A DNA stretch of 64,000 nucleotides. Source: Puniceicoccaceae bacterium. GTDB lineage: Bacteria > Verrucomicrobiota > Verrucomicrobiia > Opitutales > Coraliomargaritaceae. Each line of letters starts with the position of its first letter. Position 1 is the stretch's first letter. The stretch spans positions 1 to 64,000 of the forward strand of contig PBYS01000060.1 of NCBI GenBank assembly GCA_002729725.1. The letters are read 5' to 3'. The notes below the pieces were generated by a model. The model made no database searches, was not told the origin of the DNA, and saw only the letters and a program-made list of their open reading frames with translations. Shown here in pieces: positions 1 to 64,000 of this stretch. The position numbers and the translations under genes were made by a program.

Positions 1-1
1 G

Positions 2-379
2 GTGGACTGGTATCGCGAACACTGGCAATGGGAGGGGCTGCGCAGTCTAGTGATGATCGAATCGACCCGACAAGTTGGCGAAGATCCACCCACTGTGCAG
101 AAACGCTACTATATCAGCAGCTTGGGCGCACAAAGCCAGTTGATCTCAAATGCCATCCGCTCGCATTGGGGAATTGAAAGTATGCACTGGACACTCGATA
201 TGACCTTTAGAGAAGATGAATCAAGAGTACGCCTTGGCCACGCGGCTAAAACACTTTCTATCGCGCGTAAATTTGCGCTGAATCTATTACGCAAAGCCCC
301 CGGTAAAGATAGCATCAAGGGCAAGCAGCAGACCGCTGGTTGGAACCAAGAATACTTGATGGAAATTCTTCAGGCTTAA
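2..379 (+). CDS. ISAs1-family transposase, C-terminal part (cut by window edge)
   Basis: The 125 visible residues are the C-terminal catalytic part of an ISAs1-type DDE transposase. The diagnostic stretch reads SHWGIESMHWTLDMTF followed by REDESR, which matches the conserved H-W-x-I-E-...-H-W-x-L-D-V-x-F-x-E-D pattern of that family, with the last catalytic Glu in the REDE segment. The frame is open at the left edge, so the start lies outside the window. Whether the element is intact cannot be told. It sits only a few bases upstream of a broken PEP-CTERM gene, so it may have taken part in disrupting this locus. Confidence 0.85.
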   Translation: MDWYREHWQWEGLRSLVMIESTRQVGEDPPTVQKRYYISSLGAQSQLISNAIRSHWGIESMHWTLDMTFREDESRVRLGHAAKTLSIARKFALNLLRKAPGKDSIKGKQQTAGWNQEYLMEILQA

Positions 380-385
380 AAGCGA

Positions 386-1044
386 TTGCCCTGTATGAAA
401 TACCCACACTTTAAAACACTCATCGCAGTGCCAGCAGTATTGCTTGCCTCTTATGGTTTCGCATCGGCGGTCGATGTTGGATTCACCGGCAATGAAGGTT
501 ACGCTGATGGCACCGGGCTTAATGGTAATGCCAATTGGTCCGCCGCTGGTTCCATTTTGATTGAAAGCACGGCAACGACAGGTTCAGCTGTGCTAGATCC
601 AACTAACGACAACGCTACGGCGCGTTACACCGCCGAGAGTTTTGACTTTGGAGCTGCTGCAGTGGGGACTGTTTTTTTCTACTTACCATGACGTCAGCTG
701 GACACAGGGTGCGACAACTGCAGGGGATATTAATTTTTTACGGTTTGGATACAATGGAATTAATTCCACAAGAGCCAATCTGTTTCGTTTAGATGATAGT
801 GCCGACGAGTATAGGTTTTCATTGGGAAGTTATTCCGTTGATCTGGCTGGAGCGGATCTTTAGCATTACTGAAGGCGCAGCAGTGGAGTCATATTTTCAA
901 AGCCGAACGATTAGTTCTAGTAATTTGAGCAACGTGGCAGTTCAGCAATTTGGACTCGCTGCGATTCCCGAACCTTCAATCTACGCGATGCTCTCAGGTT
1001 TACTTGCTCTCGGGTGGGTGATGGCTCGCCGCCGTCAGTCTTAG
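386..1044 (+). pseudogene. PEP-CTERM sorting domain protein, two frameshifts
   Basis: Three consecutive forward frames join into one plausible secreted protein. The first (386-691) has a signal peptide with a hydrophobic core (TLIAVPAVLLASYGFASA). The second (from about 642) carries the middle part. The third (to 1044) ends in AIPEPSIYAMLSGLLALGW followed by a basic RRR tail, the classic PEP-CTERM sorting signal for the exosortase/archaeosortase system. The first shift falls at a run of seven T near 670-677; the second lies between about 793 and 863. The likely true start is the ATG at 395. The product would have been a small surface protein of unknown role. It may be a real pseudogene or carry sequencing errors, at least at the T run. 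Confidence 0.75.
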
Positions 1045-1179
1045 TTGAGCACGACCTGAATATAGAATTCAAATAAACGCTGCTTCGATTTTCGATCAAA
1101 AACGGTTTCGCTCCGAAGAAGCCTAGGTTTTGGTGCCTCCGATTAAAACTTCTTGAGATAATTGAATGGCTCCGTCGCG

Positions 1180-1214
1180 AAAAAGCCGACCACCTCGATG
1201 AGGCGGTCGGCTTT
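1180..1214 (-). terminator. Rho-independent terminator downstream of GH16 gene
   Basis: The arms 1182-1196 and 1200-1214 pair over 15 positions with a single A/C mismatch and a 3-nt loop (AAAGCCGACC ... GGTCGGCTTT). Read on the minus strand the stem is followed by TTTTT. It lies about 25 nt past the stop codon of the minus-strand GH16 gene, so it fits as the end of the glycan-degradation transcript. Confidence 0.85.
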
Positions 1215-1238
1215 GGGGAATTTCCAGTTGCCGTGCGT

Positions 1239-4211
1239 TTATTGCATACGCTCTTCGAGCTGCCAGGCGCGCACGTAATCAATTTTGAAGTAATCCGGGA
1301 GGCTGGCGCGGTCGACGTCCTTGGTCGCCCAGCGACCCATTTGTAGGTTCAGGATTAAATAACTCGGGACATCGATGACTCGCTCGTTTTCCCAGACGCC
1401 TTTGACGTAGCCGTCGATGAACCATGTGAGTTTTCCGGGTTCCCAGAGCAGGCCGAAGGTGTGCCAGCCGTCTGGTGTGGGTCCGAAATACATGTGGCTG
1501 AAACCCCAGCTCTTATGATTGTCGCCATAGCCATCCCAGTGGGTGGCGATGTTATTTCGGCCAGGGCCCCATTCGGTCAAATGCTCGAGGATGTCGATTT
1601 CCATACCTTTACCATGTTTGTTTTCTGTAGAGCGGCGTACCCACTTTCCTAGTCCGCTCGCTTCACCGCGATCCGGCATCGTCCAGAATGCAGGCCAGAG
1701 GCCGCGTGCGGTTGGGAGCTTCATGCGTGCTTCAATGTAGCCGTAGCACTGTGCCCATTTGTCATAGGTAGTGACTGCGCCCGAAGAGTATTCTTTGATC
1801 GGAAGCTTCGGGTCGTCGTGGTGGTGGCCAGATCTCACTTCTGCCTTGATGACCATGGCGCCATCTTCGATGTAAACATTTTCTGCGGTATTACGCGCTT
1901 CGTGTGTATGCACGGTGTCGTGTGAGAGCTTGAAATTCCAAATGTCCGGATTCGGTGAGCTTCCTTCGTCGAAGTTCTCATCGAAGGTGAGCACCCAGTC
2001 GCCTTCGACTGGAGGTCGTGTGCCCAACCATTCCGGTGGAGTGACGGGAATGTCGCGATCTGCGATGGTCGATGCCCAAGACGGAAGCGGGGTTGCTTTA
2101 GGGCTGCCGTAAGCACGCAGATTCTTGAGTAGCAGAGTGCTGTCTTCTTTGGGATACGCTTGGAAGACTTGAATCCCAGTGATCATGGTAGAGTCCAGTG
2201 GGTATTTTGGTTCAGAGGCTGTGCCGCCGAAGACCAAGCTGAGTGTTTTCGTTTCGCCCGGTTCGAGGGATATTTTCTCGTTATTCCAAGGCTTTGGGTT
2301 CTCCGATGTGGATGGATTATCTACACGCATCGTGATATTGGTGACCTTGCGATCTGTCGGATTAGTGACATCGACTTGGATCCCCCCGAATGTTTCCATA
2401 TTCCAGCCACCGTCGGGGGTGGGGAAGGTGACGTTTGGAAATTGTGTGCTGGAGTCGAACTCTACTTTGAGTGCGGCAGTCCCGGTGCTCTCGTCGATAC
2501 TGACAGAAGTGTTGTTTTGGCCTAGTTGTAAGAGGTCGGAGTTTGCGTCGATTTTGTAGAACGCACCATCAATGGGCGGGGCGTTAAAGTTGGTGGAACT
2601 CGAGGCGCCAGCGGCTGACTTGGCGACGCCGGTTAAGCTGAGGAGGTGCAGTTGTGTCGGCGTGCTCTGCTTATCGTTGGCAAACAGCTTGATTTGAATG
2701 ATGCTAGTCGGATCCAGCGGGTAGCCGGGCGCATTACTGTTTTTCATGCCAAAGGTGACGCGGAGGTCTTTCGTCTCCCCCGGGCGAATACTGATCGTGG
2801 TTGTATTCCAAGGTTCGTCTTTCCAGTGCCCCTTATTGTCGACACGGAGTGTGAGGCGCAGCTTCTTTGTGCCTGCGTTGTGGAGTTTGGCTTGAACACC
2901 AGAGAAGGCAGACAGATCCAAAGTGTCACCTGTGTCGATGAAGTTGAGCCCGGGGTAGGATGTGTCGGTCGCGAACTGGATGTTCACTGCAGGGCTGCCC
3001 TCGTGATCGACTTTACTGAGCACAGTTCCTTTCTTCTCAATATCGATCGCATTGATGTCGGATGTTGCGGGGTCGAAGAATACGCTGTCGGTAACTTTCT
3101 TGCCACCATTACTCGCTGGAGCCTGTGTTGAAGCCGTTGCCTTTGCCTGGCTTTCGTCTAGTTTGATTGGCTTAATTGATTTGAGCTTTAGTTGTGAGCC
3201 GGCCTTAGGTGACGAGGCCAGAAGCTTCACGTTAATGATCTTAGACGCGTCGAATGCGAAGCCGGGCTTGCCGTATTGAGTGCCGAAGCGAACCGTGAAG
3301 GTTTTGGTTTCTCCGGGTTCGATCCCCAAATTGTCAGTGCTCCATGGCTTGTTTTGCCAGTTGCCTGCATTGTCGATACGCATGCTGAGCCAAAGCCGGT
3401 GTGTGCCTGTATTGGTAATGACGGCTTCAACGGCGTCGTAGACGGACATATCCCAAGTGCCGGTGCTGCTCTTGAAGTTAACAGCAGGGTATTTGCTACT
3501 GACAGGGAAGTCGACTGTGAGTCCATCGCTTGCCGCTGAAATTTCTGCGTTATCCTCTAGTTTCACACCATCCACGCCTTGTGCGTTCGTGTAGATCGAG
3601 ACACCATCTGCGCTGCTGCTAGCGGGAGCAGGAGTCGCAGGCGCCTTTGCCTGGCTGTTGTCTGATTTGACTGCCTTGATGGATTTAAGCTGTAGCTCTG
3701 AGCCGGCCTTAGGCGACGAAGCCAGAAGCTTCACGTTAATGATTTTAGACGCGTCTAATGCGAAGCCAGGCTTGCCGTATTGAGTGCCGAAGCGAACCGT
3801 GAAGGTTTTGGTTTCTCCGGGGGCGATTCCCAGATTGTCACTGCTCCATGGTTTGTTTTGCCAGTTGCCTGCATTGTCGATACGCATGCTGAGCCAAAGC
3901 CGGTGTGCGCCTGTATTGGAAATGACGGCTTCAATTCCGTCGTAAGCAGACATATCCCAGGTGCCGTCGCTACTCTTGAAGTTGACGGCTGGATACTTGC
4001 TGGTGGTGGGGAATTTTACGTTGAGGCCTTCGCTCGCGATGGAAACTTCTGCGGCTTCTTCGATTTTAACAACGGCAATGCCTTGATCGGTGTTATAGAT
4101 TTCAGCAGATGCCGGTAGAGGCGCTGCGTTACTCGTGTGTATGGAGAGTGCAATGCCTGCAATGGATAACAAGCGGGCGATTCGGGTTCGGTGATTCATA
4201 GTGGAATTCAT
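1239..4211 (-). CDS. Secreted GH16 endo-glycanase with four N-terminal repeat modules
   Basis: This 990-residue protein probably cleaves internal bonds of a beta-1,3/1,4-glucan (laminarin-like) or a galactan outside the cytoplasm. An N-terminal signal peptide (IARLLSIAGIALSIHTSNA) is followed by four related beta-sandwich-like modules at about residues 37-182, 203-350, 376-535 and 555-710. Modules 1 and 2 are almost identical; the others share the WDMSAYDGIEA ... LSMRIDNAGNW ... PGETKTFTVRFG pattern. The GH16 catalytic domain spans about 715-985, with the motif EIDILE: nucleophile E871, D873 and acid/base E876. The modules are probably carbohydrate-binding, but I recognise no named CBM family. 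GH1 and GH3 beta-glucosidases follow upstream on the same strand and could finish the oligosaccharides. Substrate is not determinable by eye. The start at 4211 gives the signal peptide; an ATG at 4199 is an alternative. Confidence 0.9.
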   Translation of the reverse strand: MNSTMNHRTRIARLLSIAGIALSIHTSNAAPLPASAEIYNTDQGIAVVKIEEAAEVSIASEGLNVKFPTTSKYPAVNFKSSDGTWDMSAYDGIEAVISNTGAHRLWLSMRIDNAGNWQNKPWSSDNLGIAPGETKTFTVRFGTQYGKPGFALDASKIINVKLLASSPKAGSELQLKSIKAVKSDNSQAKAPATPAPASSSADGVSIYTNAQGVDGVKLEDNAEISAASDGLTVDFPVSSKYPAVNFKSSTGTWDMSVYDAVEAVITNTGTHRLWLSMRIDNAGNWQNKPWSTDNLGIEPGETKTFTVRFGTQYGKPGFAFDASKIINVKLLASSPKAGSQLKLKSIKPIKLDESQAKATASTQAPASNGGKKVTDSVFFDPATSDINAIDIEKKGTVLSKVDHEGSPAVNIQFATDTSYPGLNFIDTGDTLDLSAFSGVQAKLHNAGTKKLRLTLRVDNKGHWKDEPWNTTTISIRPGETKDLRVTFGMKNSNAPGYPLDPTSIIQIKLFANDKQSTPTQLHLLSLTGVAKSAAGASSSTNFNAPPIDGAFYKIDANSDLLQLGQNNTSVSIDESTGTAALKVEFDSSTQFPNVTFPTPDGGWNMETFGGIQVDVTNPTDRKVTNITMRVDNPSTSENPKPWNNEKISLEPGETKTLSLVFGGTASEPKYPLDSTMITGIQVFQAYPKEDSTLLLKNLRAYGSPKATPLPSWASTIADRDIPVTPPEWLGTRPPVEGDWVLTFDENFDEGSSPNPDIWNFKLSHDTVHTHEARNTAENVYIEDGAMVIKAEVRSGHHHDDPKLPIKEYSSGAVTTYDKWAQCYGYIEARMKLPTARGLWPAFWTMPDRGEASGLGKWVRRSTENKHGKGMEIDILEHLTEWGPGRNNIATHWDGYGDNHKSWGFSHMYFGPTPDGWHTFGLLWEPGKLTWFIDGYVKGVWENERVIDVPSYLILNLQMGRWATKDVDRASLPDYFKIDYVRAWQLEERMQ
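3162..4061 (-). repeat. Near-identical tandem duplication inside the GH16 gene
   Basis: The DNA coding for modules 1 (3642-4061) and 2 (3162-3581) is nearly identical at an offset of 480 nt. Long matching stretches can be read in both, for example from the segment coding KIINVKLLASSPKAGS through GTQYGKPGF. The similarity holds at third codon positions, so the copy is recent or kept alike by gene conversion. Modules 3 and 4 are much more diverged. Confidence 0.9.
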
Positions 4212-4232
4212 TATTATTTATATGGGGAGGCG

Positions 4233-5672
4233 TTATTTTGAAGTAATTGTGGTAGCAGGAGCGGAATAGTCATGAATGTGCGCTGAGGCAAAATCGTGTA
4301 ATGACGCGCCATTGCTTTCGATGACTTTGCGATACCAATAGGCTGAATCTTTTAAGGTGCGCTTTTGAGTGATGTAGCCGACATGCACTAAACCAAAGCG
4401 GTGTTTGTATCCCTCGCCCCATTCGAAGTTGTCGAGTATCGACCACTGGAAGTAGCCCCGAATGTCGATGCCTTCTTTGATCGCACGCTCCAGGCAGAGT
4501 AAGTAGCGATTGAGGAAATCAATACGGTGCGAGTCGTGCACTCTGCCGTCGAGTGATACCCAGTCGTTACCGGAGAGACCATTTTCAGTCACAACGATCG
4601 GTAGCTTGTAGCGTTCAGCTAGAAATTTGCTTCCCCAATACAGTGCCTCCGGTGTGACCTCCCAAAGAAAGTGCGAGTGGGCGGCTCCAGTCGCTGTCGG
4701 CACTCGCACAGGCTTACCGTCGGGAGCTGCTTGAATGGCTGGCCCTGAGTAGATGTTACAGCCGTAGAAGTCCAGCGGTTGCTTGATGATAGCAAAATCG
4801 CCTGACTTTACCTTTGGGGCGCTATCGCCGTAGGCTTCCAGCCCGGTTTGCGGGTATTCGCCAAAGACGACGGGGTCGCCCCACCAGGCGTTGTTCCAGT
4901 AGTCCCAGGACTTGACCGCCTCCATCGCGCTCATGGTCGCATCGCGATCCGCTTGGGAATCGGTGTGTGGATAATGGCTGGCGCCGACCGGTGCCCAGCC
5001 GACTTTAGGCTGAAGGACTGCATTCGCGCGGATGGTTTGCGCCGCCAGACCGTGGGCGAGTAGGGTGTTGTGGCCCGCTTGCAGGACTTTGCGGGTCTCC
5101 AAATTCATGCCGGGGGCATGATCGCCTCTGCCGTGTCCGACGCCGATGAATATTTGCGGCTCATTCAGCGTGATCCAGTTGCTGACACGGTCGGACAGCT
5201 TGTCGACCACCACTTTGGTGTAGTCTGCGAACCATTTCGGGCTGTCTTCCGCGAGCCAGCCGCCCTTGAGTTCCAAGGCATAGGGGAAGTCCCAGTGAAA
5301 GAGCGTCACCCAGGGGGCAATGGATGCGGCCATTAACTCATCAACCAAGCGGTCGTAAAAATCCAAACCTTTGACGTTAACTTTGCCAGTTCCAGTTGGA
5401 AGCACGCGGGGCCATGACACGGAGAGCCGATAGGCTTTGAGGCCGATCTGCTGCATCAGGGCGACGTCTTCGGCATAGCGGTTGTAATGATCGCAGGCGA
5501 CACGACCGTGATGGCCTTCCCAGATCTTGCCTTTTTGCTCGGTGAATTTATCCCAGACGGAGGGGCCTTTGCCGTCGGCATCCCATGCGCCCTCGACTTG
5601 ATAGGAGGCTGCGGCGGCTCCCCATACGAAATCTTTCGGGTAAGCACTGCTTGTTTTGTTACTGTCGTTCAT
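4233..5672 (-). CDS. GH1 beta-glucosidase
   Basis: At 479 residues this is a full-length family 1 glycoside hydrolase, a retaining beta-glucosidase (or related beta-glycosidase) that releases glucose from oligosaccharides. The N-terminal GH1 signature FVWGAAAASYQVEGAW is present. The acid/base is E171 in the TLNEP motif and the nucleophile is E363 in VVTENG. The conserved C-terminal WSILDNFEWGEGYKHRFGL completes the active site. No signal peptide is visible, so it probably works in the cytoplasm on imported oligosaccharides. It lies between the GH16 gene (22 nt downstream) and the GH3 gene, all on the minus strand. The 178 nt between it and the GH3 stop hold no gene and could carry its promoter. 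Confidence 0.95.
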   Translation of the reverse strand: MNDSNKTSSAYPKDFVWGAAAASYQVEGAWDADGKGPSVWDKFTEQKGKIWEGHHGRVACDHYNRYAEDVALMQQIGLKAYRLSVSWPRVLPTGTGKVNVKGLDFYDRLVDELMAASIAPWVTLFHWDFPYALELKGGWLAEDSPKWFADYTKVVVDKLSDRVSNWITLNEPQIFIGVGHGRGDHAPGMNLETRKVLQAGHNTLLAHGLAAQTIRANAVLQPKVGWAPVGASHYPHTDSQADRDATMSAMEAVKSWDYWNNAWWGDPVVFGEYPQTGLEAYGDSAPKVKSGDFAIIKQPLDFYGCNIYSGPAIQAAPDGKPVRVPTATGAAHSHFLWEVTPEALYWGSKFLAERYKLPIVVTENGLSGNDWVSLDGRVHDSHRIDFLNRYLLCLERAIKEGIDIRGYFQWSILDNFEWGEGYKHRFGLVHVGYITQKRTLKDSAYWYRKVIESNGASLHDFASAHIHDYSAPATTITSK

Positions 5673-5850
5673 TGAAGGGTATTCAAGTAAGGTAGGGGGG
5701 AATTAAACGAATCGCGAATCCGACTATCAGAATGCGGCAACCTGTGATTGCAGGGTGCATCATAACACATGGATTGGAAGTCGAGTAGTCGGCTACCGAC
5801 TCGTTTTACGTGAATTGCTGATCTCTGACTTTCGTAGTCCGATTTTCGAT

Positions 5851-8022
5851 CTATTTTACGGAAAAGTCCAATGCGACTAGATCTTGGTTGCGGGATGAAG
5901 AGCCGACCAGGCATTGGAAATCCCCGGATTCAACCACGCGCTCTCCCGCGACATTCACCAAGCTACACGCACTCACTGGAATCTTAATCTGAACTGTCTC
6001 CGTGGCACCTGGCGCAATCGACACACGGGCATAGCCCTTGAGCTCTTTCAGCGGCCAAGTCGCCGAGGTATAGAGATCCGAGATGTAGGCCTGCACCGTT
6101 TCGATGCCCGGAAATTGACCTTCGTTGGTCACTTCCACGGACACTTCTACATGGTCTTGCTGTCCCAGCTGGGTTTCCTTGATGCGTGCATTTTCGTAAC
6201 GATAGGTATTATAGGACTTTCCGTAACCGAATGCATACATCGGTGTTTGGGTGAGATCGGCGTAGTTTTCGCCATGTTGCCCGCGAACTTGGTTATAGAA
6301 GACCGGGCACTGTCCGATATGGCGAGGGACTGATACGGTGAGCTTGCCGGAAGGGTTGGCCTTCCCTGTGAGAATTTCGCCAAAGGCATCGCCGCCTCGA
6401 ATGCCTGGATTGAAGAGCTCCACGACTGCATCCGCTTCGGTCACGATGGCGGGTAGGATGTTGGGTTTACTATGCACAAGCACGACGACAGTCTTGACGC
6501 CTGTGGCTCGCACGGCTTCGAGCAATGCAAGTTGGGGGCCTTGCAGGTCGAGTGTCGCCGTGGAGCGCCATTCACCCATCAGCCCATTGCAGTCGCCGAG
6601 CACGACAACGGCTAGGTCAGACTGCTTGGCAATTTCGACCGCAGCCGCAATGCCGTCCGTCGAATCGTTCAAAATTTCGCAGCCCTTTTCGTAAAGCACG
6701 TCGCCGTCAAAGTGTGTTTTGATACCGTCGAGCAGTGTGACCACAGCTTCTTTATTATGCGCACTATTTTTGATCGCTTGTCCGCTACCCAGTGACCAAT
6801 CCCCAAGTTGTGCCAAATGGTCATCCGCATTCGGACCGATTAAAGCAATCTTCTTAACTTGTTTCGCCTGTAGGGGCAGCACTCCGTTGTTCTCAAGCAG
6901 TACCGCACTCTCGCGTGCCATTTGCAGGGCAACCTCGCGGTGTGCGGGCGATTGCTTGCGCTCGTCAACTTTAGCGAGATCCGGCATGCGGGGATTTTCA
7001 AACAGTCCCAACTTAAATTTGTAGCGAAGGATGCGTCTGACCGCATCGTCCACCCACTTGACATCCAACTGTCCTGAATTGACTGCATCGAGACAACCTT
7101 CATAGAAATTCGGCGTCGTCATGATCATATCATTACCTGCTTCCATCGATACCTTCGCGGCCTCGGCGTAATCACGGCAGACTTTTTGATTTTCGACCAT
7201 ATGGCCGACGTTATTCCAGTCCGTGACCATAAAGCCGTCAAAGCCCCACTCATCCTTTAAGGTCTCACGGAGTAACCAGCGATTCGCAGTGGAAGGCTGC
7301 CCATCGATCGCCTGGTAACCGGTCATGAATGTGCCGACACCCGCTTCGACGGCTCGTTGAAAGGGGGGTAGGAAAAACGACTTTAACTTACGTCGTGAAA
7401 GTTCCGCCTCAGATGCGTCTCGTCCGCCGAGTGTCTCGGAATAGCCGGCATAATGTTTCGCGCAGGCAAGGACTGAATTTACTGCAGACAGATCTTCGCC
7501 CTGATAGCCACGAATCATGGCGGCTCCGAACTCGCCAATCAAATAGGGATCCTCGCCAAAGGTTTCGCCCACGCGGCCCCAACGTAAATCACGGGTGATA
7601 CACAGCACCGGCGAGAAGGTCCATGAGCAGCCGGACTGCACCATTTCTTCCGCTGTGATGCGGGCGCCTTGCTCGATCAAGTCCGTATTCCAGGAGCAGG
7701 CGGCAGCCAATTGAGTCGGCAAGATCGTGGCATCTTTCCAAAAAGAAAAACCATGGATACAGTCGTTTCCGAGAATCAGCGGAATGCCAAGGCGCGTCTC
7801 CCCCGCACGCTCAATAAAGTCGGCCAGCCAATCCCACCGAACTTGCAGAAACGAGCCTGCGTGTTGAGAGTCTAATTTCTCCAGCGCTTCCTCTCGATCC
7901 TGCCCATTGACTTGCATCAGCTGGCCAACCTTTTCCTCTAAGGTCATACGTTGCATCAAGTCGTCGATGCGTGTTTCGACTGGATTGCCAGGGTCTTGGT
8001 AAGGATGTTGTGTTTTGATCAT
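5851..8022 (-). CDS. GH3 beta-glucosidase
   Basis: This 723-residue protein is a complete GH3 enzyme: an N-terminal TIM-barrel with the nucleophile D268 in FMVTDWN, the substrate-binding KHYAGY motif near 189, an alpha/beta sandwich from about 380 to 590, and a C-terminal fibronectin-III-like domain. It removes glucose from the non-reducing end of beta-linked oligosaccharides. It starts MIKTQHPYQDPG with no signal peptide, so it is probably cytoplasmic, unlike the secreted GH16 enzyme. Having both a GH1 and a GH3 enzyme beside a GH16 suggests stepwise breakdown of a beta-glucan such as laminarin; that is an inference. Confidence 0.95.
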   Translation of the reverse strand: MIKTQHPYQDPGNPVETRIDDLMQRMTLEEKVGQLMQVNGQDREEALEKLDSQHAGSFLQVRWDWLADFIERAGETRLGIPLILGNDCIHGFSFWKDATILPTQLAAACSWNTDLIEQGARITAEEMVQSGCSWTFSPVLCITRDLRWGRVGETFGEDPYLIGEFGAAMIRGYQGEDLSAVNSVLACAKHYAGYSETLGGRDASEAELSRRKLKSFFLPPFQRAVEAGVGTFMTGYQAIDGQPSTANRWLLRETLKDEWGFDGFMVTDWNNVGHMVENQKVCRDYAEAAKVSMEAGNDMIMTTPNFYEGCLDAVNSGQLDVKWVDDAVRRILRYKFKLGLFENPRMPDLAKVDERKQSPAHREVALQMARESAVLLENNGVLPLQAKQVKKIALIGPNADDHLAQLGDWSLGSGQAIKNSAHNKEAVVTLLDGIKTHFDGDVLYEKGCEILNDSTDGIAAAVEIAKQSDLAVVVLGDCNGLMGEWRSTATLDLQGPQLALLEAVRATGVKTVVVLVHSKPNILPAIVTEADAVVELFNPGIRGGDAFGEILTGKANPSGKLTVSVPRHIGQCPVFYNQVRGQHGENYADLTQTPMYAFGYGKSYNTYRYENARIKETQLGQQDHVEVSVEVTNEGQFPGIETVQAYISDLYTSATWPLKELKGYARVSIAPGATETVQIKIPVSACSLVNVAGERVVESGDFQCLVGSSSRNQDLVALDFSVK

Positions 8023-8082
8023 ACGAAATTGGTAATCACCGATGATGGTGTAAATGGGGACGGTTGGACGGGCTGTATGGTA

Positions 8083-8238
8083 TTAAACCAATACACCTTC
8101 CGATTCATGATCGAAGAGTGCAGCGCGTGCTTGATTGAACTTTAAATGAACGGTTTGGCCGATGTTGAAGGCGTGCTCGGCTGCGACCTTAGCGATGAAA
8201 GAGCGACCGGTCAGTGTATTCAGATAGAGATTTGTGGC
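8083..8238 (-). pseudogene. Remnant of UgpC/MalK-type sugar ABC transporter ATPase (C-terminal TOBE end)
   Basis: Read on the minus strand, 51 codons after an in-frame stop (8239-8241) give NLYLNTLTGRSFIAKV, then HAFNIGQTVHLKF and ARAALFDHESEGVLV before a normal stop. This matches the end of the TOBE domain of MalK/UgpC ATPases (strand, G-x-x-V-x-L-x-F, then LFD-x-E-T/S-G). The ATPase domain itself is absent, so only the last scrap remains. It lies in the 320-nt gap between the GH3 and GH20 genes, suggesting that a sugar ABC transporter once sat in this cluster and was deleted. Confidence 0.7.
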
Positions 8239-8287
8239 TTAAGGAAGCCTCTATCGAAATAGTAGAGTAACATAAATCCGTTCTTTG

Positions 8288-8330
8288 GCGCTAGTTGTTT
8301 GCTGATTGAGCTTGCGCCTTTCTCTGACTG
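8288..8330. repeat. 43-nt repeat, copy 1
   Basis: This stretch matches 10106-10148 at 39 of 43 positions, including a 30-nt core (gctgattgagcttgcgcctt...) with one mismatch. It lies just downstream of the GH20 stop. In copy 2 the same DNA is part of an open minus-strand frame coding VRERRMLNQQIT; here the similar frame is broken. A duplicated or deleted gene end on both sides of GH20 would explain the pair. Confidence 0.75.
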
Positions 8331-8342
8331 TTTGAGACACGC

Positions 8343-9941
8343 TTAATCAAGCTTTCGGTAATTTACGCCTGCGGATTCAAACCGCTTTTCTTGAGTTTGC
8401 ATGCGTCTCTTGAAATCGGTGTAGTCTCTCTGTTCTCGGGGCAGCCAGACAATTTCGGACAGTGCGCACGCTCTTGGGAAAGCCATGTATTCCACATGCT
8501 TGATGTTAGGCATATATTCCGTCCAAAGTTGCCCCTGAGCCCCAAGAACATGTTCGGCGGCTGCGGGGCTTAAGCCTTCAATGATCGGTTCAAACTCGTA
8601 GACCTTCTCTAATGGCAAGAATCCTCCGATGGCGAGCGGCTCATTTTCTTTATTTTCACTCTGGTAATAGTCAAAATAGAGGGCCTTTTGTGCCGCAACG
8701 ACTAAATCATGCCCGTTTTCTGTGGCAATCTGTGCAGTCTCTAAGCCATTATGACCACGCCACCACATCACAGCTGCATTCGGGGCTAAACCACCTTCGG
8801 CAATTTCGTCCCAGCCAATTAGACGGCGTCCATTGGCGACCAGAAAATCGTCCATCTTTTTAATGAACCAGCTCTGCATTTCATGCGAGTCCTTCAGGCC
8901 GCGCTCTTTCAGTAACTCTTGCACGCGTGGGCTCGCATCCCACTGATTTTTTAGCGCTTCGTCACCGCCGATATGGATAAATTTCGACGGAAACAGATCC
9001 ATCACCTCAGTGAGCACGTCTTGACAAAATTGAATGGTCGATTCTTCGGGGTTTAAAATAATTTCGCTGATGCCCCATTCGTTCCTCAGCCCCACTGGTT
9101 TATCTGTACAACCCAATTCAGGATATGCCGCGATGGCAGCCTGCATGTGCCCCGGCATGTCAATTTCTGGCACAATCGTTATGCTGCGCGCTGCCGCATA
9201 GTCCACCACTTCACGGATTTCGTCCTGTGTATAGAACCCGCCATGCGGTTTGCCGTCATACTTACGTGGTTCGTCCTGGAAATGACCGACTTGTGTCTCT
9301 TCACGAATGGAACCCACCTCCGTCAATCGAGGATACTTATTGATCTCAATACGCCAGCCTTGGTCTTCGGTTAGGTGCCAATGCAGGATGTTGAGCTTAA
9401 GGGATGCCATCATATCGATAAATCGCAATACGTCCTCTTTGGGCATGAAGTGACGCGCTACGTCCAAATGTAGGCCGCGCCAACTAAAACGCGGTCGATC
9501 GCGAATCTCGACAACCGGTAACGTCCAATCGGCGGAAATTTTGCTGGCTGAGTAGATGTTTGGTGGCAAAAGTTGACGCAACGTCTGTGCCCCATAAAAA
9601 AGCCCAGCAGGTGTTTGCGCACTAATCACGATCTGTTCGGCTACAGTTAGTGTATAGCCTTCGTCGCCAAGTGTCTCATCTTCAATCATACAGAAAACCA
9701 CGTCGCCCGCATCGCCAGGTTGCACCAAGAATGGATAGCCCGTGGCGGGTCGTAATTGCTTAGCCAATAGCTGCGCGACTGCTTCGGAGTTCGGATCCGT
9801 ATACGAAAGACTGGTGTACGCTGTCAGTTCAAATAAGCTGTTCGAGACTTTGATCTCAACTGGACTAGGAATGAGAGATAGATCCGTTTCTCCGGAAATC
9901 AATGAACATGATTTCTGAGGAATATGTGTATACTTGGACAT
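8343..9941 (-). CDS. GH20 beta-N-acetylhexosaminidase
   Basis: This 532-residue protein hydrolyses terminal beta-linked GlcNAc or GalNAc by substrate-assisted catalysis. An N-terminal GH20b-type domain (to about 145) precedes the barrel. Family motifs seen are RGLHLDVARHF (155-165), LNILHWHLTEDQGWR (183-197), PEIDMPGHM (258-266) and the catalytic pair D327-E328 in FIHIGGDEA. No signal peptide is visible. It follows GH3 on the same strand, but remnants of other genes separate them, so co-transcription is uncertain. Its presence beside beta-glucosidases means the cluster may handle an aminosugar-containing glycan, or that two neighbouring loci have fused by deletion. Confidence 0.95.
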   Translation of the reverse strand: MSKYTHIPQKSCSLISGETDLSLIPSPVEIKVSNSLFELTAYTSLSYTDPNSEAVAQLLAKQLRPATGYPFLVQPGDAGDVVFCMIEDETLGDEGYTLTVAEQIVISAQTPAGLFYGAQTLRQLLPPNIYSASKISADWTLPVVEIRDRPRFSWRGLHLDVARHFMPKEDVLRFIDMMASLKLNILHWHLTEDQGWRIEINKYPRLTEVGSIREETQVGHFQDEPRKYDGKPHGGFYTQDEIREVVDYAAARSITIVPEIDMPGHMQAAIAAYPELGCTDKPVGLRNEWGISEIILNPEESTIQFCQDVLTEVMDLFPSKFIHIGGDEALKNQWDASPRVQELLKERGLKDSHEMQSWFIKKMDDFLVANGRRLIGWDEIAEGGLAPNAAVMWWRGHNGLETAQIATENGHDLVVAAQKALYFDYYQSENKENEPLAIGGFLPLEKVYEFEPIIEGLSPAAAEHVLGAQGQLWTEYMPNIKHVEYMAFPRACALSEIVWLPREQRDYTDFKRRMQTQEKRFESAGVNYRKLD

Positions 9942-9990
9942 AAGAATTACGTTTGTAAGGTGAGATGGTTTTCACGACTCCAATATGTGC

Positions 9991-10275
9991 TCATTGCTTC
10001 GCGATCAAATATTGCACAGCTGGGTGCCGTGCGTCGAGTTGTTCGCAGGCTATGGCGATGGCTCGAAGATGGGTCAATTCTACTGTAGCATCGATTCGAT
10101 CTAGAGTGCTAGTGATTTGCTGATTGAGCATGCGCCTTTCTCTGACTGAAATTGGACGTATGCCAGTCGCTAGGTAAACGGACGCGGAGAAAGCCTTTGC
10201 CTTGCCGACCATCACAGGCGGCTCTATTGCGATTAAAGTTGACGCAATTGCGTCAGTATTTCGTCGCTCAAGCAC
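9991..10275 (-). CDS. Unrecognised fragment, possible 3' end of a lost gene
   Basis: An open frame of up to 94 codons reads SVRERRMLNQQITSTLD and ends ACEQLDARHPAVQYLIAKQ. The C-terminal half looks protein-like (helical, ending just before the GH20 promoter region), but I do not recognise the family. The beginning overlaps another fragment (10233-10421), so the frame is probably a truncated 3' end and not a whole gene. It contains copy 2 of the 43-nt repeat. Confidence 0.35.
   Translation of the reverse strand: MLERRNTDAIASTLIAIEPPVMVGKAKAFSASVYLATGIRPISVRERRMLNQQITSTLDRIDATVELTHLRAIAIACEQLDARHPAVQYLIAKQ
10106..10148. repeat. 43-nt repeat, copy 2
   Basis: This is the partner of 8288-8330 (39 of 43 identical). 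It lies inside the open minus-strand fragment at 9991-10275. The two copies flank the GH20 gene in the same orientation, so they could be recombination sites or the footprints of a duplicated gene end. Confidence 0.75.
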
Positions 10276-10399
10276 TTAAGTTTTTCCTGCATGAAGGATT
10301 CAAGCTTTTGCTCGTTCCCGAGGAGTGGTGTCAAATCAATGGCATATTGGACGCGGTGGGCATCATCGACGCTGTGCGAGTCGAAGAAGATGAATTGCT
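10233..10399 (-). pseudogene. Second unrecognised minus-strand fragment
   Basis: A minus-strand frame reads KQFIFFDSHSVDDAHRVQYA and ends DEILTQLRQL. It looks like natural protein sequence, but it has no credible start: its 5' part runs into the IS4-like transposase tail on the other strand. I take it as the last 55 or so codons of a gene cut off by the transposon. The FF-x-x-H ... D-x-x-H pattern loosely recalls heme-oxygenase-like folds; that is weak. Confidence 0.25.
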
Positions 10400-10720
10400 T
10401 TGAGGCAGGAAGACGAATCAAAGGAACCTACCGCAAGGTTGTCGGCCAATGCAGTCAGAATCCAGATTTGGACAGCATTGATTGCTATTTTGCTGATCAA
10501 GTATCTCCAGTTCAAAAGCCGCATGTCTTGCGGCACTCTCTTGGCCAGGCTGTCTGTGAAGCCGTCGTGCAACGTGTTCCCGAGCCGGTCTATCGTTCGT
10601 CGGAGGATCCTTCCGATCCAGATTTTAGTGAACCTGACATCAACGAAGCCCAAGTCGGACGTCGATTTATCGTCACCAGTCTTCGTTGGCTGGGACAGGA
10701 GGAAATTTAAATGCGTTTAG
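10400..10720 (+). pseudogene. IS4-family transposase, 3' remnant
   Basis: The frame contains LSANAVRIQIWTALIAILL followed by IKYLQFKSR, the typical end of the catalytic domain of IS4-type transposases (S-x-N-A-V-x-x-Q-I-W-x-A-L). The upstream RIKGTYR segment, which normally precedes it, is visible in another frame (about 10415-10435), indicating a frameshift. Everything before that, including the catalytic Asp residues, is missing, so only a decayed tail is left. Confidence 0.65.
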
Positions 10721-11150
10721 TGATTCGAGTGCCGATCTTCATTTCTTAGCTCACCGTGTGGCGCAGGAGCCAGAGCCTGTAAATATTACCTTCAGCGCCT
10801 TTGCGCTCGGTGAGCGTGTCAGCAACATCGCCTTTCTTCGCGGTAGCCAGACCGTGAACTTCGCCGATTACCCAGTGGCGATTGAGCTTGGCGGCCAACG
10901 TGAAATGATCAAGTCCAACGGAATTACCGACATTGAAGGCAAGTTGGAGAGCGATCAATATTACGATAAGTTGATGATCTCATTACCTAAAGAGGAGAAG
11001 CCGAAACGGGCATTTCAGGGGCAGATCTACTTTTCCTCAGAGCAGCGCATGCTCTATTTTGTCTACCAAAAAACCAATAGCCGCCCCGGCACGATCAAAC
11101 TCTCTGGGATAACAGAAACCATCCGCTCCGAAACGCCCCCGGCCAAGTAA
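10686..11150 (+). CDS. Hypothetical protein, probably a truncated 3' end
   Basis: A 154-codon frame starting at a TTG has protein-like composition (VSNIAFLRGSQTVNFADY, later GQIYFSSEQRMLYFVYQK). It starts inside the IS4 remnant, with no signal peptide or recognisable domain, so it is probably the 3' part of a gene whose beginning was lost when the transposon moved. Beta-rich character would fit a surface or periplasmic protein; that is a guess. The 246 nt from here to the next gene show nothing I can identify. Confidence 0.35.
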   Translation: MAGTGGNLNAFSDSSADLHFLAHRVAQEPEPVNITFSAFALGERVSNIAFLRGSQTVNFADYPVAIELGGQREMIKSNGITDIEGKLESDQYYDKLMISLPKEEKPKRAFQGQIYFSSEQRMLYFVYQKTNSRPGTIKLSGITETIRSETPPAK

Positions 11151-11396
11151 ATTATACCGTCTGGGGTGAATTTGTTGGATTAGTTCGCCCAATGCGCTTG
11201 ATTGACAAGTCTTTAATTCCTTCACCAGAGCGCGGTAAGCAATCCAACTGGACGGAGCACGACAGTGCGGTTCCGAGCAGGCGACAAGATCAGACGCGAA
11301 GCGAACCGCAACAATGGTGCATCGTAGATGTGCCTGAAGGTTCTTCCCTCCAAAGTGATCCAAATACTTATTTATTATCATATTTTGGATTTCTTT

Positions 11397-12737
11397 TTAT
11401 TCGGCCATCGCCAGTCCTGCGATCCTGCCACCTGTCCAACAGGCCTGAAAGTTAAATCCTCCAGTTATGCCGTCGATGTCGATGCATTCTCCGGCGAAAT
11501 AGAGGTTTGGGATAATTTTGCTCTCCATCGTCCTGAAGTCGATTTCTTTGCGGCATATGCCACCAGCAGTCACAAATTCTGTGGTCGAACCGATGATTTT
11601 ACCATGTGAATACTTGACGTCGTTGTTGTTGGTGGTCTTGCCTTGGACGCTGAAGCGTCCAGCGATGAGCTCCTGGATGAGGGCGGTCTCTTTATCCTTG
11701 GGGAGTTGGGCCCATTTCTGCTCGTCGGCGATGCCGACGGTCTCGACCAGACGCTCCCAGAAGCGGCGGGGGATTTGTTCGAAGATTTTTGTTTTTACCT
11801 GGGTCTTGCCTTTGCGTAGGCGCATGAATTGTTCACGGACTTGGTTTTCGGTCATGTCGCCGAGCCAATTGATTTCAATCTCAAAATGGTAGTTCTCCTC
11901 TTGCAAGGCGCGGGCTTGCCAGGCGGAGAGGCGCAGGATGGCGGGGCCGCTGAGGCCGCGGTGGGTGATGAGGATCGGGCCGGTTTGAGCTTGCGGCTTA
12001 CTTTTGTGTGATGCGGGCAGGGGCTCTGCGGTCTTCACGAGTGAAGCCCCTACGACTGAAACGCTGGCATTTTGCACCGAGAGCCCGGCTAGCCCGTGGG
12101 TGCGCTTGTCAGATAGATTAAAGGCGAAGAGTGAGGGGGCTAGGGGAGCGATACTATGACCTAGGCTTTCGAGGGCGCGGGTGAGTGGGGAGGCTTTGAG
12201 GGAACCGGTGGCGATGAGCACTCTTTCAGCTTCAATTTGTTCCCCGTTGTTTAGCTGTAAACTGAAAGAATGAGTGGAGCGTGGAGCGTGGAGAGTTGAG
12301 AGTGACTTGACTGCACATTCTTTGCGCAGTTTGACGCCTGCGGCTTGGGCTGCTTGGTGAAAGCAGTCGATGATGGTTTGTGAGTCATCGGTGCTGGGGA
12401 ACATGCGTCCATCGGGCTCCGCTTTGAGTTGTACGCCGCGCTCGGAAAACCATTGAATGGTATCTTGTGGTTGCCAGCGGTGGAAGGCTCCGCGTAACTC
12501 GCGGGAGCCGCGTGGGTAGCGGGTAGCGAGTTCTTTAGGGTCGAAACAGTTATGGGTGACATTGCAGCGCCCGCCACCGGAGATCTTCACCTTGGCGAGT
12601 GTGCGCTTGCTGGCTTCGTATATGGTAACGTTGGCGGAGGGGTTGAGCTCGGCTGCGGTAATGGCAGCGAAATAGCCAGCGGCGCCACCGCCGATGATGG
12701 CGATGCTAGGGGCGGAATTCTGCGCGTGTGATGTCAT
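11397..12737 (-). CDS. YhiN/HI0933-family FAD-dependent oxidoreductase
   Basis: This 446-residue flavoprotein belongs to the HI0933-like (YhiN, 'aminoacetone oxidase') family, whose physiological substrate is not settled. The FAD-binding GGGAAGYFAAITAAE lies at the N-terminus, then KVKISGGGRCNVTHNC (residues about 49-64), and a C-terminal TAGGICRKEID ... AGECIDIDGITGGFNFQ that closes the FAD site. The middle ITHRGLSGPAILRLSAW motif is typical. Two surface loops carry odd insertions coded by repeat-like DNA (12019-12051 and 12273-12294), both in frame. Confidence 0.9.
   Translation of the reverse strand: MTSHAQNSAPSIAIIGGGAAGYFAAITAAELNPSANVTIYEASKRTLAKVKISGGGRCNVTHNCFDPKELATRYPRGSRELRGAFHRWQPQDTIQWFSERGVQLKAEPDGRMFPSTDDSQTIIDCFHQAAQAAGVKLRKECAVKSLSTLHAPRSTHSFSLQLNNGEQIEAERVLIATGSLKASPLTRALESLGHSIAPLAPSLFAFNLSDKRTHGLAGLSVQNASVSVVGASLVKTAEPLPASHKSKPQAQTGPILITHRGLSGPAILRLSAWQARALQEENYHFEIEINWLGDMTENQVREQFMRLRKGKTQVKTKIFEQIPRRFWERLVETVGIADEQKWAQLPKDKETALIQELIAGRFSVQGKTTNNNDVKYSHGKIIGSTTEFVTAGGICRKEIDFRTMESKIIPNLYFAGECIDIDGITGGFNFQACWTGGRIAGLAMAE
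12019..12051. repeat. Palindromic repeat element inside the YhiN coding sequence
   Basis: The arms AGGGGCT (12019-12025) and AGCCCCT (12045-12051) enclose an inner inverted repeat TTCAC/GTGAA. It codes part of a loop reading VVGASLVKTAEPLPASHKS, which most family members, as I remember them, do not have. The sequence GTCGTAG next to GGGCTT and CTC also appears, in altered form, in the ispD-pyrF gap at 18690-18717, so this may be a dispersed palindromic element. Confidence 0.55.
12273..12294. repeat. 7-nt tandem repeat inside the YhiN coding sequence
   Basis: Three head-to-tail copies of GTGGAGC (the last ends in A) code, on the minus strand, part of SLSTLHAPRSTHSFSL. Three 7-nt units make 21 nt, so the frame is kept. 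Repeats of this type usually sit between genes, so the in-frame position in a loop is unusual. Confidence 0.7.
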
Positions 12738-12814
12738 ACTCGGCTGGTTTTGTCATGGATTGAACCGAGATGAAAGGCAGAATGTTTGACTTCATGGAGC
12801 TTTTATTAGCCCTG

Positions 12815-13507
12815 TTACTCAAGGCTTGAAATTAGCAGGCGGACGATGCTGTCGTCGTTAAGATGGTCGGTATTTATCACCAGATCGTAGCGGGTGGGCG
12901 CATCGATGTCGGCATCGAAATGTTGTTTGATATAGCGGCGACGCGCTGCGTCTTCTTCTTTTATATATTTTTGCGCAGCGGTGGCTGACATGCCGTGACC
13001 TTGTGTCATCTGACGCATACGTTGCTCCATCGAGCCAATTAGACGTACACGAATGACGTTCGGGAAGCCTCGTGTGATCTCATGACCACCGCGCCCGACG
13101 ATGATGCAATGGCCCATGCGACTTAAGCGAGTAATGGTGCTAACTGATTTTTCAAATAGCGTCCAGAGTGAGGGGTGGCGACCGAGGAGTTCATTGATGG
13201 AACTTTGAAGTTCGCTGATCGCATCATCGGGCATAAATTTCTCTAAGTCAGCGGGCAGTTGATGGTCCTCAAGTATTTGCTGAACAAGATTGTCGTCGAA
13301 GAGCGTCCATGGGATAGGAGCTTTCGGGGCCATTGCACGAAGCTCATTTTGAAGTTTTAGTCCGATCGTGCGCCCCCGGGCACCGGCCTGACGAGAAATT
13401 GTGATTGCGGGCGGTCGCTCTGTTGCTTTGACAGAAAATTCAGGCTTATGATGTAAATGAGCGGCAATATAACCGCGACATTCTTGGTAACTGGGGTGTA
13501 GTTCCAT
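12815..13507 (-). CDS. Cytidylate kinase-like family protein
   Basis: This 230-residue protein matches the cytidylate-kinase-like P-loop family (AAA_26). The N-terminal AITISRQAGARGRTIGLKL stands where a nucleoside-monophosphate kinase has its P-loop. CIIVGRGGHEITRGFPNVIRVRLIG and the EEDAARRRYIKQHFDAD segment are typical of this family, which is distinct from true Cmk. Substrate unknown. It is transcribed away from the histidine kinase; the 180 nt between them should hold two divergent promoters. Confidence 0.8.
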   Translation of the reverse strand: MELHPSYQECRGYIAAHLHHKPEFSVKATERPPAITISRQAGARGRTIGLKLQNELRAMAPKAPIPWTLFDDNLVQQILEDHQLPADLEKFMPDDAISELQSSINELLGRHPSLWTLFEKSVSTITRLSRMGHCIIVGRGGHEITRGFPNVIRVRLIGSMEQRMRQMTQGHGMSATAAQKYIKEEDAARRRYIKQHFDADIDAPTRYDLVINTDHLNDDSIVRLLISSLE

Positions 13508-13687
13508 GGGGTGCCTTGGGTTGAGTTGATAACGGTGTTGTTTCTAGTTTAACCATAGCTCAGAAGGGGCAACTGGCAAGCATCTTCAATTAATTTCGCT
13601 TTCATTTAAAACTAATGTTTGCATAGCTAGTATCATAGACTCTAGTGTAGGGTGGATACCCCGTTTTAGTCTTCTTTATTTTCCCGT

Positions 13688-15589
13688 ATGCGTATATCGT
13701 CTCAACTTCGTTGGTTTATTTTTGCGCTGGTCGTTTCAACCTCCTTCAGCATAGCGCTGGTAGGCTATTGGGGGCACTCGATCACTATATCAGACTTTCA
13801 AGCGGAAACTTTAAAAAAGCGTTCCCTGCTGGAGGTGGATCGTTTGCAACTGGCATTCGAGGAACTCAACCATGACATTCGCTTTATTGCGAACCTACCG
13901 GCGGTACGAAAAATTGCAGATATTAAAGAGTATTCTGCGCAGAAGCAGACTGCACGTAAGGATTTAGGTGATATTTTTGAGCAGATGCTAAGGGCTAAGC
14001 CGACCTATTCGCAGATTAGATACATCAGTAGCGATGATCAAGGCATGGAGTATGTGCGCGTAGATCGGCGTGATGGCAGGGTCTTGCAAGTTCTAGAGAA
14101 GCAATTACAGGCTAAGGCAAATCGTGAATATTTCATTGAAGCGAGTCAGAAGCGACCGGGGGAAATTTATTACTCGAAAATTAATTTGAATCGTGAAAAT
14201 GGAGTGGTGGAATATCCCAGCCGTCCTGTTTTCCGGGTGGCGATGCCAATCTATGACAGTGATGCTGTGTGCGCGGGCATCGTCATTATTAATCTAAATT
14301 TCAAGTTATTCATTGAGCAAGTATTGCGTGGTGGCTTGGATCGAAGCCGATACGAATATTATCTGACTAATGAGGCTGGTTATTTTCTACTACATCCAGA
14401 ACCTAGTTATACATTTGGTTTTGATTTAGGAGTTGAGATGAAAGTTGAGCATGCTTTTCCAGAGCTTGCAGGGTTTCGGGAACAGGATGTGGATTCGTTG
14501 ACATTTCGCACTGATTCTGAGCTTGGAGCTTCCAAGCGCTTAGTGCACTTTGCGAAATTTCGAGTATTCGATCCACCGCGACAATTGGCATTTGGAGTTG
14601 TGGGATCTTATGATGATATCGGGCGGGCGTCGATGTATACCAGCTCTGCAGTGATTGTAGCAATGTTCGTATTGACTGTGTTGGCGTCGCTATTGGCGAT
14701 CGCGTTCTCCTCACGCCTGACTAAGCCGCTAGAGCGCATTACAGCGGTTGCGCGAAGCCTGTCCTTGAATGAATCGACTACTGTAATGTTACCCACCGAT
14801 CGAGCTGACGAAATTGGTATTTTAGCCAATACATTTTTAGAAATGAAGCAGTCGATTGAGCGTCATCAAGCTCGCTTGCAGCAGGCGAACCAACGTCTGT
14901 TTGAAATGAATCGCGACTTGGAGCATTTCGCTCGTGTGGCTTCGCATGATTTACGCGAGCCGATCCAGCGGATTGCTGGCTTGGCGAGCCTCTATCAGTC
15001 AGGGTGTGCGGATGGTACAGTCGAAGATGCCGAAGTGATTCTCGAGCAATTACATTTGGAGTGTAAAAAAGCCTTGGGGCAGTTAGCTGATTTTCGAGAG
15101 TTTACAGACATCACTTGTGATAGTTCGCTAGTTCGCGAGGAGTGTTTACTAGAACACTTGGTTGCTGAGGTATTAGATGAATTTTCCACACCTTTGCAGG
15201 CACGCGGGGTTCAGGTGCAAATTGATCCCTTACCGCAAATGAGCATCTATGTAAGCTTAGTGCGCGTATTGTATCGCAACCTGCTAGATAACGCAGTCAA
15301 GCACGCGAAAAACGAGGGTTTTAAGCTACATTTTACGGCAGAGCATGACGAGAACGGAAACACGGTGCTGGGAGTGTTTAATTCCGGGTCGTCAATTGAT
15401 GCGGATGAGGCCGCTAAGGCTTTCGATGTCTTTCGACAACTTGAAAATAATACAACTGGTCACGGTATGGGCTTGGCGATCTGCAAGCGAATCGTGAATT
15501 TCCATTCTGGTAGGATTTGGGTTGAATCGTCAGGGAATCACTTTCACATTAAATTTTATTTATTAGATCCCGTAACAGAATGCAATTAG
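13688..15589 (+). CDS. Membrane-bound sensor histidine kinase
   Basis: The protein has 633 residues. A first membrane segment (about 9-27) and a second (about 318-342) flank a periplasmic region of roughly 290 residues with the look of a double-Cache sensor (REYFIEASQKRPGEIYYSKI, later VFRVAMPIYDSDAVCAGIVI). A HAMP domain (345-395) leads to a HisKA domain with phospho-acceptor H420 in RVASHDLREPIQRIAGL. The HATPase domain shows the N box (LYRNLLDNAVKHA) and the G2 box GHGMGLAICKR. It probably passes phosphate to the response regulator whose gene overlaps its 3' end by 10 nt. The ligand is unknown. Confidence 0.92.
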   Translation: MRISSQLRWFIFALVVSTSFSIALVGYWGHSITISDFQAETLKKRSLLEVDRLQLAFEELNHDIRFIANLPAVRKIADIKEYSAQKQTARKDLGDIFEQMLRAKPTYSQIRYISSDDQGMEYVRVDRRDGRVLQVLEKQLQAKANREYFIEASQKRPGEIYYSKINLNRENGVVEYPSRPVFRVAMPIYDSDAVCAGIVIINLNFKLFIEQVLRGGLDRSRYEYYLTNEAGYFLLHPEPSYTFGFDLGVEMKVEHAFPELAGFREQDVDSLTFRTDSELGASKRLVHFAKFRVFDPPRQLAFGVVGSYDDIGRASMYTSSAVIVAMFVLTVLASLLAIAFSSRLTKPLERITAVARSLSLNESTTVMLPTDRADEIGILANTFLEMKQSIERHQARLQQANQRLFEMNRDLEHFARVASHDLREPIQRIAGLASLYQSGCADGTVEDAEVILEQLHLECKKALGQLADFREFTDITCDSSLVREECLLEHLVAEVLDEFSTPLQARGVQVQIDPLPQMSIYVSLVRVLYRNLLDNAVKHAKNEGFKLHFTAEHDENGNTVLGVFNSGSSIDADEAAKAFDVFRQLENNTTGHGMGLAICKRIVNFHSGRIWVESSGNHFHIKFYLLDPVTECN

Positions 15590-16005
15590 TTCAAAATAAG
15601 TGTTTAAATGCCAACGACCCTGTGGTGGTCGTTGATGATAGCGTCATCGATCTAACGATTACAAAGCGTGTGTATGCTCGCTCCGAATTAAAGAATCCTT
15701 TACTCACATTTACCAGTGGAGGCGCATTTCTGAAGCATATGGAAGCGGTTCAGAACGGAGTAGAGCCTGTGCCTGCTCTAGTATTGATGGATATCAATAT
15801 GCCTGAGTTAAACGGGTTTGAGACAATTCGTAAATTACGCAGCGTATCTGATTTTAGTAAAATCCCTGTAATCGTAATGCTGACAAACTCCGACAGTGAC
15901 CAAGACTTGGAGCGATCCCTGGAGGTGGGTGCAAATGGCTTCCAGACTAAGGATTTCGATATAGCGCGCTATACAGAGTTTTTTAACTCATTGGCGGCTG
16001 AATAA
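15580..16005 (+). CDS. Single-domain response regulator
   Basis: The 141 residues form one receiver domain with no output domain. Acidic residues D19-D20 (VVVVDDS), phospho-acceptor D71 (LVLMDINMPELNGFE), switch T102 (VIVMLTNSDSDQD) and K124 are all in place. The start overlaps the kinase gene by 10 nt, so the pair is translationally coupled. With no DNA-binding domain it must act by protein contact or in a phosphorelay. It resembles the small Rcp1-type receivers paired with phytochrome-like kinases. Confidence 0.92.
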   Translation: MQLVQNKCLNANDPVVVVDDSVIDLTITKRVYARSELKNPLLTFTSGGAFLKHMEAVQNGVEPVPALVLMDINMPELNGFETIRKLRSVSDFSKIPVIVMLTNSDSDQDLERSLEVGANGFQTKDFDIARYTEFFNSLAAE

Positions 16006-16033
16006 TCCTTCGATTGATTACTCGCTCACGCGC

Positions 16034-17917
16034 TCACTCGCTAAGAACTTCGAGTTGTTCGTAGGCCTCCAAGATGTCGAGTTCCAATTTTTCCAGGCGC
16101 TTTGCGTCATCAGCTAGCTGACTTGCGGGATCTTGATAGTATTCTGGGGTCGCCATCAATTCGGCCAAAGCGGCGTGTTCGGCTTCGAGCTTTTCGATCT
16201 TCGCGGGTAATGTTTTGAGAGCCTCGCGCTCCTTATTGCTTAGTTTGCGCTGGGCAGGTTCAGGGCTGGCTGTCACTGCTGCTGCCGTAGTGACCTTGGG
16301 CTTTTTTGCGGCCGCTTTGTTGGCTTCTTGTTTTTGCAGCCATTCTTCACAGCCGCCGGCATATTCTTCGATCACACCATCGCCCTCGAGCGCAATGGTG
16401 CTAGTGACGACGTTATCTAAGAAGCTGCGGTCGTGACTGACGAGAAGTAGAGTGCCGGTGTATTCGAGTAGGCGCTCTTCGAGCAATTCGACTGTTTCGA
16501 TGTCGAGGTCATTGGTAGGCTCATCCAATACCAGCACGTTGGCGGGTTGTACGAAAAGCTTGGCTAAGAGTAAGCGTGCGCGTTCACCCCCAGATAGCTT
16601 AGTAATGGGAGAGCGTGAGGTCTGCGGGGTGAAGAGGAAGTCCTGCAGGTAGGAGAGGATGTGTCGTGGCTTGCCGTTAATATTGACCATCTCGCCCGCG
16701 GGATGGACGTTTTCCGCTACGCTGAGCTTGTTGTCGAGCTGATCTCGATGCTGGTCGAAGTAAGCGACTTCCAGCTTAGTGCCATGTGTGACGCTGCCGC
16801 TGTTTGGTTCCAGCTTATTGAGTAGTAGATTGAGCAAAGTGGTTTTGCCGGAGCCGTTGAGTCCAACAATTCCAATCTTGTCGCCCCGCCAAATGGTAGT
16901 TGAGAAATTCTCAATCAATGGCACTTGATCCCATTTGTAGCTGATGTCGTCAACCGTGATCACCTTGCGGCCAGAAAGTTGTGCATCGCTCAAATCGAGC
17001 TTGGTTTTGCCTTGGATGTTTCGTCGCTCAGCCCGTTCTTCCCGCATTTTTTTTAGCGATCGAACGCGGCCTTCGTTGCGAGTGCGACGGGCTTGAATAC
17101 CTTTACGAATCCAGACCTCTTCTTCGGCTAACTTCTTATCGAAGACTGCTTGTTGCTTCGCCTCACCTGCGAGTAGTTCCGCTTTACGGGTCAAATAGGT
17201 GTCGTAGTCACACTCCCAGCGTGTGAGTTGTCCACGGTCGAGATCTAAAATCTTATTAGCGACACGCTGGATAAAGGCGCGGTCGTGCGAGACGAAGAGC
17301 AGGGCGATGTCGGCCTTACGCAGGAACTCTTCCAGCCAGCGAATGCCGGGTATGTCCAGGTGATTGGTGGGCTCATCCAGCAGCAGGATGTGTGGCTGCT
17401 TGATTAATGCGCGGGCCAACAGGGCGCGTCGTTTGTTGCCGCCCGAGAGTGAGGAAAACTCTTGATCCCCTTCGAGCTCGACGCGTTGAAGGATATTCTC
17501 GACTTTGTGTTCCAGCGCCCAGCCATCGGTTTGGTCGAGCTGATGCTGGATTTCATCAAGCTGCTCACCGATGCTCTCATCGTCAGGGTGCTCCCCAAGC
17601 TCGTGCAAGAGATGGTGATATTGGGCGATAGTCTGTGCAGCCTCACCCAGTCCTTGCGCCACGATTTCGAATACAGTGCCCTCTAGCGCCGCTGGCACTT
17701 CCTGATCCAGTTTACCAATCCGGAGCCCGGGGATGGCTTCAATTTCGCCGCGGTCTTGCTCGATTTCCGAATTGAGAATGCGCAGCAAGGTGGATTTGCC
17801 CTCGCCATTGCGCCCAAGCAGGCAGATGCGTTCGCGTTTGTCGATGGTAAGGCCTGCATTGTCTAGCAGCTTGGGTCCACCAAAGGAAACGGTTAGATTG
17901 CGGTAGCTTAAAAGCAT
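16034..17917 (-). CDS. ABC-F family ATPase (Uup-like)
   Basis: The protein has two ABC domains and no membrane segment, the layout of ABC-F ribosome-associated factors. Walker A motifs are GRNGEGKST and GLNGSGKTT; signatures are [15 protein letters not shown] and [15 protein letters not shown]; Walker B segments are [13 protein letters not shown] and [13 protein letters not shown] charged linker of the kind that enters the ribosomal tRNA-exit site lies between them, and a coiled-coil tail (about the last 70 residues, [18 protein letters not shown]) favours the Uup/ABCF3-like branch. I start at the ATG at 17917 ([14 protein letters not shown]): the longer frame would overlap ispD and adds no conserved sequence. 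Confidence 0.9.
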
Positions 17918-17945
17918 AAAAATGACTCTTGGATTTAAAAGTGCC

Positions 17946-18650
17946 TCATCGTGAGTGTTTGAGTAAGAACTCAATGTATGCGATGTCGGCGGGTGTGGTG
18001 AGTTTCGGGTTCGGAGAAGTGTTGCTTACGAGCGTGGTGTGTAAGCCAATGCTTGCTGCTGCGGCAGTGTCGTCGGTGATGGCTCGCTTCTGTTTAATTA
18101 CATTTTGGTAAGCTTTGAGTATGCTCTGAAAGTGAAAGGCTTGTGGTGTTTCCATCGCCCAGAGGCGATTTCGGTCGAGATCCTCGAGTTCGACTTGTTG
18201 CGTCTGATTGGCTTGCGGTATGCGTTTGATGGTGTCGACGACGGGATGCGCGAGGCAAGCAGCTTTATCGCTGACGACGGCTTGATGCAGCGATTGTATT
18301 GCGGAGGCAGTGATGCAAGGGCGAGCGCAATCGTGAATAAAGACAAATTCACAGCGCTCGTTGACGGTGTTTAACGCATGGATCACCGAATCTTGTCGCT
18401 CTTGGCCACCAGGCGCGCCGCTAATTTTGAGCTCTTGCAGGCCATGATCCTGGACCAAGGCGCTCAACTGCGCTTTTTGAGCTTCATCGCGGTAGACCAC
18501 AATATACTCGTCGACCAAGCTGGAGTCTACGAAGGCCTGCAAGCTGTAGATAAAGGCAGGTTTGCCATGCAAGGGGGTCAAGATCTTATCCTGGACCTGT
18601 CCTTGCATTCGATTGCCGCTGCCAGCGGCGAGAAGTATTGCTGTGACCAT
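17946..18650 (-). CDS. ispD: 2-C-methyl-D-erythritol 4-phosphate cytidylyltransferase
   Basis: IspD joins CTP and MEP to give CDP-ME in the non-mevalonate isoprenoid pathway. The N-terminal [20 protein letters not shown] holds the nucleotide-binding G-x-G-x-R and the catalytic Lys. [16 protein letters not shown] and [12 protein letters not shown] are the other family motifs, and [11 protein letters not shown] follows. Length (234 residues) fits. The start is taken at 18650 ([10 protein letters not shown]); the longer frame adds only non-conserved residues across a hairpin-rich gap. ispE, a later step, lies 860 nt away on the opposite strand. Confidence 0.92.
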
Positions 18651-18661
18651 ATCAGTAATTA

Positions 18662-18717
18662 GCAGCCGGTGGCTGCGGTGGGGCATCGTAGAGCTAAGTC
18701 CCTGCTACGACTTAGCT
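18662..18717. repeat. Two adjacent hairpins between ispD and pyrF
   Basis: GCAGCC/GGCTGC (18662-18676, 3-nt loop) is followed by AGCTAAGT/ACTTAGCT (18692-18717, 10-nt loop). The second arm overlaps the pyrF stop codon. There is no T run on either strand, so this does not look like an ordinary terminator. It could be a dispersed palindromic element or an mRNA-processing structure in a pyrF-ispD transcript. Confidence 0.5.
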
Positions 18718-19413
18718 CAAATCGGCTTGGATGCTGCGAGCAGCTGCAGCCGGATCGGCGGCTTTAAGGATCGGACGCCCGACCACGATGTAACTGGAGC
18801 CCGCCGCGGCCGCGGCTGCAGGCGTCATTATGCGCTTTTGTTCGTCGGCCGCACTGCCTGCGGGACGTATGCCTGGAGTCACGATGATCGGCTCCTGACC
18901 GAAGCGTTCGCGCAGCGGGGCCAGTTCCAGTGAGGAGCATACGAGCCCCTGAACGCCCGATTTAAGTGTAATGTCTGCCAAATGGAGCACTTGCGCTTCC
19001 GGCGTGCTGGCAACGTTGAGTGAGCGCAGCTGCGCCTCGTTCATGGAAGTCAGCACAGTGACCGCGAGTAAATTTAGATTGGGTGCATAGTCTGCACGCG
19101 CTTTGTTCGCCCATTCTAGCATTTCCCCTCCGCCGCAGGCATGTAGTGTGAGTAAATCCACTGGCAGTGTAGAGATGCTCTGCACTGCTTTGGCGACGGT
19201 ATTAGGAATGTCGTGCAATTTGAGGTCGAGAAAGACCTTATAGCCACGGTCTGCAATTTCGCGCACGAAGTCGGGGCCATAGGCAGTGAACAGCTGAAGG
19301 CCGATCTTGACCCATTTGAGTGAATCACCGAGGCGATCGAGCATGGCGAGGGCTTCTTCGCGAGTTTCGAGATCTAGAGCTAAAATAAGTTGGCAAGGCG
19401 CTGATTTAGACAT
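18712..19413 (-). CDS. pyrF: Orotidine-5'-phosphate decarboxylase
   Basis: PyrF removes CO2 from OMP to give UMP, the last step of de novo pyrimidine synthesis. The 233 residues show the N-terminal LALDLETREEALAM with its active-site Asp, WVKIGLQLF, the catalytic FLDLKLHDIPNT (D-x-K-x-x-D), and the phosphate-binding VTPGIRPAGSAADEQKR and YIVVGRPIL motifs. It is transcribed toward ispD with 61 nt between them, so the two are probably one operon with the ABC-F gene. Confidence 0.95.
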   Translation of the reverse strand: MSKSAPCQLILALDLETREEALAMLDRLGDSLKWVKIGLQLFTAYGPDFVREIADRGYKVFLDLKLHDIPNTVAKAVQSISTLPVDLLTLHACGGGEMLEWANKARADYAPNLNLLAVTVLTSMNEAQLRSLNVASTPEAQVLHLADITLKSGVQGLVCSSLELAPLRERFGQEPIIVTPGIRPAGSAADEQKRIMTPAAAAAAGSSYIVVGRPILKAADPAAAARSIQADLS

Positions 19414-19511
19414 GCCTGCAGACTAGGGGACGAATTTCACGATTGGCAAAGTGCAAAAATAGAAATTTTCATGGCGCTTGGCAGCTCGACTGCTCTTACT
19501 GGCGCCGTAAT

Positions 19512-20402
19512 ATGAATTCCGTAAGTCTAGATTCGCCCGCGAAGATCAATCTAATGCTATCCGTTCATGGGCCGCATGGGGATGGCTTTCATGCGCTCAC
19601 ATCGCTGGTGGTTGCGTTATCCTTTGGCGATCGTTTAGTAGTAACGCGCAACCAGCTTGAGCAGGATCGGTTGCAATGCCAGGATACTGCGGTCCCTACG
19701 GGCGAGGGGAATTTAATTATACGAGCTGCGGCGGCCTTTCGCGCGCATGTCGGGAAGGATGTCTTTTTTGATTTTGAACTGGATAAGCGCATACCGATGG
19801 GAGCAGGTTTGGGTGGGGGAAGTAGCAACGCCGCAGTCGCACTCACTGCGATGAATCAACTGCTCGGTTTACCCTTGAAGCGAGAGCGCTTACTGATCCT
19901 AGCCGCGAGCCTAGGCTCCGACTGTCCATTCTTTATCGATTCAGTGCCCACTGTGATGTCCGGGAGGGGAGAGGTACTAGAACCGCTGTCCACAGAGTTG
20001 GCTTCCAGCTTGCGGGGGCAACGCGTCCTATTATTCAAGCCAGATTTCGGTGTTAACACCGCTTGGGCCTACCGTCAGCTGATTGAGGCGAGTCCCACCG
20101 CGTATGAACCCGAAGCTTTGGCGCATGCGCGCTTGGAGCGATTTGCGAGCACAGAGGCGATGGAAGAGGCTATGGAACACTTGCTCATGAACAGCTTCGA
20201 AGCTCCAATTGGTGCTAAATACTTAGCGATCCGGTGCTTACTCGAAGAGCTGCGCGAGCGTGGCATTCGATGCCTGATGAGCGGGAGCGGAAGTTGTTGC
20301 TTTGCATTGCCTAAGGACGACTCTGAGATGTCTACCGCTCAGAGTATTTGTCAAAATGCTTTGGGTTCAGGTGTATTTTTGATTGAAACTTCAATCCGCT
20401 GA
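19512..20402 (+). CDS. ispE: 4-(cytidine 5'-diphospho)-2-C-methyl-D-erythritol kinase
   Basis: IspE phosphorylates CDP-ME in the same isoprenoid pathway as IspD. The GHMP-kinase motif PMGAGLGGGSSNAAVAL is clear; the N-terminal SPAKINLMLSVHGPHGDGFH and the C-terminal CLMSGSGSCCFAL are the other family boxes. The ATG at 19512 (MNSVSLDSPAKINL) puts the first strand at the proper distance; the longer frame from 19443 adds unconserved residues. Length is then 296 residues. Confidence 0.93.
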   Translation: MNSVSLDSPAKINLMLSVHGPHGDGFHALTSLVVALSFGDRLVVTRNQLEQDRLQCQDTAVPTGEGNLIIRAAAAFRAHVGKDVFFDFELDKRIPMGAGLGGGSSNAAVALTAMNQLLGLPLKRERLLILAASLGSDCPFFIDSVPTVMSGRGEVLEPLSTELASSLRGQRVLLFKPDFGVNTAWAYRQLIEASPTAYEPEALAHARLERFASTEAMEEAMEHLLMNSFEAPIGAKYLAIRCLLEELRERGIRCLMSGSGSCCFALPKDDSEMSTAQSICQNALGSGVFLIETSIR

Positions 20403-20455
20403 CTGGATGATGCTAGCAAAGCAACCCAAGCACTCATATTTGACACACTCTATTT

Positions 20456-22216
20456 GTGGCCGACCCTCATACTAAAGAAGAGATTATTCTCGAAGGCATT
20501 GCTGCGTCACCAGGCGTTGCGCATGGCCGTGCTGTCGTTTATCTGCAGAAGCAGTTAGATGTGCCGTGCTATGATATTACGGAAGAGAAAGTTAGCTCTG
20601 AGCTCGAGCGCTTTGATAAAGCTATTTTAGAGACGCGTGCTGAAATCACGGAAGTGCGCGATCAAATTGCAGAATCCTTAGGGGAGGGCGAAGCACGTAT
20701 CTTCGATGCCCACTTGCTTGTGTTAGAGGATACTGCGCTACTGGATGAGGTAACGTCCGAGCTGCAAAACAGTCGTAAGAACATTGAGTTCTGCTATAAT
20801 AATGTGGCGCAGCGTTACATCTCCTTCTTCCGGTCGATGGAAGATGAATATTTACGTGAACGCGTTTCCGATATCGGCGATGTTTCACGTCGACTACTGC
20901 ACAACTTGATCGGGATGCAGAAGGTCAATCTGGGGCAACTGGCTGCCGAGAGCGTCATTGTTTCCGAGGACATTTCGCCTTCGGATGCAGCAGATCTCGA
21001 TCGTAATAAACTTTTAGGCTTCGTCACAGATGGGGGCGGAAAGACTAGCCACTCGGTAATCATGGCTCGTTCGTTGCGTATCCCCGCAGTCGTGGGCACG
21101 CATGATGCGACTAAGCGCATTGTGAGCGGTGATCATATTTTGGTCGATGGGCATGAGGGGGTGATTGTGATCAATCCCTCGGAAGATCGCCTTTACCGCT
21201 ACGGCAAGCTGGCCTTTGAACGGCAAAAGCGCGACGACACCTTTAATTCTTTCATTGCAGAGCCTGCGGTGACGCTTGATGGCGCCTCGATCTCGTTGAT
21301 GGCGAATGTCGAAGGGGCGCAAGAAATGGACCAGGCCAATGCGATGCATGCCGAAGGTGTCGGACTCTTTCGCACTGAGGGCATCTTTTTAAGGCATCAT
21401 GGTTACCCACCCGAGTCGGTGCAATATGATGCCTACCGAGCAGTGGTCGAGGCCGCTGGAGAAGAGCCTGTAATTATCCGCACACTGGATGTCGGTGGTG
21501 ATAAGACCATAGGTGATGATAAAGTGAAGGATGATAATTCCTTTATGGGCTTTCGGGCGATTCGTTTTTGCTTAGGTAATGAGGCCATATTTAAAACTCA
21601 GCTTCGCGCCATCCTACGTGCCAGTGCGCATGGTAATGTAAAGATCATGTACCCCATGATCAGCGGAATCAGTGAGTTGCGGATGGCGAATCAACTGCTG
21701 AGCTCGACCAAGCAAGAGTTACGTGAATCAGGCGAAGCCTTTGATGAGAATATCCAGGTAGGCGCGATGGTCGAAGTCCCCAGCGCCGCCGTAATCATCG
21801 ACCTCCTCGCAGCCGAAACAGATTTCTTAAGTATCGGCACCAACGATTTGATTCAGTATCTAATTGCGGTGGACCGACTTAATGATCAAGTCGCTCACCT
21901 CTATGACCCCGCACATCCTGCGGTTTTGCGCACGCTGAAAGCCATCATTGACGGCGCTAATGATGCGAAGACTCCGATCAGTGTTTGCGGTGAAATCGCT
22001 GGCGATCCTATTTACGCAGGGCTGTTATTAGGTATGGGGGCCGATTCCCTAAGCCTGACCTCAAGCTTGCTGCCAGAGGTCAAGTATTTCATCCGTCATA
22101 TCAAAAAGTCAGATGCTCAGGAATTGGTGGCCGAAGTCATGCAATTGTCAGATTCTAACAAAATCATACAAAGACTTGAAGCCTTTCGGCGGGAAGCATT
22201 GGGAGATCTGGCTTAA
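20456..22216 (+). CDS. ptsI: Phosphoenolpyruvate-protein phosphotransferase (PTS enzyme I)
   Basis: Enzyme I takes phosphate from PEP onto a histidine and hands it to HPr. The 586 residues include the phospho-histidine H199 in GGGKTSHSVIMARS, the HPr-binding helical part before it (about 25-150), and the PEP-binding barrel with IRTLDVGGDK, LFRTEGIFL, and the active-site Cys in PISVCGEIAGD. The start is a GTG at 20456. No HPr, HPr kinase or EII gene is in the window, so it may serve a regulatory PTS encoded elsewhere. It follows ispE by 53 nt on the same strand. Confidence 0.94.
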   Translation: MADPHTKEEIILEGIAASPGVAHGRAVVYLQKQLDVPCYDITEEKVSSELERFDKAILETRAEITEVRDQIAESLGEGEARIFDAHLLVLEDTALLDEVTSELQNSRKNIEFCYNNVAQRYISFFRSMEDEYLRERVSDIGDVSRRLLHNLIGMQKVNLGQLAAESVIVSEDISPSDAADLDRNKLLGFVTDGGGKTSHSVIMARSLRIPAVVGTHDATKRIVSGDHILVDGHEGVIVINPSEDRLYRYGKLAFERQKRDDTFNSFIAEPAVTLDGASISLMANVEGAQEMDQANAMHAEGVGLFRTEGIFLRHHGYPPESVQYDAYRAVVEAAGEEPVIIRTLDVGGDKTIGDDKVKDDNSFMGFRAIRFCLGNEAIFKTQLRAILRASAHGNVKIMYPMISGISELRMANQLLSSTKQELRESGEAFDENIQVGAMVEVPSAAVIIDLLAAETDFLSIGTNDLIQYLIAVDRLNDQVAHLYDPAHPAVLRTLKAIIDGANDAKTPISVCGEIAGDPIYAGLLLGMGADSLSLTSSLLPEVKYFIRHIKKSDAQELVAEVMQLSDSNKIIQRLEAFRREALGDLA

Positions 22217-22309
22217 ATCAGCTCAGTTGACTCAACGGCGACAAGCTTGGCTCTACTTGTGCTCTCCAGATACTTGCGTTCGTAGCCTGTTTTCATCTAG
22301 AGCTAGACT

Positions 22310-22978
22310 TTATTTTGCATCGCCTAGGCCGATGAGCGATTTGATGCCCTCTTTAATATGTTCGATCGCCTCCGGTCCCTGGGTGATCACCACATAGATG
22401 ACGCCCAGGTAGAGCAATACCGCGCAACAACCGACTGCAAAGGCCGCCATGGCCAGCAAGCCGTCTTCCTCCGCTAGACCAACGCCGATCATGAAGATCA
22501 CCATGGCTGGAAAGGTATTAGTCAGTGGGATCGGTAGCATCATGAGACAAGCCATGATAAAAATCACAATCGCCAGCCCACTTTGTCCTGCGCGACCACG
22601 GATCCATTTTTGACGGGGGCGTATAAAGCGCTCGATCATTTTTAGGAATTTCGAAGCGCTGCCTAGCATAGTATTCGCAAGCTTAGGTTGAATGCGTATG
22701 CCTGCGAGTTTCTGAGGTAACCACACCGCTTCGCGTCCGCTGATCATTTGCAGTGCCATTAAGGCAATTACGATCCCAAAGGGGGTGCTATAGCCGGGCG
22801 CTGGCACGGGGAGGGCGCTGGGCAGCGATAGGATGATCAGCACGAGTCCAAAGCCCTTTTCGGCGACGGCGCTAGTGATCTCGCTGATAGACAGACCGCG
22901 CGTATCGTCGGTGGCTAAAAGTTGGCTTAGAGTATCTCCTAGAGACAGGTGTGGCGGGACTTCGTCAGCTGTTTGCAT
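22310..22978 (-). CDS. ExoD-family membrane protein
   Basis: A membrane protein of about 222 residues with the ExoD (exopolysaccharide synthesis) family layout: a soluble N-terminal part (LSISEITSAVAEKGFGLVLI), then LPSALPVPAPGYSTPFGIVIAL and several hydrophobic segments (IVIFIMACLMMLPIP, VIFMIGVGLAEEDGLLAM, VGCCAVLLYLGVIYVV). The biochemical role of this family is unknown. The start is placed at 22978 (MQTADEVPP) because the longer frame runs into the nadD start on the other strand. Confidence 0.8.
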   Translation of the reverse strand: MQTADEVPPHLSLGDTLSQLLATDDTRGLSISEITSAVAEKGFGLVLIILSLPSALPVPAPGYSTPFGIVIALMALQMISGREAVWLPQKLAGIRIQPKLANTMLGSASKFLKMIERFIRPRQKWIRGRAGQSGLAIVIFIMACLMMLPIPLTNTFPAMVIFMIGVGLAEEDGLLAMAAFAVGCCAVLLYLGVIYVVITQGPEAIEHIKEGIKSLIGLGDAK

Positions 22979-23046
22979 TTGCGGTTGGTCAGATAGGTAA
23001 GAAACTGGATTGATTTTTAATGCCGACTTCCGATGACTGCGCAATC

Positions 23047-23655
23047 ATGAAACAGACTGAATTATCGTCTCCCCGCAAATCTGTCGCCCTCTACGGGGGC
23101 AGTTTCGACCCAGTGCATTGCGCCCACCTGGCGGTGGCGCGTGTCACACAGGCGCAACTCGACTTAGATCAAGTGATCTTTATTCCGGCGGCACAATCTC
23201 CACTCAAGGCGCACACACCTATAGCCAGCGATGAAGCACGCATCGAAATGCTGCGCTTAGCGACCGCGGAGCAACCGCGCTTTGCGGTGGATTGCAGTGA
23301 GATCGAGCGTGGCGGCATCAGCTACACTGTTGACACCATTCAGGCCTTTCGCGCTAAAAATACTGCCAACCAGCTCTATTGGATCATCGGCGCGGATCAG
23401 TTTGAGCGATTGCCCCAATGGCATCGCATCGAAGATATCGCTCGCTTAGTCACTTTTGCCGTATTACGCCGTCCGGGGCATACGATTGCAAAATCAGTCG
23501 TTCCAGGCTTGAAGTATGTCGGGATTGAGGCTCCCTTGATGTCGCACAGTTCCAGTGCTATCAGAGCCGCACTCGAACAGGGGCTCTCGGTGCAAGACTT
23601 GGTGCCCCCCTCAGTTGAGGCTTTCATTTCCTCTCATGGCCTCTATACCCAGTAG
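23047..23655 (+). CDS. nadD: Nicotinate-nucleotide adenylyltransferase
   Basis: NadD joins NaMN and ATP to deamido-NAD in NAD synthesis. The nucleotidyltransferase signature YGGSFDPVHCAHLAVAR is near the N-terminus, the YWIIGADQFERLPQWH motif in the middle, and the second nucleotide motif MSHSSSAIR near the end (in place of the usual I-S-S-T-x-I-R). Start chosen at the ATG at 23047. Length (202 residues) fits. rsfS follows 18 nt later, a pairing seen in many bacteria. Confidence 0.94.
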   Translation: MKQTELSSPRKSVALYGGSFDPVHCAHLAVARVTQAQLDLDQVIFIPAAQSPLKAHTPIASDEARIEMLRLATAEQPRFAVDCSEIERGGISYTVDTIQAFRAKNTANQLYWIIGADQFERLPQWHRIEDIARLVTFAVLRRPGHTIAKSVVPGLKYVGIEAPLMSHSSSAIRAALEQGLSVQDLVPPSVEAFISSHGLYTQ

Positions 23656-23673
23656 TATTTATCAACGATCCAT

Positions 23674-24039
23674 ATGACCAAAGACTCCAGTAAACAAGAA
23701 AACCGCACCCTCGAAGAGATCCGCTGCGCCGTCGCCGCGATCGAAGACAAGAAGGGCGAATCCATTCGCATACTTGATGTGCGGGGGAAATCCTCGATCA
23801 CAGATTATATCATTATTGCTACAGGGACCTCAGATCCACACGTCAAAGCACTCAAGAGCGGGCTCGATATGGCCTTAAAAGGTGCAGGAGTGCAGCTGCT
23901 GGGCCAAGATCGTGAGCTAGGCAGTGGCTGGTTGGTCGTAGATGCGTTTGATTTTATGATCCACTTGCAGACGACTGAGATGCGTGATTTTTATCGTCTC
24001 GACCAGCTGTGGAAAGATGCCCGCGAAGTGACTTTGTAA
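23674..24039 (+). CDS. rsfS: Ribosomal silencing factor
   Basis: This 121-residue protein belongs to the RsfS/YbeB/Iojap family, which binds uL14 on the large ribosomal subunit and blocks subunit joining under nutrient limitation. Family motifs are KSSITDYIIIATGTSDPHVKA and GWLVVDAFDFMIHLQT, near positions 38-58 and 87-103. It sits directly after nadD and 9 nt before the M48 protease, so all three are likely one transcript. Confidence 0.94.
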   Translation: MTKDSSKQENRTLEEIRCAVAAIEDKKGESIRILDVRGKSSITDYIIIATGTSDPHVKALKSGLDMALKGAGVQLLGQDRELGSGWLVVDAFDFMIHLQTTEMRDFYRLDQLWKDAREVTL

Positions 24040-24048
24040 GAAATTACT

Positions 24049-25302
24049 ATGAATACAGTTTTAGTTGTTTTCGTCGTACTGCTGGTCTTGAAACTGGGCA
24101 CTGGAATTGTGCTCGACTTACTCAATCTTCGCTACGCTCAGGCACGAGCAGGCGAAGTGCCCGAAAGCTTCCGCGATTTCATTGACCTGCCAACCTATCA
24201 GAAGTCGATTGAATACACTGCCGCGAAGACGCGCTTCGGGATCGTCAGCGATCTTTACGATGCCGGCGTGCTCACATTGGTCTTATTGCTAGGTATCTTG
24301 CCATGGTTTTACGAGCTGTTTAGTGGCTGGTTTGGCTATGGCGTCTGGGGCCAAGCTTTGGCGCTATTTCTGGTAGGCTTAGTGCTCGGGATTCCTTCGA
24401 TGCCTTTTGATTATTGGAGCACCTTCAAACTTGAGGAGCGCTTCGGCTTTAATAAAAGCACGAAGAAGCTTTGGGCCATCGACAAAATCAAAGGTACACT
24501 CCTCGGCTTTGCGATCGGTTACCCACTATTAGCTTTATTGATCTATTTGGTGAGTAGCGCAGGTGCACTCTGGTGGATATGGGGCTTCGCTGTATTCTTC
24601 CTATTCCAACTGGTGATGGTGGTGGCGTATCCCATGTTTATCATGCCGCTCTTCAATAAATTGGAACCAATGGAAGAGGGGGAATTGAAGACCCGCCTCT
24701 TTGCACTGGCAGACCGTACCGGGTTTAAGGCGCAGACGATTCTAGTCTTGGATGGTAGCAAGCGCTCAGGGCACTCCAACGCGTTTTTCTCGGGCTTCGG
24801 ACGCTTTCGCCGAATTGTATTATACGACACCTTAATTGAGCAAATGGAGCCAGCAGAACTCGAAGCCGTCTTGGCGCACGAGATCGGACACTACAAGCTT
24901 GGGCACATTCCTAAAATGATGGCGATGGCGGCATTTTCCTCCTTGGGCATGTTTGCCGTGCTCGGGTGGCTTGCGAATGCAGATTGGTTTGTGCAAGCCT
25001 TTCACTTCAGCGCACCTGTCGAAGGGCAAATTGGCATCGTGCCAGTATTGCTGCTATTTATGTTATTGAGTGGATTGGTCACTTTCTGGCTGTCGCCGCT
25101 CTCGAGTCGCTTGTCACGTAAGCACGAGTATGAGGCCGACGCATTTGCCCGTGATGCGATGGGCAGTTACGCGCCACTCTCCAGCGCTTTGCGCAAACTG
25201 CATAAAGAGAATTTAAGTAATTTGACGCCCCATCCACTCTACAGCAGTTTTCACTATTCGCATCCCACCTTAGTCGAGCGCGAGGATTCCTTACGCAGTT
25301 AA
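24049..25302 (+). CDS. M48-family membrane zinc metalloprotease (Ste24/CAAX type)
   Basis: A 417-residue integral membrane protein similar to Ste24-type prenyl-protein proteases. Zinc is held by H277 and H281 with E278 as base ([12 protein letters not shown]) and by E362 in [13 protein letters not shown]. An N-terminal M48_N domain with several membrane segments precedes it, including the [19 protein letters not shown] motif. In bacteria such enzymes are linked to membrane protein quality control; prenylation is not expected here. It is the last gene of the nadD-rsfS group. Confidence 0.92.
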
Positions 25303-25333
25303 TAACGTTCTTATAGAACTTTTTCTCAATTCT

Positions 25334-26254
25334 ATGCGCCACCTCCTCCGCTTCTATGTTCTCGGCCTAGTCTTTTTAAGTCTCGGTTCGGTACTAGTGG
25401 CAGAGGATTTACGCATCGCGAGCTACAATCTAAGAAACTACTTAGTGATGGATCGTCATGTGGGCGCGCGTTGGCGACCTTCGTATCCGAAACCAGAAAG
25501 CGAGAAGGCGATCGTGCGGGAGATCATCAAGGAGGTGTCAGCCGACATCTTGGTCGTGCAAGAAATGGGGCCACTTGATTTCTTGGAAGAGTTGCGTGCA
25601 GATCTAGCGCGTGAAGGCATGCATTACGATTATGCCGTGCACATGCAAGGCGCGGACCCCGATCGTCATGTTGCAGTGCTTTCGCGTGTCGCACCGCAGT
25701 CTGTAGTCAAACATCGGGATTTAGACTTTAAATACATCGAAAGCCGTGAACTCGTAAAGCGCGGCATGCTGGAACTCAGTTTTGATCTCGGCGATGGTGA
25801 GAGTTTCCAGCTCTTTGCAGTGCATTTAAAGAGTCGCTACACAGATGTAAAAGCAGATGAAAACTCTGAATTACGCCGAGTGCGCGAAGCGGAGGCTTGC
25901 CGCAACCGTGTGATCGAGCGGACGCATGAGCGAAATAAGCTCAACTATGTGATCGTCGGGGATTTCAATGACCACCCAGCTAGCGCTTCTATGCGGCGTT
26001 TCTACCGTAGGGGGAACCTAGAGCTGGGCAGCCTCGTGCCCGCAGCTGACAGCCGCGGTGAGAAATGGACCTATTACTACGACAAGGAGGCACGTTATGA
26101 GTCCGTCGATGGCTTCATTGCCTCGCCGGATATGATGCCTCGTATCAAGGCCGGTCGCGCCCAAATTGTCGATCGCCCCGGAGCTCTCACCGGCAGTGAT
26201 CATCGCATGGTGTATCTCGAGCTAGCGAAGCCATTCGCTGCCCCCGAAATGTGA
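25334..26254 (+). CDS. Secreted endonuclease/exonuclease/phosphatase-fold protein
   Basis: The 306 residues begin with a signal peptide (LLRFYVLGLVFLSLGSVLVAED) and then show the EEP fold: RIASYNLRNYL, the catalytic Glu in VVQEMG, FAVHLKSR, YVIVGDFNDHPAS (the D-x-N motif) and the terminal GSDHRMVYLEL (catalytic His). The metal-dependent enzyme would act outside the inner membrane on nucleic acid, phosphate ester or lipid; substrate cannot be deduced. It starts 31 nt after the M48 gene. Confidence 0.88.
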   Translation: MRHLLRFYVLGLVFLSLGSVLVAEDLRIASYNLRNYLVMDRHVGARWRPSYPKPESEKAIVREIIKEVSADILVVQEMGPLDFLEELRADLAREGMHYDYAVHMQGADPDRHVAVLSRVAPQSVVKHRDLDFKYIESRELVKRGMLELSFDLGDGESFQLFAVHLKSRYTDVKADENSELRRVREAEACRNRVIERTHERNKLNYVIVGDFNDHPASASMRRFYRRGNLELGSLVPAADSRGEKWTYYYDKEARYESVDGFIASPDMMPRIKAGRAQIVDRPGALTGSDHRMVYLELAKPFAAPEM

Positions 26255-26265
26255 GCTACGGTGGC

Positions 26266-27078
26266 TTAAGTCGCTCGTTCGCGCTGTCTGCGGGCTTCAT
26301 AGAGGCAGACGGCTGCGGCGGCGGCTACGTTGAGCGAGTCGGCTTGGCCTGCCATGGGGATGCGGATCTTGTGGGCGGCTTTATCCAGCCAATAAGGCTG
26401 TAGGCCATCGCTTTCGCTGCCCATAAAGATGGCGATGCCTTGACGATAGTTAATATCCCAGTGCAATTCTTCGGTGTCGGGAGTGGTGGCACAACAGATT
26501 ATCTGATTATCGTCGAGCCATTGCGCCAGCGACTCACGACTTGTCGAGACGATCGGTAAAGCGAAAAGCAGGCCTTGAGAGGAGCGAATGGCATTGGGAT
26601 TGTAAAGGTCGAGTACGCAGTCGACCAAGACTACTGCATCCACGCCAGCGCCGTCTGCACTGCGTAGTATGGCTCCTAGGTTGCCAGGCTTCTCAATGCC
26701 CTCTAGCACTAGCAAAAGGGGCGGGGTGCTCATCTTAAAGTCCGATAGCACATTATTTTGCTGCACCGCAATTGCCATCAAACCATCGGGACCTTCGCGA
26801 TGTGAAGCTTTGGTAAATGCATCCGGGCTCATGCCGATCAAAGGAAACCGGGCTGCGGCTTTTTGTTCGCTAATAAACGTGGCGTGTCTTTCGCTGGGAA
26901 AAAAGTCTGTGCAGTAGTAAAGGTGAGTGATTTCAAAGCCGGCAGTGAGCGCATGCCCGATCTCACGTAGGCCCTCGACCAAGAAGCGTGATTGGCGGTC
27001 TCGGTGCTTGCGCTCGCGTAATTTTACTAGGTTTTTGACCTGATCGTTCTGTCGACTTTGAATATATAAATCTTCCAT
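26266..27078 (-). CDS. TrmH/SpoU-family RNA 2'-O-methyltransferase
   Basis: This SPOUT-fold enzyme methylates ribose in rRNA or tRNA with S-adenosylmethionine bound in a trefoil knot. An N-terminal substrate-binding domain (KLRERKHRDRQSRFLVEGLRE) leads to motif 1 (LEGIEKPGNLGAILRSADG), motif 2 (IFMGSESDGL) and motif 3 (IRIPMAGQADSLNVAAAAAV), all well kept. Start chosen at 27078 (MEDLYIQSRQND); the longer frame adds nothing conserved. The target nucleotide is not known. It converges on the preceding gene with an 11-nt gap. Confidence 0.9.
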   Translation of the reverse strand: MEDLYIQSRQNDQVKNLVKLRERKHRDRQSRFLVEGLREIGHALTAGFEITHLYYCTDFFPSERHATFISEQKAAARFPLIGMSPDAFTKASHREGPDGLMAIAVQQNNVLSDFKMSTPPLLLVLEGIEKPGNLGAILRSADGAGVDAVVLVDCVLDLYNPNAIRSSQGLLFALPIVSTSRESLAQWLDDNQIICCATTPDTEELHWDINYRQGIAIFMGSESDGLQPYWLDKAAHKIRIPMAGQADSLNVAAAAAVCLYEARRQRERAT

Positions 27079-27139
27079 GTATGTGATGTCCTGAAATTTT
27101 AGTATTGCAGGATGCCTAAGCATACGGGAGGGCATGTAG

Positions 27140-28360
27140 ATGCAAGTGCCAAAAAATTTCGTCGCAGAGCCTTTTGAATATCATCAAGAACTTGAGTTTA
27201 CGGTAGAAAGCCTGACCAACTTAGGGTCCGGAGTCGGTCGTGTGGACGGTTGGGTCGTGATGGTGCCCTTCGTGATCCCGGGCGAGCGGGTCAAAGTGCG
27301 CGTGTTTCGTAACTTCCAAAATTACTCCGACGCGGACTTAGTGGAGATCGTAGAAGCCTCCCCTGATCGCGTAGAGCCGAAGTGTCCGCTCTACACACGT
27401 TGCGGTGGCTGCCAGTATCAGCACATGACTTATGAGCGCCAGCTCAAGGAAAAGACCCAGCACGTAAAGGAACTGATGCTCAAGTTGGGAGAGATCGAGT
27501 ATCCTGTCGATTTGGCGCATGGCTCTCCGCAGGTGTTTAATTATCGATCAAAAATCACACCTCACTACAATCGCCCCGAGCGTGATGGTTCGCAGCCGAT
27601 CGGGTTTCTGCAATATGGCCGTCGCAATCAAATTATCGATGTGGAGCATTGCCCCATCGCGACGGAGGCAATTAATGCAGCCTTGCCCGAGGCTCGGGAA
27701 GAAGCGCGCCGTTCGGGGGGCAAGAAACGCCGTCAGCGCGGCGGCACGCTGCTTATGCGCGATGTTTTGGAAGGCGTTGTCAACAACCCACAAGAGATCG
27801 TCTCAGAGCGCGTAGGTAAGGTCACCTTCCAGTTTAAAGCGGGCGAATTCTTCCAGAACAACCCGTTCATTCTGCCCGAACTGGTCGAATACGTAGCCAC
27901 TGAGGCCTCAACGGAAGGTGCGCGATACTTGGTGGACGCCTATTGTGGCGTCGGGCTCTTCGCGCTCTCTACGGCCAATTCCTTCGAGCAAGTCGCAGGG
28001 GTTGAAATCAGCGAGCCAGCGGTACGCTGGGCACAAGCGAACTGTAAAATCAGCAATATTAAGAACGCACGCTTCGTGATCGGTAAGGCAGAAGCGATCT
28101 TCAACGGCCTAAAATTCCCCGCCGATGAGACTGCAATGGTGATTGATCCACCGCGCAAGGGCTGCGATGAAAGCTTTCGCCAGCAGTTACTGCAGTATCG
28201 CCCGCAGCGCTTGGTCTACGTCTCCTGTGATCCTGCGACTCAGGCACGTGACTTGAAGGAGTTTATTGCAGGCGGCTATAAAATTACACGCATTCAGCCA
28301 TTTGATTTATTTCCACACACACGCCATATAGAGAATGTCGTCTCCTTGAGTCTCGCTTAG
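27140..28360 (+). CDS. TrmA/RlmD-family RNA (uracil-5-)-methyltransferase
   Basis: A 406-residue class I methyltransferase that adds a C5 methyl to uracil in rRNA or tRNA. An N-terminal TRAM domain (GSGVGRVDGWVVMVPFVIPGE) is followed by a cysteine cluster C-x5-C-x2-C (KCPLYTRCGGCQYQ) and a further Cys in VEHCPI that should hold a [4Fe-4S] centre. The SAM motif is VDAYCGVGLFAL; the catalytic Cys is in LVYVSCDPATQARDL; IDPPRKGC is also typical. Which nucleotide it methylates cannot be said from sequence. It diverges from the TrmH gene. Confidence 0.9.
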   Translation: MQVPKNFVAEPFEYHQELEFTVESLTNLGSGVGRVDGWVVMVPFVIPGERVKVRVFRNFQNYSDADLVEIVEASPDRVEPKCPLYTRCGGCQYQHMTYERQLKEKTQHVKELMLKLGEIEYPVDLAHGSPQVFNYRSKITPHYNRPERDGSQPIGFLQYGRRNQIIDVEHCPIATEAINAALPEAREEARRSGGKKRRQRGGTLLMRDVLEGVVNNPQEIVSERVGKVTFQFKAGEFFQNNPFILPELVEYVATEASTEGARYLVDAYCGVGLFALSTANSFEQVAGVEISEPAVRWAQANCKISNIKNARFVIGKAEAIFNGLKFPADETAMVIDPPRKGCDESFRQQLLQYRPQRLVYVSCDPATQARDLKEFIAGGYKITRIQPFDLFPHTRHIENVVSLSLA

Positions 28361-28372
28361 GCTTTGTCGCAA

Positions 28373-28398
28373 TTATATGTTCGCAGCTTATGTATAAT
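28373..28398 (+). promoter_or_regulatory. Possible promoter -10 for aroK
   Basis: A TATAAT hexamer at 28393-28398, preceded directly by TG, lies 20 nt before the TTG at 28418. No clear -35 hexamer is at the right distance. It supports the shorter aroK start, but evidence is only the -10 match. Confidence 0.3.
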
Positions 28399-28417
28399 AT
28401 TTGGCAAAATTTATAGT

Positions 28418-28963
28418 TTGAGTAGAAAAACACAGTATAAACCAAATCTTTATCTGGTTGGCTTCATGGGCGTTGGCAAATCGGCCATTGGTCGGCGAGT
28501 TGCGCGCGAGCTGGGCTTGCGCTTCATTGACTCCGACCATCAGATTGAAAAAGAGCAAGGAATGAAGATTCCTGAGATCTTTGCGAGTGCAGGGGAGTCC
28601 CGTTTTCGAGAATTAGAGCGTCAATTTATTGAAAGCGGACATCCCGAATCTGGCTGTGTGGTCTCCTGCGGCGGCGGTCTTGTTGTGCAACCTGGCATGA
28701 AAGAGATAATTAAGCAGAAGGGACTTGTGATCTGTCTTTTTGCCTCTGCCGAAAGCATCATAGAGCGCACGAGCCGCAATCAAGACCGACCTCTGCTCAA
28801 TGTGCCAGATCCTGCCGCTAAGGTTCGCGAACTCTTGGCCGAACGTGAGCCCATTTATATGGATTGCGGCGCCTGTATCACCACCGAAGGCCGCACGATT
28901 CCGGAAGTTGTGCGCCATATGATTCGAACATACAAATCGATCTCCCGTAACTACAAGAAGTAG
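28418..28963 (+). CDS. aroK: Shikimate kinase
   Basis: AroK phosphorylates shikimate at O3 in the chorismate pathway. The P-loop is VGFMGVGKSAIGRR; DSDHQIEKE carries the substrate-binding Asp, SRFRELERQ the conserved Arg-Glu, and SCGGGLV the glycine-rich shikimate-binding loop. The lid Arg is in NQDRPLLN. I place the start at the TTG at 28418 (181 residues), because the frame from 28364 adds a hydrophobic, unconserved tail over a likely -10 box. Confidence 0.88.
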   Translation: MSRKTQYKPNLYLVGFMGVGKSAIGRRVARELGLRFIDSDHQIEKEQGMKIPEIFASAGESRFRELERQFIESGHPESGCVVSCGGGLVVQPGMKEIIKQKGLVICLFASAESIIERTSRNQDRPLLNVPDPAAKVRELLAEREPIYMDCGACITTEGRTIPEVVRHMIRTYKSISRNYKK

Positions 28964-29277
28964 CTAGCCGTCACATCACTCTGCCGCGGAATGTAAGTAG
29001 CGTCCTTTGAAGTAATATAATTTACCGGATTCAGCTATAGAGTCGACTCATTCGGTTTAATTAAACTGATTCAATGGGCTCTATTGTTGATTCTCGGTGG
29101 TTTTGTCGAGAAGTGAAATCTCATTGGATTTCAAACGAATTGGTCGATTCTGCTGCATTTTACTATACCCAGGTATAGTAAAGCAGCCAAAACCGTTTCA
29201 ATTGAACTGATTTTATTGGTTTTTAAAATTAACGTGTCCGCGGCGTATACATCTAAAAGAAATCTAGTTATTGCCCA
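28964..29277. other. Gene-free gap with palindrome and degenerate direct repeat
   Basis: These 314 nt hold no credible gene and are AT-rich. Two versions of one degenerate segment (29055-29078 and 29194-29219) share GTTT, AATT, AACTGATT and an ATxGG end. Between them lies a long palindrome (29152-29187). The arrangement looks regulatory or like a dead mobile fragment. Confidence 0.5.
29152..29187. promoter_or_regulatory. Strong palindrome, candidate operator or hairpin
   Basis: TTTACTATACC (29159-29169) and GGTATAGTAAA (29172-29182) are perfect 11-nt arms around a CA spacer. GCTGC and GCAGC extend the pairing outside a 2-nt bulge. There is no T run, so a terminator is unlikely. It could bind a dimeric regulator or form a cruciform/RNA hairpin. 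Confidence 0.6.
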
Positions 29278-29682
29278 TTAAGCCGACCAGGCAGCTTCAA
29301 TTTTTTTCAACAGATCCTCGGGTGGCCGTTGTGCTTGTCCGTTGCCATCCATGAAGCCGTGGCTGGATGTTCCAGTCACCAGCAGTTCTTCGCCGCGGCG
29401 AACTTCATACTCAAAGTGCATGCGTGCGCGTGGTTTCTTGCGCATGAAGAGGTGCACCTCGAGGTGATCGTCGAAGCGTGCGGGACGTTTGTAGGCGGCA
29501 CTCACGGTCAGCACGGGCAAAAAGAGTCCGCGGGCTTCGATCTCGCGATAAGGAATCCCGATCTGATCGAGCATTTGTATGCGGGCGGTCTCAAACCACA
29601 CTAAATAGTTGCTGTGATACACCACATCCATGCGGTCGGTTTCGGCATAGCGCACGCGAATCTTAGAAATACTGTGAATCAT
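29278..29682 (-). CDS. YbgC/FadM-family acyl-CoA thioesterase
   Basis: This 134-residue hot-dog-fold protein hydrolyses acyl-CoA thioesters. The motif RYAETDRMDVVYHSNYLVWFE contains the catalytic Asp and the H-S-N-Y-L-V-W-F-E helix that defines the 4HBT/YbgC group. The rest (ARIQMLDQIG, RPARFDDHLEVHLF) fits. Two HAD phosphatase genes on the same strand lie upstream; the 84-nt gap holds a short A/T-rich repeat (GAATTACGAATTAGGAATT). Confidence 0.9.
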   Translation of the reverse strand: MIHSISKIRVRYAETDRMDVVYHSNYLVWFETARIQMLDQIGIPYREIEARGLFLPVLTVSAAYKRPARFDDHLEVHLFMRKKPRARMHFEYEVRRGEELLVTGTSSHGFMDGNGQAQRPPEDLLKKIEAAWSA

Positions 29683-29766
29683 TAGAAATTGGGAATTACG
29701 AATTAGGAATTGGAGACGCTTTTAGATCAGTCTCGTTCTCTTAATTTAGATACTGAAAGATTATGA

Positions 29767-30444
29767 TTAAGACTCTGAGATTGTGATCGATTCACCGAGT
29801 TCGGTTAAAGAATTGAAGGCGGCCTCCGCGCCGGCTGCTCGTAGCTCTGCGACAGAGTGCGCACCAGTGGCCACACAGTAGCACGTGAGGCCCGCGTTTT
29901 GAGCTACAGCGACATCGGTGGGAGAGTCGCCGATCATAATGGCGCCCTCGGACTTGGCCGAGATCTGCTCTAGCACGTGCTGAGTCAGCTCTTGTTGCGG
30001 CTTTTGCCACTGTGTATCCACACTGCCCACGCAGACGGGGATGTATTTCGCAAAGCCCGCATAGCGACTGACTTTGCGCGCCGTATCGCCGTGCTTATTA
30101 GTGAAGAGGGCTTGTGGGATGCGTGCTTGGTAGGCGCGTTCGATCAAGTCCATGCCCCCGGGTAAAATAATCAAGCCATCAAACATAATTTGCGGGAAGC
30201 GTGCGCGAAAGGCTTTGCCAGCTTCCTCCAAACGATCGGAGGCTACGAAGAGGCTCATCGTCTCGGCCATCGTGCCGCCCAAGCTGCGGCGAATGGCATC
30301 ATCGCTAGGAGCGGGATAGCCCATGTTGGTAATGACCTCGCCATAGCAACGAATGATCGCAGCCGTTTGATCAATCAGTGTGCCGTCCATATCCCAAAGT
30401 ATGGCCGACGGGCAAGGGAGCGGTGTGGATGCGTTGTCTTCCAT
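29767..30444 (-). CDS. HAD-family phosphatase (phosphoglycolate phosphatase-like), copy 2
   Basis: A 225-residue HAD hydrolase. Motif I is LWDMDGTLID (nucleophile and acid Asp), motif II the Thr in ALFTNKHGDT, motif III the Lys in WQKPQQE, motif IV AIMIGDSPTDV. The C1 cap domain gives the Gph-like class. Its start overlaps the stop of the next HAD gene (ATGA at 30441-30444), and the two proteins resemble each other, so this is a tandem duplication. Substrate unknown; phosphoglycolate or a sugar phosphate would be typical. Confidence 0.85.
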   Translation of the reverse strand: MEDNASTPLPCPSAILWDMDGTLIDQTAAIIRCYGEVITNMGYPAPSDDAIRRSLGGTMAETMSLFVASDRLEEAGKAFRARFPQIMFDGLIILPGGMDLIERAYQARIPQALFTNKHGDTARKVSRYAGFAKYIPVCVGSVDTQWQKPQQELTQHVLEQISAKSEGAIMIGDSPTDVAVAQNAGLTCYCVATGAHSVAELRAAGAEAAFNSLTELGESITISES

Positions 30445-31112
30445 TATGCTGTGCAGGCTTCAGGCTCCAGTCCGAAGACCTTTTGGCCGAGCTCGTACAG
30501 GTCTTTATGCACATGTTCGGAGACAATGTATTCGGAGAGTTGTTCGGCGCTATGGCTGCCCGTGGCGACCAAATGGCATGTCAGGCAGCCGGCCTCGGCG
30601 GCGGCGAGGTCGTAGGGAGAGTCGCCGACCATGATGGCTTCTTCGGAGGCGCAGTCCATTTGCTCCAGTGCGTAAGCGGTGAAGAGCGGATCAGGCTTGC
30701 GGTAGGGGCACTCTGGCTCACCGGTGCCGATAATGACGTCCAGCCACTGGTCGAGGCCGAGATGTGCTAGCACATCGCGCGTGTCGCCGGCATATTTATT
30801 GGTAAAGACGCCCAACTTGTCGCCGCGTGCCTTGAGGGCCTGCAAGAGCCATTCTGCGCCGGGTAGGGTAAAGACGTCGTCGAAAATAATTTCTGCGAAG
30901 TGTTTGCGAAATAAAGGCTCCGCAGCGGGCACATTGGCCTCGCCGCATAGTTTCGTGAGCGTGATCGGCACGGAGCCACCCACGGTCGCTCGCACGGTAG
31001 CGTAGTCACTCTCCGGTAGACCAAGCTCGCGCTGGGCGTAGGCCACGCTCTTATGAATCGTGGTAAAGTGGTCGATCAAAGTGCCGTCCAGGTCAAATAG
31101 GATGTATTGCAT
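30444..31112 (-). CDS. HAD-family phosphatase (phosphoglycolate phosphatase-like), copy 1
   Basis: A 222-residue HAD hydrolase with motif I FDLDGTLIDHF, the Thr of motif II in GVFTNKYAGDT, the Lys of motif III in YRKPDPL and motif IV IMVGDSPYDLAAAE. It is translationally coupled to its paralogue through a shared ATGA. It diverges from the mlaE gene, so the stretch 31113-31198 should hold promoters for both directions. Confidence 0.85.
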   Translation of the reverse strand: MQYILFDLDGTLIDHFTTIHKSVAYAQRELGLPESDYATVRATVGGSVPITLTKLCGEANVPAAEPLFRKHFAEIIFDDVFTLPGAEWLLQALKARGDKLGVFTNKYAGDTRDVLAHLGLDQWLDVIIGTGEPECPYRKPDPLFTAYALEQMDCASEEAIMVGDSPYDLAAAEAGCLTCHLVATGSHSAEQLSEYIVSEHVHKDLYELGQKVFGLEPEACTA

Positions 31113-31198
31113 GATAAAATGTGCTTTATAAGAAAACGTATTCGCTACAGGCTAGGTGCATTATGCATGGCTCGTTTGCTCTCTTTGGCAAGCGTGCG

Positions 31199-32353
31199 AT
31201 GGGCACTTTTGCAAACATGAGCAATATGAAGCAGACCGCAGACTGGAGCACTCGTCGAAAAAAGGACGTCTTTATCGTCCATTTTTCGGGCGCTTGGGTG
31301 ATGGAGCAGGTCCAGCCCAAGATGGACAGCTTGCGCATGGATATCGAGTCTGAAGCGGGGCTGAGCACAGTGCATTTAGAAGCCGACCACCTGACCGGTT
31401 GGGATAGCTCGCTGCTCGTTACCGTGCGTCAGATTTATGACTGGGCAGATTCACGAGGCTTGCAGATACAGCTGGATGGCATGCCAGAGGGCGTGCAAAA
31501 TTTAGTAAAACTCTCCCGGGCAGTGCCGGAGAATAAGCAAGTCGAAGAGGATGCGAGTGATGATTTCTTTACCCGAGTGGGCGAGGGCAGTCTGGGCGCT
31601 TATCGTGGATTAAATGGATATTTTGAGTTTTTGGGGAATTTATTCATACATGCCTGCGCGTTCCTGCGCGGCAAAGGGCGCATTCGAGCTAAAGATTTCA
31701 TGTTAATCCTGCAGGCGACAGGAGCACAGGCAGTTCCGATCGTATCTCTGCTAAGTTTTCTGACCGGGCTGATCATCGCATTCATCGGCGTCATCCAGCT
31801 ACAAAAATTTGCGGCTGATATATACGTGGCCGACTTGGTGGGACTGGCGACGACTCGCGAATTAGGAGCCGTCATGGCCGGTGTGATTATGGCAGGTCGA
31901 ACCGGGGCCTCCTTTGCGGCACAAATTGGTAGCATGCAGGTGAATGAAGAGGTGGATGCGCTCACAAGCTTTGGCATCGAGCCGATGCAATTTCTAGTGC
32001 TACCGCGGGTTGTCGCTCTGGTATTAATGATGCCCTTATTGTGTGCCTGTGCCGACTTCGTCGCGATGCTGGGGGGCATGGTAGTCGCGGTGATGATTTC
32101 CGAAGTCAGCATCGCACAATACTGTAATCAAATTCAAGCGGCAGTGGCGCTTACTGATCTTGGAGTGGGAATCTTTAAGAGCGCCGTCTTTGGCTTGATC
32201 ATTGCGCTGGCAGGCTGTTATCGAGGCTTAAATTGCGGTCGCGATGCGAGCTCAGTCGGGCGAGCGGCGACCTCGGCTGTGGTGACTTCGATTACTTGGA
32301 TCGTGGTCGCCGATGCGATCTTTGCTGTTATGTTTCACCTCTTAGGGATTTAA
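31199..32353 (+). CDS. mlaE: STAS-MlaE fusion, phospholipid ABC transporter permease
   Basis: The first 120 or so residues form a STAS domain (KKDVFIVHFSGAW ... VHLEADHLTGWDSSLLV), as in MlaB, joined to an MlaE-type permease. The permease shows the family pattern GLIIAFIGVIQLQ, GLATTRELGAVMAGVIMAGRTG and SFGIEPMQFLVLPR and about five membrane segments. The complex moves phospholipid between the inner membrane and an MCE protein, helping to keep the outer membrane asymmetric. I take the ATG at 31199 as the start; 31217 is possible. The stop overlaps the mlaF start (TAATG). Confidence 0.9.
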   Translation: MGTFANMSNMKQTADWSTRRKKDVFIVHFSGAWVMEQVQPKMDSLRMDIESEAGLSTVHLEADHLTGWDSSLLVTVRQIYDWADSRGLQIQLDGMPEGVQNLVKLSRAVPENKQVEEDASDDFFTRVGEGSLGAYRGLNGYFEFLGNLFIHACAFLRGKGRIRAKDFMLILQATGAQAVPIVSLLSFLTGLIIAFIGVIQLQKFAADIYVADLVGLATTRELGAVMAGVIMAGRTGASFAAQIGSMQVNEEVDALTSFGIEPMQFLVLPRVVALVLMMPLLCACADFVAMLGGMVVAVMISEVSIAQYCNQIQAAVALTDLGVGIFKSAVFGLIIALAGCYRGLNCGRDASSVGRAATSAVVTSITWIVVADAIFAVMFHLLGI

Positions 32354-33120
32354 TGATGCCGCACCAATCCACCGCGATCACAGTCAAGAATCTCACCATG
32401 GCCTATGGGGATTATATCGTTATGCGCTCGCTTAATTTCACTGCACAGCGCAGTGAAATTAAAGTGATCATCGGAGGCAGTGGATGCGGAAAAAGCACCT
32501 TGCTCAAGCATCTTGTGGGGCTGGAAAAAGCCGCAAGTGGAGAGATCTTTTACGAGGACCAGCGCTTCCACCCCGACAGCGCCGAGGCCGCGCAAATTAG
32601 GCGTCAGTTTGGCGTGTCCTTTCAAAGTGGGGCCTTGTGGAGCTCCATGACATTGCAGGAAAATGTGGCCTTACCCCTAGAGCAATATACGCAGCTCTCT
32701 GCGTCAGAGATTCGAGATTTGGTCGAGTTTAAGCTTTCACTAGTAGGCCTCGCTGGCTTTGGCCACCGCTATCCCTCCGAGTTGAGTGGCGGCATGCAAA
32801 AGCGCGCGGGGCTGGCACGTGCCATCGCACTCGACCCTAAGATTTTGTTTTTCGATGAGCCCTCTGCGGGCTTGGACCCGCTTAGTTCAAGACGGCTGGA
32901 TGATTTAATATTAGAACTGCGCGACGCCCTTGGAGCGACGGTCATTGTCGTCACGCACGAGCTTGCGAGTATTTTTAGTATAGCAGATACCGCGCTCTTT
33001 TTGGATGCCGAGAGCAAGACTGCGCTCTGTGATGGCAACCCGAACGATCTAGTCGAAGATGCACAGACTGAGCCTAAAGTGCGTCGATTCTTGACACGTG
33101 GCGACAGTGATAACCATTGA
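32353..33120 (+). CDS. mlaF: Phospholipid ABC transporter ATP-binding protein
   Basis: The ATPase of the Mla system, 255 residues. Walker A is GGSGCGKST, the Q-loop region GVSFQSGALWSSMT is typical of MlaF, the signature is LSGGMQKRAGLARA, Walker B is ILFFDEPSAGLDP, and the H-loop is VTHE. The start at 32353 overlaps the mlaE stop, and translation is probably coupled. A longer frame from 32233 runs back into mlaE and is not used. Confidence 0.93.
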   Translation: MMPHQSTAITVKNLTMAYGDYIVMRSLNFTAQRSEIKVIIGGSGCGKSTLLKHLVGLEKAASGEIFYEDQRFHPDSAEAAQIRRQFGVSFQSGALWSSMTLQENVALPLEQYTQLSASEIRDLVEFKLSLVGLAGFGHRYPSELSGGMQKRAGLARAIALDPKILFFDEPSAGLDPLSSRRLDDLILELRDALGATVIVVTHELASIFSIADTALFLDAESKTALCDGNPNDLVEDAQTEPKVRRFLTRGDSDNH

Positions 33121-33154
33121 TCTAGCGCTAAAATTCACCCAAACCTAGCTAACA

Positions 33155-34174
33155 GTGAAACGAAACTCTCCAAATCCTAGAATGATCGGTGCTTTTGTCA
33201 CGGTGATGCTCCTGCTCATCGTAGGGATGGTGATGTATTTTGGCTCGGCCAACTTTCTGAATCGTTCGACTCAATTCATTTTGTTTTTCGATCAATCCGT
33301 GAACGGATTATTAGTCGGCTCGCCCGTCAAATTCCGCGGCGTGCCGGTGGGGGAAGTCAAGCGTATCATGATTCGAGCGGAGGGGCAGCGCGAGGACTCG
33401 ACGGCGATCCCCGTCGTTATAGAAATCAATCGTTCGCGCTTGGAAAACGACCTTGGGGTTTCACGCACAGCCTTTGCGCCGGAATCGATTCATGAATCGC
33501 TTGAGCGCGGCCTGGTGGCGCAGCTCAACTTAGAAAGTGTTATCACCGGGCAACTCTTTGTCGAATTCAGCTTCGAACCCGCAAAGGCTTTTTCTGCAGA
33601 AACACATATCGATCATCTCAACGAAAGCATAGATATCGTTGAAATCCCGACTCTGAATTCTTCGCTCGACCAGATCACGGCCGACTTGGCGCAGATCATT
33701 GCCGATATCAAAGACCTCGACCTGCAGGAGTTGAGCGAGAATATTAATACATTAATCATCAGTGCGACCACACAGCTGCAAGGGCTCGATACCGCAGCGA
33801 TCAGCACTTCTATTACCGGTACCGCCGATGAAATTCAGAATTTCATCGCTTCGAAGCAATTTAAGCAATCGGTTGACGCGATGCGTATCGCCTTCGATCA
33901 AGTGAGCGCCACTGCGCGGTCATTTAACATCGAAGAGGGCCCGCTGGCCGACACCATCGACACTTGGAGTGCTCAAATTACCCAAACGCTCGATAGTTTT
34001 GATCGTCTGAGTAACGAGGCCAGCGCACTCATAGAGCCTGGCTCTGACCTGCGTCACGAGTTCGAGTCGATGTTGCGTGAATTAGTGCGCACCGCTCGTT
34101 CGATTCGCTTACTCTCCGAATATATAGAACGTAACCCCAACGCCATACTCACTGGACGTAGCCAGGAAGAGTAG
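33155..34174 (+). CDS. mlaD: MCE-family lipid-binding protein
   Basis: A 339-residue protein with one N-terminal membrane anchor (MIGAFVTVMLLLIVGMVMYF) and an MCE domain (FFDQSVNGLLVGSPVKFRGV ... GEVKRIMI). It should form the periplasmic ring of the Mla complex and hand lipid onward. The C-terminal 160 residues are helical and coiled-coil-like. It starts at a GTG (33155), 34 nt after mlaF. The next gene encodes a lipoprotein, which completes the set. Confidence 0.9.
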   Translation: MKRNSPNPRMIGAFVTVMLLLIVGMVMYFGSANFLNRSTQFILFFDQSVNGLLVGSPVKFRGVPVGEVKRIMIRAEGQREDSTAIPVVIEINRSRLENDLGVSRTAFAPESIHESLERGLVAQLNLESVITGQLFVEFSFEPAKAFSAETHIDHLNESIDIVEIPTLNSSLDQITADLAQIIADIKDLDLQELSENINTLIISATTQLQGLDTAAISTSITGTADEIQNFIASKQFKQSVDAMRIAFDQVSATARSFNIEEGPLADTIDTWSAQITQTLDSFDRLSNEASALIEPGSDLRHEFESMLRELVRTARSIRLLSEYIERNPNAILTGRSQEE

Positions 34175-34182
34175 TCTCGACA

Positions 34183-34758
34183 ATGAAATGCATCCCCATA
34201 ATCGCGCTCGCTCTGAGCATGCTGCTCAGCGGCTGTGTCAATCTTAAGCCCAAGCCAGACCGCACGCAGCTCTTTATGCTGGCATCAGAAGTTGCCGTAG
34301 TGAGCGAAGTCGCTGGCAAGCCGGAGTGCTATGTCGGGCGCGTCGAACTGCCTGGCTATCTCGAAGGTAAGCGCATCTATTACCGCTCCCCGAATGGTGA
34401 ACTCGACTCGGTGGCTGGTTCACGCTGGGCAGAGCCTTTGCGGCCCGCACTCCCCAGCGCCTTGGCCATGCATTTGCAAGCAACTGGTCGCGTAAATGTG
34501 CGTGCCTATTACCCTTGGCAAAACACTGTGCGTGAGGGGGCCACGGTATCGGTTCAATTTGAGCGCTTCAGCGCCAACGCGAAGGGTGCAGTCGAAGTGA
34601 TCGCGCAGTGGCAGATTACCAAGCCGAACGGCAGCGTAGAGTCCGGGCGCTTTATTGCGCCTCGCACCACTTGGGACCGCGAGAATACGGCCGATTATGT
34701 GGCCAAATTTGACGCCGCCCTGGCCGCTCTGGCAGCGACGATCGCTCAACAGTTCTAG
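34183..34758 (+). CDS. ABC-type transport auxiliary lipoprotein (DUF330/PqiC-like)
   Basis: The 191 residues begin with a lipoprotein signal peptide and lipobox (LSMLLSGC, acylated Cys at about 18). The rest fits the ABC_trans_aux/PqiC family (YYLS-like strand, AEPLRPALPSALAMHL, VNVRAYY), whose members sit in the periplasm beside MCE systems. It follows mlaD by 8 nt and ends the operon. Confidence 0.82.
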   Translation: MKCIPIIALALSMLLSGCVNLKPKPDRTQLFMLASEVAVVSEVAGKPECYVGRVELPGYLEGKRIYYRSPNGELDSVAGSRWAEPLRPALPSALAMHLQATGRVNVRAYYPWQNTVREGATVSVQFERFSANAKGAVEVIAQWQITKPNGSVESGRFIAPRTTWDRENTADYVAKFDAALAALAATIAQQF

Positions 34759-34763
34759 TTGCC

Positions 34764-36010
34764 ATGACAGATCGTAGCAATCTTTGGAAGGCCCTAGGCC
34801 CCGGTATACTCGTCGCCTGTGCCGCAGTTGGCGGCTCGCACTTGGTCTGGTCGACCCGCGCAGGGGCGGAATTTGGTTGGTCATTGCTGTGGCTTGTGCT
34901 CTTGGCCAACGCATTGAAGTTTCCCTTTTTTTTGTATGGGCAACGCTATACGGCCGCCACCGGCGAGAGCCTGCTGGCGGGCTATAAACGACTCGGGATC
35001 GGCTATGTTTGGATCTTTCTCGCGGTCAATATCTTGACCGGCACTACAACATCGCGGGCGTGAGCATGCTCAGCGGTGCCTTGCTCACCGGCTACGGCAT
35101 CACAGGTATCTCGGTGCCCTTTATTACTGTAGGGGTGCTCTTCATCTGTGCCGCGCTATTGCTGGTGGGGCATTACAAATTGCTCGATTCCTTGGCGAAG
35201 GTCATTATCGCGCTGCTCGGCATCAGCACCCTAGTGGCGGTTGCCCTGGCGATTCCCAACCGCCCCGAGCTGGCGGCTGATTTTGTGGCTCCCAGCCCAT
35301 ATCAGTGGGCCTCGTTTGCCTTTTTGATTAGCCTGCTAGGCTGGATGCCTGCGCCGATTGATTTGTCTGCCTGGTCTTCACTTTGGATGTTTAGTCGCGA
35401 GAAGCAGACCGGCCACTTTGCCACGGTCAAAGAGTCCGCGATCGACTTCTATGTGGGCTATTTCTCTGCCGTCGGTTTGGCCATTTTATTTATTTCGCTG
35501 GGCGCGCTGGTGATGTTTGGCAGTTCCGAGAGCTTTGCGGCGGGCGGTGTAGGTTTTTCGCAGCAACTCGTGAGTCTGTATACCGACACGATCGGTGATT
35601 GGTCGCACCTTTTGATTTTGTCGGCTGCTTTCATTACTATGTTCAGCACCACCTTGACTTGCTTGGATGGCTATCCGCGCTCATTGGCGGCTTGCTGCGC
35701 GCTGATTAAAGACCTGCCTGCGGAGGCCTTTATGCGCATTCAAAAAGTTTGGATTTTGATTTCTGCGCTCTTGGCCAGTGTGGTGGTGCTTTGCTTTGTG
35801 CAAAATTTACTACAACTGCTCAGCTTCGCCGCCATCGTCTCCTTTATCACGTCGCCAGCCTTGGCCTATATCAACTATAGGGTGATGAATGGAGCCAATG
35901 TGCCCGAGGCTTACCGTCCAGGACCGGCGCTTAAAGCACTCAGCTGGGCGGGCCTGCTGTTCTTTACCGTGATGACTTCTGGCTATCTTTACGTGACCTT
36001 TGTTCGTTAG
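34764..36010 (+). pseudogene. Nramp-like metal transporter with one frameshift
   Basis: Two frames (34764-35063 and 35009-36010) join into one protein of about 415 residues with 11 or so membrane segments. The first part ends TGTTTSRA after a shift near 35046-35050, where the sense would continue IAGVSMLSGALL. One lost base would explain it. The first membrane segment has AAVGGSHLVWSTRAGAEFG, where canonical Nramp has D-P-G-N, and the sixth has GWMPAPIDLSAWSS in place of M-P-H. This variant group also occurs in Bacteroidota and may use other ions. A sequencing error cannot be excluded. The stop overlaps the next gene's stop on the other strand. Confidence 0.75.
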
Positions 36011-36660
36011 AAAGAGGGCGGGGCGTGAGGATAGAGTTTGAGCGCAGCAGCGATGATGGGCTTCGCCCATTCTGGCGCTGCCGAGAGCTCGCGGGGCCCC
36101 ACGATTACGCCTGCACGTAAATCGAGAATGAGCTTTGGCATGGGGCACTGTCCTGCAGCTGGATCTGCGTGCCTTGAATTATCGAACAGGCGTAGGCTAT
36201 CGATATGTGGCATCAAACGAATCAGATTGCGCCGGCTGCCGTTCCAGCGCTGACGGATTGCTGCTTCTGGTATGTCGTGTCCGTGTTGGCGGACCCGTTG
36301 TTGAACACGGGCAATGTTCAACTCGACCGATTCGAGTCCCGCATACCAGACTTTGAGCTTGAGCCCTTGAGCGGCCGCCTCGATCAAGCGTTCCGTTATC
36401 GTTTGACCTCCCAGTGTGGTTTCAAATGCGAAGGTGCGCCTCGCTAGAGCCGCGGCTTCGAGCATTTCCTTGCCTAAGCTCCACGCATGCCCATTGGCGA
36501 TGCTCTGCGTCATGTTGGGGTGGAGCGCTTTGAGCTTTTTAGCGGCTAGGTCGGGGTTGTAATAAACGTTGCCCTTTGACTCAATCATCGCGCCGCCGAT
36601 GCTACTTTTTCCCGACCCATTGACCCCAGCGAGCACGTAAATCGTGGCTGCCGCTGCCAT
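36007..36660 (-). CDS. Zeta-toxin-like P-loop kinase, probable toxin
   Basis: The 217 residues show the layout of the zeta-toxin/UNAG-kinase-like family: Walker A LAGVNGSGKSS (K18), then YNPDLAAKKL, FAFETTLGGQT, a middle AGLESVELNIARVQQRVRQ, and a lid with AIRQRWNGSRRNLIRL that could supply Arg to the phosphate. Zeta kinases phosphorylate UDP-N-acetyl sugars or other substrates and poison cells. Directly upstream (2 nt apart) is a Phd/YefM-type antitoxin gene. The substrate here is unknown, and a harmless small-molecule kinase is possible. Confidence 0.78.
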   Translation of the reverse strand: MAAAATIYVLAGVNGSGKSSIGGAMIESKGNVYYNPDLAAKKLKALHPNMTQSIANGHAWSLGKEMLEAAALARRTFAFETTLGGQTITERLIEAAAQGLKLKVWYAGLESVELNIARVQQRVRQHGHDIPEAAIRQRWNGSRRNLIRLMPHIDSLRLFDNSRHADPAAGQCPMPKLILDLRAGVIVGPRELSAAPEWAKPIIAAALKLYPHAPPSF

Positions 36661-36662
36661 GC

Positions 36663-37013
36663 TTAATCCGCCTGATGGGCCTTCGCGGCATCGCCGAGTG
36701 CAGCGGGGGATGCACTGAAGGCATCTTCATACGCAGCGGCACTTGCATCCGATTGCATGTCGGCAAAACACGTTTCGTAGTCTTGCCGTAGCAGCTCCAA
36801 CGGGTCCTTACTGGCCAATTCGTTGATGATTTGGTCGTAGAGATCCGCAGGCAGTAGGATCGCTTCGCGCTTGCGATTGCGAGTGATGCTGACAGGGCCT
36901 GACTGCGACATCTTTTGAAAAACGCTCTTAAACGCGTTCTTCAGTTCCGACGATGGAGACGCGGGCAGATCCTTGGATGGATGCAGGGCATGGATGTCAT
37001 ATACCGTGGACAT
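36663..37013 (-). CDS. Phd/YefM-family antitoxin
   Basis: The 116-residue protein has a Phd/YefM-like core: SSELKNAFKSVFQKMSQSG, then PVSITRNRKREAILLPADLY, which is the R-x-x-x-A-V/I-L-x-x-x-x-Y pattern of this DNA-binding antitoxin fold. The C-terminal tail is acidic and probably wraps the toxin. It precedes the zeta-like kinase gene by 2 nt on the same strand. The inverted repeat at 37014-37039 lies immediately upstream, so it probably represses its own promoter. Confidence 0.8.
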   Translation of the reverse strand: MSTVYDIHALHPSKDLPASPSSELKNAFKSVFQKMSQSGPVSITRNRKREAILLPADLYDQIINELASKDPLELLRQDYETCFADMQSDASAAAYEDAFSASPAALGDAAKAHQAD

Positions 37014-37039
37014 ATGGCAAATGTTGCCATATTTGCCAT
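37014..37039. promoter_or_regulatory. Operator-like inverted repeat of the toxin-antitoxin operon
   Basis: ATGGCAAAT (37014-37022) and ATTTGCCAT (37031-37039) are perfect inverted arms with an 8-nt spacer. A third partial TTGCCA lies in the spacer, so TGGCAA/TTGCCA form an overlapping second palindrome. It touches the antitoxin start codon, the usual place for a Phd-type operator. Confidence 0.72.
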
Positions 37040-37082
37040 TTAGTCAAACTTTATCCAATTCAGGGTCCACAGCTCAGTGCTC

Positions 37083-38381
37083 TCAGCCGACAGAGTCGTG
37101 CATCACATAGGGCTGTATGGTGGACAACATGCGCTCCGGAATCGAGGCGACCAGGTAGAAGCCATCATCGCGCGCTTCTTCCTTGCGCACGCCACCTTCG
37201 CGGTGGAGACGGGCCACCAAATCGTAGCGCTCATGCGGAATCAATAGACGTAGCTGCGCAAAGTCGGCTTCGACGATGGCTTCCATCTTTTCCTTTAATG
37301 CTTCGATCCCTTCGCCAGTGTGGGCGCTGATAAAGAGAGCCTCAGGGTAGCGTAGCGCGAGGTCGTGCTTTGTTTCCTCGTCCCAAAGCGCATCAATCTT
37401 ATTGAAGACGGTGATGATCTTCTTGTCCTCCTTAGTACCCAGTTCCTTTAGCACGGACATGGTGGTCTCGGCGTGCGAGTCCACTTCGGGGCTATTCACA
37501 TCCAGCACATGTATCAAAAAGTTGGAGACAATGGCTTCTTCCAGCGTAGCCTTGAAGGCATCCACCAGGCGGTGGGGCAAATTGCGCACAAAGCCCACCG
37601 TATCTGTAATCACCAGTGGTTGGCCGGAGGGCAGGGGACAGCGACGCGAGGTCGGGTCGAGTGTGGCGAAGAGCTTATCTTCGGCTAAGATGTCGGAATT
37701 GGTCAACTTATTGAGCAAGGAAGATTTGCCCGCATTGGTATAACCGACAATCGCGCAGGTCGGCACCGGCACGGTCATCCGCTTTTTACGCTGCGTTTCG
37801 CGATGTTGAATCACGCTCTCCAGCTCGCGCTTCACGCGTGTGATCTGCGTGCGCACCATTCGTTGGTCCAGCTCGAGCTGGGTTTCACCCGCATCACGCT
37901 GCATCGAGCCACCGCCGCGTTGACGGCTTAAGTGAGTCCAGGCGCTCTTGAGGCGAGGTAGATTGTGCTCCAAGCGCGCGAGTTCGACCTGCAATACGGC
38001 CTCCTTGGTCTGTGCACGATCACCGAAAATATCTAAAATCACTTCCTGCCGGTCGATCACTAGGATCTTGCCCTCAGCCAGGGCTTCCCAATTGCGCTGT
38101 TGGGCCGGTGTGAGTTCGTTATCAAAAATAATGACGTCGCAGTCGTAGGCTTTGGCCTCATCGACCAATTCCTGCGCCTTGCCAGAGCCGACCAGCAGCT
38201 TGGCCTGTGGCTTACGAATCGCCACCATGCGCTCATGCATGATGCCGAATCCAACGGTATCCACTAGCTCGCGTAACTCATCGAGCAAGCTGCGGGTATT
38301 GGAACTGGTGTCGTCAGGGAGCGTCACGCCGATTAGCATGGCGCGCTCAACAACGGTGGGTCTTTCTTTAACGTCGTGCAC
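37083..38381 (-). CDS. hflX: GTPase HflX
   Basis: A 432-residue ribosome-associated GTPase of the HflX family that splits stalled or stress-hit ribosomes. The N-terminal domain (GKAQELVDEAKAYDCDVIIF ... LTPAQQRNWE) and the GGSMQRDAGETQLELDQRM linker are typical. G1 is GYTNAGKSSLLN, G2/G3 FATLDPTSR and ITDTVGFVRNLPH, G4 VFNKID. The start at 38381 is a plausible codon. Oriented away from the LbH gene. Confidence 0.94.
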   Translation of the reverse strand: MHDVKERPTVVERAMLIGVTLPDDTSSNTRSLLDELRELVDTVGFGIMHERMVAIRKPQAKLLVGSGKAQELVDEAKAYDCDVIIFDNELTPAQQRNWEALAEGKILVIDRQEVILDIFGDRAQTKEAVLQVELARLEHNLPRLKSAWTHLSRQRGGGSMQRDAGETQLELDQRMVRTQITRVKRELESVIQHRETQRKKRMTVPVPTCAIVGYTNAGKSSLLNKLTNSDILAEDKLFATLDPTSRRCPLPSGQPLVITDTVGFVRNLPHRLVDAFKATLEEAIVSNFLIHVLDVNSPEVDSHAETTMSVLKELGTKEDKKIITVFNKIDALWDEETKHDLALRYPEALFISAHTGEGIEALKEKMEAIVEADFAQLRLLIPHERYDLVARLHREGGVRKEEARDDGFYLVASIPERMLSTIQPYVMHDSVG

Positions 38382-38557
38382 AGTTTAGGTATTTCAAAAG
38401 CGAAAGAGCGGAACTTATGCGACTTTCTCAGTAAATCCACAACGAAATGACGATTTGTTGTGATCGACGCGTTGCAGACGCAATGAACGCAGTGGCGCGC
38501 ATAAAACTGCTATATTTTGGATTGTCTCTACTTGTGTATCTAGGTTTTTCTCAATGT

Positions 38558-39256
38558 ATGCTACCAGCCTCCGACCTATTTGATTTTCCAGAATCCTTGC
38601 CCTTTGCTAGCAGCTTTCGGCCCGAACTCGCAGCTTGGGAGTGGTTACCTTTAATCAAGCAAGCTTTGTCTGGATTTGATTTTAAATCCGCGCCTGCACG
38701 AAAAGAGAGCTCGATCCCCACGGGGCTGACGGTAAGTGGCGATGTGTACATTCATCCCAGTGTCCAATTGCCGCCCTTTGGCTCCATTCAAGGGCCCGCT
38801 TATATCGGCGAAGATTGTCAGTTGCGCCCCGGAGTGTATATACGTGGCAATGTCATCGCCGGCAAGGGCTGTGTGCTGGGTAATTCCTGCGAGTTTAAAA
38901 ACTGCCTATTGCTCGATGGCGTGCAAGTGCCACATTTCAGTTATGTGGGCGACAGTATTTTGGGCAATGGCGCGCACCTTGGTGCCGGAGTGATTTGCTC
39001 CAATCTAAGACTCGATCAAGCCAATGTGCCGATCACTTTGCCCGATGGCTCTCGCCACACCACAGAATTGCGCAAGTTGGGTGCATTGATCGCGGATCAC
39101 GCGGAAGTGGGCTGTAATGCGGTGCTCAATCCCGGCTCCATTCTAGGCAAGCGGGCCTTAGTCATGCCAACAATGGCCTTTCGCGGCACAGTTGCAGAAA
39201 ATACGATCGCCTATCAAAAGGAGTCGATTCTGAAGGCGCCTCGCATGGATTCATGA
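38558..39256 (+). CDS. Left-handed beta-helix acyl/nucleotidyltransferase-like protein
   Basis: The 232 residues contain hexapeptide repeats (VYIHPSVQLPPFGSIQG, AYIGEDCQLRPGVYIRG, VIAGKGCVLGNSCEF) of the left-handed beta-helix fold seen in GlmU, LpxA and sugar-nucleotide enzymes. There is no nucleotidyltransferase domain; the N-terminal LPASDLFDFPESLPFASSF resembles that of GlmU-like LbH proteins linked to UDP-sugars. I start at 38558, since the frame from 38447 adds unconserved sequence. It is followed 1 nt later by pxpB. Function unknown. Confidence 0.78.
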   Translation: MLPASDLFDFPESLPFASSFRPELAAWEWLPLIKQALSGFDFKSAPARKESSIPTGLTVSGDVYIHPSVQLPPFGSIQGPAYIGEDCQLRPGVYIRGNVIAGKGCVLGNSCEFKNCLLLDGVQVPHFSYVGDSILGNGAHLGAGVICSNLRLDQANVPITLPDGSRHTTELRKLGALIADHAEVGCNAVLNPGSILGKRALVMPTMAFRGTVAENTIAYQKESILKAPRMDS

Positions 39257-39257
39257 T

Positions 39258-39929
39258 ATGGATTTGAAGCCTTACGGAGACCGCGGGCTGTTATTGGCCG
39301 AGCTCAGCGATGCGCAGCGCACAGCTTGCCTCAATCGTTTAGCGCAAGCCCTGCCTGCTGGCTGTGAGGAATATGTGGTCGGCTACGATAGTATCTTACT
39401 GCTCGGGCCAAGCATTGCCTGTGACCAGCAATTCAAAGCAAGTATCCGCTCATTTGTGGCGTATCCACTCGTAAACGCCCCCGAACCGGATTTCCCACGC
39501 AGCCATTTCGCTCACTCGCGCAAGCACATCTTTGAAGTTTACTACAACGGCGCCGACCTCGAATGGGTGGCTCAGGCCTGCAATTTAAGTATTGAGCAAG
39601 TGATCGAGCTGCACACTGCACCCGTATATACCGTGCGGATGATGGGCTTCAGTCCAGGTTTTCCGTATTTGGAAGGCTTGGACCCGCGCTTGCAGCTCGA
39701 ACGACGTGCGTCTCCGCGCAACCGTATCGCCCCTGGCGCAGTTGCAATCGGTGGCTCACATGCCGGCATTTACACCGTAGCCAGCCCGGGCGGTTGGCAT
39801 CTGCTGGGCCATACCGACTTCCCCTTGTTTGATTTGGAAGCCGCCCGTCACGCTCATGCAAACGCACAGGAGGTCTTCGCGCTGTCCCCAAGCGATCAAG
39901 TTCGTTTTCAACCCAAGGAAATCCGTTGA
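39258..39929 (+). CDS. pxpB: 5-oxoprolinase subunit B
   Basis: PxpB (KipI, allophanate hydrolase subunit 1-like) is part of the ATP-dependent prokaryotic 5-oxoprolinase that opens pyroglutamate to glutamate. The 223 residues show YDSILLLGP near 55, the VYTVRMMGFSPGFPYLEGLD motif and PRNRIAPGAVAIGGSHAGIYT, all characteristic. The pxpC start overlaps its stop by 4 nt. Confidence 0.92.
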   Translation: MDLKPYGDRGLLLAELSDAQRTACLNRLAQALPAGCEEYVVGYDSILLLGPSIACDQQFKASIRSFVAYPLVNAPEPDFPRSHFAHSRKHIFEVYYNGADLEWVAQACNLSIEQVIELHTAPVYTVRMMGFSPGFPYLEGLDPRLQLERRASPRNRIAPGAVAIGGSHAGIYTVASPGGWHLLGHTDFPLFDLEAARHAHANAQEVFALSPSDQVRFQPKEIR

Positions 39930-40774
39930 TCGAAATCCTCTCCATTGGCTCTGGCCTTTCGATACAAGATCGTGGGCGCGCGGGTTGGCGTCGTTTTGGC
40001 GTGCCCGCGGGTGGGGCGATGGACGCCCGTTCGATGGCCTTGGCCAATGCACTGCTGTGTAATCCGAGCGATACGCCGGTGCTGGAAGTGGCACAGCAAG
40101 GCGCCAAAATCCGTATTTTAGAAGACTGTTGGTTGGCTTTAGCAGGTGGGGATTTTTGTAGTCGCTTTGCTTCGGGCACGGCGATGCCGTTTGTTGCGGG
40201 ACAGATACTAGAATTCGATCAAAAGGCTGCGGGTCTTTACGCATATCTGGCACTGCCAGGTGGATTTAAAACCGAACGCTGGCTCGGTAGTGCTTCAATG
40301 GACTTACGCAATGGCATGGGGAATCCAATCCGGAATGGCAGTCGATTGCTAGCGCAACAGTCGCAGCCAAACGCATCGATCCAATCAGTGGCCCGTCGAA
40401 TCTCAAGTGTGCCCCAAGAGCACATACCCCATGGATACGCGCATTTCACGCTACATCCCGGACCACAATTCAACAGCTTTAGTCGCGACACACAGCAGCA
40501 ATTCATTGCCAGCAAATGGACCGTTTCCTCGCGCTCGGATCGGACCGGCTATCGATTGGAAGGTGCCTCACTCGACGTCCCAGAATCCATCGCCAGCGAA
40601 CCCGTGCTGCAAGGCAGTTTTCAAATCCCCGGCAATGGACAGCCCATCGTCACGCTACACGATGGTCCCACCGTGGGCGGTTACGCGAAAATTGCCGTGC
40701 TGGCTGCAAAGGATCTCGATCGCTTCGTGCAATGCGCTCCCGGCACCCAACTTACATTTTCATGGCTCAAATAA
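39926..40774 (+). CDS. pxpC: 5-oxoprolinase subunit C
   Basis: PxpC (KipA, biotin-dependent carboxyltransferase-like) pairs with PxpB. The 282 residues begin at a TTG overlapping pxpB and show IQDRGRAGWRRFGVPAGGAMD, GCVLEVA-like strand VLEVAQQGAKI, the long RWLGSASMDLRNG, FTLHPGPQFNSFSR and QPIVTLHDGPTVGGYAKIA. The stop TAA overlaps the pxpA ATG. Confidence 0.92.
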   Translation: MIEILSIGSGLSIQDRGRAGWRRFGVPAGGAMDARSMALANALLCNPSDTPVLEVAQQGAKIRILEDCWLALAGGDFCSRFASGTAMPFVAGQILEFDQKAAGLYAYLALPGGFKTERWLGSASMDLRNGMGNPIRNGSRLLAQQSQPNASIQSVARRISSVPQEHIPHGYAHFTLHPGPQFNSFSRDTQQQFIASKWTVSSRSDRTGYRLEGASLDVPESIASEPVLQGSFQIPGNGQPIVTLHDGPTVGGYAKIAVLAAKDLDRFVQCAPGTQLTFSWLK

Positions 40775-41481
40775 TGCTCAATTGCGACCTCGGCGAAAAC
40801 GAATCGCTGGAACAGACCGAACAACTGCTCGCGCTAATCGATGCTGCCAATATCGGCTGCGGCTATCATGCGGGCAGCCCCGATAAAACCCGCGCCAGCA
40901 TTGAGCGGGCACTCAAATACGGTGTAAAAATCGGCGCACATCCAGGTTTGGCATTGGAAGGTGGACGCGGGCAAGCCCTGCCAACACCCACAGAATTTCG
41001 CGATTTACTGGAAGAGCAAATTGCCTCCTTTCAAAGCTCCGCTCAGGCGCTAGGCACTCGCGCGAGCTATATCAAATTGCACGGCAGTCTCTACCATGCC
41101 GTTGAAACACAGCCCACACTGGCCGCGGTTTATATCGAATTCCTGCAGCAACAAACGCCGGCCATCGCTACCTTCGCACTGGCCGCCGGCCAGTTTGCCC
41201 GAATGGCCAATAAGGCCGGGCTCTGCGTGTTGCAAGAAGCCTTTGCTGACCGTGCCTACAGACCCGATGGCTCCTTAGTGCCGCGAGTAGAGCAGGGCGC
41301 TGTGCTCCCACATGGCGAGGCACAGTCCCGCTTAAAAATATGGTTTCAAACAGGCCAAATACCCAGCTGTTGCGGGCAGCCGATTACACTCTCCGCGGAT
41401 ACCCTCTGTGTGCACGGCGACAGCCCCGGAGCGCTCGAATTAATCCACGACATCCGCTTTGCCCTCAAATCGACAAAATAG
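40774..41481 (+). CDS. pxpA: 5-oxoprolinase subunit A (LamB/YcsF family)
   Basis: PxpA is the third subunit of 5-oxoprolinase. The 235 residues show LNCDLGENESLE, DAANIGCGYHAGSP and VKIGAHPGLALEGGRG, the metal/substrate part of the LamB/YcsF fold, and later YIKLHGSLYHAV and FADRAYRPDGSLVPR. The sequence is more diverged than the usual family (GAHPGLAL where most have GAHPGYPD). The start is the ATG overlapping the pxpC stop; ATG at 40762 is an alternative. The order B-C-A in one operon is common. Confidence 0.88.
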   Translation: MLNCDLGENESLEQTEQLLALIDAANIGCGYHAGSPDKTRASIERALKYGVKIGAHPGLALEGGRGQALPTPTEFRDLLEEQIASFQSSAQALGTRASYIKLHGSLYHAVETQPTLAAVYIEFLQQQTPAIATFALAAGQFARMANKAGLCVLQEAFADRAYRPDGSLVPRVEQGAVLPHGEAQSRLKIWFQTGQIPSCCGQPITLSADTLCVHGDSPGALELIHDIRFALKSTK

Positions 41482-41540
41482 AGCGCTTGCTTCGAGATTT
41501 AGCTAGCCTCACCGATCACACTCAGTATCAAGTTTAAGCC

Positions 41541-42794
41541 GTGAGTATCAAAAAACAAAAAAAGGCTGGTAAAGAACTGCTACAAGCAGCGAACAAGGTG
41601 TATCATTACCGGCGGGATGTTTTGTCGGAAGCACGCTTGGTCGAGCTCGATAAAGCTGTGGCCGAATTAGATGCGATGCTGCGTGATCCCGCAGTTAGCG
41701 AGAGCCCGCTGGAAGCCTGTATGAACCGCCTCGATACCTTGTTACGCAAGATCGGCGGTAAGATTTATCCCAAAACCTTTTGGAGTGACAATTTAGAAGT
41801 CGCGCTGGTCGCTGCCATCATCGTGATCGGCATACGAACTTTCTTTTTCCAGCCCTTCATTATTCCCACCAACTCCATGTATCCGACCTACAGTGGGATG
41901 AATGCGGTGATGTATGAGGATAAAGATGACGCGCCAGCAGCCCTCACAAAGACCTTTCGTTTTCTGACGCTCGGGGCACGCCACAAAGCACTGATCGCGC
42001 AAAATAGCGGCGACATTCAAATCCCCATGGCTGCCACCAAAGATGGCGGCATGCGCATTTATTTCAAGCAAGTCAAAGGTAAGAAGTGGGGCGTTCTACC
42101 CACCATCTTGGCCGAATACACCGTCCTCGTCGGTGGCGTACCGCACAGCCTGCGCGTGCCTGCTGATTTTGACATGCAAAGTGCGCTATTGAAGAGCTTT
42201 CCAGGCACCGAGCCAGAGCTCATCCGCACGAATAGCGGCACCGGCTACGCCTTGGATTTGCATTCGCAAGCTCAAGCAGGCGAAGCGATTCTACGTTTTG
42301 ATATCACACTCGGTGACGCCTTGTTTGTAGATCGTATCAGCTATCATTTCAAGCGTCCCCAAGCTGGCGATCCTTTCGTATTTCGCACTCGTGACATACC
42401 GGGCATCGAAGGTGGCGCAAATAGCTACGTAGACAAATATTACATTAAGCGCATTGGCGGCGTGGGCGGTGAAACGCTCGAAATCAAGGACGGCACATTG
42501 CTAGTCGATGGTCATCCACGCGATGAAGTCGAGGCCTACGGCCGCAACGCACGCAAAGAAGGCGAATATGGCGGCTATGTGTATCCCAACAGCAATGGCT
42601 CATATCCACCCAAATTATTAACTGGGCCCGGTGTCAGCAATGAAATACCCGAAGGCAAATTTGTCGCACTCGGCGATAACTCCGCCAACAGTCTCGACAG
42701 TCGCTACTGGGGCTACGTGCCCGAAAAGTCCGTCATCGGCAAAGCCATCTTCATTTATTATCCATTCACAAAGCGTTGGGGCTTGGCCGAATAA
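41541..42794 (+). CDS. lepB: Signal peptidase I
   Basis: A 417-residue leader peptidase that cleaves signal peptides at the outer face of the inner membrane. A membrane anchor (about 85-103) ends just before the catalytic S112 (FIIPTNSMYPTYSG). The Lys is K303 in YYIKRIGGVGGETLE, and the last family box ALGDNSANSLDSRYWG is present. It has an 80-residue cytoplasmic head before the anchor and an insert of about 150 residues between Ser and Lys. Start GTG at 41541. Confidence 0.9.
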   Translation: MSIKKQKKAGKELLQAANKVYHYRRDVLSEARLVELDKAVAELDAMLRDPAVSESPLEACMNRLDTLLRKIGGKIYPKTFWSDNLEVALVAAIIVIGIRTFFFQPFIIPTNSMYPTYSGMNAVMYEDKDDAPAALTKTFRFLTLGARHKALIAQNSGDIQIPMAATKDGGMRIYFKQVKGKKWGVLPTILAEYTVLVGGVPHSLRVPADFDMQSALLKSFPGTEPELIRTNSGTGYALDLHSQAQAGEAILRFDITLGDALFVDRISYHFKRPQAGDPFVFRTRDIPGIEGGANSYVDKYYIKRIGGVGGETLEIKDGTLLVDGHPRDEVEAYGRNARKEGEYGGYVYPNSNGSYPPKLLTGPGVSNEIPEGKFVALGDNSANSLDSRYWGYVPEKSVIGKAIFIYYPFTKRWGLAE

Positions 42795-43038
42795 TCCAGA
42801 CTAAAAGGCCCAATTCGGGCTCCCCTCAGACCAACTGACGTGTAGCGCACAATATATATTATGTCTAATTTGTGAAATTCGGATCAAAGTCTTAATTGAC
42901 GCTCTAGCGAATAACCACTTCTCTGCTTATATGCGTTACTCCGATGTTGCTGCCAATGTGCGTCGCTGATCGCAAGGCGGCTGAGCGCATGGCCAAGCGT
43001 TATGAGGCAATGATTGCTGCTGAACCGAAGGGCAAAAA
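42795..43038. other. Gap between lepB and island with a short coding scrap
   Basis: No complete gene is here. The last 75 nt carry an open frame ending AAERMAKRYEAMIAAEPKGKK, whose TGA overlaps the ATG of the next frame (ATGA). This suggests the tail of a lost gene once coupled to the HEPN-like one. The rest is unremarkable AT-rich sequence; a small G/C hairpin after lepB (42810-42826) is too weak to call a terminator. Confidence 0.4.
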
Positions 43039-43408
43039 ATGAATCAGCCAAAATCGGAAACAGATACGATCAAACGTTCGATGAACTCTTATGCGTTTAG
43101 AGTTTTCCGAGACATTGCCGACCAAGATTATATTACTGCCCGTTTTTGCTTTCGAGCTGGATTAGTCCCGCAATATAGATGGCATTTGGCCATCCGCATA
43201 AAGAGATTACAGGTTTCGACAAAGGCATTGACTACACAGGTCCTGCGACCATTTTCTTCATTACATCTCTCCAGTCAGTTTCGACAGCTGGACGCGGGAC
43301 GGTTCTTTCGAGAGGCGTCCCTGCATTTTTTTATAAGATCAACTGCGAGGAAATAGTAGACTCGGTGTTTGATAGGATTCGCGGTTGCCCTCGACCAAAT
43401 TTAGTTTG
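43039..43408 (+). pseudogene. HEPN-like domain protein, truncated and frameshifted
   Basis: The first 45 or so codons read MNSYAFRVFRDIADQDYITA then RFCFRAGLVPQY, which resembles the first helix of a HEPN-domain family (Y-A-F-x-x-F-R-D-x-A-D-x-D-Y-I-x-A-R). After that the frame goes into low-similarity sequence and a second frame (from 43179) opens. The catalytic HEPN Arg-x4-6-His is not seen. The remainder to 43408 is unidentified. HEPN proteins are often RNases in defence or toxin-antitoxin pairs; the neighbours agree with that, but the assignment rests on a short stretch. Confidence 0.4.
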
Positions 43409-43420
43409 AATTTCTAAACA

Positions 43421-44122
43421 ATGAAAACTGCTCTTAAATTAAAAGCACCGACTTATATGCGTCAGCGCCTGCTGCTCTTTTTATTGGAAGCTGCAGGCGA
43501 TGCGCTTTCGAAAATGGATCTGCAGAAGCTGCTTTTTCTCTACAACGAAGAGACTGAGGCTGGGCATTACGAAACCTACCGCCGCTTCCCCTACTATGCA
43601 ATTCACAGCGAAATGCGGGATCGCCTCTTAAGCACTGCTGAAGTAGACGCTGTCAAAAACGCCCTACCTGAACCGAAAAACACGATAGACCCAGTTCTCT
43701 TCACCATCGGTTACGAGGGTATTCATTTTGAGGAATACATAAACAAGCTGATCCGCAATCGAGTGGCGGTGCTTTGCGATGTACGCCGCAATCCACTCAG
43801 CCGTAAATTCGGCTTCTCATCGAAGATGTTGTCAACTGTGCTACCGAACCTAGGGATCGAGTATATTCACCTACCGGAACTTGGTATTGCATCGGACAAG
43901 CGAAAAGAACTTAACACCATGTCCGATTATGAAACACTGTTTGCTGGCTATCGCGTGGAGCTTCCGACTCGCACCGAAGGGCTGAAACGCTTGCGAACAA
44001 TCATCGAAAAAAGCAAACGCGTCGCTCTGACTTGCTTTGAAGCGGAGCCACATTGTTGTCACCGTCATTGCATTAGCGATTTACTTGAAGCTCAAGTGGG
44101 CTATAAAGTAACGCATCTATGA
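43421..44122 (+). CDS. DUF488 protein, N-terminal domain apparently shortened
   Basis: The C-terminal part is a clear DUF488: TIGYEGIHFEEYINKL, VLCDVRRNPLSRKFGFS, EYIHLPELGIAS, and the cysteine-rich end VALTCFEAEPHCCHRHC. The N-terminal 65 residues (SKMDLQKLLFLYNEETEAG, then YETYRRFPYYAIHSEM) look like the start and end of a SocA/DUF4065-like helical region with its middle missing. The frame stays open through the join, so a protein may still be made. The biochemical role of DUF488 is unknown; members occur in defence-type islands. Its stop overlaps the next start. Confidence 0.75.
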   Translation: MKTALKLKAPTYMRQRLLLFLLEAAGDALSKMDLQKLLFLYNEETEAGHYETYRRFPYYAIHSEMRDRLLSTAEVDAVKNALPEPKNTIDPVLFTIGYEGIHFEEYINKLIRNRVAVLCDVRRNPLSRKFGFSSKMLSTVLPNLGIEYIHLPELGIASDKRKELNTMSDYETLFAGYRVELPTRTEGLKRLRTIIEKSKRVALTCFEAEPHCCHRHCISDLLEAQVGYKVTHL

Positions 44123-44509
44123 TCGAGCGCATCCTGATTACCGTTAAAACCTACCCCACTCTCTCAAGTAAATATGCAGAACTGGTCTGCACCGCAGGTG
44201 TAAAAGCTGCCCTATAAGTTTTCGTATCGAATCAGTGATGTGAAAGGCAAGGTGTCCAAAATGATGATCGAAGATTGGGAAATTGGAGCCCTCTACTGGA
44301 ATTGCCTGCAACGTGCCAACGGCGACGAAGCGATTGCCGTGCAGAAAGTCCGTGAAAAATATTGGGAATCGTTCGTTAAAAATGAGAATGTCGACCTCAC
44401 CATTGTCCTCGGGACGACACTCCAACACCATAACAAGCGAGCGCCCAATCCTTACGTCATCATCAGCGTCGTGCCGACACCGCATGAACCGCAAATGTCG
44501 CTGTTGTGA
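44119..44509 (+). pseudogene. Collapsed gene downstream of DUF488 (internal deletion and frameshift)
   Basis: A first frame starts with ATG overlapping the DUF488 stop and reads MIERILITVKTYPTLSSKYA, ELVCTAGV, then soon stops. The next frame resumes at LPYKFSYRISDVKGKVSKMM and runs through EDWEIGALYWNCLQ to PYVIISVVPTPHEPQMSLL and a normal stop. Both ends look like one protein family that usually has about 200 or more residues, with its middle missing. The break is near 44200-44215. I recall such proteins beside DUF488 and a helicase; no function is known. Confidence 0.65.
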
Positions 44510-44587
44510 AAACGTCTTCTAACCAGCCGAGGCACTAAGTAGTAAAAAAACACTAGTATTTCAAAAAAACTAGATAGGAAACCATAA

Positions 44588-44757
44588 GTGAGTGAAACAA
44601 ACCAAAAGGGACCAGGTAGGGACCAAGTAGAGGGACCAAGTAGCAACCGAGTAAAAGGACCAACCCACCAAGTAACCCCTCAAGTAACCTCCCAAGTAGC
44701 CCGACTCAAAAATACCGCCTGACCGCCAAAGGCCAGGAACTTTTAAAAACACTCTAA
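44588..44757 (+). pseudogene. Winged-helix/AlbA-type regulator, 3' remnant
   Basis: A GTG-started frame reads GPGRDQVEGPSSNRVKGP followed by THQVTPQVTSQVARL, the Val/Gln/Pro-rich linker found near the end of AlbA_2 (ATP-binding, 'RecG-like') regulators. A one-base shift near 44705 switches to a frame reading YRLTAKGQELLKTL, a wing-like end, whose TAA overlaps the helicase ATG. The N-terminal AlbA_2 domain is missing. The DNA shows repeated CCAAGTA units, which reflect the repetitive peptide. Confidence 0.5.
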
Positions 44758-46209
44758 TGCCCAACCTCATTGAAGTTAATTACGGCCAGACCGGCCAAAG
44801 CACGAACACCGACGCGCTCGGCATGCGCGAAATGCAGGCGAAAGTCTATGCGCAGCGCGATGCGCAGTATTTGTTGCTCAAGGCACCACCCGCTTCGGGT
44901 AAGTCGCGCGCACTCATGTTTCTGGCGTTGGACAGGATGCACCAGCAAGGGATAGCGAAAACCATCGTTGCCGTGCCGGAACGCTCGATCGCGGCCTCCT
45001 TTGCACCGACGCGGCTGTCGGCTTATGGCTTTCCCTACGACTGGGAACTGAATCCGCGCTATGACCTATGCTCCAGTGGCGGTGAATCCAGTAAACGGCA
45101 GCAGTTTAAAGACTTCCTAGCTAGTGACGAAAAGGTGTTGCTCTGCACCCATGCCACTCTGCGCTTCGCCTTTGCGGAAATCGAGAGCGCTGCCCTTGAT
45201 AATGTGCTGTTGGCAATTGACGAATTTCACCATGTTTCGGCGGATTCTGAGAATCAACTCGGCGAAGTTTTGCGCGATGTGATTGCCCATACAGAGGCTC
45301 ACATCGTGGCGATGACGGGCTCCTACTTCCGCGGTGATAGCGTGCTGGTCTTGTCTCCCGAAGACGAAGCATTGTTTCGCCATGTGACTTACAACTACTA
45401 CGAGCAACTCAACGGTTACGAACACCTGAAGTCGCTCGGCATCGGGTATCATTTTTATCAGGGCAAATACATGTCCGCCATTTCGGAGGTGCTGGATACG
45501 GACAAGAAAACGATCCTACACATTCCCAGCCCGAATGCGGGTGAATCGACCAAAGACAAATATGGCGCAGGAAGGCTTCGATTGGCCCTTTTGTGAGCAT
45601 GCACTCACAGTCGGCTACCGAGGCTCCTTGACGCAAGTGATTCAAATTATCGGGCGTTGCACGCGGGATAGTCCCAACAAGACGCATGCTCAATTCACAA
45701 ATCTGATCGCGCAACCGGATGCGAAGGACGATGAAGTCACTTTCGCGGTGAATAATATGCTGAAGGCGATCACCTGTTCTTTACTGATGGAGCAAGTCCT
45801 CGCTCCAAATTTCAAATTCAAAACCCGCGTGTCCGACGACGAAACAAATGCGCCGGGTGAATTGAAAATTCGCGGATTGAAAGAGCCGAGTTCCAAGCGT
45901 GTGCAGGACATTACTGAATCGGACCTCAATGATCTAAAAGCGACGATTTTACAGGATAAATCCATGCAAAAAGCGATGCCCGGAGGCGTGGATCCCGAGG
46001 TGATCAATCAGATTCTCATCCCGAAAATCATTCAAACCAAGTATCCCGATCTCGATGAACGCGAAGCGGAAGAACTGCGACAGCATGTGGTGGTCGACTC
46101 CGTCATGGCGGGTGCGGTGATGGAAGATAGCGGCGACCGTCGAATCATCAAAATGGGCAGCAAGTTTATCAATATTGATGAGCTGAGCATCGACTTGATT
46201 GATTCATAA
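44757..46209 (+). pseudogene. DEAD-type helicase/ATPase, internal deletion and lost C-terminus
   Basis: The first frame (44757-45596) carries Walker A KAPPASGKSRA (K49), a motif Ia-like IVAVPERSIAASF, Walker B LLAIDEFHHVS and motif III VAMTGSYFRGD. It then breaks. The second frame (from 45562) starts AQEGFDWPFCEHALTVGYRG and has motif VI VIQIIGRCTRDSPNKTHAQF. Between them about 100 residues of the second RecA domain, which should lie after SPNAGESTKDKYG, are missing, with a frameshift. The C-terminus stops at LSIDLIDS, where an IS66 remnant begins. This probably was a superfamily 2 helicase of a defence-type operon. Confidence 0.8.
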
Positions 46210-46954
46210 ATCATCATCAGCCACTGCTCGGCCACATGGCGTATCTACCCGCCCATGGTCTTACGGCTGATAAAGACGCCGAAGCGCATCTTGAAGGATT
46301 GCTCCTGCCGGTGCAGCGGCATGTGCTCCAGATACTTGGCCAGGATTACGTGGACCAGGAGCCTCACCGAGGCCAGTCCGCCTAGAAGCACACGCGGTGG
46401 GCGTGGTGCAGTCAGTGGGGCTGCGGCACGGTCTGCTTTGTCCACATAACGGGGAAACACCTGTTGGATCTTGATAAATCTGGCCGGTTCCAGATCGATA
46501 ATCTCGGTGACTTCCGGCTCACCGATCTCGCGGTAGCGGTCCGGGTCGGCCATCACTTCATCGGGGATGATCCGCTCGGTGCGCTCTTCGATATCATCGG
46601 GCAAACTGAAGCGCTTGACCCGCTCCTCTGGCTCCTGCTCGCCGCTGGAGACTGCGGCGACCAACTGATCGATCGCTTCGTCTTCACGCTCACCGCTTTG
46701 GGCATGCAAACTTGTCAACTGCGCCTCAGCCAGTCCCAGTTGGATCTCCAGTTGAGCGTGATCGACCTTCTCGCCGCGGCCGGTGCCAAAGAGCTTTTGC
46801 CGCAAGGCGCCGATCAACTTGGTCAGCCGTAAGATCTCACGGCTATTGCGCTCATCGCGGCGCAGCAACTGCTTGCGTTCTCGCTCCCATGCCGCGCGCT
46901 CGGCCAGAAACTGTTCGACTGTTACTTCACTGCTAATCTAATAGACGTTAACAC
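46203..46954 (-). pseudogene. IS66 transposase (TnpC), 5' part only with internal stop
   Basis: The frame runs from about 46954 (SSEVTVEQFLAERAAWERER) through LIGALRQKLFGTGRGEKVD, the IS66 coiled-coil and zinc-finger region ARFIKIQQVFPRYVDK, to KMRFGVFISRKTMGG. There an in-frame TAG (46245-46247) stands where family members have Trp; reading through gives IRHVAEQWLMMIYES. Beyond about 46203 the sequence is the end of the helicase on the other strand. So the catalytic DDE domain is lost. The zinc finger has no full set of Cys, another sign of decay or of a variant. Confidence 0.82.
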
Positions 46955-46986
46955 GGGACTGAGGAAGTACAAGCGCAATTGAGAGC

Positions 46987-47286
46987 TTATTCGTAAATTT
47001 TTGGCTTTTTGCCTTCGCATAGATCCTCGGCGGCTCTGGCGCTCAACACTGAAGTGCCCCGACTGCGCTCGATCCAGCGGTAATGGCCTTGCTTCAAGCG
47101 CCGCGACCCCATCCAGAGTCCCGAGCGATCCAGACGCACGCACTTCATCAAACTGCGACTGCGGTTACTAAATAAATACCAAGTCCCCGGCTCCGGATCG
47201 TCCACCAAAGCCACCAAGCCAGAGGCACCTTTGCGTAAATCGACCACACCATGAAACAGAACTACCTTTGATTGATTGAATTGCAT
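46987..47286 (-). CDS. tnpB: IS66-family accessory protein TnpB
   Basis: The 99-residue protein is the IS66 Orf2/TnpB accessory protein: DLRKGASGLVALV, the WYLFSNRSRSLMKC motif, and VRLDRSGLWMGSRRLKQG. The frame is intact. It precedes the TnpC remnant by 32 nt on the same strand. No TnpA gene is visible upstream, so the element is incomplete. Confidence 0.9.
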   Translation of the reverse strand: MQFNQSKVVLFHGVVDLRKGASGLVALVDDPEPGTWYLFSNRSRSLMKCVRLDRSGLWMGSRRLKQGHYRWIERSRGTSVLSARAAEDLCEGKKPKIYE

Positions 47287-47333
47287 CCGGGGATACTAAA
47301 ACAGAAATCAACTCATGCATAGGTGGGGGAAGA

Positions 47334-47549
47334 ATTACCGGTTACAAACTAGAGCTAATACTACACAAGTTTTTTGGACACGCATGCCTGGAAGTGGACG
47401 TCTTTGATAATAAGGGGAAACGACATACCCCACGCGAATGGTTTATTGCTCCACTCCCTGTTATCGAAGAAGCGATCCGCCTGATAATGACGGGAGAGAT
47501 CGTAAATTTTAAATATTCACATGAAAATCGACTGATTGTGACGCGCTAA
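47334..47549 (+). pseudogene. GIY-YIG nuclease (MUG113/T5orf172 type), C-terminal remnant
   Basis: 71 codons from 47334 read TGYKLELILHKFFGHACLEV, then KGKRHTPREWFIAPL, PVIEEAIRLIMTGEIVNF, and end NRLIVTR. This matches the end of the GIY-YIG domain family with MUG113-type tails (H-x-F-F-G-x-A-x-L ... H-T-P-R-E-W-F). The GIY-YIG motif itself lies before the break and is gone. The IS66 remnant separates it from the helicase, which in related operons lies directly upstream. Confidence 0.75.
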
Positions 47550-47584
47550 GGTTCTGCGAAAGCTGAATCTAGAATATTTAGATA

Positions 47585-50092
47585 CTACACCCTGCGCAGC
47601 ACAATACCGAGCAGTAATAAGAACATTGCACTGAGCACAAAGACTGGCGTGGCCGACTGAAGCGCGGATGCTGACACTAGCTGATCGCGGATCGTTGCTG
47701 GGGTGAACGCTGGCACTTGTTGTAATTCCGGCGCGGGCTTCGCTCCGAGTCGATACTCGGCTGGATACGAACGCTGCCAGCGCAGCACTTGACTGCGGCC
47801 CAATGTGAGGTCGCGAATGTTTAATACCAAGCGATCCAGTCCTGCCAGCGACAGTTCGCCTGCATACTGCCCAAGTCCGCTTTGTGTTAACTCCAGCACA
47901 TGCGTCTGTCCGCGCTCATCCAGTGCCTCGGCACGCCATGATAATTGATTGACTGGCCGCATGCCCGGGTCTTGCCGTAAGACCTGCACTTGCATGCGCT
48001 CCCCTTGCACGGAGGACTGGACGGACATGCCTGCACCGGACTCTTTCTTTAAAATCCCGCGGATTACTTGCGCCCAAAACTTCGATCCGCTGGGCCAAGA
48101 GAGCCATTCACTGCCCCAACGATCCGTCAGGTCCGAGGTATAAGCCAGTCCCGTGCCCAGCCCAAAACGTGATACTGCGAGTAAGGGATCTCCAGTTTCG
48201 GCCACCAGTAAGACCTGTGCGGTCGGGGTCGGTCGTGTCATGACATAGCCCAGAACCATTGGTAATTGACTGCGCTCGTAGCCGCTCAAAATTGGATGCT
48301 CACCGGCTTGCACGCTGGCGTAGAGGTCTTCTTTGATTGCAGACTTCGACGCTTGCATGGTCTCTTTGGTGAAAATCGTCGGCACGGAATTGGGATCATT
48401 GGTCTCGTAGTAACGCCCTTTTCCTATCTGTGCGATGGCTTGCATCAGCTCGCGCGCGGCGCCTTGCCCGAGCGCTACCGTCGAAATCGTGACACCGCGA
48501 TTGGCCATCTCCTGCGCCATCGCCTCATATTGCCCGCCCCCGGTTTGACCATCCGACAAGATAATCATGTGTTTGATACGGGTGGAAGCACGATCCAGCA
48601 TATCTTGGCCCAGTTGCATGCCTGGCTGTAAATTGGTGCCACCTCCTGCTTGCAAGGAATCAATCGAGCTGGCGACGAGCATCTGATTGGAGGCCGAAGT
48701 CATTTCACAAATGACCACCGCCTGACTATCAAATCCGATCACTGCGATCTGATCATTTCCGTTTAAGAGTTCCGCCGCCGCTTTAGCAGCCTGACGAGCC
48801 AGTGCAATGGGCACTCCGCTCATCGAGCCCGACTTATCAATCACCAGCACCATCGCCAACGACGGTTTTTGCTTTTCCTTTTCAAAACGTGAGCTGAGCG
48901 GCAAAACCTCTTCCACCGCGCTGCGATAATAGCCACCCAGCCCGAAGGAGTTCTCAGAACCAAACATCGCGAGCCCGCCACCAAACTCTGTGACGTAACG
49001 TTTTAAATAGTCCATTTGCAAAGGTCTGAGATCAGTCGCCGCCACGTCTGCCAAAATGATCGCGTCAAAGGCGAGCATGCCTTCCATGGTATCCGGTAAA
49101 CCGCGCGCCCCGCGCACATCAAGTTCGATCCCCTGCTGCTTCATCGCTCGGTCAAAGGAGCGCATCTGCCGGGGATCTTCGTGAATGACCAACACATGAG
49201 GCTCCCCTTTGACTTCCACCGTGGTCGCGATTTGATTATTGATGAGAAAGTGATCCGCCTCTGGCACCAGTTCCGCAGTCCAGCGACTGGCACCAGAGCT
49301 GAGCATTTCAATATCCACAGCGACCTCCAACAAGTCATTGGCAGGCAATTGCACGGCTTGCTCCAGATGGACCACCCCTTGATGCAGTATCCTCAAGCGC
49401 GAAGGCATGGCAGTATTCGCTCGCATCGCCACACGCATCCGCACCACCTCACCTTTAAAGGCGAACGGAGTGGCTGGCGTGAAACTCAACAAGGCCGCCT
49501 CACTCGCCTGCAAGGATTGCAAATTACGAAAGCGCACATCAATCGATTCCTCCGCAAGCTGTGACAGGGCATCCGCGAGATTCCCACCATTGACCTGAGC
49601 ATCTGAAAATACGACGACGCGGCGTGCCTTGCCGGACGGGAAACTCAAGCGCGAGGCCAGCAAGGCGTCACCCAAGCGACTCGCAGAGCGAAACTCTGCA
49701 TCGCTCGTGCCCTGCTCGCTCGCCACGACAAAGGCCTCGATTGACTCGTCTGTGGCTGCCCGTAAGCCATTGCCAAAGAGAAAGAGCGAGTAACTGTCTC
49801 CCGCGCCTAAGGCCTGAATCGCAGCCTGCGTTTCCGCCAAGGCCGTGCGTAGCTCGGTCGCTTCAATCGACTCCGAGGCATCCAGTAAAAAGACCACATG
49901 CAAGCGCTCGCTTTCGCTGCTCCAATAAGGCCGACAGAGCGCGAACAAGAGCAATAACACGGCCAACATGCGGCAGCCCGCCGACGCCCACTTCAGCCCG
50001 CGCGGTCGGTCCACTAAAGAAGTCTTCACCGCGACACCAAGCACGATCAGTAGCAGTGCGCCCAACAATGGTTTGTATGATAAAAATTCCAT
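47585..50092 (-). CDS. Membrane protein with two VWA domains and an amidotransferase-like domain
   Basis: The protein has 835 residues from the ATG at 50092. Two N-terminal membrane segments (about 8-22 and 38-53) are followed by a first VWA domain with D71, S73 and S75 (DASES) up to about 195, a beta-rich part, a class I glutamine-amidotransferase-like domain (300-400; ADVAATDLRPLQ, FGGGLAMFGSENSFG) without a catalytic Cys that I can see, and a second VWA domain with D419, S421 and S423 (DKSGS) and LSDGQTGGG. A C-terminal membrane segment ends FLLLLGIVLRRV. It is the last gene of the operon, 8 nt after the BatA-like gene. Probably binds partners through Mg-dependent VWA sites in the periplasm. 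Confidence 0.85.
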   Translation of the reverse strand: MEFLSYKPLLGALLLIVLGVAVKTSLVDRPRGLKWASAGCRMLAVLLLLFALCRPYWSSESERLHVVFLLDASESIEATELRTALAETQAAIQALGAGDSYSLFLFGNGLRAATDESIEAFVVASEQGTSDAEFRSASRLGDALLASRLSFPSGKARRVVVFSDAQVNGGNLADALSQLAEESIDVRFRNLQSLQASEAALLSFTPATPFAFKGEVVRMRVAMRANTAMPSRLRILHQGVVHLEQAVQLPANDLLEVAVDIEMLSSGASRWTAELVPEADHFLINNQIATTVEVKGEPHVLVIHEDPRQMRSFDRAMKQQGIELDVRGARGLPDTMEGMLAFDAIILADVAATDLRPLQMDYLKRYVTEFGGGLAMFGSENSFGLGGYYRSAVEEVLPLSSRFEKEKQKPSLAMVLVIDKSGSMSGVPIALARQAAKAAAELLNGNDQIAVIGFDSQAVVICEMTSASNQMLVASSIDSLQAGGGTNLQPGMQLGQDMLDRASTRIKHMIILSDGQTGGGQYEAMAQEMANRGVTISTVALGQGAARELMQAIAQIGKGRYYETNDPNSVPTIFTKETMQASKSAIKEDLYASVQAGEHPILSGYERSQLPMVLGYVMTRPTPTAQVLLVAETGDPLLAVSRFGLGTGLAYTSDLTDRWGSEWLSWPSGSKFWAQVIRGILKKESGAGMSVQSSVQGERMQVQVLRQDPGMRPVNQLSWRAEALDERGQTHVLELTQSGLGQYAGELSLAGLDRLVLNIRDLTLGRSQVLRWQRSYPAEYRLGAKPAPELQQVPAFTPATIRDQLVSASALQSATPVFVLSAMFLLLLGIVLRRV

Positions 50093-50100
50093 AGCCGCGT

Positions 50101-51870
50101 CTAGCCGACAAGCCTCCGGTGATAGAGTAATGATTCCACCACGAGTAAGAAAATCGCGGCGATCAATAGCCAATGTGCCAAGGACACGCTGCCCGTTCGT
50201 GGCTGGACTTCGGTGCGGGGTGCTGCGGTCAAACTCGATTCTTCCGCATTCAGCAGTCCAACTCCAAACTCCCAAGCCAATGAGTCTGTATTCAAATGAT
50301 AAGTACCGGCAGCGGGCAGCCGCATGCTCTGTCCACCGGTCACGATACTCGTGCGATCGTGTGGCGCAGACATCGTCCAGGACGTCGTGGGCGTGCCTGG
50401 CGCCTCAACGTTGCGACCAGTCGTGTAGACCGGAGCAATCGCAGCCTCACGGCCAGACAGATGCAGGGCCGCCGCATGCACCATCACTGGAAACCATGGG
50501 GATAGGAAAAAGTTGCCAGCATTTGGGTCTAAGTTCACGACCAAGGCGCTGCGCTGTGCACGCGTGATTTTATAAATCAGCGGCGTGCCATCGTCGGCGG
50601 CCACTAGCACCACCGCGCCGGGCGCAGGCACGAGTTCGCGGGCACCGGCAAAGCGCAAGGCAGGCACATCCAAATGCGCAAGAAAATGATGGCTGGGCGT
50701 AAGTATTTCCGCTAGCTCCACCGCAATCGGCTCTCCCACTGATTCCCAAAAGGGCGAACTGCCGGTGGGGTTGAAGATCAATGTTGTGGGCGCATCGCTG
50801 CTGCCCTGCCCTTCGACTAATTGTAGCGATGCATTGGTTGTCTCTGAGAGCTGAAGCACACCGCCGGCTTGCGCAAACGCACGCACACAATTCTCGTAAA
50901 ACCAGGGGTGCTCACTCTCAATACGGACCGTGATCGGGCGTCGCGGGTTGAGGCCCAACGTGATCGTATCATCCAAGGCCAAGGCATCACTATGCAGCAA
51001 AGACATCTGCCACATTCCAGGCCTGACCCCGGCGAGCTCAAATACAGTTTCAAAGCTAGCATCCGCCGCGATCGTCAAGGGCAAGAGCTTCGCCACCACG
51101 CCGGTCTCCAGATGGCGTAGTTCTAAATCAACCGACAGTTCGGACGCGGCACGATTGAGCACACGCAGATAAAAAGTCGCCGCATCCGAACGCCCTGGCT
51201 GCCACTGCACATCTGCGGCAACGATCCCGGCATTGCTAACAGGCTCCAGCTCCAACACGCAGTATTCCAGTCCTGCGGGCAATGTCGCTCGACTCGACGG
51301 ATGATCGGTAATGAACAGAATTCGGTAGGACGCATCCTCGGCCAATAAATCGGCAAGCAACTGCACCGCCGACTCACTGAGCGGCATATCACTCGCTTGA
51401 ATCGCGGCCACTGCATCCAGCAATTCACGTGGGTAGCGACTTAAATGCGAATGAAAGTGCAAGCCGTCGCTGATCGAAGCCACTGCGGCCTGACGCTGAC
51501 CATCCAAGTTTCGAATCCAACGCTCCGCTTCCGCTTGCGCCAACTCCATCCGAGTGCCGTGCCCCGTCTGCGCCTGCATCGAGGCAGAGGCATCCACCAC
51601 AATGATCAAATCGCGGGAATCGTCTGTTTCAATGACCGGCTCTGCCATCGCAAAGGCTAACAGTGCCAGCACCAGCAACATCAACAACAAGGACCACAGG
51701 TCGCGCAGTCGCTTGAACAACGCGCGACTGCTGTTTTGCTGATAGATCTGTTCCCACAAAAAGAAAGCATTGGTCGCCTGCCGACGTGGGCGCACTTTTA
51801 AGAAGTACAAGGCCGCCATGATCGGCAACGCGATCAGCGAGAGTAACCACCATGGACTCAGTAGACTCAT
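50101..51870 (-). CDS. BatA-like VWA membrane protein
   Basis: A 589-residue protein with a BatA N-terminus (LSPWWLLSLIALPIMAALYFLK), a second membrane segment (58-77), and a VWA domain with the metal site D93, S95, S97 (VVDASASMQA). A long beta-rich part follows, then a C-terminal membrane segment (HWLLIAAIFLLVVESLLYH). It overlaps the DUF58 gene by 4 nt (ATGA). In the classic Bat operon such proteins act with MoxR and DUF58 proteins; here the domain order and size fit the Planctomycetes/Verrucomicrobia type. Confidence 0.88.
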   Translation of the reverse strand: MSLLSPWWLLSLIALPIMAALYFLKVRPRRQATNAFFLWEQIYQQNSSRALFKRLRDLWSLLLMLLVLALLAFAMAEPVIETDDSRDLIIVVDASASMQAQTGHGTRMELAQAEAERWIRNLDGQRQAAVASISDGLHFHSHLSRYPRELLDAVAAIQASDMPLSESAVQLLADLLAEDASYRILFITDHPSSRATLPAGLEYCVLELEPVSNAGIVAADVQWQPGRSDAATFYLRVLNRAASELSVDLELRHLETGVVAKLLPLTIAADASFETVFELAGVRPGMWQMSLLHSDALALDDTITLGLNPRRPITVRIESEHPWFYENCVRAFAQAGGVLQLSETTNASLQLVEGQGSSDAPTTLIFNPTGSSPFWESVGEPIAVELAEILTPSHHFLAHLDVPALRFAGARELVPAPGAVVLVAADDGTPLIYKITRAQRSALVVNLDPNAGNFFLSPWFPVMVHAAALHLSGREAAIAPVYTTGRNVEAPGTPTTSWTMSAPHDRTSIVTGGQSMRLPAAGTYHLNTDSLAWEFGVGLLNAEESSLTAAPRTEVQPRTGSVSLAHWLLIAAIFLLVVESLLYHRRLVG

Positions 51871-52742
51871 CGCACCAGCCCTCCGCGGCGTAGAATATCT
51901 TGAATCACTGAATCAAAGCTATAATCGGACGTCACCGAAGCCAGACCGATCCCACGTTTCGCACACTCGATACGTAAGCCATCATTCCACGCCTGCATGG
52001 CTGCTTCGTATGCGCTCGCTTCCTTGGGGCTGACAGTCACACGCATGCGTGCACCGCTCTCGACACACTCCAGATCGACATCGCCTTTCAAGTCGCATTT
52101 CAAATCAGCGGGATCATGTAATTGCAGGCAAAACACGTCATGCCCATGCCAGTTCAAGAACTTAAGCCCATCGGCATAGCCGCCTGGATATAGGAAATCG
52201 GAGAGCACGATCACCATGCCACGCCGATGGCGACGCGCCTGAAAATTGCGACAACAGGCAGTGAAGTCAGAAGCCTCAGCACAGGTTTTAGTGCTATCGA
52301 GTGTCTGTAAAAACGGTAACACCTTCGAACGCCCACGACTCGGTTCCAAGATCGTGCTCAAGCGATCCGAGAGCCCATACACCGCTAAACGATCCAAGCA
52401 ATTCAAACCAATATAACCAAACGCCGCCGCGAGTTGACGCGCCATGTGAAACTTAGACTGCATCGAGTGGCTACAATCCAGTAAGACGTAGATCGTTGCA
52501 TCTTCTTCCAGTTCGAAAAGTTTCACGATCAACTCGTCCGAGCGCGCAAAGACGCCCCAATCAATCGAGCGATAATCATCCCCATTTTGATATTCCGCAT
52601 AATCGGCAAATGTAATGCCCGCCCCCTTGCGAGTCGATTTACGCTCGGCCTGCAGTGTGCCGCCCAAGACACGCCGCGCCAATAAGTAGAGCGTGTCCAA
52701 GCGCTGAATGAAGCGCTTATCTGTAAGCGATGCTTCGGACAT
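51867..52742 (-). CDS. DUF58 domain protein
   Basis: A 291-residue DUF58 protein, starting with the ATG at 52742 that overlaps the MoxR stop (TAATG). Diagnostic: FADYAEYQNGDDYRSIDWG (45-63) and a degenerate VWA metal site D89, S91, S93 (LLDCSHSM). DUF58 proteins sit with MoxR ATPases in nearly all bacteria, and probably are its substrate or adaptor. The long frame to 52856 runs into moxR and is not used. Confidence 0.92.
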   Translation of the reverse strand: MSEASLTDKRFIQRLDTLYLLARRVLGGTLQAERKSTRKGAGITFADYAEYQNGDDYRSIDWGVFARSDELIVKLFELEEDATIYVLLDCSHSMQSKFHMARQLAAAFGYIGLNCLDRLAVYGLSDRLSTILEPSRGRSKVLPFLQTLDSTKTCAEASDFTACCRNFQARRHRRGMVIVLSDFLYPGGYADGLKFLNWHGHDVFCLQLHDPADLKCDLKGDVDLECVESGARMRVTVSPKEASAYEAAMQAWNDGLRIECAKRGIGLASVTSDYSFDSVIQDILRRGGLVR

Positions 52743-53728
52743 TAGGCGCGCAAAGCTGAATCGATTGCGGCACGGATGACTTCGTCCATTGCGACGCCTT
52801 CCGCTTCTCCTTCGAAGGATAAAATCAAACGGTGCCGCATAGCCGGAATCGCGCACTTCTGGATATCTTCCTTCGCCACATGAAAGCGTCCGTCGAGCAA
52901 TGCATGAACGCGTGCAGCCGCCAGTATAGCTTGAGCGGCACGTGGCGATGCGCCATGCCTGACATAAGTGCGCACCTGCTCCGGAGAGCCCTCATGCCCT
53001 GGGTGAGTCGCGCGCACCACGCGCACTAAGAAGTGTTTCACATCCTCATCGATCGGAATGTCACGCAAGACCTGACCCATTTCAATGATGTCGTTGCCAT
53101 TGGCAACGGCTTGAATCTGGGGCTGTTCGTTGCCCCCAGTGCGATTCAATATTTCGATAAAGTCGTCATGGTCGGGCAGCTGCACATTGAGTTTAAAGAA
53201 AAAGCGATCGAGTTGCGCTTCAGGCAGCGGATAGGTGCCGTCGTTTTCAATTGGGTTCTGAGTCGCGAGCACAAAAAACGGATGCCCCAAACGATGGGTC
53301 GTATTGGCAACGGTCACCCGTTTTTCCTGCATCGTTTCCAGTAGGGATGACTGAGTCTTCGGAGTGGCACGGTTAATTTCATCGGCCAACAGAAGATTAC
53401 AAAACACCGGTCCTTGTTGAAATTGTAATTCCCGACGCCCATCCGCTTCGATCAACACTTGCGTGCCCACCACATCCGAAGGCAAGAGATCGGGGGTAAA
53501 CTGAATGCGTTTGAACTTGAGGTCCAAGGCTTGCGACAAGGTATTGACCAGCGCGGTCTTCCCCAGCCCGGGCACACCTTCAAGTAAGACATGCCCACCA
53601 CAACAGATCGCGATCAGCACGTTTTCAATAATATCATCTTGCCCGACGATGAACTTACTGACCTCGTCTTGTATACGCTTGAAGGTTTCGTTAAAGTGCT
53701 GTGCGGACGTTTCGATGGTGTGACTCAT
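52742..53728 (-). CDS. MoxR-family AAA+ ATPase
   Basis: A 328-residue AAA+ chaperone-like ATPase. Walker A is EGVPGLGKTAL (K57), Walker B LLADEINRA (D115, E116), with the typical PKTQSSLLETMQEKRVTV after it and sensor 1 in ATQNPIENDGTYPLPEAQLDRF. The C-terminal lid has GASPRAAQAIL. It presumably remodels or activates the VWA proteins coded just downstream. Its start overlaps the stop of the coiled-coil gene (ATGA), and its stop overlaps the DUF58 start. Confidence 0.95.
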   Translation of the reverse strand: MSHTIETSAQHFNETFKRIQDEVSKFIVGQDDIIENVLIAICCGGHVLLEGVPGLGKTALVNTLSQALDLKFKRIQFTPDLLPSDVVGTQVLIEADGRRELQFQQGPVFCNLLLADEINRATPKTQSSLLETMQEKRVTVANTTHRLGHPFFVLATQNPIENDGTYPLPEAQLDRFFFKLNVQLPDHDDFIEILNRTGGNEQPQIQAVANGNDIIEMGQVLRDIPIDEDVKHFLVRVVRATHPGHEGSPEQVRTYVRHGASPRAAQAILAAARVHALLDGRFHVAKEDIQKCAIPAMRHRLILSFEGEAEGVAMDEVIRAAIDSALRA

Positions 53729-55329
53729 GGATTTGTAATAGGGATCGGCTCGGATTGGTGAATGGATTCAAAATAGTTACTGACTGCAAATTTGACAGAA
53801 TCAGGGATGTCGTCGCGTTGCACAAAGGATTCAAACTGACGCTGATGCTCGCGGGCCACGGCTTGCGTGCTGCGCTGCGAACTGCCGCTGCCACTCGCAG
53901 CGTCCTCGATCATACCTTGCGAAGGGCCGCCATTTTTCTGCCCTTGAAGGCTGCTCAGCTCACTGCCTTGCAATAAAGGATCACTGCCCTCACGGCGCGA
54001 CGCGTCTGTCCCCTCGCCTGCTTGCTGTCCATTGCCAGGCTGTTGGCCTGAGCCGGGCTGCATACTTGCAACTTGGCCACTCGCATAGGCCTGCGCTTGA
54101 TTGAGTAAATTCCGGAATTCTGACAACTGTTGCTGTGCCTTTTGTCGCGCCTGCATCTTGGTCATTTGCTGGCCGATTTGTTGCATCTTTTCCCCGATTT
54201 GGGAATTACAGGCCTGACATGCGTCAGCTTGATCGGCCTGCCCCCTCTTCTGCTGCTCTACAAGCTTTTCCATTTGCTGCGCCGCGGCATCCAAATCACT
54301 CAATAGACCGTCCATCGAATTTGGATCGGCAGTGCTGGCCTCTGCCTGACTGCCGGACTGAGCCGCTTTCGCATCGGGCTGTGCGGCCTGACTGGCTTGT
54401 GCCATCGGCTTTGAGACGTGACGCAATCGAGCCAACTGTTTTTCAAGTTCGCTCAAGTCGGACAGCTGCGCCGCGTCTGGCGCCAATTCGCCCAGCGCTT
54501 CCCCAGCCTGCTGGTATGCCTTCGCTTTCAAATCTTTTGCCAGTTGGCGTGCATCCGGACTCGGAGTCGTCTGGAGAGCCTCAGCGACTGCCTGCAGCAC
54601 TGCTTCGTCCGCACGTTGGTCCATGGCTTCCATTCGTTCACTCACCTGCAACTCCAAGCGCGCCAATTGCCGCATGGCATCACGCGTATCTTCGGCGGGC
54701 TCCAACGCGTCCACCGCTTCACGCAAGGCATTTAAGTCAATCGCCTCTTGCTCCGCCTCATCTAAGGATGCTTCCAATGCATCGATCCAAGCGTCCAGCG
54801 CATCACGTGTGACTTCACTTTTAGCGAGGCTTTCCCGTGCCGCTCGCTGCGCAGACAGCACCTGATCAGATGGCGGTATTTGAGCGAGCCCAATCAACAG
54901 TAGCATCAAAGCAGCGCATGCAAGTAACAGCCGACGCGGCAAAGCTAAGGGCATCTGCGCAGCCGACAAAGAGGCAACTGCTGTATCCGCTTGAGCCATT
55001 ACCAGGCGATGTGCCTCAGTCGGGCTGGAGAGTCGTTTGAAGTGATAGGCACTCACCAACACATCTTTCAGACCGAAAAAGGAATCCGCAGTGCGTGCTG
55101 CCGCTTCCCGATCACTCAGCCGCAGCCAGGCAAATAGCGCGCCGACACACAATGCCACTGCCAAAAAGATACCATAGCTCTGCCAAACGACGGCATGGCC
55201 ACGCACTAGAAAACTGCCCGCGTAGAGCACGGCCGCGCAGGCAGCCATGAACAAACACCAAACCCAGGCACGCAGTATGCGCCCGACATTTAGGCGCTTA
55301 CGTATTTGAGTAATAAAGAGCTCGCTCAT
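53725..55329 (-). CDS. Membrane-anchored coiled-coil protein with central CxxC
   Basis: 534 residues with no family I can name. Two membrane segments (20-42 and 49-69) and a third (132-151) anchor a long helical part (155-300) rich in Ala/Glu. Another coil (340-410) is interrupted by ACQACNSQIGE (C371, C374), a CxxC at the middle of a helix-turn-helix, like a zinc hook. The rest (420-490) is Gln/Gly-rich and flexible, then a last helix. It begins 3 nt after the TPR gene and overlaps moxR, so it belongs to the operon and probably holds the complex in the membrane. The topology recalls the DUF4175-type proteins near MoxR, but I cannot prove kinship. Confidence 0.75.
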   Translation of the reverse strand: MSELFITQIRKRLNVGRILRAWVWCLFMAACAAVLYAGSFLVRGHAVVWQSYGIFLAVALCVGALFAWLRLSDREAAARTADSFFGLKDVLVSAYHFKRLSSPTEAHRLVMAQADTAVASLSAAQMPLALPRRLLLACAALMLLLIGLAQIPPSDQVLSAQRAARESLAKSEVTRDALDAWIDALEASLDEAEQEAIDLNALREAVDALEPAEDTRDAMRQLARLELQVSERMEAMDQRADEAVLQAVAEALQTTPSPDARQLAKDLKAKAYQQAGEALGELAPDAAQLSDLSELEKQLARLRHVSKPMAQASQAAQPDAKAAQSGSQAEASTADPNSMDGLLSDLDAAAQQMEKLVEQQKRGQADQADACQACNSQIGEKMQQIGQQMTKMQARQKAQQQLSEFRNLLNQAQAYASGQVASMQPGSGQQPGNGQQAGEGTDASRREGSDPLLQGSELSSLQGQKNGGPSQGMIEDAASGSGSSQRSTQAVAREHQRQFESFVQRDDIPDSVKFAVSNYFESIHQSEPIPITNP

Positions 55330-55332
55330 CGT

Positions 55333-58300
55333 TTAATCTTCGGCTGTCAACTGCGCTTGCAATTGCGCTGCCTGAGTGGCTGCCTCGTCGGAAAAACAAT
55401 CAGCAGGCGTGCTTTCAAGCAATTGTAAAGCTCGCTTTACGCCGTTTGTTTGGGAACGCAGTAAAGTCACCATCTTCAAAGTGGCATCGCCAGCAGTCGT
55501 GCGAAAATCAGGATGACGCGTCAGCGCCGCTTCGCGGGCTCGAGTGAACCATAGAAGTGCTGCATCGGGATCACCGTCCTTCCCGCCATAGCTGTAATCT
55601 CCCAGCAGATAGGCCATCCATGGCTCACGTGGATGCGACTCTGAGATCAACTCCGTCAACAATTCGGTCACTGCACGTCGTTTAAAGGTAGTCTCCCAGG
55701 TCAAACGTCCAAGTAGCGCATTTGGTCCATTCACCCAGCGCTGTTCATAGAAGTTGGGGTTCATCAGCAGCAGTCCTAATGCAGTCTTTAAGCGCCTGCG
55801 ATCCGCAGCGTTTGTCCCCGAGCCAATGCCGTCGTCTACATTGGAAAGACAACGCTCGTCATACTCATCGAGCTGTTCGTCTAAGATTGGATTGGATAAA
55901 TCCGCGCGCATCGCCTCAGTCATTTCCTGCCCTGGCGCGACCACTTGCTGCGCCATCAGATGAAACAAATATCCACGAAACTGGTTACGTGCATTGCGTG
56001 TAAAGGAACTATTACAATACAAGCGGCAAAGGGCCTGAGACACTGGCAACCATTGACTCAAGTCATGGCCATCCTGCGCGGCTACTTGATCGAGAAAGCT
56101 GATATATAATGCAGTATGTAATTTATAAATATAAGGGCGTATCCAGCTATATTCACTCGATCCAAAGACCATGCTCTGCATCGCTTCGAGCTCAGCAAGC
56201 GGCCAAGCGAGATCACCATGTTTGGCCTGAAGACTGAGCCGCTTTGTATATAAACTCAATCGATTGCGATCGAGCTTCCTTTTTTTCATCTTCGCCAAAA
56301 AGTCCTCCATCGAACAATCCTTAGTTTGCTCTACAACCCACTCGAATGCCAAATCTGCAGTGACATCGTCGTCAGTTAACACATCCAGCAACTTATCCGC
56401 GCCAGGGTCCTTGGCGTGCTCTGAATAACTTTGGAATAATGCCTGACAACGTGCCGAACGGTTGGGTTCACCCGCAGCCAATGGAAACTGCTTGGAGTCC
56501 ACTAAGACTGACACCGTGACAGCCACACGATAACGTTGCACCGGATCTTCCAAGCGCTCCAACAACTTCGGTAAGTGCGCATGCACTTTAGAGTCATAGC
56601 CAAAGCTGTATTCGCGATAGCCCAATAAGTCCTGCTTTTCGAGTTGATCCACCGCGATCTCATACAGCTCATAGCGCAGAAGCCAGAGCAAGACATCTAC
56701 ATTCGCCCATTTACTTTCAGGGAAATGCTTCGCCAAATTCACAACCGACTCAGCATCCCCCAGTTTCATTGAAAGCAATACGGCCCACGTCAGCGTGCGA
56801 TTCACGTCATAACTCGACTTCGGATTTTCAACTGCCAGTAAAGCCGCCACCCACTCATCTTTAAGCGTTTGCACCACGGCATTGTTTGCATCCGCAAGCT
56901 TCTCTCGATAGATGTATTTCAGGAACACATTCCCGACATAGCCGTCGAACAAGTCATAGCCCCGTTCAATATACGAAGTTAGCATCTCGCAAGCGAGTTC
57001 GAGCGATTCCGGATCTCCTAATAATTTATATCTATTATTTCGTAAGCCTTGCGAAAAGATCTTAAAGCGCAGGGGAAATGGTAAAGATGCATCCTTGAGC
57101 ACAGACTCCCACTGAGCTCGCAGTAAGGGATTGCGCGGATCACGATCTCCGTTATCTCGCACGAGTAAGCCCAATATGAAGCAACGCACCATGATAGAAT
57201 CGGACTCAGCAAGTGCAGCCAGCCACTCCGCTTGATCAAAATCTACCGACTTTGGGTTGATCGTCACCGCATAAGTAAACACCGACAAGGCTCCTATCTG
57301 AGCCGCCATGGGATCGCTCAATGTTGCTTCCATTTTCTTGAGTTCAGCCGCAAAGGCCTGCAGTTGTGCACTCTCCCCGCCCTCCACATCTGCGATAAAA
57401 TCAGTATAAAGCGCCTTCCAATGCGCAGTAAACGGACGTAACTTTGTGCCCCAGTCCTGGGCTCCGTCCTTTGAATTTAGCATAACCGCAGTCGCCTGTA
57501 ACAAGGTCTTCGTATCCACATCCTTTTGCTTGAGCATTTGCTTTGCTTGAAGCTCACGAATCCAATCGGCGCGTGGATGGCTGGCGCTCAGCACCCGCGG
57601 GAATACCGCATTTAAATCAATGATCTCATCCTCACTGGAGTAGTTCAGTTGGCTCACCAATGCATCCGCGCCGCTGCTCCATAGCGTGGTGACCAGTGCA
57701 GGTTCAGATAGCAGGTGCCTCAACAGCAGCTGACGCTTGCCTGCATCCTCCGGCTTACGTCCCGCAACATTCCCCACATACCTAAAAATCCTTTCCGGCG
57801 ACGACCAACTCGCCTGCATCGCGGCAATCTGATTTTTGACAGTATCCGGCAATTCGTCGCCAATCGACTCTGCTTCTCCAGCTCCCACGTTGGCAACGAG
57901 ATACATGAGGTAGCATGTGGCCAAATGATCATAATAGGTCGAATTAGGCTGCATCGCAGTTTGCAACATCACACGTAACAAGGGCAGATACGCCTGCCAC
58001 TCCTCCGCAGTGCGTGCCTCCGCGCCCTCAAAAATGCTGAGCTTGAGCCCGTCTTGCATGTCGTTGCGCACCTTTCGCAGATCATTATGTTCAGGCATGC
58101 CTTCCATTTGGGCAAATAACGCTGTGATTCGCTCGAAATTGCCTGCTTTGATGTCGGCTTGCAGTAGATATTTGAGCAGCTGTAAACGCTCTTGCGCGAG
58201 ACGACGCCCATCCGAGTCACCTGATTTGGACTGTGCTAACAAGGCCTCAAAATCAGCATCTCCGACCAGTGTTTCCAAAAACGGAATCGCCAGCGTCAGA

Positions 58301-61300
58301 TCTGTCGCCACTTCACACAAGCGAGCTAACTGCCGACTTGCTTGCGGGGTATCCCGATGCGGGCCGAATGCTGCGAGCGGGGTCTCAGCGCGCTGTGATA
58401 ATAGCGGCACTTCCGACTCATGCAAGTCGCTCGCATCTTGCAGGCTGCTCAGAGAAAAGTTCAATTGATACTTAACAGTCGGGTTGGTGATGCGGTTCAA
58501 ATACTCAGGCAAATGCCTGTGCAGTGCCTGCGTGTATCGCATGCCACTGTTCGTACTAAATGTGCCGTCCCTCGCAGTGATCCGTATCGCTTCTTCGATT
58601 TCACCCGCCTCGATGAGTGCGAAGAGTATCCGCGCATCACCATCGATCAGTCCAAAATATTGACGCGTCAACTGGCGCACGGTCGCGCTCTCTCCCAAGT
58701 CCACGGCAATCGCGATCACCGCCCGAACCGCTTTCTTCGCGTTGTCCTGATCCTGCTGATGAATCTGTGTCGGCAGTTGTTGAACCAGCTTAGGCAATAA
58801 AGGAAGCAGCGATTCTCGCCAGGATGATTGCAGGTGCTCTCCTTGTAAGCGCCACAACATTTCGGCCCAGTCGTCATTAAACGCAGGGCGCCCCGCATCT
58901 ACATACGCCTCCAGCACATGGGCCACCGACACCGCGAGTACAGCTTGCTCGATAAAACGTGGCTCATTATAATGTAGAAATACATTTAACAGCCCCAGCT
59001 TCGCTTCTAAGCTGAGCTGTGCATCTGCCAATAGATCCGCTAAGGCCTGAGCTGCACGTAGTTCGCGTTCTAACTGCGCTTGTTTGACCTCAGCCAATGC
59101 TTCTTTGGTTTTAGCCGCATCTAAGTCTCGATCCGACTGACGCGCCATCTGTGCGAGCAGCGAAGCCCCAAACACGCGCTCCAGCACACTTGATTCCGCA
59201 TTCAATGCGGTGACAGCCGACACCACAGATGCCTCTTCTTCACCTTGTTTGAGACGCACACGATTGCGGCTAAATTGCGCCAAGCCTGCGGCTAGGATCG
59301 CTTGCTGCTCTGGCGTTTCCATTTGCAGCGCAAGCTCTGGCAGCACTGCAATAATGCTGGCATAATCTGCCTGCAGTGAACCCAATTTAGACTCGAAGAC
59401 CGTCTGCCATAGGCGCGCGACATTTTCTGAAAACTGTCGATCCAACAAGCTCACATATGGGTCACCCTGAGCTTGTAGCAATGCGTAGAATTGACTCAGT
59501 GGAAGCAGGGCCTCTTCATTGTTACGTCCACGGTTGAGCGGAGCATTCCAGATTCGACGGCGCTCATAGATTCGTTGCCGCTCCGCTAAAGCTTTGCTCT
59601 GCATTTGATACTGCAGTTCGCGCTTGGACCACTGCGCAAACAACTTCGCACATAGTTCCGGATCGACTAAGCAGTAGCTCTCGATCCACTTGTATACAGA
59701 TTGTTTTTCTGAGCTATAGCGATTTGGATCCATCGCGGCATCCTCTGAGAGATACGCCTGCATGACTGCGAATCTCTCCGCATTGAAAATCTCTATCATC
59801 GATTGAACCACCGGTGAATCGGCCTCGGTCGACGTGCCAGGACGGAGCCAATATTTATACAAAAATGCCAACTCGGCGCGACGTGACTCAGGCAGTGCGA
59901 AAAAGCTTTCAGCCTCGGCTTCGATGGCCGCAATCGCGAGCTCACGTCCTTCTTGTTGCAGCATAAATGCCGCCAGCAATTGCGCGCCAAAACCGCGCTG
60001 TTTCAATTCAGCGATAAATGCTTTTTTCATTTCGCCCTTCGCCTCGCCCGTGAAATCTATCATCCGTAAGGACTGCTCATAGACCACGGTGTTACGATTG
60101 GTGGGAAATGCCTCTGCTAAATCACCCAATTGCAAGCTTTGCTGATCTAAAGCAATCAGGGGATCAAAGCTGGCCAAGTCAGTGAACAGCTGTTGTGCCT
60201 CACACCACTCCAAGGCAGACGACACGGATGTGAAATTTCTGAGTTGCCCCGACAATTGGTTGCCCAAATAATTAGGACTCCCGATGCCATTGCGATTGCC
60301 ATAACGAATGATGGCGAGCGTTAAATCACGCGACTGCCCCAGCTGTTGCATCAAATGATAATACCGATTCGGTGACTTCACATTCATACCATAGCTATAA
60401 TGGTTGGTCCTAGGTTGCCGCACCAGCGCCTCCCAGCCCGCACGCGGTCCCATCGCATCCTCTGCCAGTCGGTTGAAGTATTCCTCTAGCAAGTCAGGCT
60501 GACCCAAGCTCAATAAGCTGAGTGCGAAATCACGAATCCGCTCAATATCCTGCGCCTGCCATTGATACGAATTCTGCGCTTTGGGCAGATAATGTGGCAT
60601 GAGCAGCGAGAGTGCCGCTTTACGATCTGAGACATGTCGAACCGACTCCAGCATCAAAGCACTGCGTGCAGATGTTGCGGAATCCGAAGACTCCGCCTGC
60701 CACTCTTGCAATTCCTCAATAACATTGGTTGAAGCAGCGTCGGCAAAAACAATATCCGCAAAAAAGCGTAAATCTTGCGCGTATTCGGGGTTCACCGTTT
60801 CGAATTTGGCCTGTAATGCGCGCAATGCAGACTCTCCTTGCTGCGCTGTCATCGCTGCCAAATACACGATCGGTTGCACGCTCGATTCCAGCGCTTGACC
60901 ATGATACCTGGCTCCATTGCTCACGTAAGCCCAAGGTCCAGCAGAGTGTTGCAACGTGACTTTTGCGGATGACTCCCTCTGAGAGCGACACAATACCGCG
61001 GCACGAGCTAGCGCGAGTAAGTCCGGAGTCTCCAGTGGTTCGTCCAAGATCTCATGTTTACGATAAATCAACATGAAGCCTTGTTCCGCGGTATCCGGAT
61101 GGCGCAACATTGCCTCACAAAGATCCTTATACGCGCGAGCACGCTGCACTTCCAGTTCAGCCCCCTTTCCTTTCAAGTCCAACTGGCGACCGCGTTTCAC
61201 ATAACTCGGAAACGACATACTATCAATGTGAGTGCGCCCCGCAAATTGTAGGGCCAAATAGGGGGCCCAAGTAAAGTTTTGCGAACCATCCATTGCAGGA

Positions 61301-64000
61301 TCAACCTGTTGTAATACCTCAGTCGCTAAAGTGATGAGGCGCATCCATTGTTCAAAGGAGAAGGAATGATTCTGTTGTTGATTCTGAATGATCCATGGCC
61401 CAACGGCATTGATCATGTGTGAACTGCTGCCCTCCAATGCTTGCTGTAACACGGACTGAGCTACCTTCGGCTCGCTCACATGCGCAACCTCAAGTGCATA
61501 AGCGATCTCAGTGGGACGCAGATCATATAATTGACGCCAAACAACTGCAGCTGCTTCAGGACGGTGAAATGCATTGAGCAACTGAGCATATTGCTCCATG
61601 CGACGGCGACTTTCACTGTCCTGCGGCTTAAAGCGTGCTAGGACAAGTTCGCTCAAATTGGCGGCCTGTATGCGTTTGATTAAATTATCCAAAGCATAGC
61701 GATTATTTGAATATTGGCGCAGCGCCGACCTCAGCTCGCGAATTGCGATGCTCAAGGCCGCTTCCTGTTTTCCGGCATTCGCCAGTTCCACCATTCGCTC
61801 CTTCGGATCGTTTTGCTGCGATCGGTTTTGCGGCGCTGCTGGATTGAGATACACAGCTCTCCCCCCACCAAATGGATTGATTCCCGAGGCCGTCGAAGCC
61901 GTCTGCAAGCGTGCCACTGCATCGCTCATCTTCAATGCAGTCATCGCAGTGACCAGAGATTGCCGCTCGGATGTGGGCATAAAGGCCGTGCGCTCTAAAC
62001 GTAAGGCAGCATTGCGCGCGATTTCCAATTCTTCGACCGAATCCTGCCCTGCTTGGACCAAGGCGACGCCGAGCCCCACCATGGCCATGTCGACCTGCTT
62101 ACGCTGTCGCCGATCCGTTGCCCACTCCAAAGCACGCTCCAAGCTCGCCATCGCCGCTTCAGACTGCTGCTTCACTTCGTATTGCCATCCCGCATACAAG
62201 ATCAAGTCTTCAAAACGCAGCGAGTCTCCCGATAATAATTCGGCAAACAAAGCATCGCACTGCTCAATCTGATCCGCACGCGATGCCGCTAACAAACGTA
62301 GCCGCGGATCTTGTATCGAGTCTAAATGAGCTCCAAAATCCAAGGCGTCAATTTGCGCCCGTTGCTTCGCCGACATCATTCCTAATGACATGCCCGACCT
62401 GCGCGTAGCCCCCTTTTCGAAATACAACGCGATTGGCAGCTCGACAAAGCCAGTTTGTAGCGGACTAAAGCTCGGAGCAGCATACTCGGCATTCGCCTGA
62501 TTGACTATAATGTGTGGTATGATCTGTGCCAAAAATGCCTGTAGCTTTGGATCTTTGAGCAATTGCTGATGCGCTTCTAATTGCGTCAAAAAGCGCTTGG
62601 TATCGCCCGCCTCAATCGCCAACAGTGATAACATATGAAAGGCCACGTGCACAGAATACTTGCCCTGCGCGCCAGCAGTCGAATTCGCGCATTGCTGATA
62701 GCTGTGCTTCAGCAATGTAAGTAAGCGTGCCTGCTGCGCTTCGTTAAATTGAATCTCAACGAGCGCCTGTCCGTAATTATGGATATTGAGGAGTTGAGAC
62801 ATGACGTTCAGTTGCCACTGTGCATCCAGCGATTCAAGAGACTCCAAAGAGCTAAGAATTGCATCTAACAGTGACGCATCCTGTTCTTCTTCGGACGACA
62901 TCCTCAGTTGAAGCATCGCATATTGCAGTCCTAGCATCGGAGATTTCTTTAGGAAAGTGTCCACTCCGCGTTGCACGACCTCAGGACTGACGGCGAAAGG
63001 ATTATTTGCGATATATTGAAACAGAACACCCAGCGCGACCTCATCCTTGGGATGTTTTAACACATAATCATGTACACTCGTCAGCGCGTTACTGCCATTC
63101 ACTCCCCCATTTTGCATCGCGACCAATAGCTCAGGACTTGGTATGCCGCAGGCAGCCATTTGATCGATGGTCGCCTGACTCTGCGTCGCTGAAAGATCCA
63201 AAACCAGTCTCGTCAACTGCAAGGCAGTCCAACGATGTAGCGCCGACACACTATCCGGTAAGGCGACAAAACGAGTGATGCCACTCGCTACTGAAGAAGC
63301 AGCAGCATGTTGCCGATGTTGTTGCTGATATTTAAATACCTTATAGTTGTCTTGAGTAATGCGGAACAAATCGACCAGATCATCTGGCAGAGTGGCATAG
63401 CGCTCTTGCATGGACTTGGACATCGCAGTCGACGGTGCCGGAAGACGCGTCAACTCAGTCTCCTTGCCGCACAAATCAAGAAACAGCTGCAAAGCTTGCG
63501 CATCGCGCCCATTTTCACGATAACAAACCGCCAGCTGATAGCCGAGCCGCCAGTCATTCGGATACTGTTCAAGCGCTTTCAATGCTTCTGCTTCCGCATA
63601 ATCCCACTCGCCGTTGCTCATTAAAACATCGACAAAGGCTTCCAAGTTTTCAGGCGATTGCTGCGTCACCATGGTTGATTTAATCAGGCCAAAGGCCTGA
63701 TTAATTTCTCCAGAGCGTAAGTAAAACTGCACCAGTCGACGACGACTCGCATCCGTGGGATTCTGAGTTGCAATACGCTGCAGACTCGCCTCCGCCGCCA
63801 CATAGTCGCCTACGGACTCATAAACAGTGGCCAATTGGTCCAGCACCGCGATATTGTTCGGCTCCAGAATAGAGGCTTCGAGCAAGAGCGCACGACGCTG
63901 TTCCACGTAATTATTAAGCTGATACACCTGCGCCAAGGCCAGCAATGGCAGGATCGATTGACGGTTTGCGTCACGAAGGGCTTCAAGTTGCTGAATGAGT
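55333..64000 (-). CDS. Giant TPR/helical repeat protein, 5' end beyond window
   Basis: The frame stays open to the right edge, so at least 2,888 residues are coded and the start is outside. TPR-like repeats are clear at the visible N-terminal part (LLEASILEPNNIAVLDQLAT, VYESVGDYVAAEASLQRIA, LRSGEINQAFGLIK); further on, helical repeats are degenerate for the full length. The C-terminal part ends in ALLWFTRAREAALTRHPDF and LLESTPADCFSDEAATQAAQ. No catalytic domain is seen. Such a long helical solenoid would scaffold a large complex. It is the first visible gene of the MoxR/VWA operon, ending 3 nt before the coiled-coil gene. Confidence 0.85.
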   Translation of the reverse strand, partial: LIQQLEALRDANRQSILPLLALAQVYQLNNYVEQRRALLLEASILEPNNIAVLDQLATVYESVGDYVAAEASLQRIATQNPTDASRRRLVQFYLRSGEINQAFGLIKSTMVTQQSPENLEAFVDVLMSNGEWDYAEAEALKALEQYPNDWRLGYQLAVCYRENGRDAQALQLFLDLCGKETELTRLPAPSTAMSKSMQERYATLPDDLVDLFRITQDNYKVFKYQQQHRQHAAASSVASGITRFVALPDSVSALHRWTALQLTRLVLDLSATQSQATIDQMAACGIPSPELLVAMQNGGVNGSNALTSVHDYVLKHPKDEVALGVLFQYIANNPFAVSPEVVQRGVDTFLKKSPMLGLQYAMLQLRMSSEEEQDASLLDAILSSLESLESLDAQWQLNVMSQLLNIHNYGQALVEIQFNEAQQARLLTLLKHSYQQCANSTAGAQGKYSVHVAFHMLSLLAIEAGDTKRFLTQLEAHQQLLKDPKLQAFLAQIIPHIIVNQANAEYAAPSFSPLQTGFVELPIALYFEKGATRRSGMSLGMMSAKQRAQIDALDFGAHLDSIQDPRLRLLAASRADQIEQCDALFAELLSGDSLRFEDLILYAGWQYEVKQQSEAAMASLERALEWATDRRQRKQVDMAMVGLGVALVQAGQDSVEELEIARNAALRLERTAFMPTSERQSLVTAMTALKMSDAVARLQTASTASGINPFGGGRAVYLNPAAPQNRSQQNDPKERMVELANAGKQEAALSIAIRELRSALRQYSNNRYALDNLIKRIQAANLSELVLARFKPQDSESRRRMEQYAQLLNAFHRPEAAAVVWRQLYDLRPTEIAYALEVAHVSEPKVAQSVLQQALEGSSSHMINAVGPWIIQNQQQNHSFSFEQWMRLITLATEVLQQVDPAMDGSQNFTWAPYLALQFAGRTHIDSMSFPSYVKRGRQLDLKGKGAELEVQRARAYKDLCEAMLRHPDTAEQGFMLIYRKHEILDEPLETPDLLALARAAVLCRSQRESSAKVTLQHSAGPWAYVSNGARYHGQALESSVQPIVYLAAMTAQQGESALRALQAKFETVNPEYAQDLRFFADIVFADAASTNVIEELQEWQAESSDSATSARSALMLESVRHVSDRKAALSLLMPHYLPKAQNSYQWQAQDIERIRDFALSLLSLGQPDLLEEYFNRLAEDAMGPRAGWEALVRQPRTNHYSYGMNVKSPNRYYHLMQQLGQSRDLTLAIIRYGNRNGIGSPNYLGNQLSGQLRNFTSVSSALEWCEAQQLFTDLASFDPLIALDQQSLQLGDLAEAFPTNRNTVVYEQSLRMIDFTGEAKGEMKKAFIAELKQRGFGAQLLAAFMLQQEGRELAIAAIEAEAESFFALPESRRAELAFLYKYWLRPGTSTEADSPVVQSMIEIFNAERFAVMQAYLSEDAAMDPNRYSSEKQSVYKWIESYCLVDPELCAKLFAQWSKRELQYQMQSKALAERQRIYERRRIWNAPLNRGRNNEEALLPLSQFYALLQAQGDPYVSLLDRQFSENVARLWQTVFESKLGSLQADYASIIAVLPELALQMETPEQQAILAAGLAQFSRNRVRLKQGEEEASVVSAVTALNAESSVLERVFGASLLAQMARQSDRDLDAAKTKEALAEVKQAQLERELRAAQALADLLADAQLSLEAKLGLLNVFLHYNEPRFIEQAVLAVSVAHVLEAYVDAGRPAFNDDWAEMLWRLQGEHLQSSWRESLLPLLPKLVQQLPTQIHQQDQDNAKKAVRAVIAIAVDLGESATVRQLTRQYFGLIDGDARILFALIEAGEIEEAIRITARDGTFSTNSGMRYTQALHRHLPEYLNRITNPTVKYQLNFSLSSLQDASDLHESEVPLLSQRAETPLAAFGPHRDTPQASRQLARLCEVATDLTLAIPFLETLVGDADFEALLAQSKSGDSDGRRLAQERLQLLKYLLQADIKAGNFERITALFAQMEGMPEHNDLRKVRNDMQDGLKLSIFEGAEARTAEEWQAYLPLLRVMLQTAMQPNSTYYDHLATCYLMYLVANVGAGEAESIGDELPDTVKNQIAAMQASWSSPERIFRYVGNVAGRKPEDAGKRQLLLRHLLSEPALVTTLWSSGADALVSQLNYSSEDEIIDLNAVFPRVLSASHPRADWIRELQAKQMLKQKDVDTKTLLQATAVMLNSKDGAQDWGTKLRPFTAHWKALYTDFIADVEGGESAQLQAFAAELKKMEATLSDPMAAQIGALSVFTYAVTINPKSVDFDQAEWLAALAESDSIMVRCFILGLLVRDNGDRDPRNPLLRAQWESVLKDASLPFPLRFKIFSQGLRNNRYKLLGDPESLELACEMLTSYIERGYDLFDGYVGNVFLKYIYREKLADANNAVVQTLKDEWVAALLAVENPKSSYDVNRTLTWAVLLSMKLGDAESVVNLAKHFPESKWANVDVLLWLLRYELYEIAVDQLEKQDLLGYREYSFGYDSKVHAHLPKLLERLEDPVQRYRVAVTVSVLVDSKQFPLAAGEPNRSARCQALFQSYSEHAKDPGADKLLDVLTDDDVTADLAFEWVVEQTKDCSMEDFLAKMKKRKLDRNRLSLYTKRLSLQAKHGDLAWPLAELEAMQSMVFGSSEYSWIRPYIYKLHTALYISFLDQVAAQDGHDLSQWLPVSQALCRLYCNSSFTRNARNQFRGYLFHLMAQQVVAPGQEMTEAMRADLSNPILDEQLDEYDERCLSNVDDGIGSGTNAADRRRLKTALGLLLMNPNFYEQRWVNGPNALLGRLTWETTFKRRAVTELLTELISESHPREPWMAYLLGDYSYGGKDGDPDAALLWFTRAREAALTRHPDFRTTAGDATLKMVTLLRSQTNGVKRALQLLESTPADCFSDEAATQAAQLQAQLTAED

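What the first reader, a model, noticed from the sequence alone, without database searches (positions are those of the whole stretch)
36007..37039. Phd-type antitoxin paired with a zeta-toxin-like kinase
Classic zeta toxins pair with epsilon (helical bundle) antitoxins or PezA. Here a Phd/YefM-type DNA-binding antitoxin precedes a zeta-like kinase by 2 nt, with a clean inverted repeat operator at the antitoxin start. It could be a mix-and-match module with its own way of neutralising the kinase.
Basis: partly seen in the sequence, partly recalled or inferred. Interest (0 to 1): 0.6.

Follow-up and report, generated by a model that had tools for sequence, protein, structure and literature searches.

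The report
Phd antitoxin guarding a zeta-like kinase
A two-gene unit found in many distantly related bacteria appears to pair a presumed growth-stopping kinase with a protein that both silences it and switches the genes off, a partner combination that we did not find described.

Summary
On the minus strand a Phd/YefM-type antitoxin gene (36663-37013) precedes a zeta-like kinase gene (36007-36660) by 2 nt. The pairing is not chance: all 96 loci whose kinase scored at least 150 bits (87 distinct kinases, window included) have the Phd-like gene directly upstream. Searched alone in 702 genomes of three groups, the antitoxin's last 50 residues gave 40 hits; 38 lie beside this kinase or its remains, 2 weak ones do not. 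Paired kinases form one branch, in nine phyla by record label. In the window's genus the pair sits between hflX and an Nramp gene, which are adjacent without it in 7 congeners. The 'inverted repeat' is part of a tandem 9-bp array (WWWTRGCYA) conserved across phyla; described YefM operators have TGTACA cores 12 bp apart (PMC7730913). Best reading: a type II toxin-antitoxin family with a Phd DNA-binding head and a kinase-specific inhibitory tail. Toxicity, neutralisation, DNA binding and substrate are inferred. It is distinct from epsilon/zeta, PezAT and mycobacterial RHH-zeta pairs: a new variant of a known kind.

The parts
36663..37013 (-). Phd/YefM-type antitoxin gene, 116 aa
   Evidence: PF02604 31.8 bits; profile hits solved YefM and Phd
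36816..36956 (-). Phd DNA-binding head (residues 20-66)
   Evidence: Pfam match range
36666..36815 (-). C-terminal tail (residues 67-116), three predicted helices at 71-86, 89-100, 103-115; presumed kinase inhibitor
   Evidence: model; found only beside this kinase clade or its remains, 38 of 40 hits, the 2 others weak
36007..36660 (-). Zeta-like P-loop kinase gene, 217 aa; presumed toxin
   Evidence: PF06414 30.9 bits; fold nearest to zeta, AvrRxo1 and PezT chains in Foldseek
36601..36627 (-). P-loop GVNGSGKSS (residues 12-20)
   Evidence: conserved in paired and unpaired kinases
36550..36552 (-). Asp37, presumed catalytic (zeta Asp67 role)
   Evidence: 78 of 78 paired and 19 of 19 unpaired; equivalence to Asp67 inferred from position
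36043..36165 (-). Clade-specific C-terminal extension of the kinase (residues 166-206; P173, W198, A206)
   Evidence: P173, W198, A206 in 78 of 78 paired kinases, mostly gaps in the 19 unpaired
37015..37050 (-). Operator array: units AAATGGCAA (37041-37033), ATATGGCAA (37032-37024), CATTTGCCA (37023-37015) and a fourth core TTGACT (37047-37042) in 9-bp register
   Evidence: unit model and scan
37012..37039 (.). Two overlapping perfect inverted repeats (37012-37032 and 37014-37039), part of the array and touching the start codon
37083..38381 (-). hflX, upstream neighbour (flank, not part of the module)
   Evidence: NCBIfam GTP_HflX 413.7 bits
35009..36010 (+). Convergent Nramp-type gene, C-terminal part (flank, not part of the module); its stop overlaps the kinase stop
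   Evidence: weak Pfam Nramp match, below cut-off; conserved neighbour in congeners

Best explanation
This is a type II toxin-antitoxin module. Shown by comparison: a Phd/YefM-type protein and a zeta-like P-loop kinase are encoded as a constant antitoxin-then-kinase pair, inserted as a unit, behind a conserved 9-bp tandem array. Inferred: the Phd head binds the 9-bp array, probably with the kinase as corepressor, and shuts off its own promoter; the C-terminal three-helix tail binds and inhibits the kinase; when antitoxin is lost, the kinase phosphorylates a small metabolite by zeta-type chemistry (P-loop Lys18, Asp37, Glu80, conserved Arg) and stops growth. A UDP-amino sugar or a dinucleotide is the best guess for the substrate, at low confidence.
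For: Constant pairing, 96 of 96 rows, 87 distinct kinases; tail tied to the kinase, 38 of 40 hits in 702 genomes; one paired clade, SH-aLRT 99; insertion between hflX and Nramp, pair absent from the 9 other hflX loci of the genus; zeta-like fold, Foldseek E 1.5e-6, and conserved P-loop, Asp37, Glu80, Arg118, Arg122, Arg138; Phd/YefM head by Pfam and by profile to solved YefM/Phd; cross-phylum 9-bp operator, 38 of 44 and 30 of 31 in cross-validation; decayed loci mostly lose the kinase (small numbers).
Against: No experiment here. One interior locus (L088) has a full kinase and a broken antitoxin frame, and the excess of broken kinases (3 to 1) is too small to prove toxicity. The fold matches polynucleotide kinase as well as zeta, so the substrate is open. 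No consensus promoter was found at the array. The model of the antitoxin has no confident Foldseek match. Kinase distances correlate with the head (0.84) as much as with the tail (0.81), so co-evolution does not single out the tail.
Confidence: 0.78

Rival explanations
1. A regulated metabolic kinase, not a toxin: the Phd-like protein is only the dedicated repressor of a small-molecule kinase that is useful under some condition.
For: Many zeta-like relatives in the same class have no Phd-like gene upstream, so the fold as such need not be toxic; the genes sit among housekeeping genes; one full kinase with a broken antitoxin frame exists (L088).
Against: The Phd head plus a tail found only with this kinase is the anatomy of an antitoxin rather than of a plain repressor; patchy presence and clean insertion in the genus; related zeta-like kinases with other antitoxins are toxic when expressed (PMC6362051, PMC5728571).
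Confidence: 0.15
2. An anti-phage abortive-infection module: same biochemistry, but the natural trigger is phage attack.
For: Many toxin-antitoxin pairs act in phage defence (PMC10440598, abstract and passages); horizontal spread.
Against: It does not contradict the best explanation, only its purpose.
Confidence: 0.25
3. It is simply the known mycobacterial RHH-zeta (PezAT-like) kind with a misread antitoxin.
For: Both kinds occur in the same genomes: 5 of 10 mycobacterial genomes holding the Phd pair also hold a ParD_like antitoxin followed by a zeta-like kinase.
Against: In those 5 loci the kinase matches the Phd-type kinase profile at 67-72 bits (25-28% identity to the window kinase), against 264-371 bits for full-length Phd-paired kinases, and the RHH antitoxin scores 1.0 bit or less with the tail profile.
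Confidence: 0.04

Closest known systems
epsilon/zeta (pSM19035) and PezAT
   Same: Zeta-type kinase fold (1gvn_B Z 13.0 over 177 residues, rmsd 3.6), P-loop and Asp in register
   Different: Antitoxin is Phd/YefM-type, not a helical bundle (epsilon) or HTH-headed (PezA); kinase shorter, 13% identical over the aligned part
RHH (ParD_like)-zeta pairs of mycobacteria (Rv0367c-Rv0366c; MHSD3)
   Same: Antitoxin-then-kinase order, DNA-binding head plus tail, zeta-like kinase; those were shown toxic and rescued (PMC6362051 abstract and passages; PMC5728571 results and discussion)
   Different: RHH head, no detectable tail similarity, kinase of another branch (25-28% identity); both kinds coexist in 5 of 10 genomes
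YefM-YoeB and Phd-Doc
   Same: Homologous DNA-binding head
   Different: Toxin is a zeta-like kinase, not a RelE-type RNase or Doc; operator cores repeat every 9 bp, not TGTACA at 12 bp (PMC7730913 passages)
AvrRxo1-Arc1
   Same: Kinase fold among the nearest solved groups
   Different: A secreted plant-pathogen effector with its own small partner (PMC4938570, abstract start in the listing; rest recalled); no sign of secretion was looked for here

Membership tests
Type II toxin-antitoxin module | Two adjacent genes kept together across lineages | tested here: met
   96 of 96 rows, 87 distinct kinases; 38 of 40 tail hits
Type II toxin-antitoxin module | Toxin stops growth and antitoxin protein neutralises it by binding | not testable with these tools
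   needs expression; only inferred
Type II toxin-antitoxin module | Autoregulation through an operator at the antitoxin start | tested here: inconclusive
   conserved array present; binding not tested; no consensus promoter found
Phd/YefM antitoxin family (PF02604) | Match over the curated cut-off | tested here: met
   window 31.8 vs 29.8 bits; 67 of 67 relatives match at E 0.01
YefM-type operator | TGTACA cores 12 bp centre to centre | tested here: not met
   lag 12 not raised (z -1.9), lag 9 raised (z 24.7); definition from PMC7730913 passages
Zeta toxin family (PF06414) | Match over the curated cut-off | tested here: met
   window 30.9 vs 22.3 bits; 66 of 66 relatives match at E 0.01
Zeta toxin family (PF06414) | P-loop and catalytic Asp | tested here: met
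   GxNGxGKS and Asp37 conserved; the equivalence to zeta Asp67 is inferred from position
Zeta toxin family (PF06414) | Phosphorylates UDP-N-acetyl sugars | not testable with these tools
   fold does not discriminate; substrate unknown
epsilon/zeta or PezAT system | Epsilon or PezA-type antitoxin | tested here: not met
   antitoxin is PF02604; tail profile has no PDB relative at E below 0.5
RHH (ParD_like)-zeta pair | ParD_like (PF11903) antitoxin | tested here: not met
   none of the 67 antitoxins matched PF11903 at E 0.01; direct comparison of 5 such loci
Known anti-phage system (PADLOC) | Match to a PADLOC family | tested here: not met
   no match at E 0.01 or better for either protein

The most novel reading that the evidence does not exclude
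A separate, cross-phylum toxin-antitoxin family: a Phd/YefM head permanently joined to an undescribed tail of about 50 residues that specifically inhibits one clade of zeta-like kinases with its own C-terminal extension (and perhaps its own substrate), under a 9-bp tandem operator geometry not described for Phd/YefM antitoxins in the papers seen here.
Probability: 0.6. Interest if true: 0.6.

Novelty: new variant of a known kind. Interest (0 to 1): 0.46.

Why it matters
If right, it adds a third kind of DNA-binding antitoxin (after HTH-headed PezA and RHH-headed ones) to the zeta-kinase toxins, with an inhibitory tail that can be tested by itself. It offers a large, well-bounded family, from Verrucomicrobiota to environmental mycobacteria and Nitrospira, in which to ask how inhibitory tails and DNA-binding heads are exchanged and whether the kinase substrate changes with them. 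The 9-bp array makes a direct prediction about repression.

Tried and rejected
A defence-system label: PADLOC gave nothing at E 0.01 or better. A phage home: IMG/VR gave no relative with the window kinase; with the profile it gave 11 relatives of 28-37% identity, whose partners I did not check; the phage collection gave 2 rows of 24% and 28% identity. A plasmid home: 394 plasmid records matched the kinase; 30 were listed, the best at 53% identity. I opened 6 of these 30: three have the Phd-type partner (two Variovorax plasmids and Acidiphilium pACRY02), three have unrelated small upstream ORFs. A mycobacterial antitoxin gave no plasmid match at 1e-5, although the Variovorax plasmids hold divergent ones.

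A link of the antitoxin tail to solved structures: best E 0.51; Foldseek of the antitoxin model had no row at E 0.001 or better, its best rows being YefM/RelJ-type antitoxins at E 0.26-0.29. VIA-align on the kinase does not separate zeta from polynucleotide kinase. A sigma-70-like promoter at the array: none found. Other genomic copies of the operator: besides the window site, 10 rows with 3 mismatches, against 1 for the backwards control pattern; I did not follow these 10 up. Decay asymmetry as proof of toxicity: 3 against 1, too few. Mirror-tree correlation does not single out the tail (Mantel 0.84 head, 0.81 tail) and was not used as proof. A partner downstream of the unpaired kinases was not looked for; only upstream was.

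Print: searches for a Phd-zeta pair listed no paper whose title or abstract start describes it; searches returned none, searches listed 20 of 50, 15 of 39 and 12 of 16. Opened for passages: PMC2701414 (PHD toxins given as Fic/Doc, PIN, RelE and a MazF-like family), PMC6504116 (zeta with ParD_like or HTH_3 in the 12 of 16 places shown), PMC10440598 (no occurrence of zeta; 12 of 19 places shown), PMC7354431, PMC6362051, PMC7730913, PMC5923241; PMC5728571 abstract, first part of the results and the discussion. Subscription papers, preprints and supplements were not searchable, so a table entry elsewhere is possible.

Full report
WHAT IS THERE. On the minus strand an antitoxin-like ORF (36663-37013, 116 aa) is followed after 2 nt by a kinase ORF (36007-36660, 217 aa). 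Pfam gives PhdYeFM_antitox (31.8 bits, cut-off 29.8; residues 20-66) and Zeta_toxin (30.9 bits, cut-off 22.3; residues 6-149). NCBIfam gives no family over its cut-off for either. The kinase has no second match at E 0.001 in its 4.7-Mb genome. The flanks are hflX on the same strand and the end of a convergent Nramp-type gene.

IS THE PAIR MORE THAN CHANCE. The kinase was searched in 286 genomes of the window's class, in the named species genomes with a profile of 13 kinases (397 relatives, best 80 kept) and in 56 nearer genomes. Of the 118 loci held then, 96 had a kinase match of at least 150 bits to the window kinase (45-69% identity besides the window itself). The other 22 were dropped before the count: 21 scored lower, one of them a broken copy of this clade (L020), and one had no hit. 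All 96 have an ORF of the same Phd-like family directly upstream; they hold 87 distinct kinase sequences, the window's among them twice (L001, L112), and the gap is -20 to 157 nt. In three (L088, L089, L108) the antitoxin ORF is short; L089 and L108 lie at contig ends. The 80 loci were the best of 397, so weaker relatives there were not seen.

The reverse test used only the antitoxin's C-terminal part, about 50 residues (alignment A4), in three groups: the window's class (15 hits in 286 genomes), the order of a betaproteobacterial genome (11 in 300) and the class of a Nitrospira genome (14 in 116). On inspection 38 of these 40 lie beside this kinase or its remains; the two others are the weakest hits of their sets (E 0.00997 and 9e-4), in open frames of 1338 and 640 aa without a kinase. 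Four of the 38 (G000, G331, G332, G339) were known beforehand. In the class the 14 tail-bearing genomes are the same 14 that hold the kinase or its broken copy. In 37 of the 38 the Phd head stands in the same frame; the exception, L174, is a remnant, and in L140 (the same place as L020) the head is decayed.

ONE CLADE, MANY PHYLA, HORIZONTAL. A tree of 78 paired and 19 unpaired kinases separates them by one change with SH-aLRT 99, against 17.6 changes for shuffled labels. The unpaired rows are lower-identity relatives from the class and nearer genomes plus two plasmid ones; L020, L028, L114, L117, L118 and L180 were left out as broken, unmatched, partial or near-copies. The tool warns of long branches between the two sides. 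By record title the paired kinases come from Verrucomicrobiota, Actinomycetota (Mycobacteriaceae), Nitrospirota, Pseudomonadota, Acidobacteriota, Planctomycetota, Ca. Rokuibacteriota, Myxococcota and Thermodesulfobacteriota; many are MAGs whose labels may be wrong. The border lies near 40% identity: Acidiphilium at 42% has the Phd partner, Roseibium at 40% has an unrelated 55-aa ORF instead. In the window's genus, hflX was found in 10 of 14 genomes, its own included. None of the 9 other hflX loci holds the pair. In 7 of them the Nramp gene is the next gene, the two stops -47 to 87 nt apart as computed; in L125 no Nramp match lies in the flank and L128 ends at a contig end. The pair is thus an insertion of about 1 kb between two convergent genes.

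THE KINASE. The AlphaFold model is confident (pLDDT 93.5, pTM 0.89). The first ten Foldseek rows are zeta, AvrRxo1 and PezT chains, best E 1.5e-6. VIA-align gives zeta 1gvn_B Z 13.0 (177 residues, rmsd 3.6) and bacterial polynucleotide kinase 4mde_A Z 13.1 (155 residues, rmsd 3.6), which is a tie, so the fold does not name the substrate. Conserved in paired and unpaired kinases are, among others, G12, N14, G15, G17, K18, N35, D37, E80, T82, R118, R122, G127, H128, R138 and D160. D37 should match Asp67 of S. pyogenes zeta, called catalytically important in passages of PMC5923241; the equivalence is inferred from position. Specific to the paired clade are P36, W60, G84, G108 and a C-terminal extension at about 166-206 with P173, W198 and A206 in 78 of 78.

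THE ANTITOXIN. Its profile hits solved YefM (2a6q, E 4.9e-5) and Phd (3hry, E 2.5e-4), mainly over the head. The model is fair (pLDDT 84.4, pTM 0.53); the tail is three helices. Conserved tail residues are L72, L75, M86-Q87, F99, A101, P103, L106-G107 and A110. The tail has no PDB relative by profile at E below 0.5. Of ten mycobacterial genomes that hold the Phd pair, five also hold a ParD_like (RHH) antitoxin followed by another zeta-like kinase, the kind already shown to be toxic and rescued (PMC6362051, abstract and passages; PMC5728571, results and discussion). Those kinases are 25-28% identical to the window kinase and their antitoxins score 1.0 bit or less with the tail profile. Two kinase branches with two different antitoxins thus live side by side.

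THE OPERATOR. The wider pattern is a tandem array. Over 75 non-redundant promoter regions, base identity at lag 9 is 0.352 against 0.253 in shuffles (z 24.7), with lag 18 at z 18.4 and lag 27 at z 7.5; the next highest is lag 8 at z 5.5. Against other windows of the same loci, which repeat at multiples of three because they are mostly coding, lag 9 has z 8.9, lag 18 z 5.1 and lag 27 only z 0.9. Strict half-sites are spaced 9 nt apart 34 times, 18 six times, 27 five times and 36 twice; 24 of 75 loci have two of them 8-11 nt apart, against a mean of 0.2 (largest 3) in 200 shuffles. A unit model settles on rotations of AAAATGGCC from four random starts, and a retrained control set has less than half its information. 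Trained on Verrucomicrobiota it passes the 99% control level in 38 of 44 other loci; trained on the others, in 30 of 31 Verrucomicrobiota loci. In the full fit 71 of 75 pass (trained on the same set); L049, L055, L097 and L113 do not. In the window the units are AAATGGCAA, ATATGGCAA and CATTTGCCA, with TTGACT in register before them, covering 37015-37050 and ending one base before the start codon. Elsewhere in the genome the pattern has only matches with 3 mismatches, 10 of them against 1 for the control pattern. YefM and Axe operators have two TGTACA cores 12 bp apart (PMC7730913, passages), so the geometry here differs, although single units in some loci (for example L077, L099) contain TGTACA. 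No consensus promoter was found in the window.

DECAY. Of 110 distinct loci (the false hit L143 left out), 102 have both genes complete, 3 have a broken or deleted kinase beside a complete antitoxin (L038, L172, L175), 2 have both damaged (L020, L174) and 3 have a complete kinase with an incomplete antitoxin frame, two of these at contig ends. The direction fits a toxin; the numbers are too small to prove it.

VERDICT. This is a real, conserved, horizontally moving Phd-zeta-like pair. I read it as a type II toxin-antitoxin family in which the Phd head represses through a 9-bp array and the tail inhibits the kinase. The pairing, the insertion and the array are shown; toxicity, neutralisation, DNA binding and substrate are inferred. 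The openly licensed papers searched gave no description of this pair among those listed or opened. The single genes are annotated in public records, in one case with the Phd/YefM gene next to a 'hypothetical protein'.

Noticed in passing
window 34764-36010 (+): The Nramp-type gene is split over two reading frames near 35040-35063 in the window; in 6 of 6 congener loci checked the two parts lie in one frame. Sequencing error or a real frameshift; not followed further.
   Followed up: partly
L020 (same place as L140), L172, L174, L175: Decayed copies of the pair: kinase in pieces or reduced to its last 33-48 residues beside a whole or partial antitoxin.
   Followed up: partly
L179 and L180, 1309-2121: Alphaproteobacterial plasmids carry a 40%-identical kinase behind a 55-aa ORF unrelated to the Phd antitoxin: possibly yet another partner type.
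   Followed up: no
L014-L030 except L020: Distant zeta-like kinases of the class have no Phd-like gene upstream; whether they have a partner elsewhere or are solitary was not tested.
   Followed up: no
G000, rows other than the window site: Ten sites with 3 mismatches to the operator pattern, against 1 for the backwards control; not examined.
   Followed up: no
window 29767-31112 (-): Two adjacent, similar-looking HAD-type phosphatase ORFs (225 and 222 aa), possibly a tandem duplication (ORF list; family name recalled).
   Followed up: no

Follow-up and report, generated by a model that had tools for sequence, protein, structure and literature searches.

The dnmA-yeeB-yeeC cluster combines an MmeI-like methyltransferase, devoid of a nuclease motif, with helicase and T5orf172/GIY-YIG partners (PMC7261158). 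In that paper, which cites Morgan 2009 on this point, the cluster is suggested to form a Type I-like restriction-modification (R-M) system; Morgan 2009 and Makarova 2011 are cited in both papers on the cluster (PMC7261158, PMC9973331). The Bacillus subtilis genes did not restrict phages or plasmids in the tests performed (PMC9973331, PMC7261158). According to PMC9973331, which cites the study concerned, removal of the homologues in Vibrio crassostreae raised the sensitivity to some phages, and in these papers this is the only lineage in which a phage function of the intact system is reported.

We analysed a window of 64,000 nucleotides from a Puniceicoccaceae bacterium (contig PBYS01000060.1, positions 1 to 64,000). 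An island on the plus strand (42931-47549), between lepB and a VWA gene, contains successive genes that have kept their ends and lack their middles (Table 1). We propose, with a probability of about 0.88, that this island is a recent fossil of a dnmA-yeeB-yeeC-type R-M operon with defence cargo, located beside the chromosomal dif site. The cargo would comprise a HEPN protein, the PDC-M19 pair and a HATPase_c_4/SLFN-type gene. On this reading the locus is what decay has left of a system already known, and does not represent a new one. The original prediction described an eroded defence-type island, and all the parts that it named were found on the expected strand between the expected flanks; the methyltransferase scraps, the IS66 remnant and dif were absent from it.

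Table 1. Features of the island and its flanks (positions in the window)
Feature	Position	Strand	Remarks
lepB	41541-42794		Left flank of the island
dif (XerCD) site, chromosomal	42845-42869		25-nt motif at the left island edge
MmeI-like DNA methyltransferase, three scraps	42931-43042	plus	Colinear with the 887-aa gene of G004 (L022)
 N-terminus	42931-42961	plus	
 internal scrap	42962-42997	plus	
 C-terminus and stop	42998-43042	plus	
HEPN-domain protein	43039-43185	plus	First 49 residues, then frame loss
Debris	43186-43420	plus	No Pfam hit; DKGIDYTG stretch weakly Fic-like
PDC-M19A (DUF488 protein)	43421-44122	plus	Pfam DUF488 E 7e-27; PADLOC PDC-M19A E 1e-78
PDC-M19B	44119-44509	plus	PADLOC PDC-M19B E 6e-30, profile 185-268 of 269
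Cargo gene, C-terminal tail (HATPase_c_4 / Fic-like_C winged helix)	44588-44757	plus	155 bp internal deletion
YeeB-type SF2 helicase	44757-46205	plus	212 bp internal deletion at 45570, and frame break
IS66, truncated	46206-47345	minus	Between helicase and GIY-YIG tail; Pfam TnpB_IS66 4e-17, DDE_Tnp_IS66 1e-7
 TnpB	46987-47286	minus	
 TnpC, N-terminus	46245-46868	minus	3' half of TnpC gone
YeeC-type GIY-YIG (T5orf172/MUG113) protein	47346-47549	plus	C-terminal 67 residues; 82% aa identity to G004
VWA gene	47585-50275	minus	Right flank of the island

A DNA search of 57 related genomes revealed a counterpart in G004, a sister species of the same genus, with matches at lepB-dif, in the helicase and in the GIY-YIG tail. 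The outer matches are ~9.5 kb apart in G004 and ~4.8 kb apart in the window; at the left junctions the two loci are colinear, with 85% identity. In the orientation of the window, the G004 island (L022) contains genes for an MmeI-like methyltransferase (887 aa), a DRT8-like reverse transcriptase, DUF4326 and DUF3800 proteins, a HATPase_c_4/Fic-like_C protein (200 aa, probably truncated as well), an SF2 helicase (639 aa) and a T5orf172/MUG113 (GIY-YIG) protein (385 aa). At L022 11244-12821 (minus strand), within the R-M operon, the cargo slot has the reverse transcriptase gene and, after it, the DUF4326 and DUF3800 genes. The search for an intact operon that accompanied the original prediction has thus yielded a largely intact counterpart at the same lepB-dif site; its cargo differs from that of the window, and G004 is not the exact ancestor. 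The two loci provide a matched pair: the same R-M island at a single chromosomal site, largely intact in G004 and freshly broken in the window, in which the loss of restriction systems can be studied.

At the left end, the methyltransferase has been reduced by deletions of 386 bp and 2169 bp relative to G004, leaving ~35 codons. The first gene of the operon is therefore represented by descent only, the working gene being gone, and no paralogue was found elsewhere in the source genome, although such an empty result is weak. The HEPN-like gene named in the original prediction was recognized through homologues in G196 and G205 (E 1e-5 and 1e-4), intact relatives of 260-290 aa that carry the Pfam HEPN domain (E 1e-7 and 7e-10). 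The debris that follows has a weak tblastn match (E 0.48) to the Fic-like cargo gene of L062. The next two genes correspond to PDC-M19, and their losses were measured by alignment against intact pairs from other genomes. PDC-M19A, whose best profile stretch is 112-293, has lost ~70 internal residues in frame and persists as an open frame of 233 aa with a complete DUF488 domain and most of its N-terminal part gone. In PDC-M19B, the first ~28 residues are fused out of frame to the last ~105, and ~140 are gone. The two genes are adjacent and overlap by the predicted ATGA (44119-44122); the predicted TAATG (44755-44759) was also present, and both support a true operon. Neither gene has its full length (~295 aa for A, ~270 aa for B).

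At the right end, the winged-helix tail matches G004 at 9576-9638 and from 9776 onward (reverse-complement coordinates of L022). The helicase is 84-85% identical to that of G004 at the nucleotide level on either side of its gap, and its two pieces, of 269 and 211 codons, share 93% and 97% protein identity with it, respectively. For these pieces dN was 0.043 and 0.017, dS 1.02 and 1.55, and dN/dS 0.04 and 0.01, and neither contains an internal stop codon. Walker A, DEFHH, TGS and QIIGR are present across the two pieces, the segment between them being deleted, and the full SF2 motif set is found in G004 and 81 sequences. The helicase ends after its LIDS residues at the junction with IS66, and ~1.2 kb is gone from its C-terminus into the GIY-YIG gene, with the IS66 remnant in its place. 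This remnant is colinear with L024 and L023 and was the only copy found in the source genome at the DNA level. Because TnpC is cut after 207 of ~480 residues, a single deletion probably took part of IS66 together with flanking sequence. Beyond the IS66, only the tail is left of the GIY-YIG gene that directly follows the helicase, intact, in G004. Judging from motif positions in 79 sequences, the tail retains the conserved Glu and has lost GIY, YIG and the catalytic Arg. The GIY-YIG profile had no match in the PDB, and no NCBIfam family scored above its cut-off. The identities predicted for the winged-helix tail, the helicase and the GIY-YIG tail were all borne out by G004.

Altogether, seven deletions were read against G004 and other intact relatives: four of 386, 2169, 155 and 212 bp, two of ~70 and ~140 codons and one of ~1.2 kb, in addition to the truncated HEPN gene. 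The DUF488 gene, the gene after it (PDC-M19B) and the helicase had been predicted to have lost their middles and kept both ends, as was indeed seen against G004 and intact homologues. Homologues with the same short forms were sought and none was found. Sixteen PDC-M19A homologues span nearly the whole profile, and the helicase frame is at least 610 aa in 81 of 84 surveyed loci. Of the other three, one lies at a contig edge, one has a frame of 598 aa and one a split frame; the latter two match the query over its whole length, and none of the three has the gap of the window. By these helicase and PDC-M19A comparisons, with one genome of the species available, the deletions are private to the source genome. 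Two further candidates were rejected: G416, considered for a second decayed copy, and G242, considered for a divergent helicase, each showed a helicase match alone and no operon.

The original prediction also held that such a series is unlike ordinary decay by point mutation. This is partly right. With dN/dS of 0.01-0.04 and no internal stop, the loss of the helicase was recent and due to deletion, and its two pieces were under strong constraint until recently; what inactivated the locus was deletion together with IS insertion, and not a build-up of nonsense mutations. Deletion-dominated gene loss is, however, a recognized mode of bacterial gene decay, and the locus, with so many deletions and no stop in the helicase pieces, is a tidy and recent case of it. 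Short direct repeats were sought within 10 nt of four readable breakpoints, where the longest shared runs were 4, 5, 6 and 6 nt; slippage at repeats is not supported, since there is no clear excess over random pairs. A naive estimate of ~0.02 for the chance that seven deletions would each fall inside single genes was given no weight, because whole-gene losses leave no trace and so cannot be counted, and because one deletion crosses a gene border. It is unlikely that the mostly intragenic run, with no internal stop in the surviving helicase pieces, reflects a rapid, locally concentrated deletion process instead of slow random decay; such a process might stem, for instance, from hyper-recombination in a zone around dif, or from the resident restriction arm cutting its own DNA after methylation failed.

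In its intact state, as judged from homologues, the MmeI-like methyltransferase would mark host DNA on one strand of an asymmetric site, and unmarked invading DNA would be attacked by a Type I-like restriction arm made up of the SF2 helicase and the GIY-YIG protein. The system is predicted to be unable to work here, because the methyltransferase is down to ~35 codons, the helicase is missing its middle and its C-terminus, and no catalytic core is left in the GIY-YIG protein. The most likely order of events would begin with the insertion of IS66 into the GIY-YIG gene. A deletion into IS66 would then have removed the 3' half of the element, the N-terminal part of the GIY-YIG protein and the C-terminus of the helicase. 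Once the restriction arm was dead, the methyltransferase and the cargo would have become dispensable and been lost by further deletions.

The family to which the operon belongs is widespread. Scanning one genome per species gave at least 560 helicase relatives. The best 80 loci came from Bacteroidota, Pseudomonadota, Actinomycetota, Campylobacterota, Planctomycetes, Chlamydiae, an archaeal MAG and others; in these, the helicase is followed in practically every case by a GIY-YIG gene, and a methyltransferase lies upstream wherever the contig extends, with one exception in which it is downstream. Across 66 methyltransferases, the first 115 residues show no conserved D..ExK columns of a PD-ExK nuclease motif; a loose D..ExK pattern occurs in 15 of the 66, the MmeI alignment starts at MmeI residue 98, and the N-terminal PD-ExK domain of a single-chain Type IIL enzyme is not seen. 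By domain content, gene order and the MmeI match, and not by alignment to the B. subtilis proteins, the window operon appears to be a dnmA-yeeB-yeeC cluster.

Type I R-M operons are known to harbour interposed genes. Here, the gap between methyltransferase and helicase is within 100 nt in 40 of 72 loci and exceeds 700 nt in 29. It harbours SLFN_AlbA_2/HATPase_c_4 proteins (a cluster of 12), RhuM-type PDC-S05 (a cluster of 8), PDC-M59A, OLD-like AAA, PDC-S06, PDC-S13, AbiJ-like and PD-Lambda-2_B proteins, DRT8 in G004, and PDC-M19 with HEPN in the window. For several slot proteins of loci L048-L127 (e.g., L106:6455-7297 and L072:6496-7233), the libraries scanned contained no match. In a brief literature search this slot was not found described. 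As a recurrent home of other defence genes in a widespread operon, it is a practical place to seek new antiviral genes.

The motif at the left edge of the island, which we take to be dif from the XerC/D consensus, recurs as a near-exact match of 24-29 nt in the majority of genomes from the family and order, adjoins lepB at 12 of the 13 tested loci that carry it, and lies near the GC-skew switch of the window at ~40-42 kb. The island is therefore at the replication terminus. With up to 3 mismatches allowed, no second dif was found in the window or in L022, each having a single copy. Xer-mediated insertion is thus unsupported, as no second dif lies at the other end of the island, and an IMEX or other Xer/dif-borne mobile element was rejected for want of a dif-like repeat there. 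Towards L022, lepB shows 74% nucleotide and 84% amino acid identity and is less conserved than the decayed helicase pieces (84% and 93-97%), a contrast that may reflect exchange of the island between lineages after their split. The right flanks also differ. In G004 a gene named 4-alpha-glucanotransferase-like from its sequence directly follows the island; its match in the contig of the window lies ~19 kb further on (window 47585 to contig position ~66500), and this intervening stretch, with the VWA operon, was gained here or lost in G004.

Could the true locus be intact, and the deletions be assembly or binning artefacts? The genome is a 4.7 Mb draft of 125 contigs in which the locus is present once; the junctions are those of the assembly, and little point decay is seen beside them. 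However, the genome is 99.98% complete with 0.1% contamination. Several independent junctions lack the long shared word that an assembler needs for a false join, their runs of 4-6 nt being not above random; moreover, the IS66 remnant at one junction and the frame breaks fit real decay. We therefore regard an artefact as very unlikely. Somewhat less remote, although still unlikely, is the idea that the shortened PDC-M19A is a functional reduced protein kept for a role of its own. Its deletion is in frame, it has no stop and conserved DUF488 residues (CDVRRNPLSR, CFE..CCHRHC) are kept, but its partner PDC-M19B is broken, most of its N-terminal part is missing and its form is seen in none of the 16 full-length homologues.

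The original prediction took the intact operon to be functionally undescribed and possibly antiviral. The first point is refuted for the core, whose three genes are those of the described dnmA-yeeB-yeeC cluster (PMC7261158, PMC9973331), and PDC-M19 is already in PADLOC; it stands for the cargo only, since no paper was found under the name of the candidate system PDC-M19A/B, nor any description of HEPN and DUF488 cargo in this slot. That the island is the remains of an undescribed antiviral operon is accordingly very unlikely. The antiviral reading itself is supported by the dnmA-yeeB-yeeC identity, by the phage protection reported in V. crassostreae (cited in PMC9973331) and by the PADLOC entry for PDC-M19.

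The fossil R-M operon can finally be set against the known systems. MmeI (Type IIL R-M, PDB 5hr4) aligns over residues 98-903 with the methyltransferase and target-recognition domains of the G004 protein (E 4e-187), but it has its own N-terminal nuclease in a single chain, whereas this family has separate helicase and GIY-YIG genes. PDC-M19, a two-gene phage-defence candidate of PADLOC with intact pairs in L033, L035 and L037, resembles the window in the adjacency of its A (DUF488) and B genes and in the profiles that they match; here both are internally deleted, and the pair is cargo inside an R-M operon. The DRT8 system of PADLOC has a relative in the G004 cargo slot (E 9e-124) and is absent from the window, where HEPN and PDC-M19 fill that slot instead. 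The closest likeness is with dnmA(yeeA)-yeeB-yeeC of B. subtilis, in which methyltransferase, SF2 helicase and T5orf172/GIY-YIG genes stand in the same order, the methyltransferase likewise lacks the conserved MmeI nuclease motif, and the cluster has been called a relic as well. The window locus differs in that it was destroyed by deletions and IS66, carries cargo between methyltransferase and helicase, and lies beside dif.
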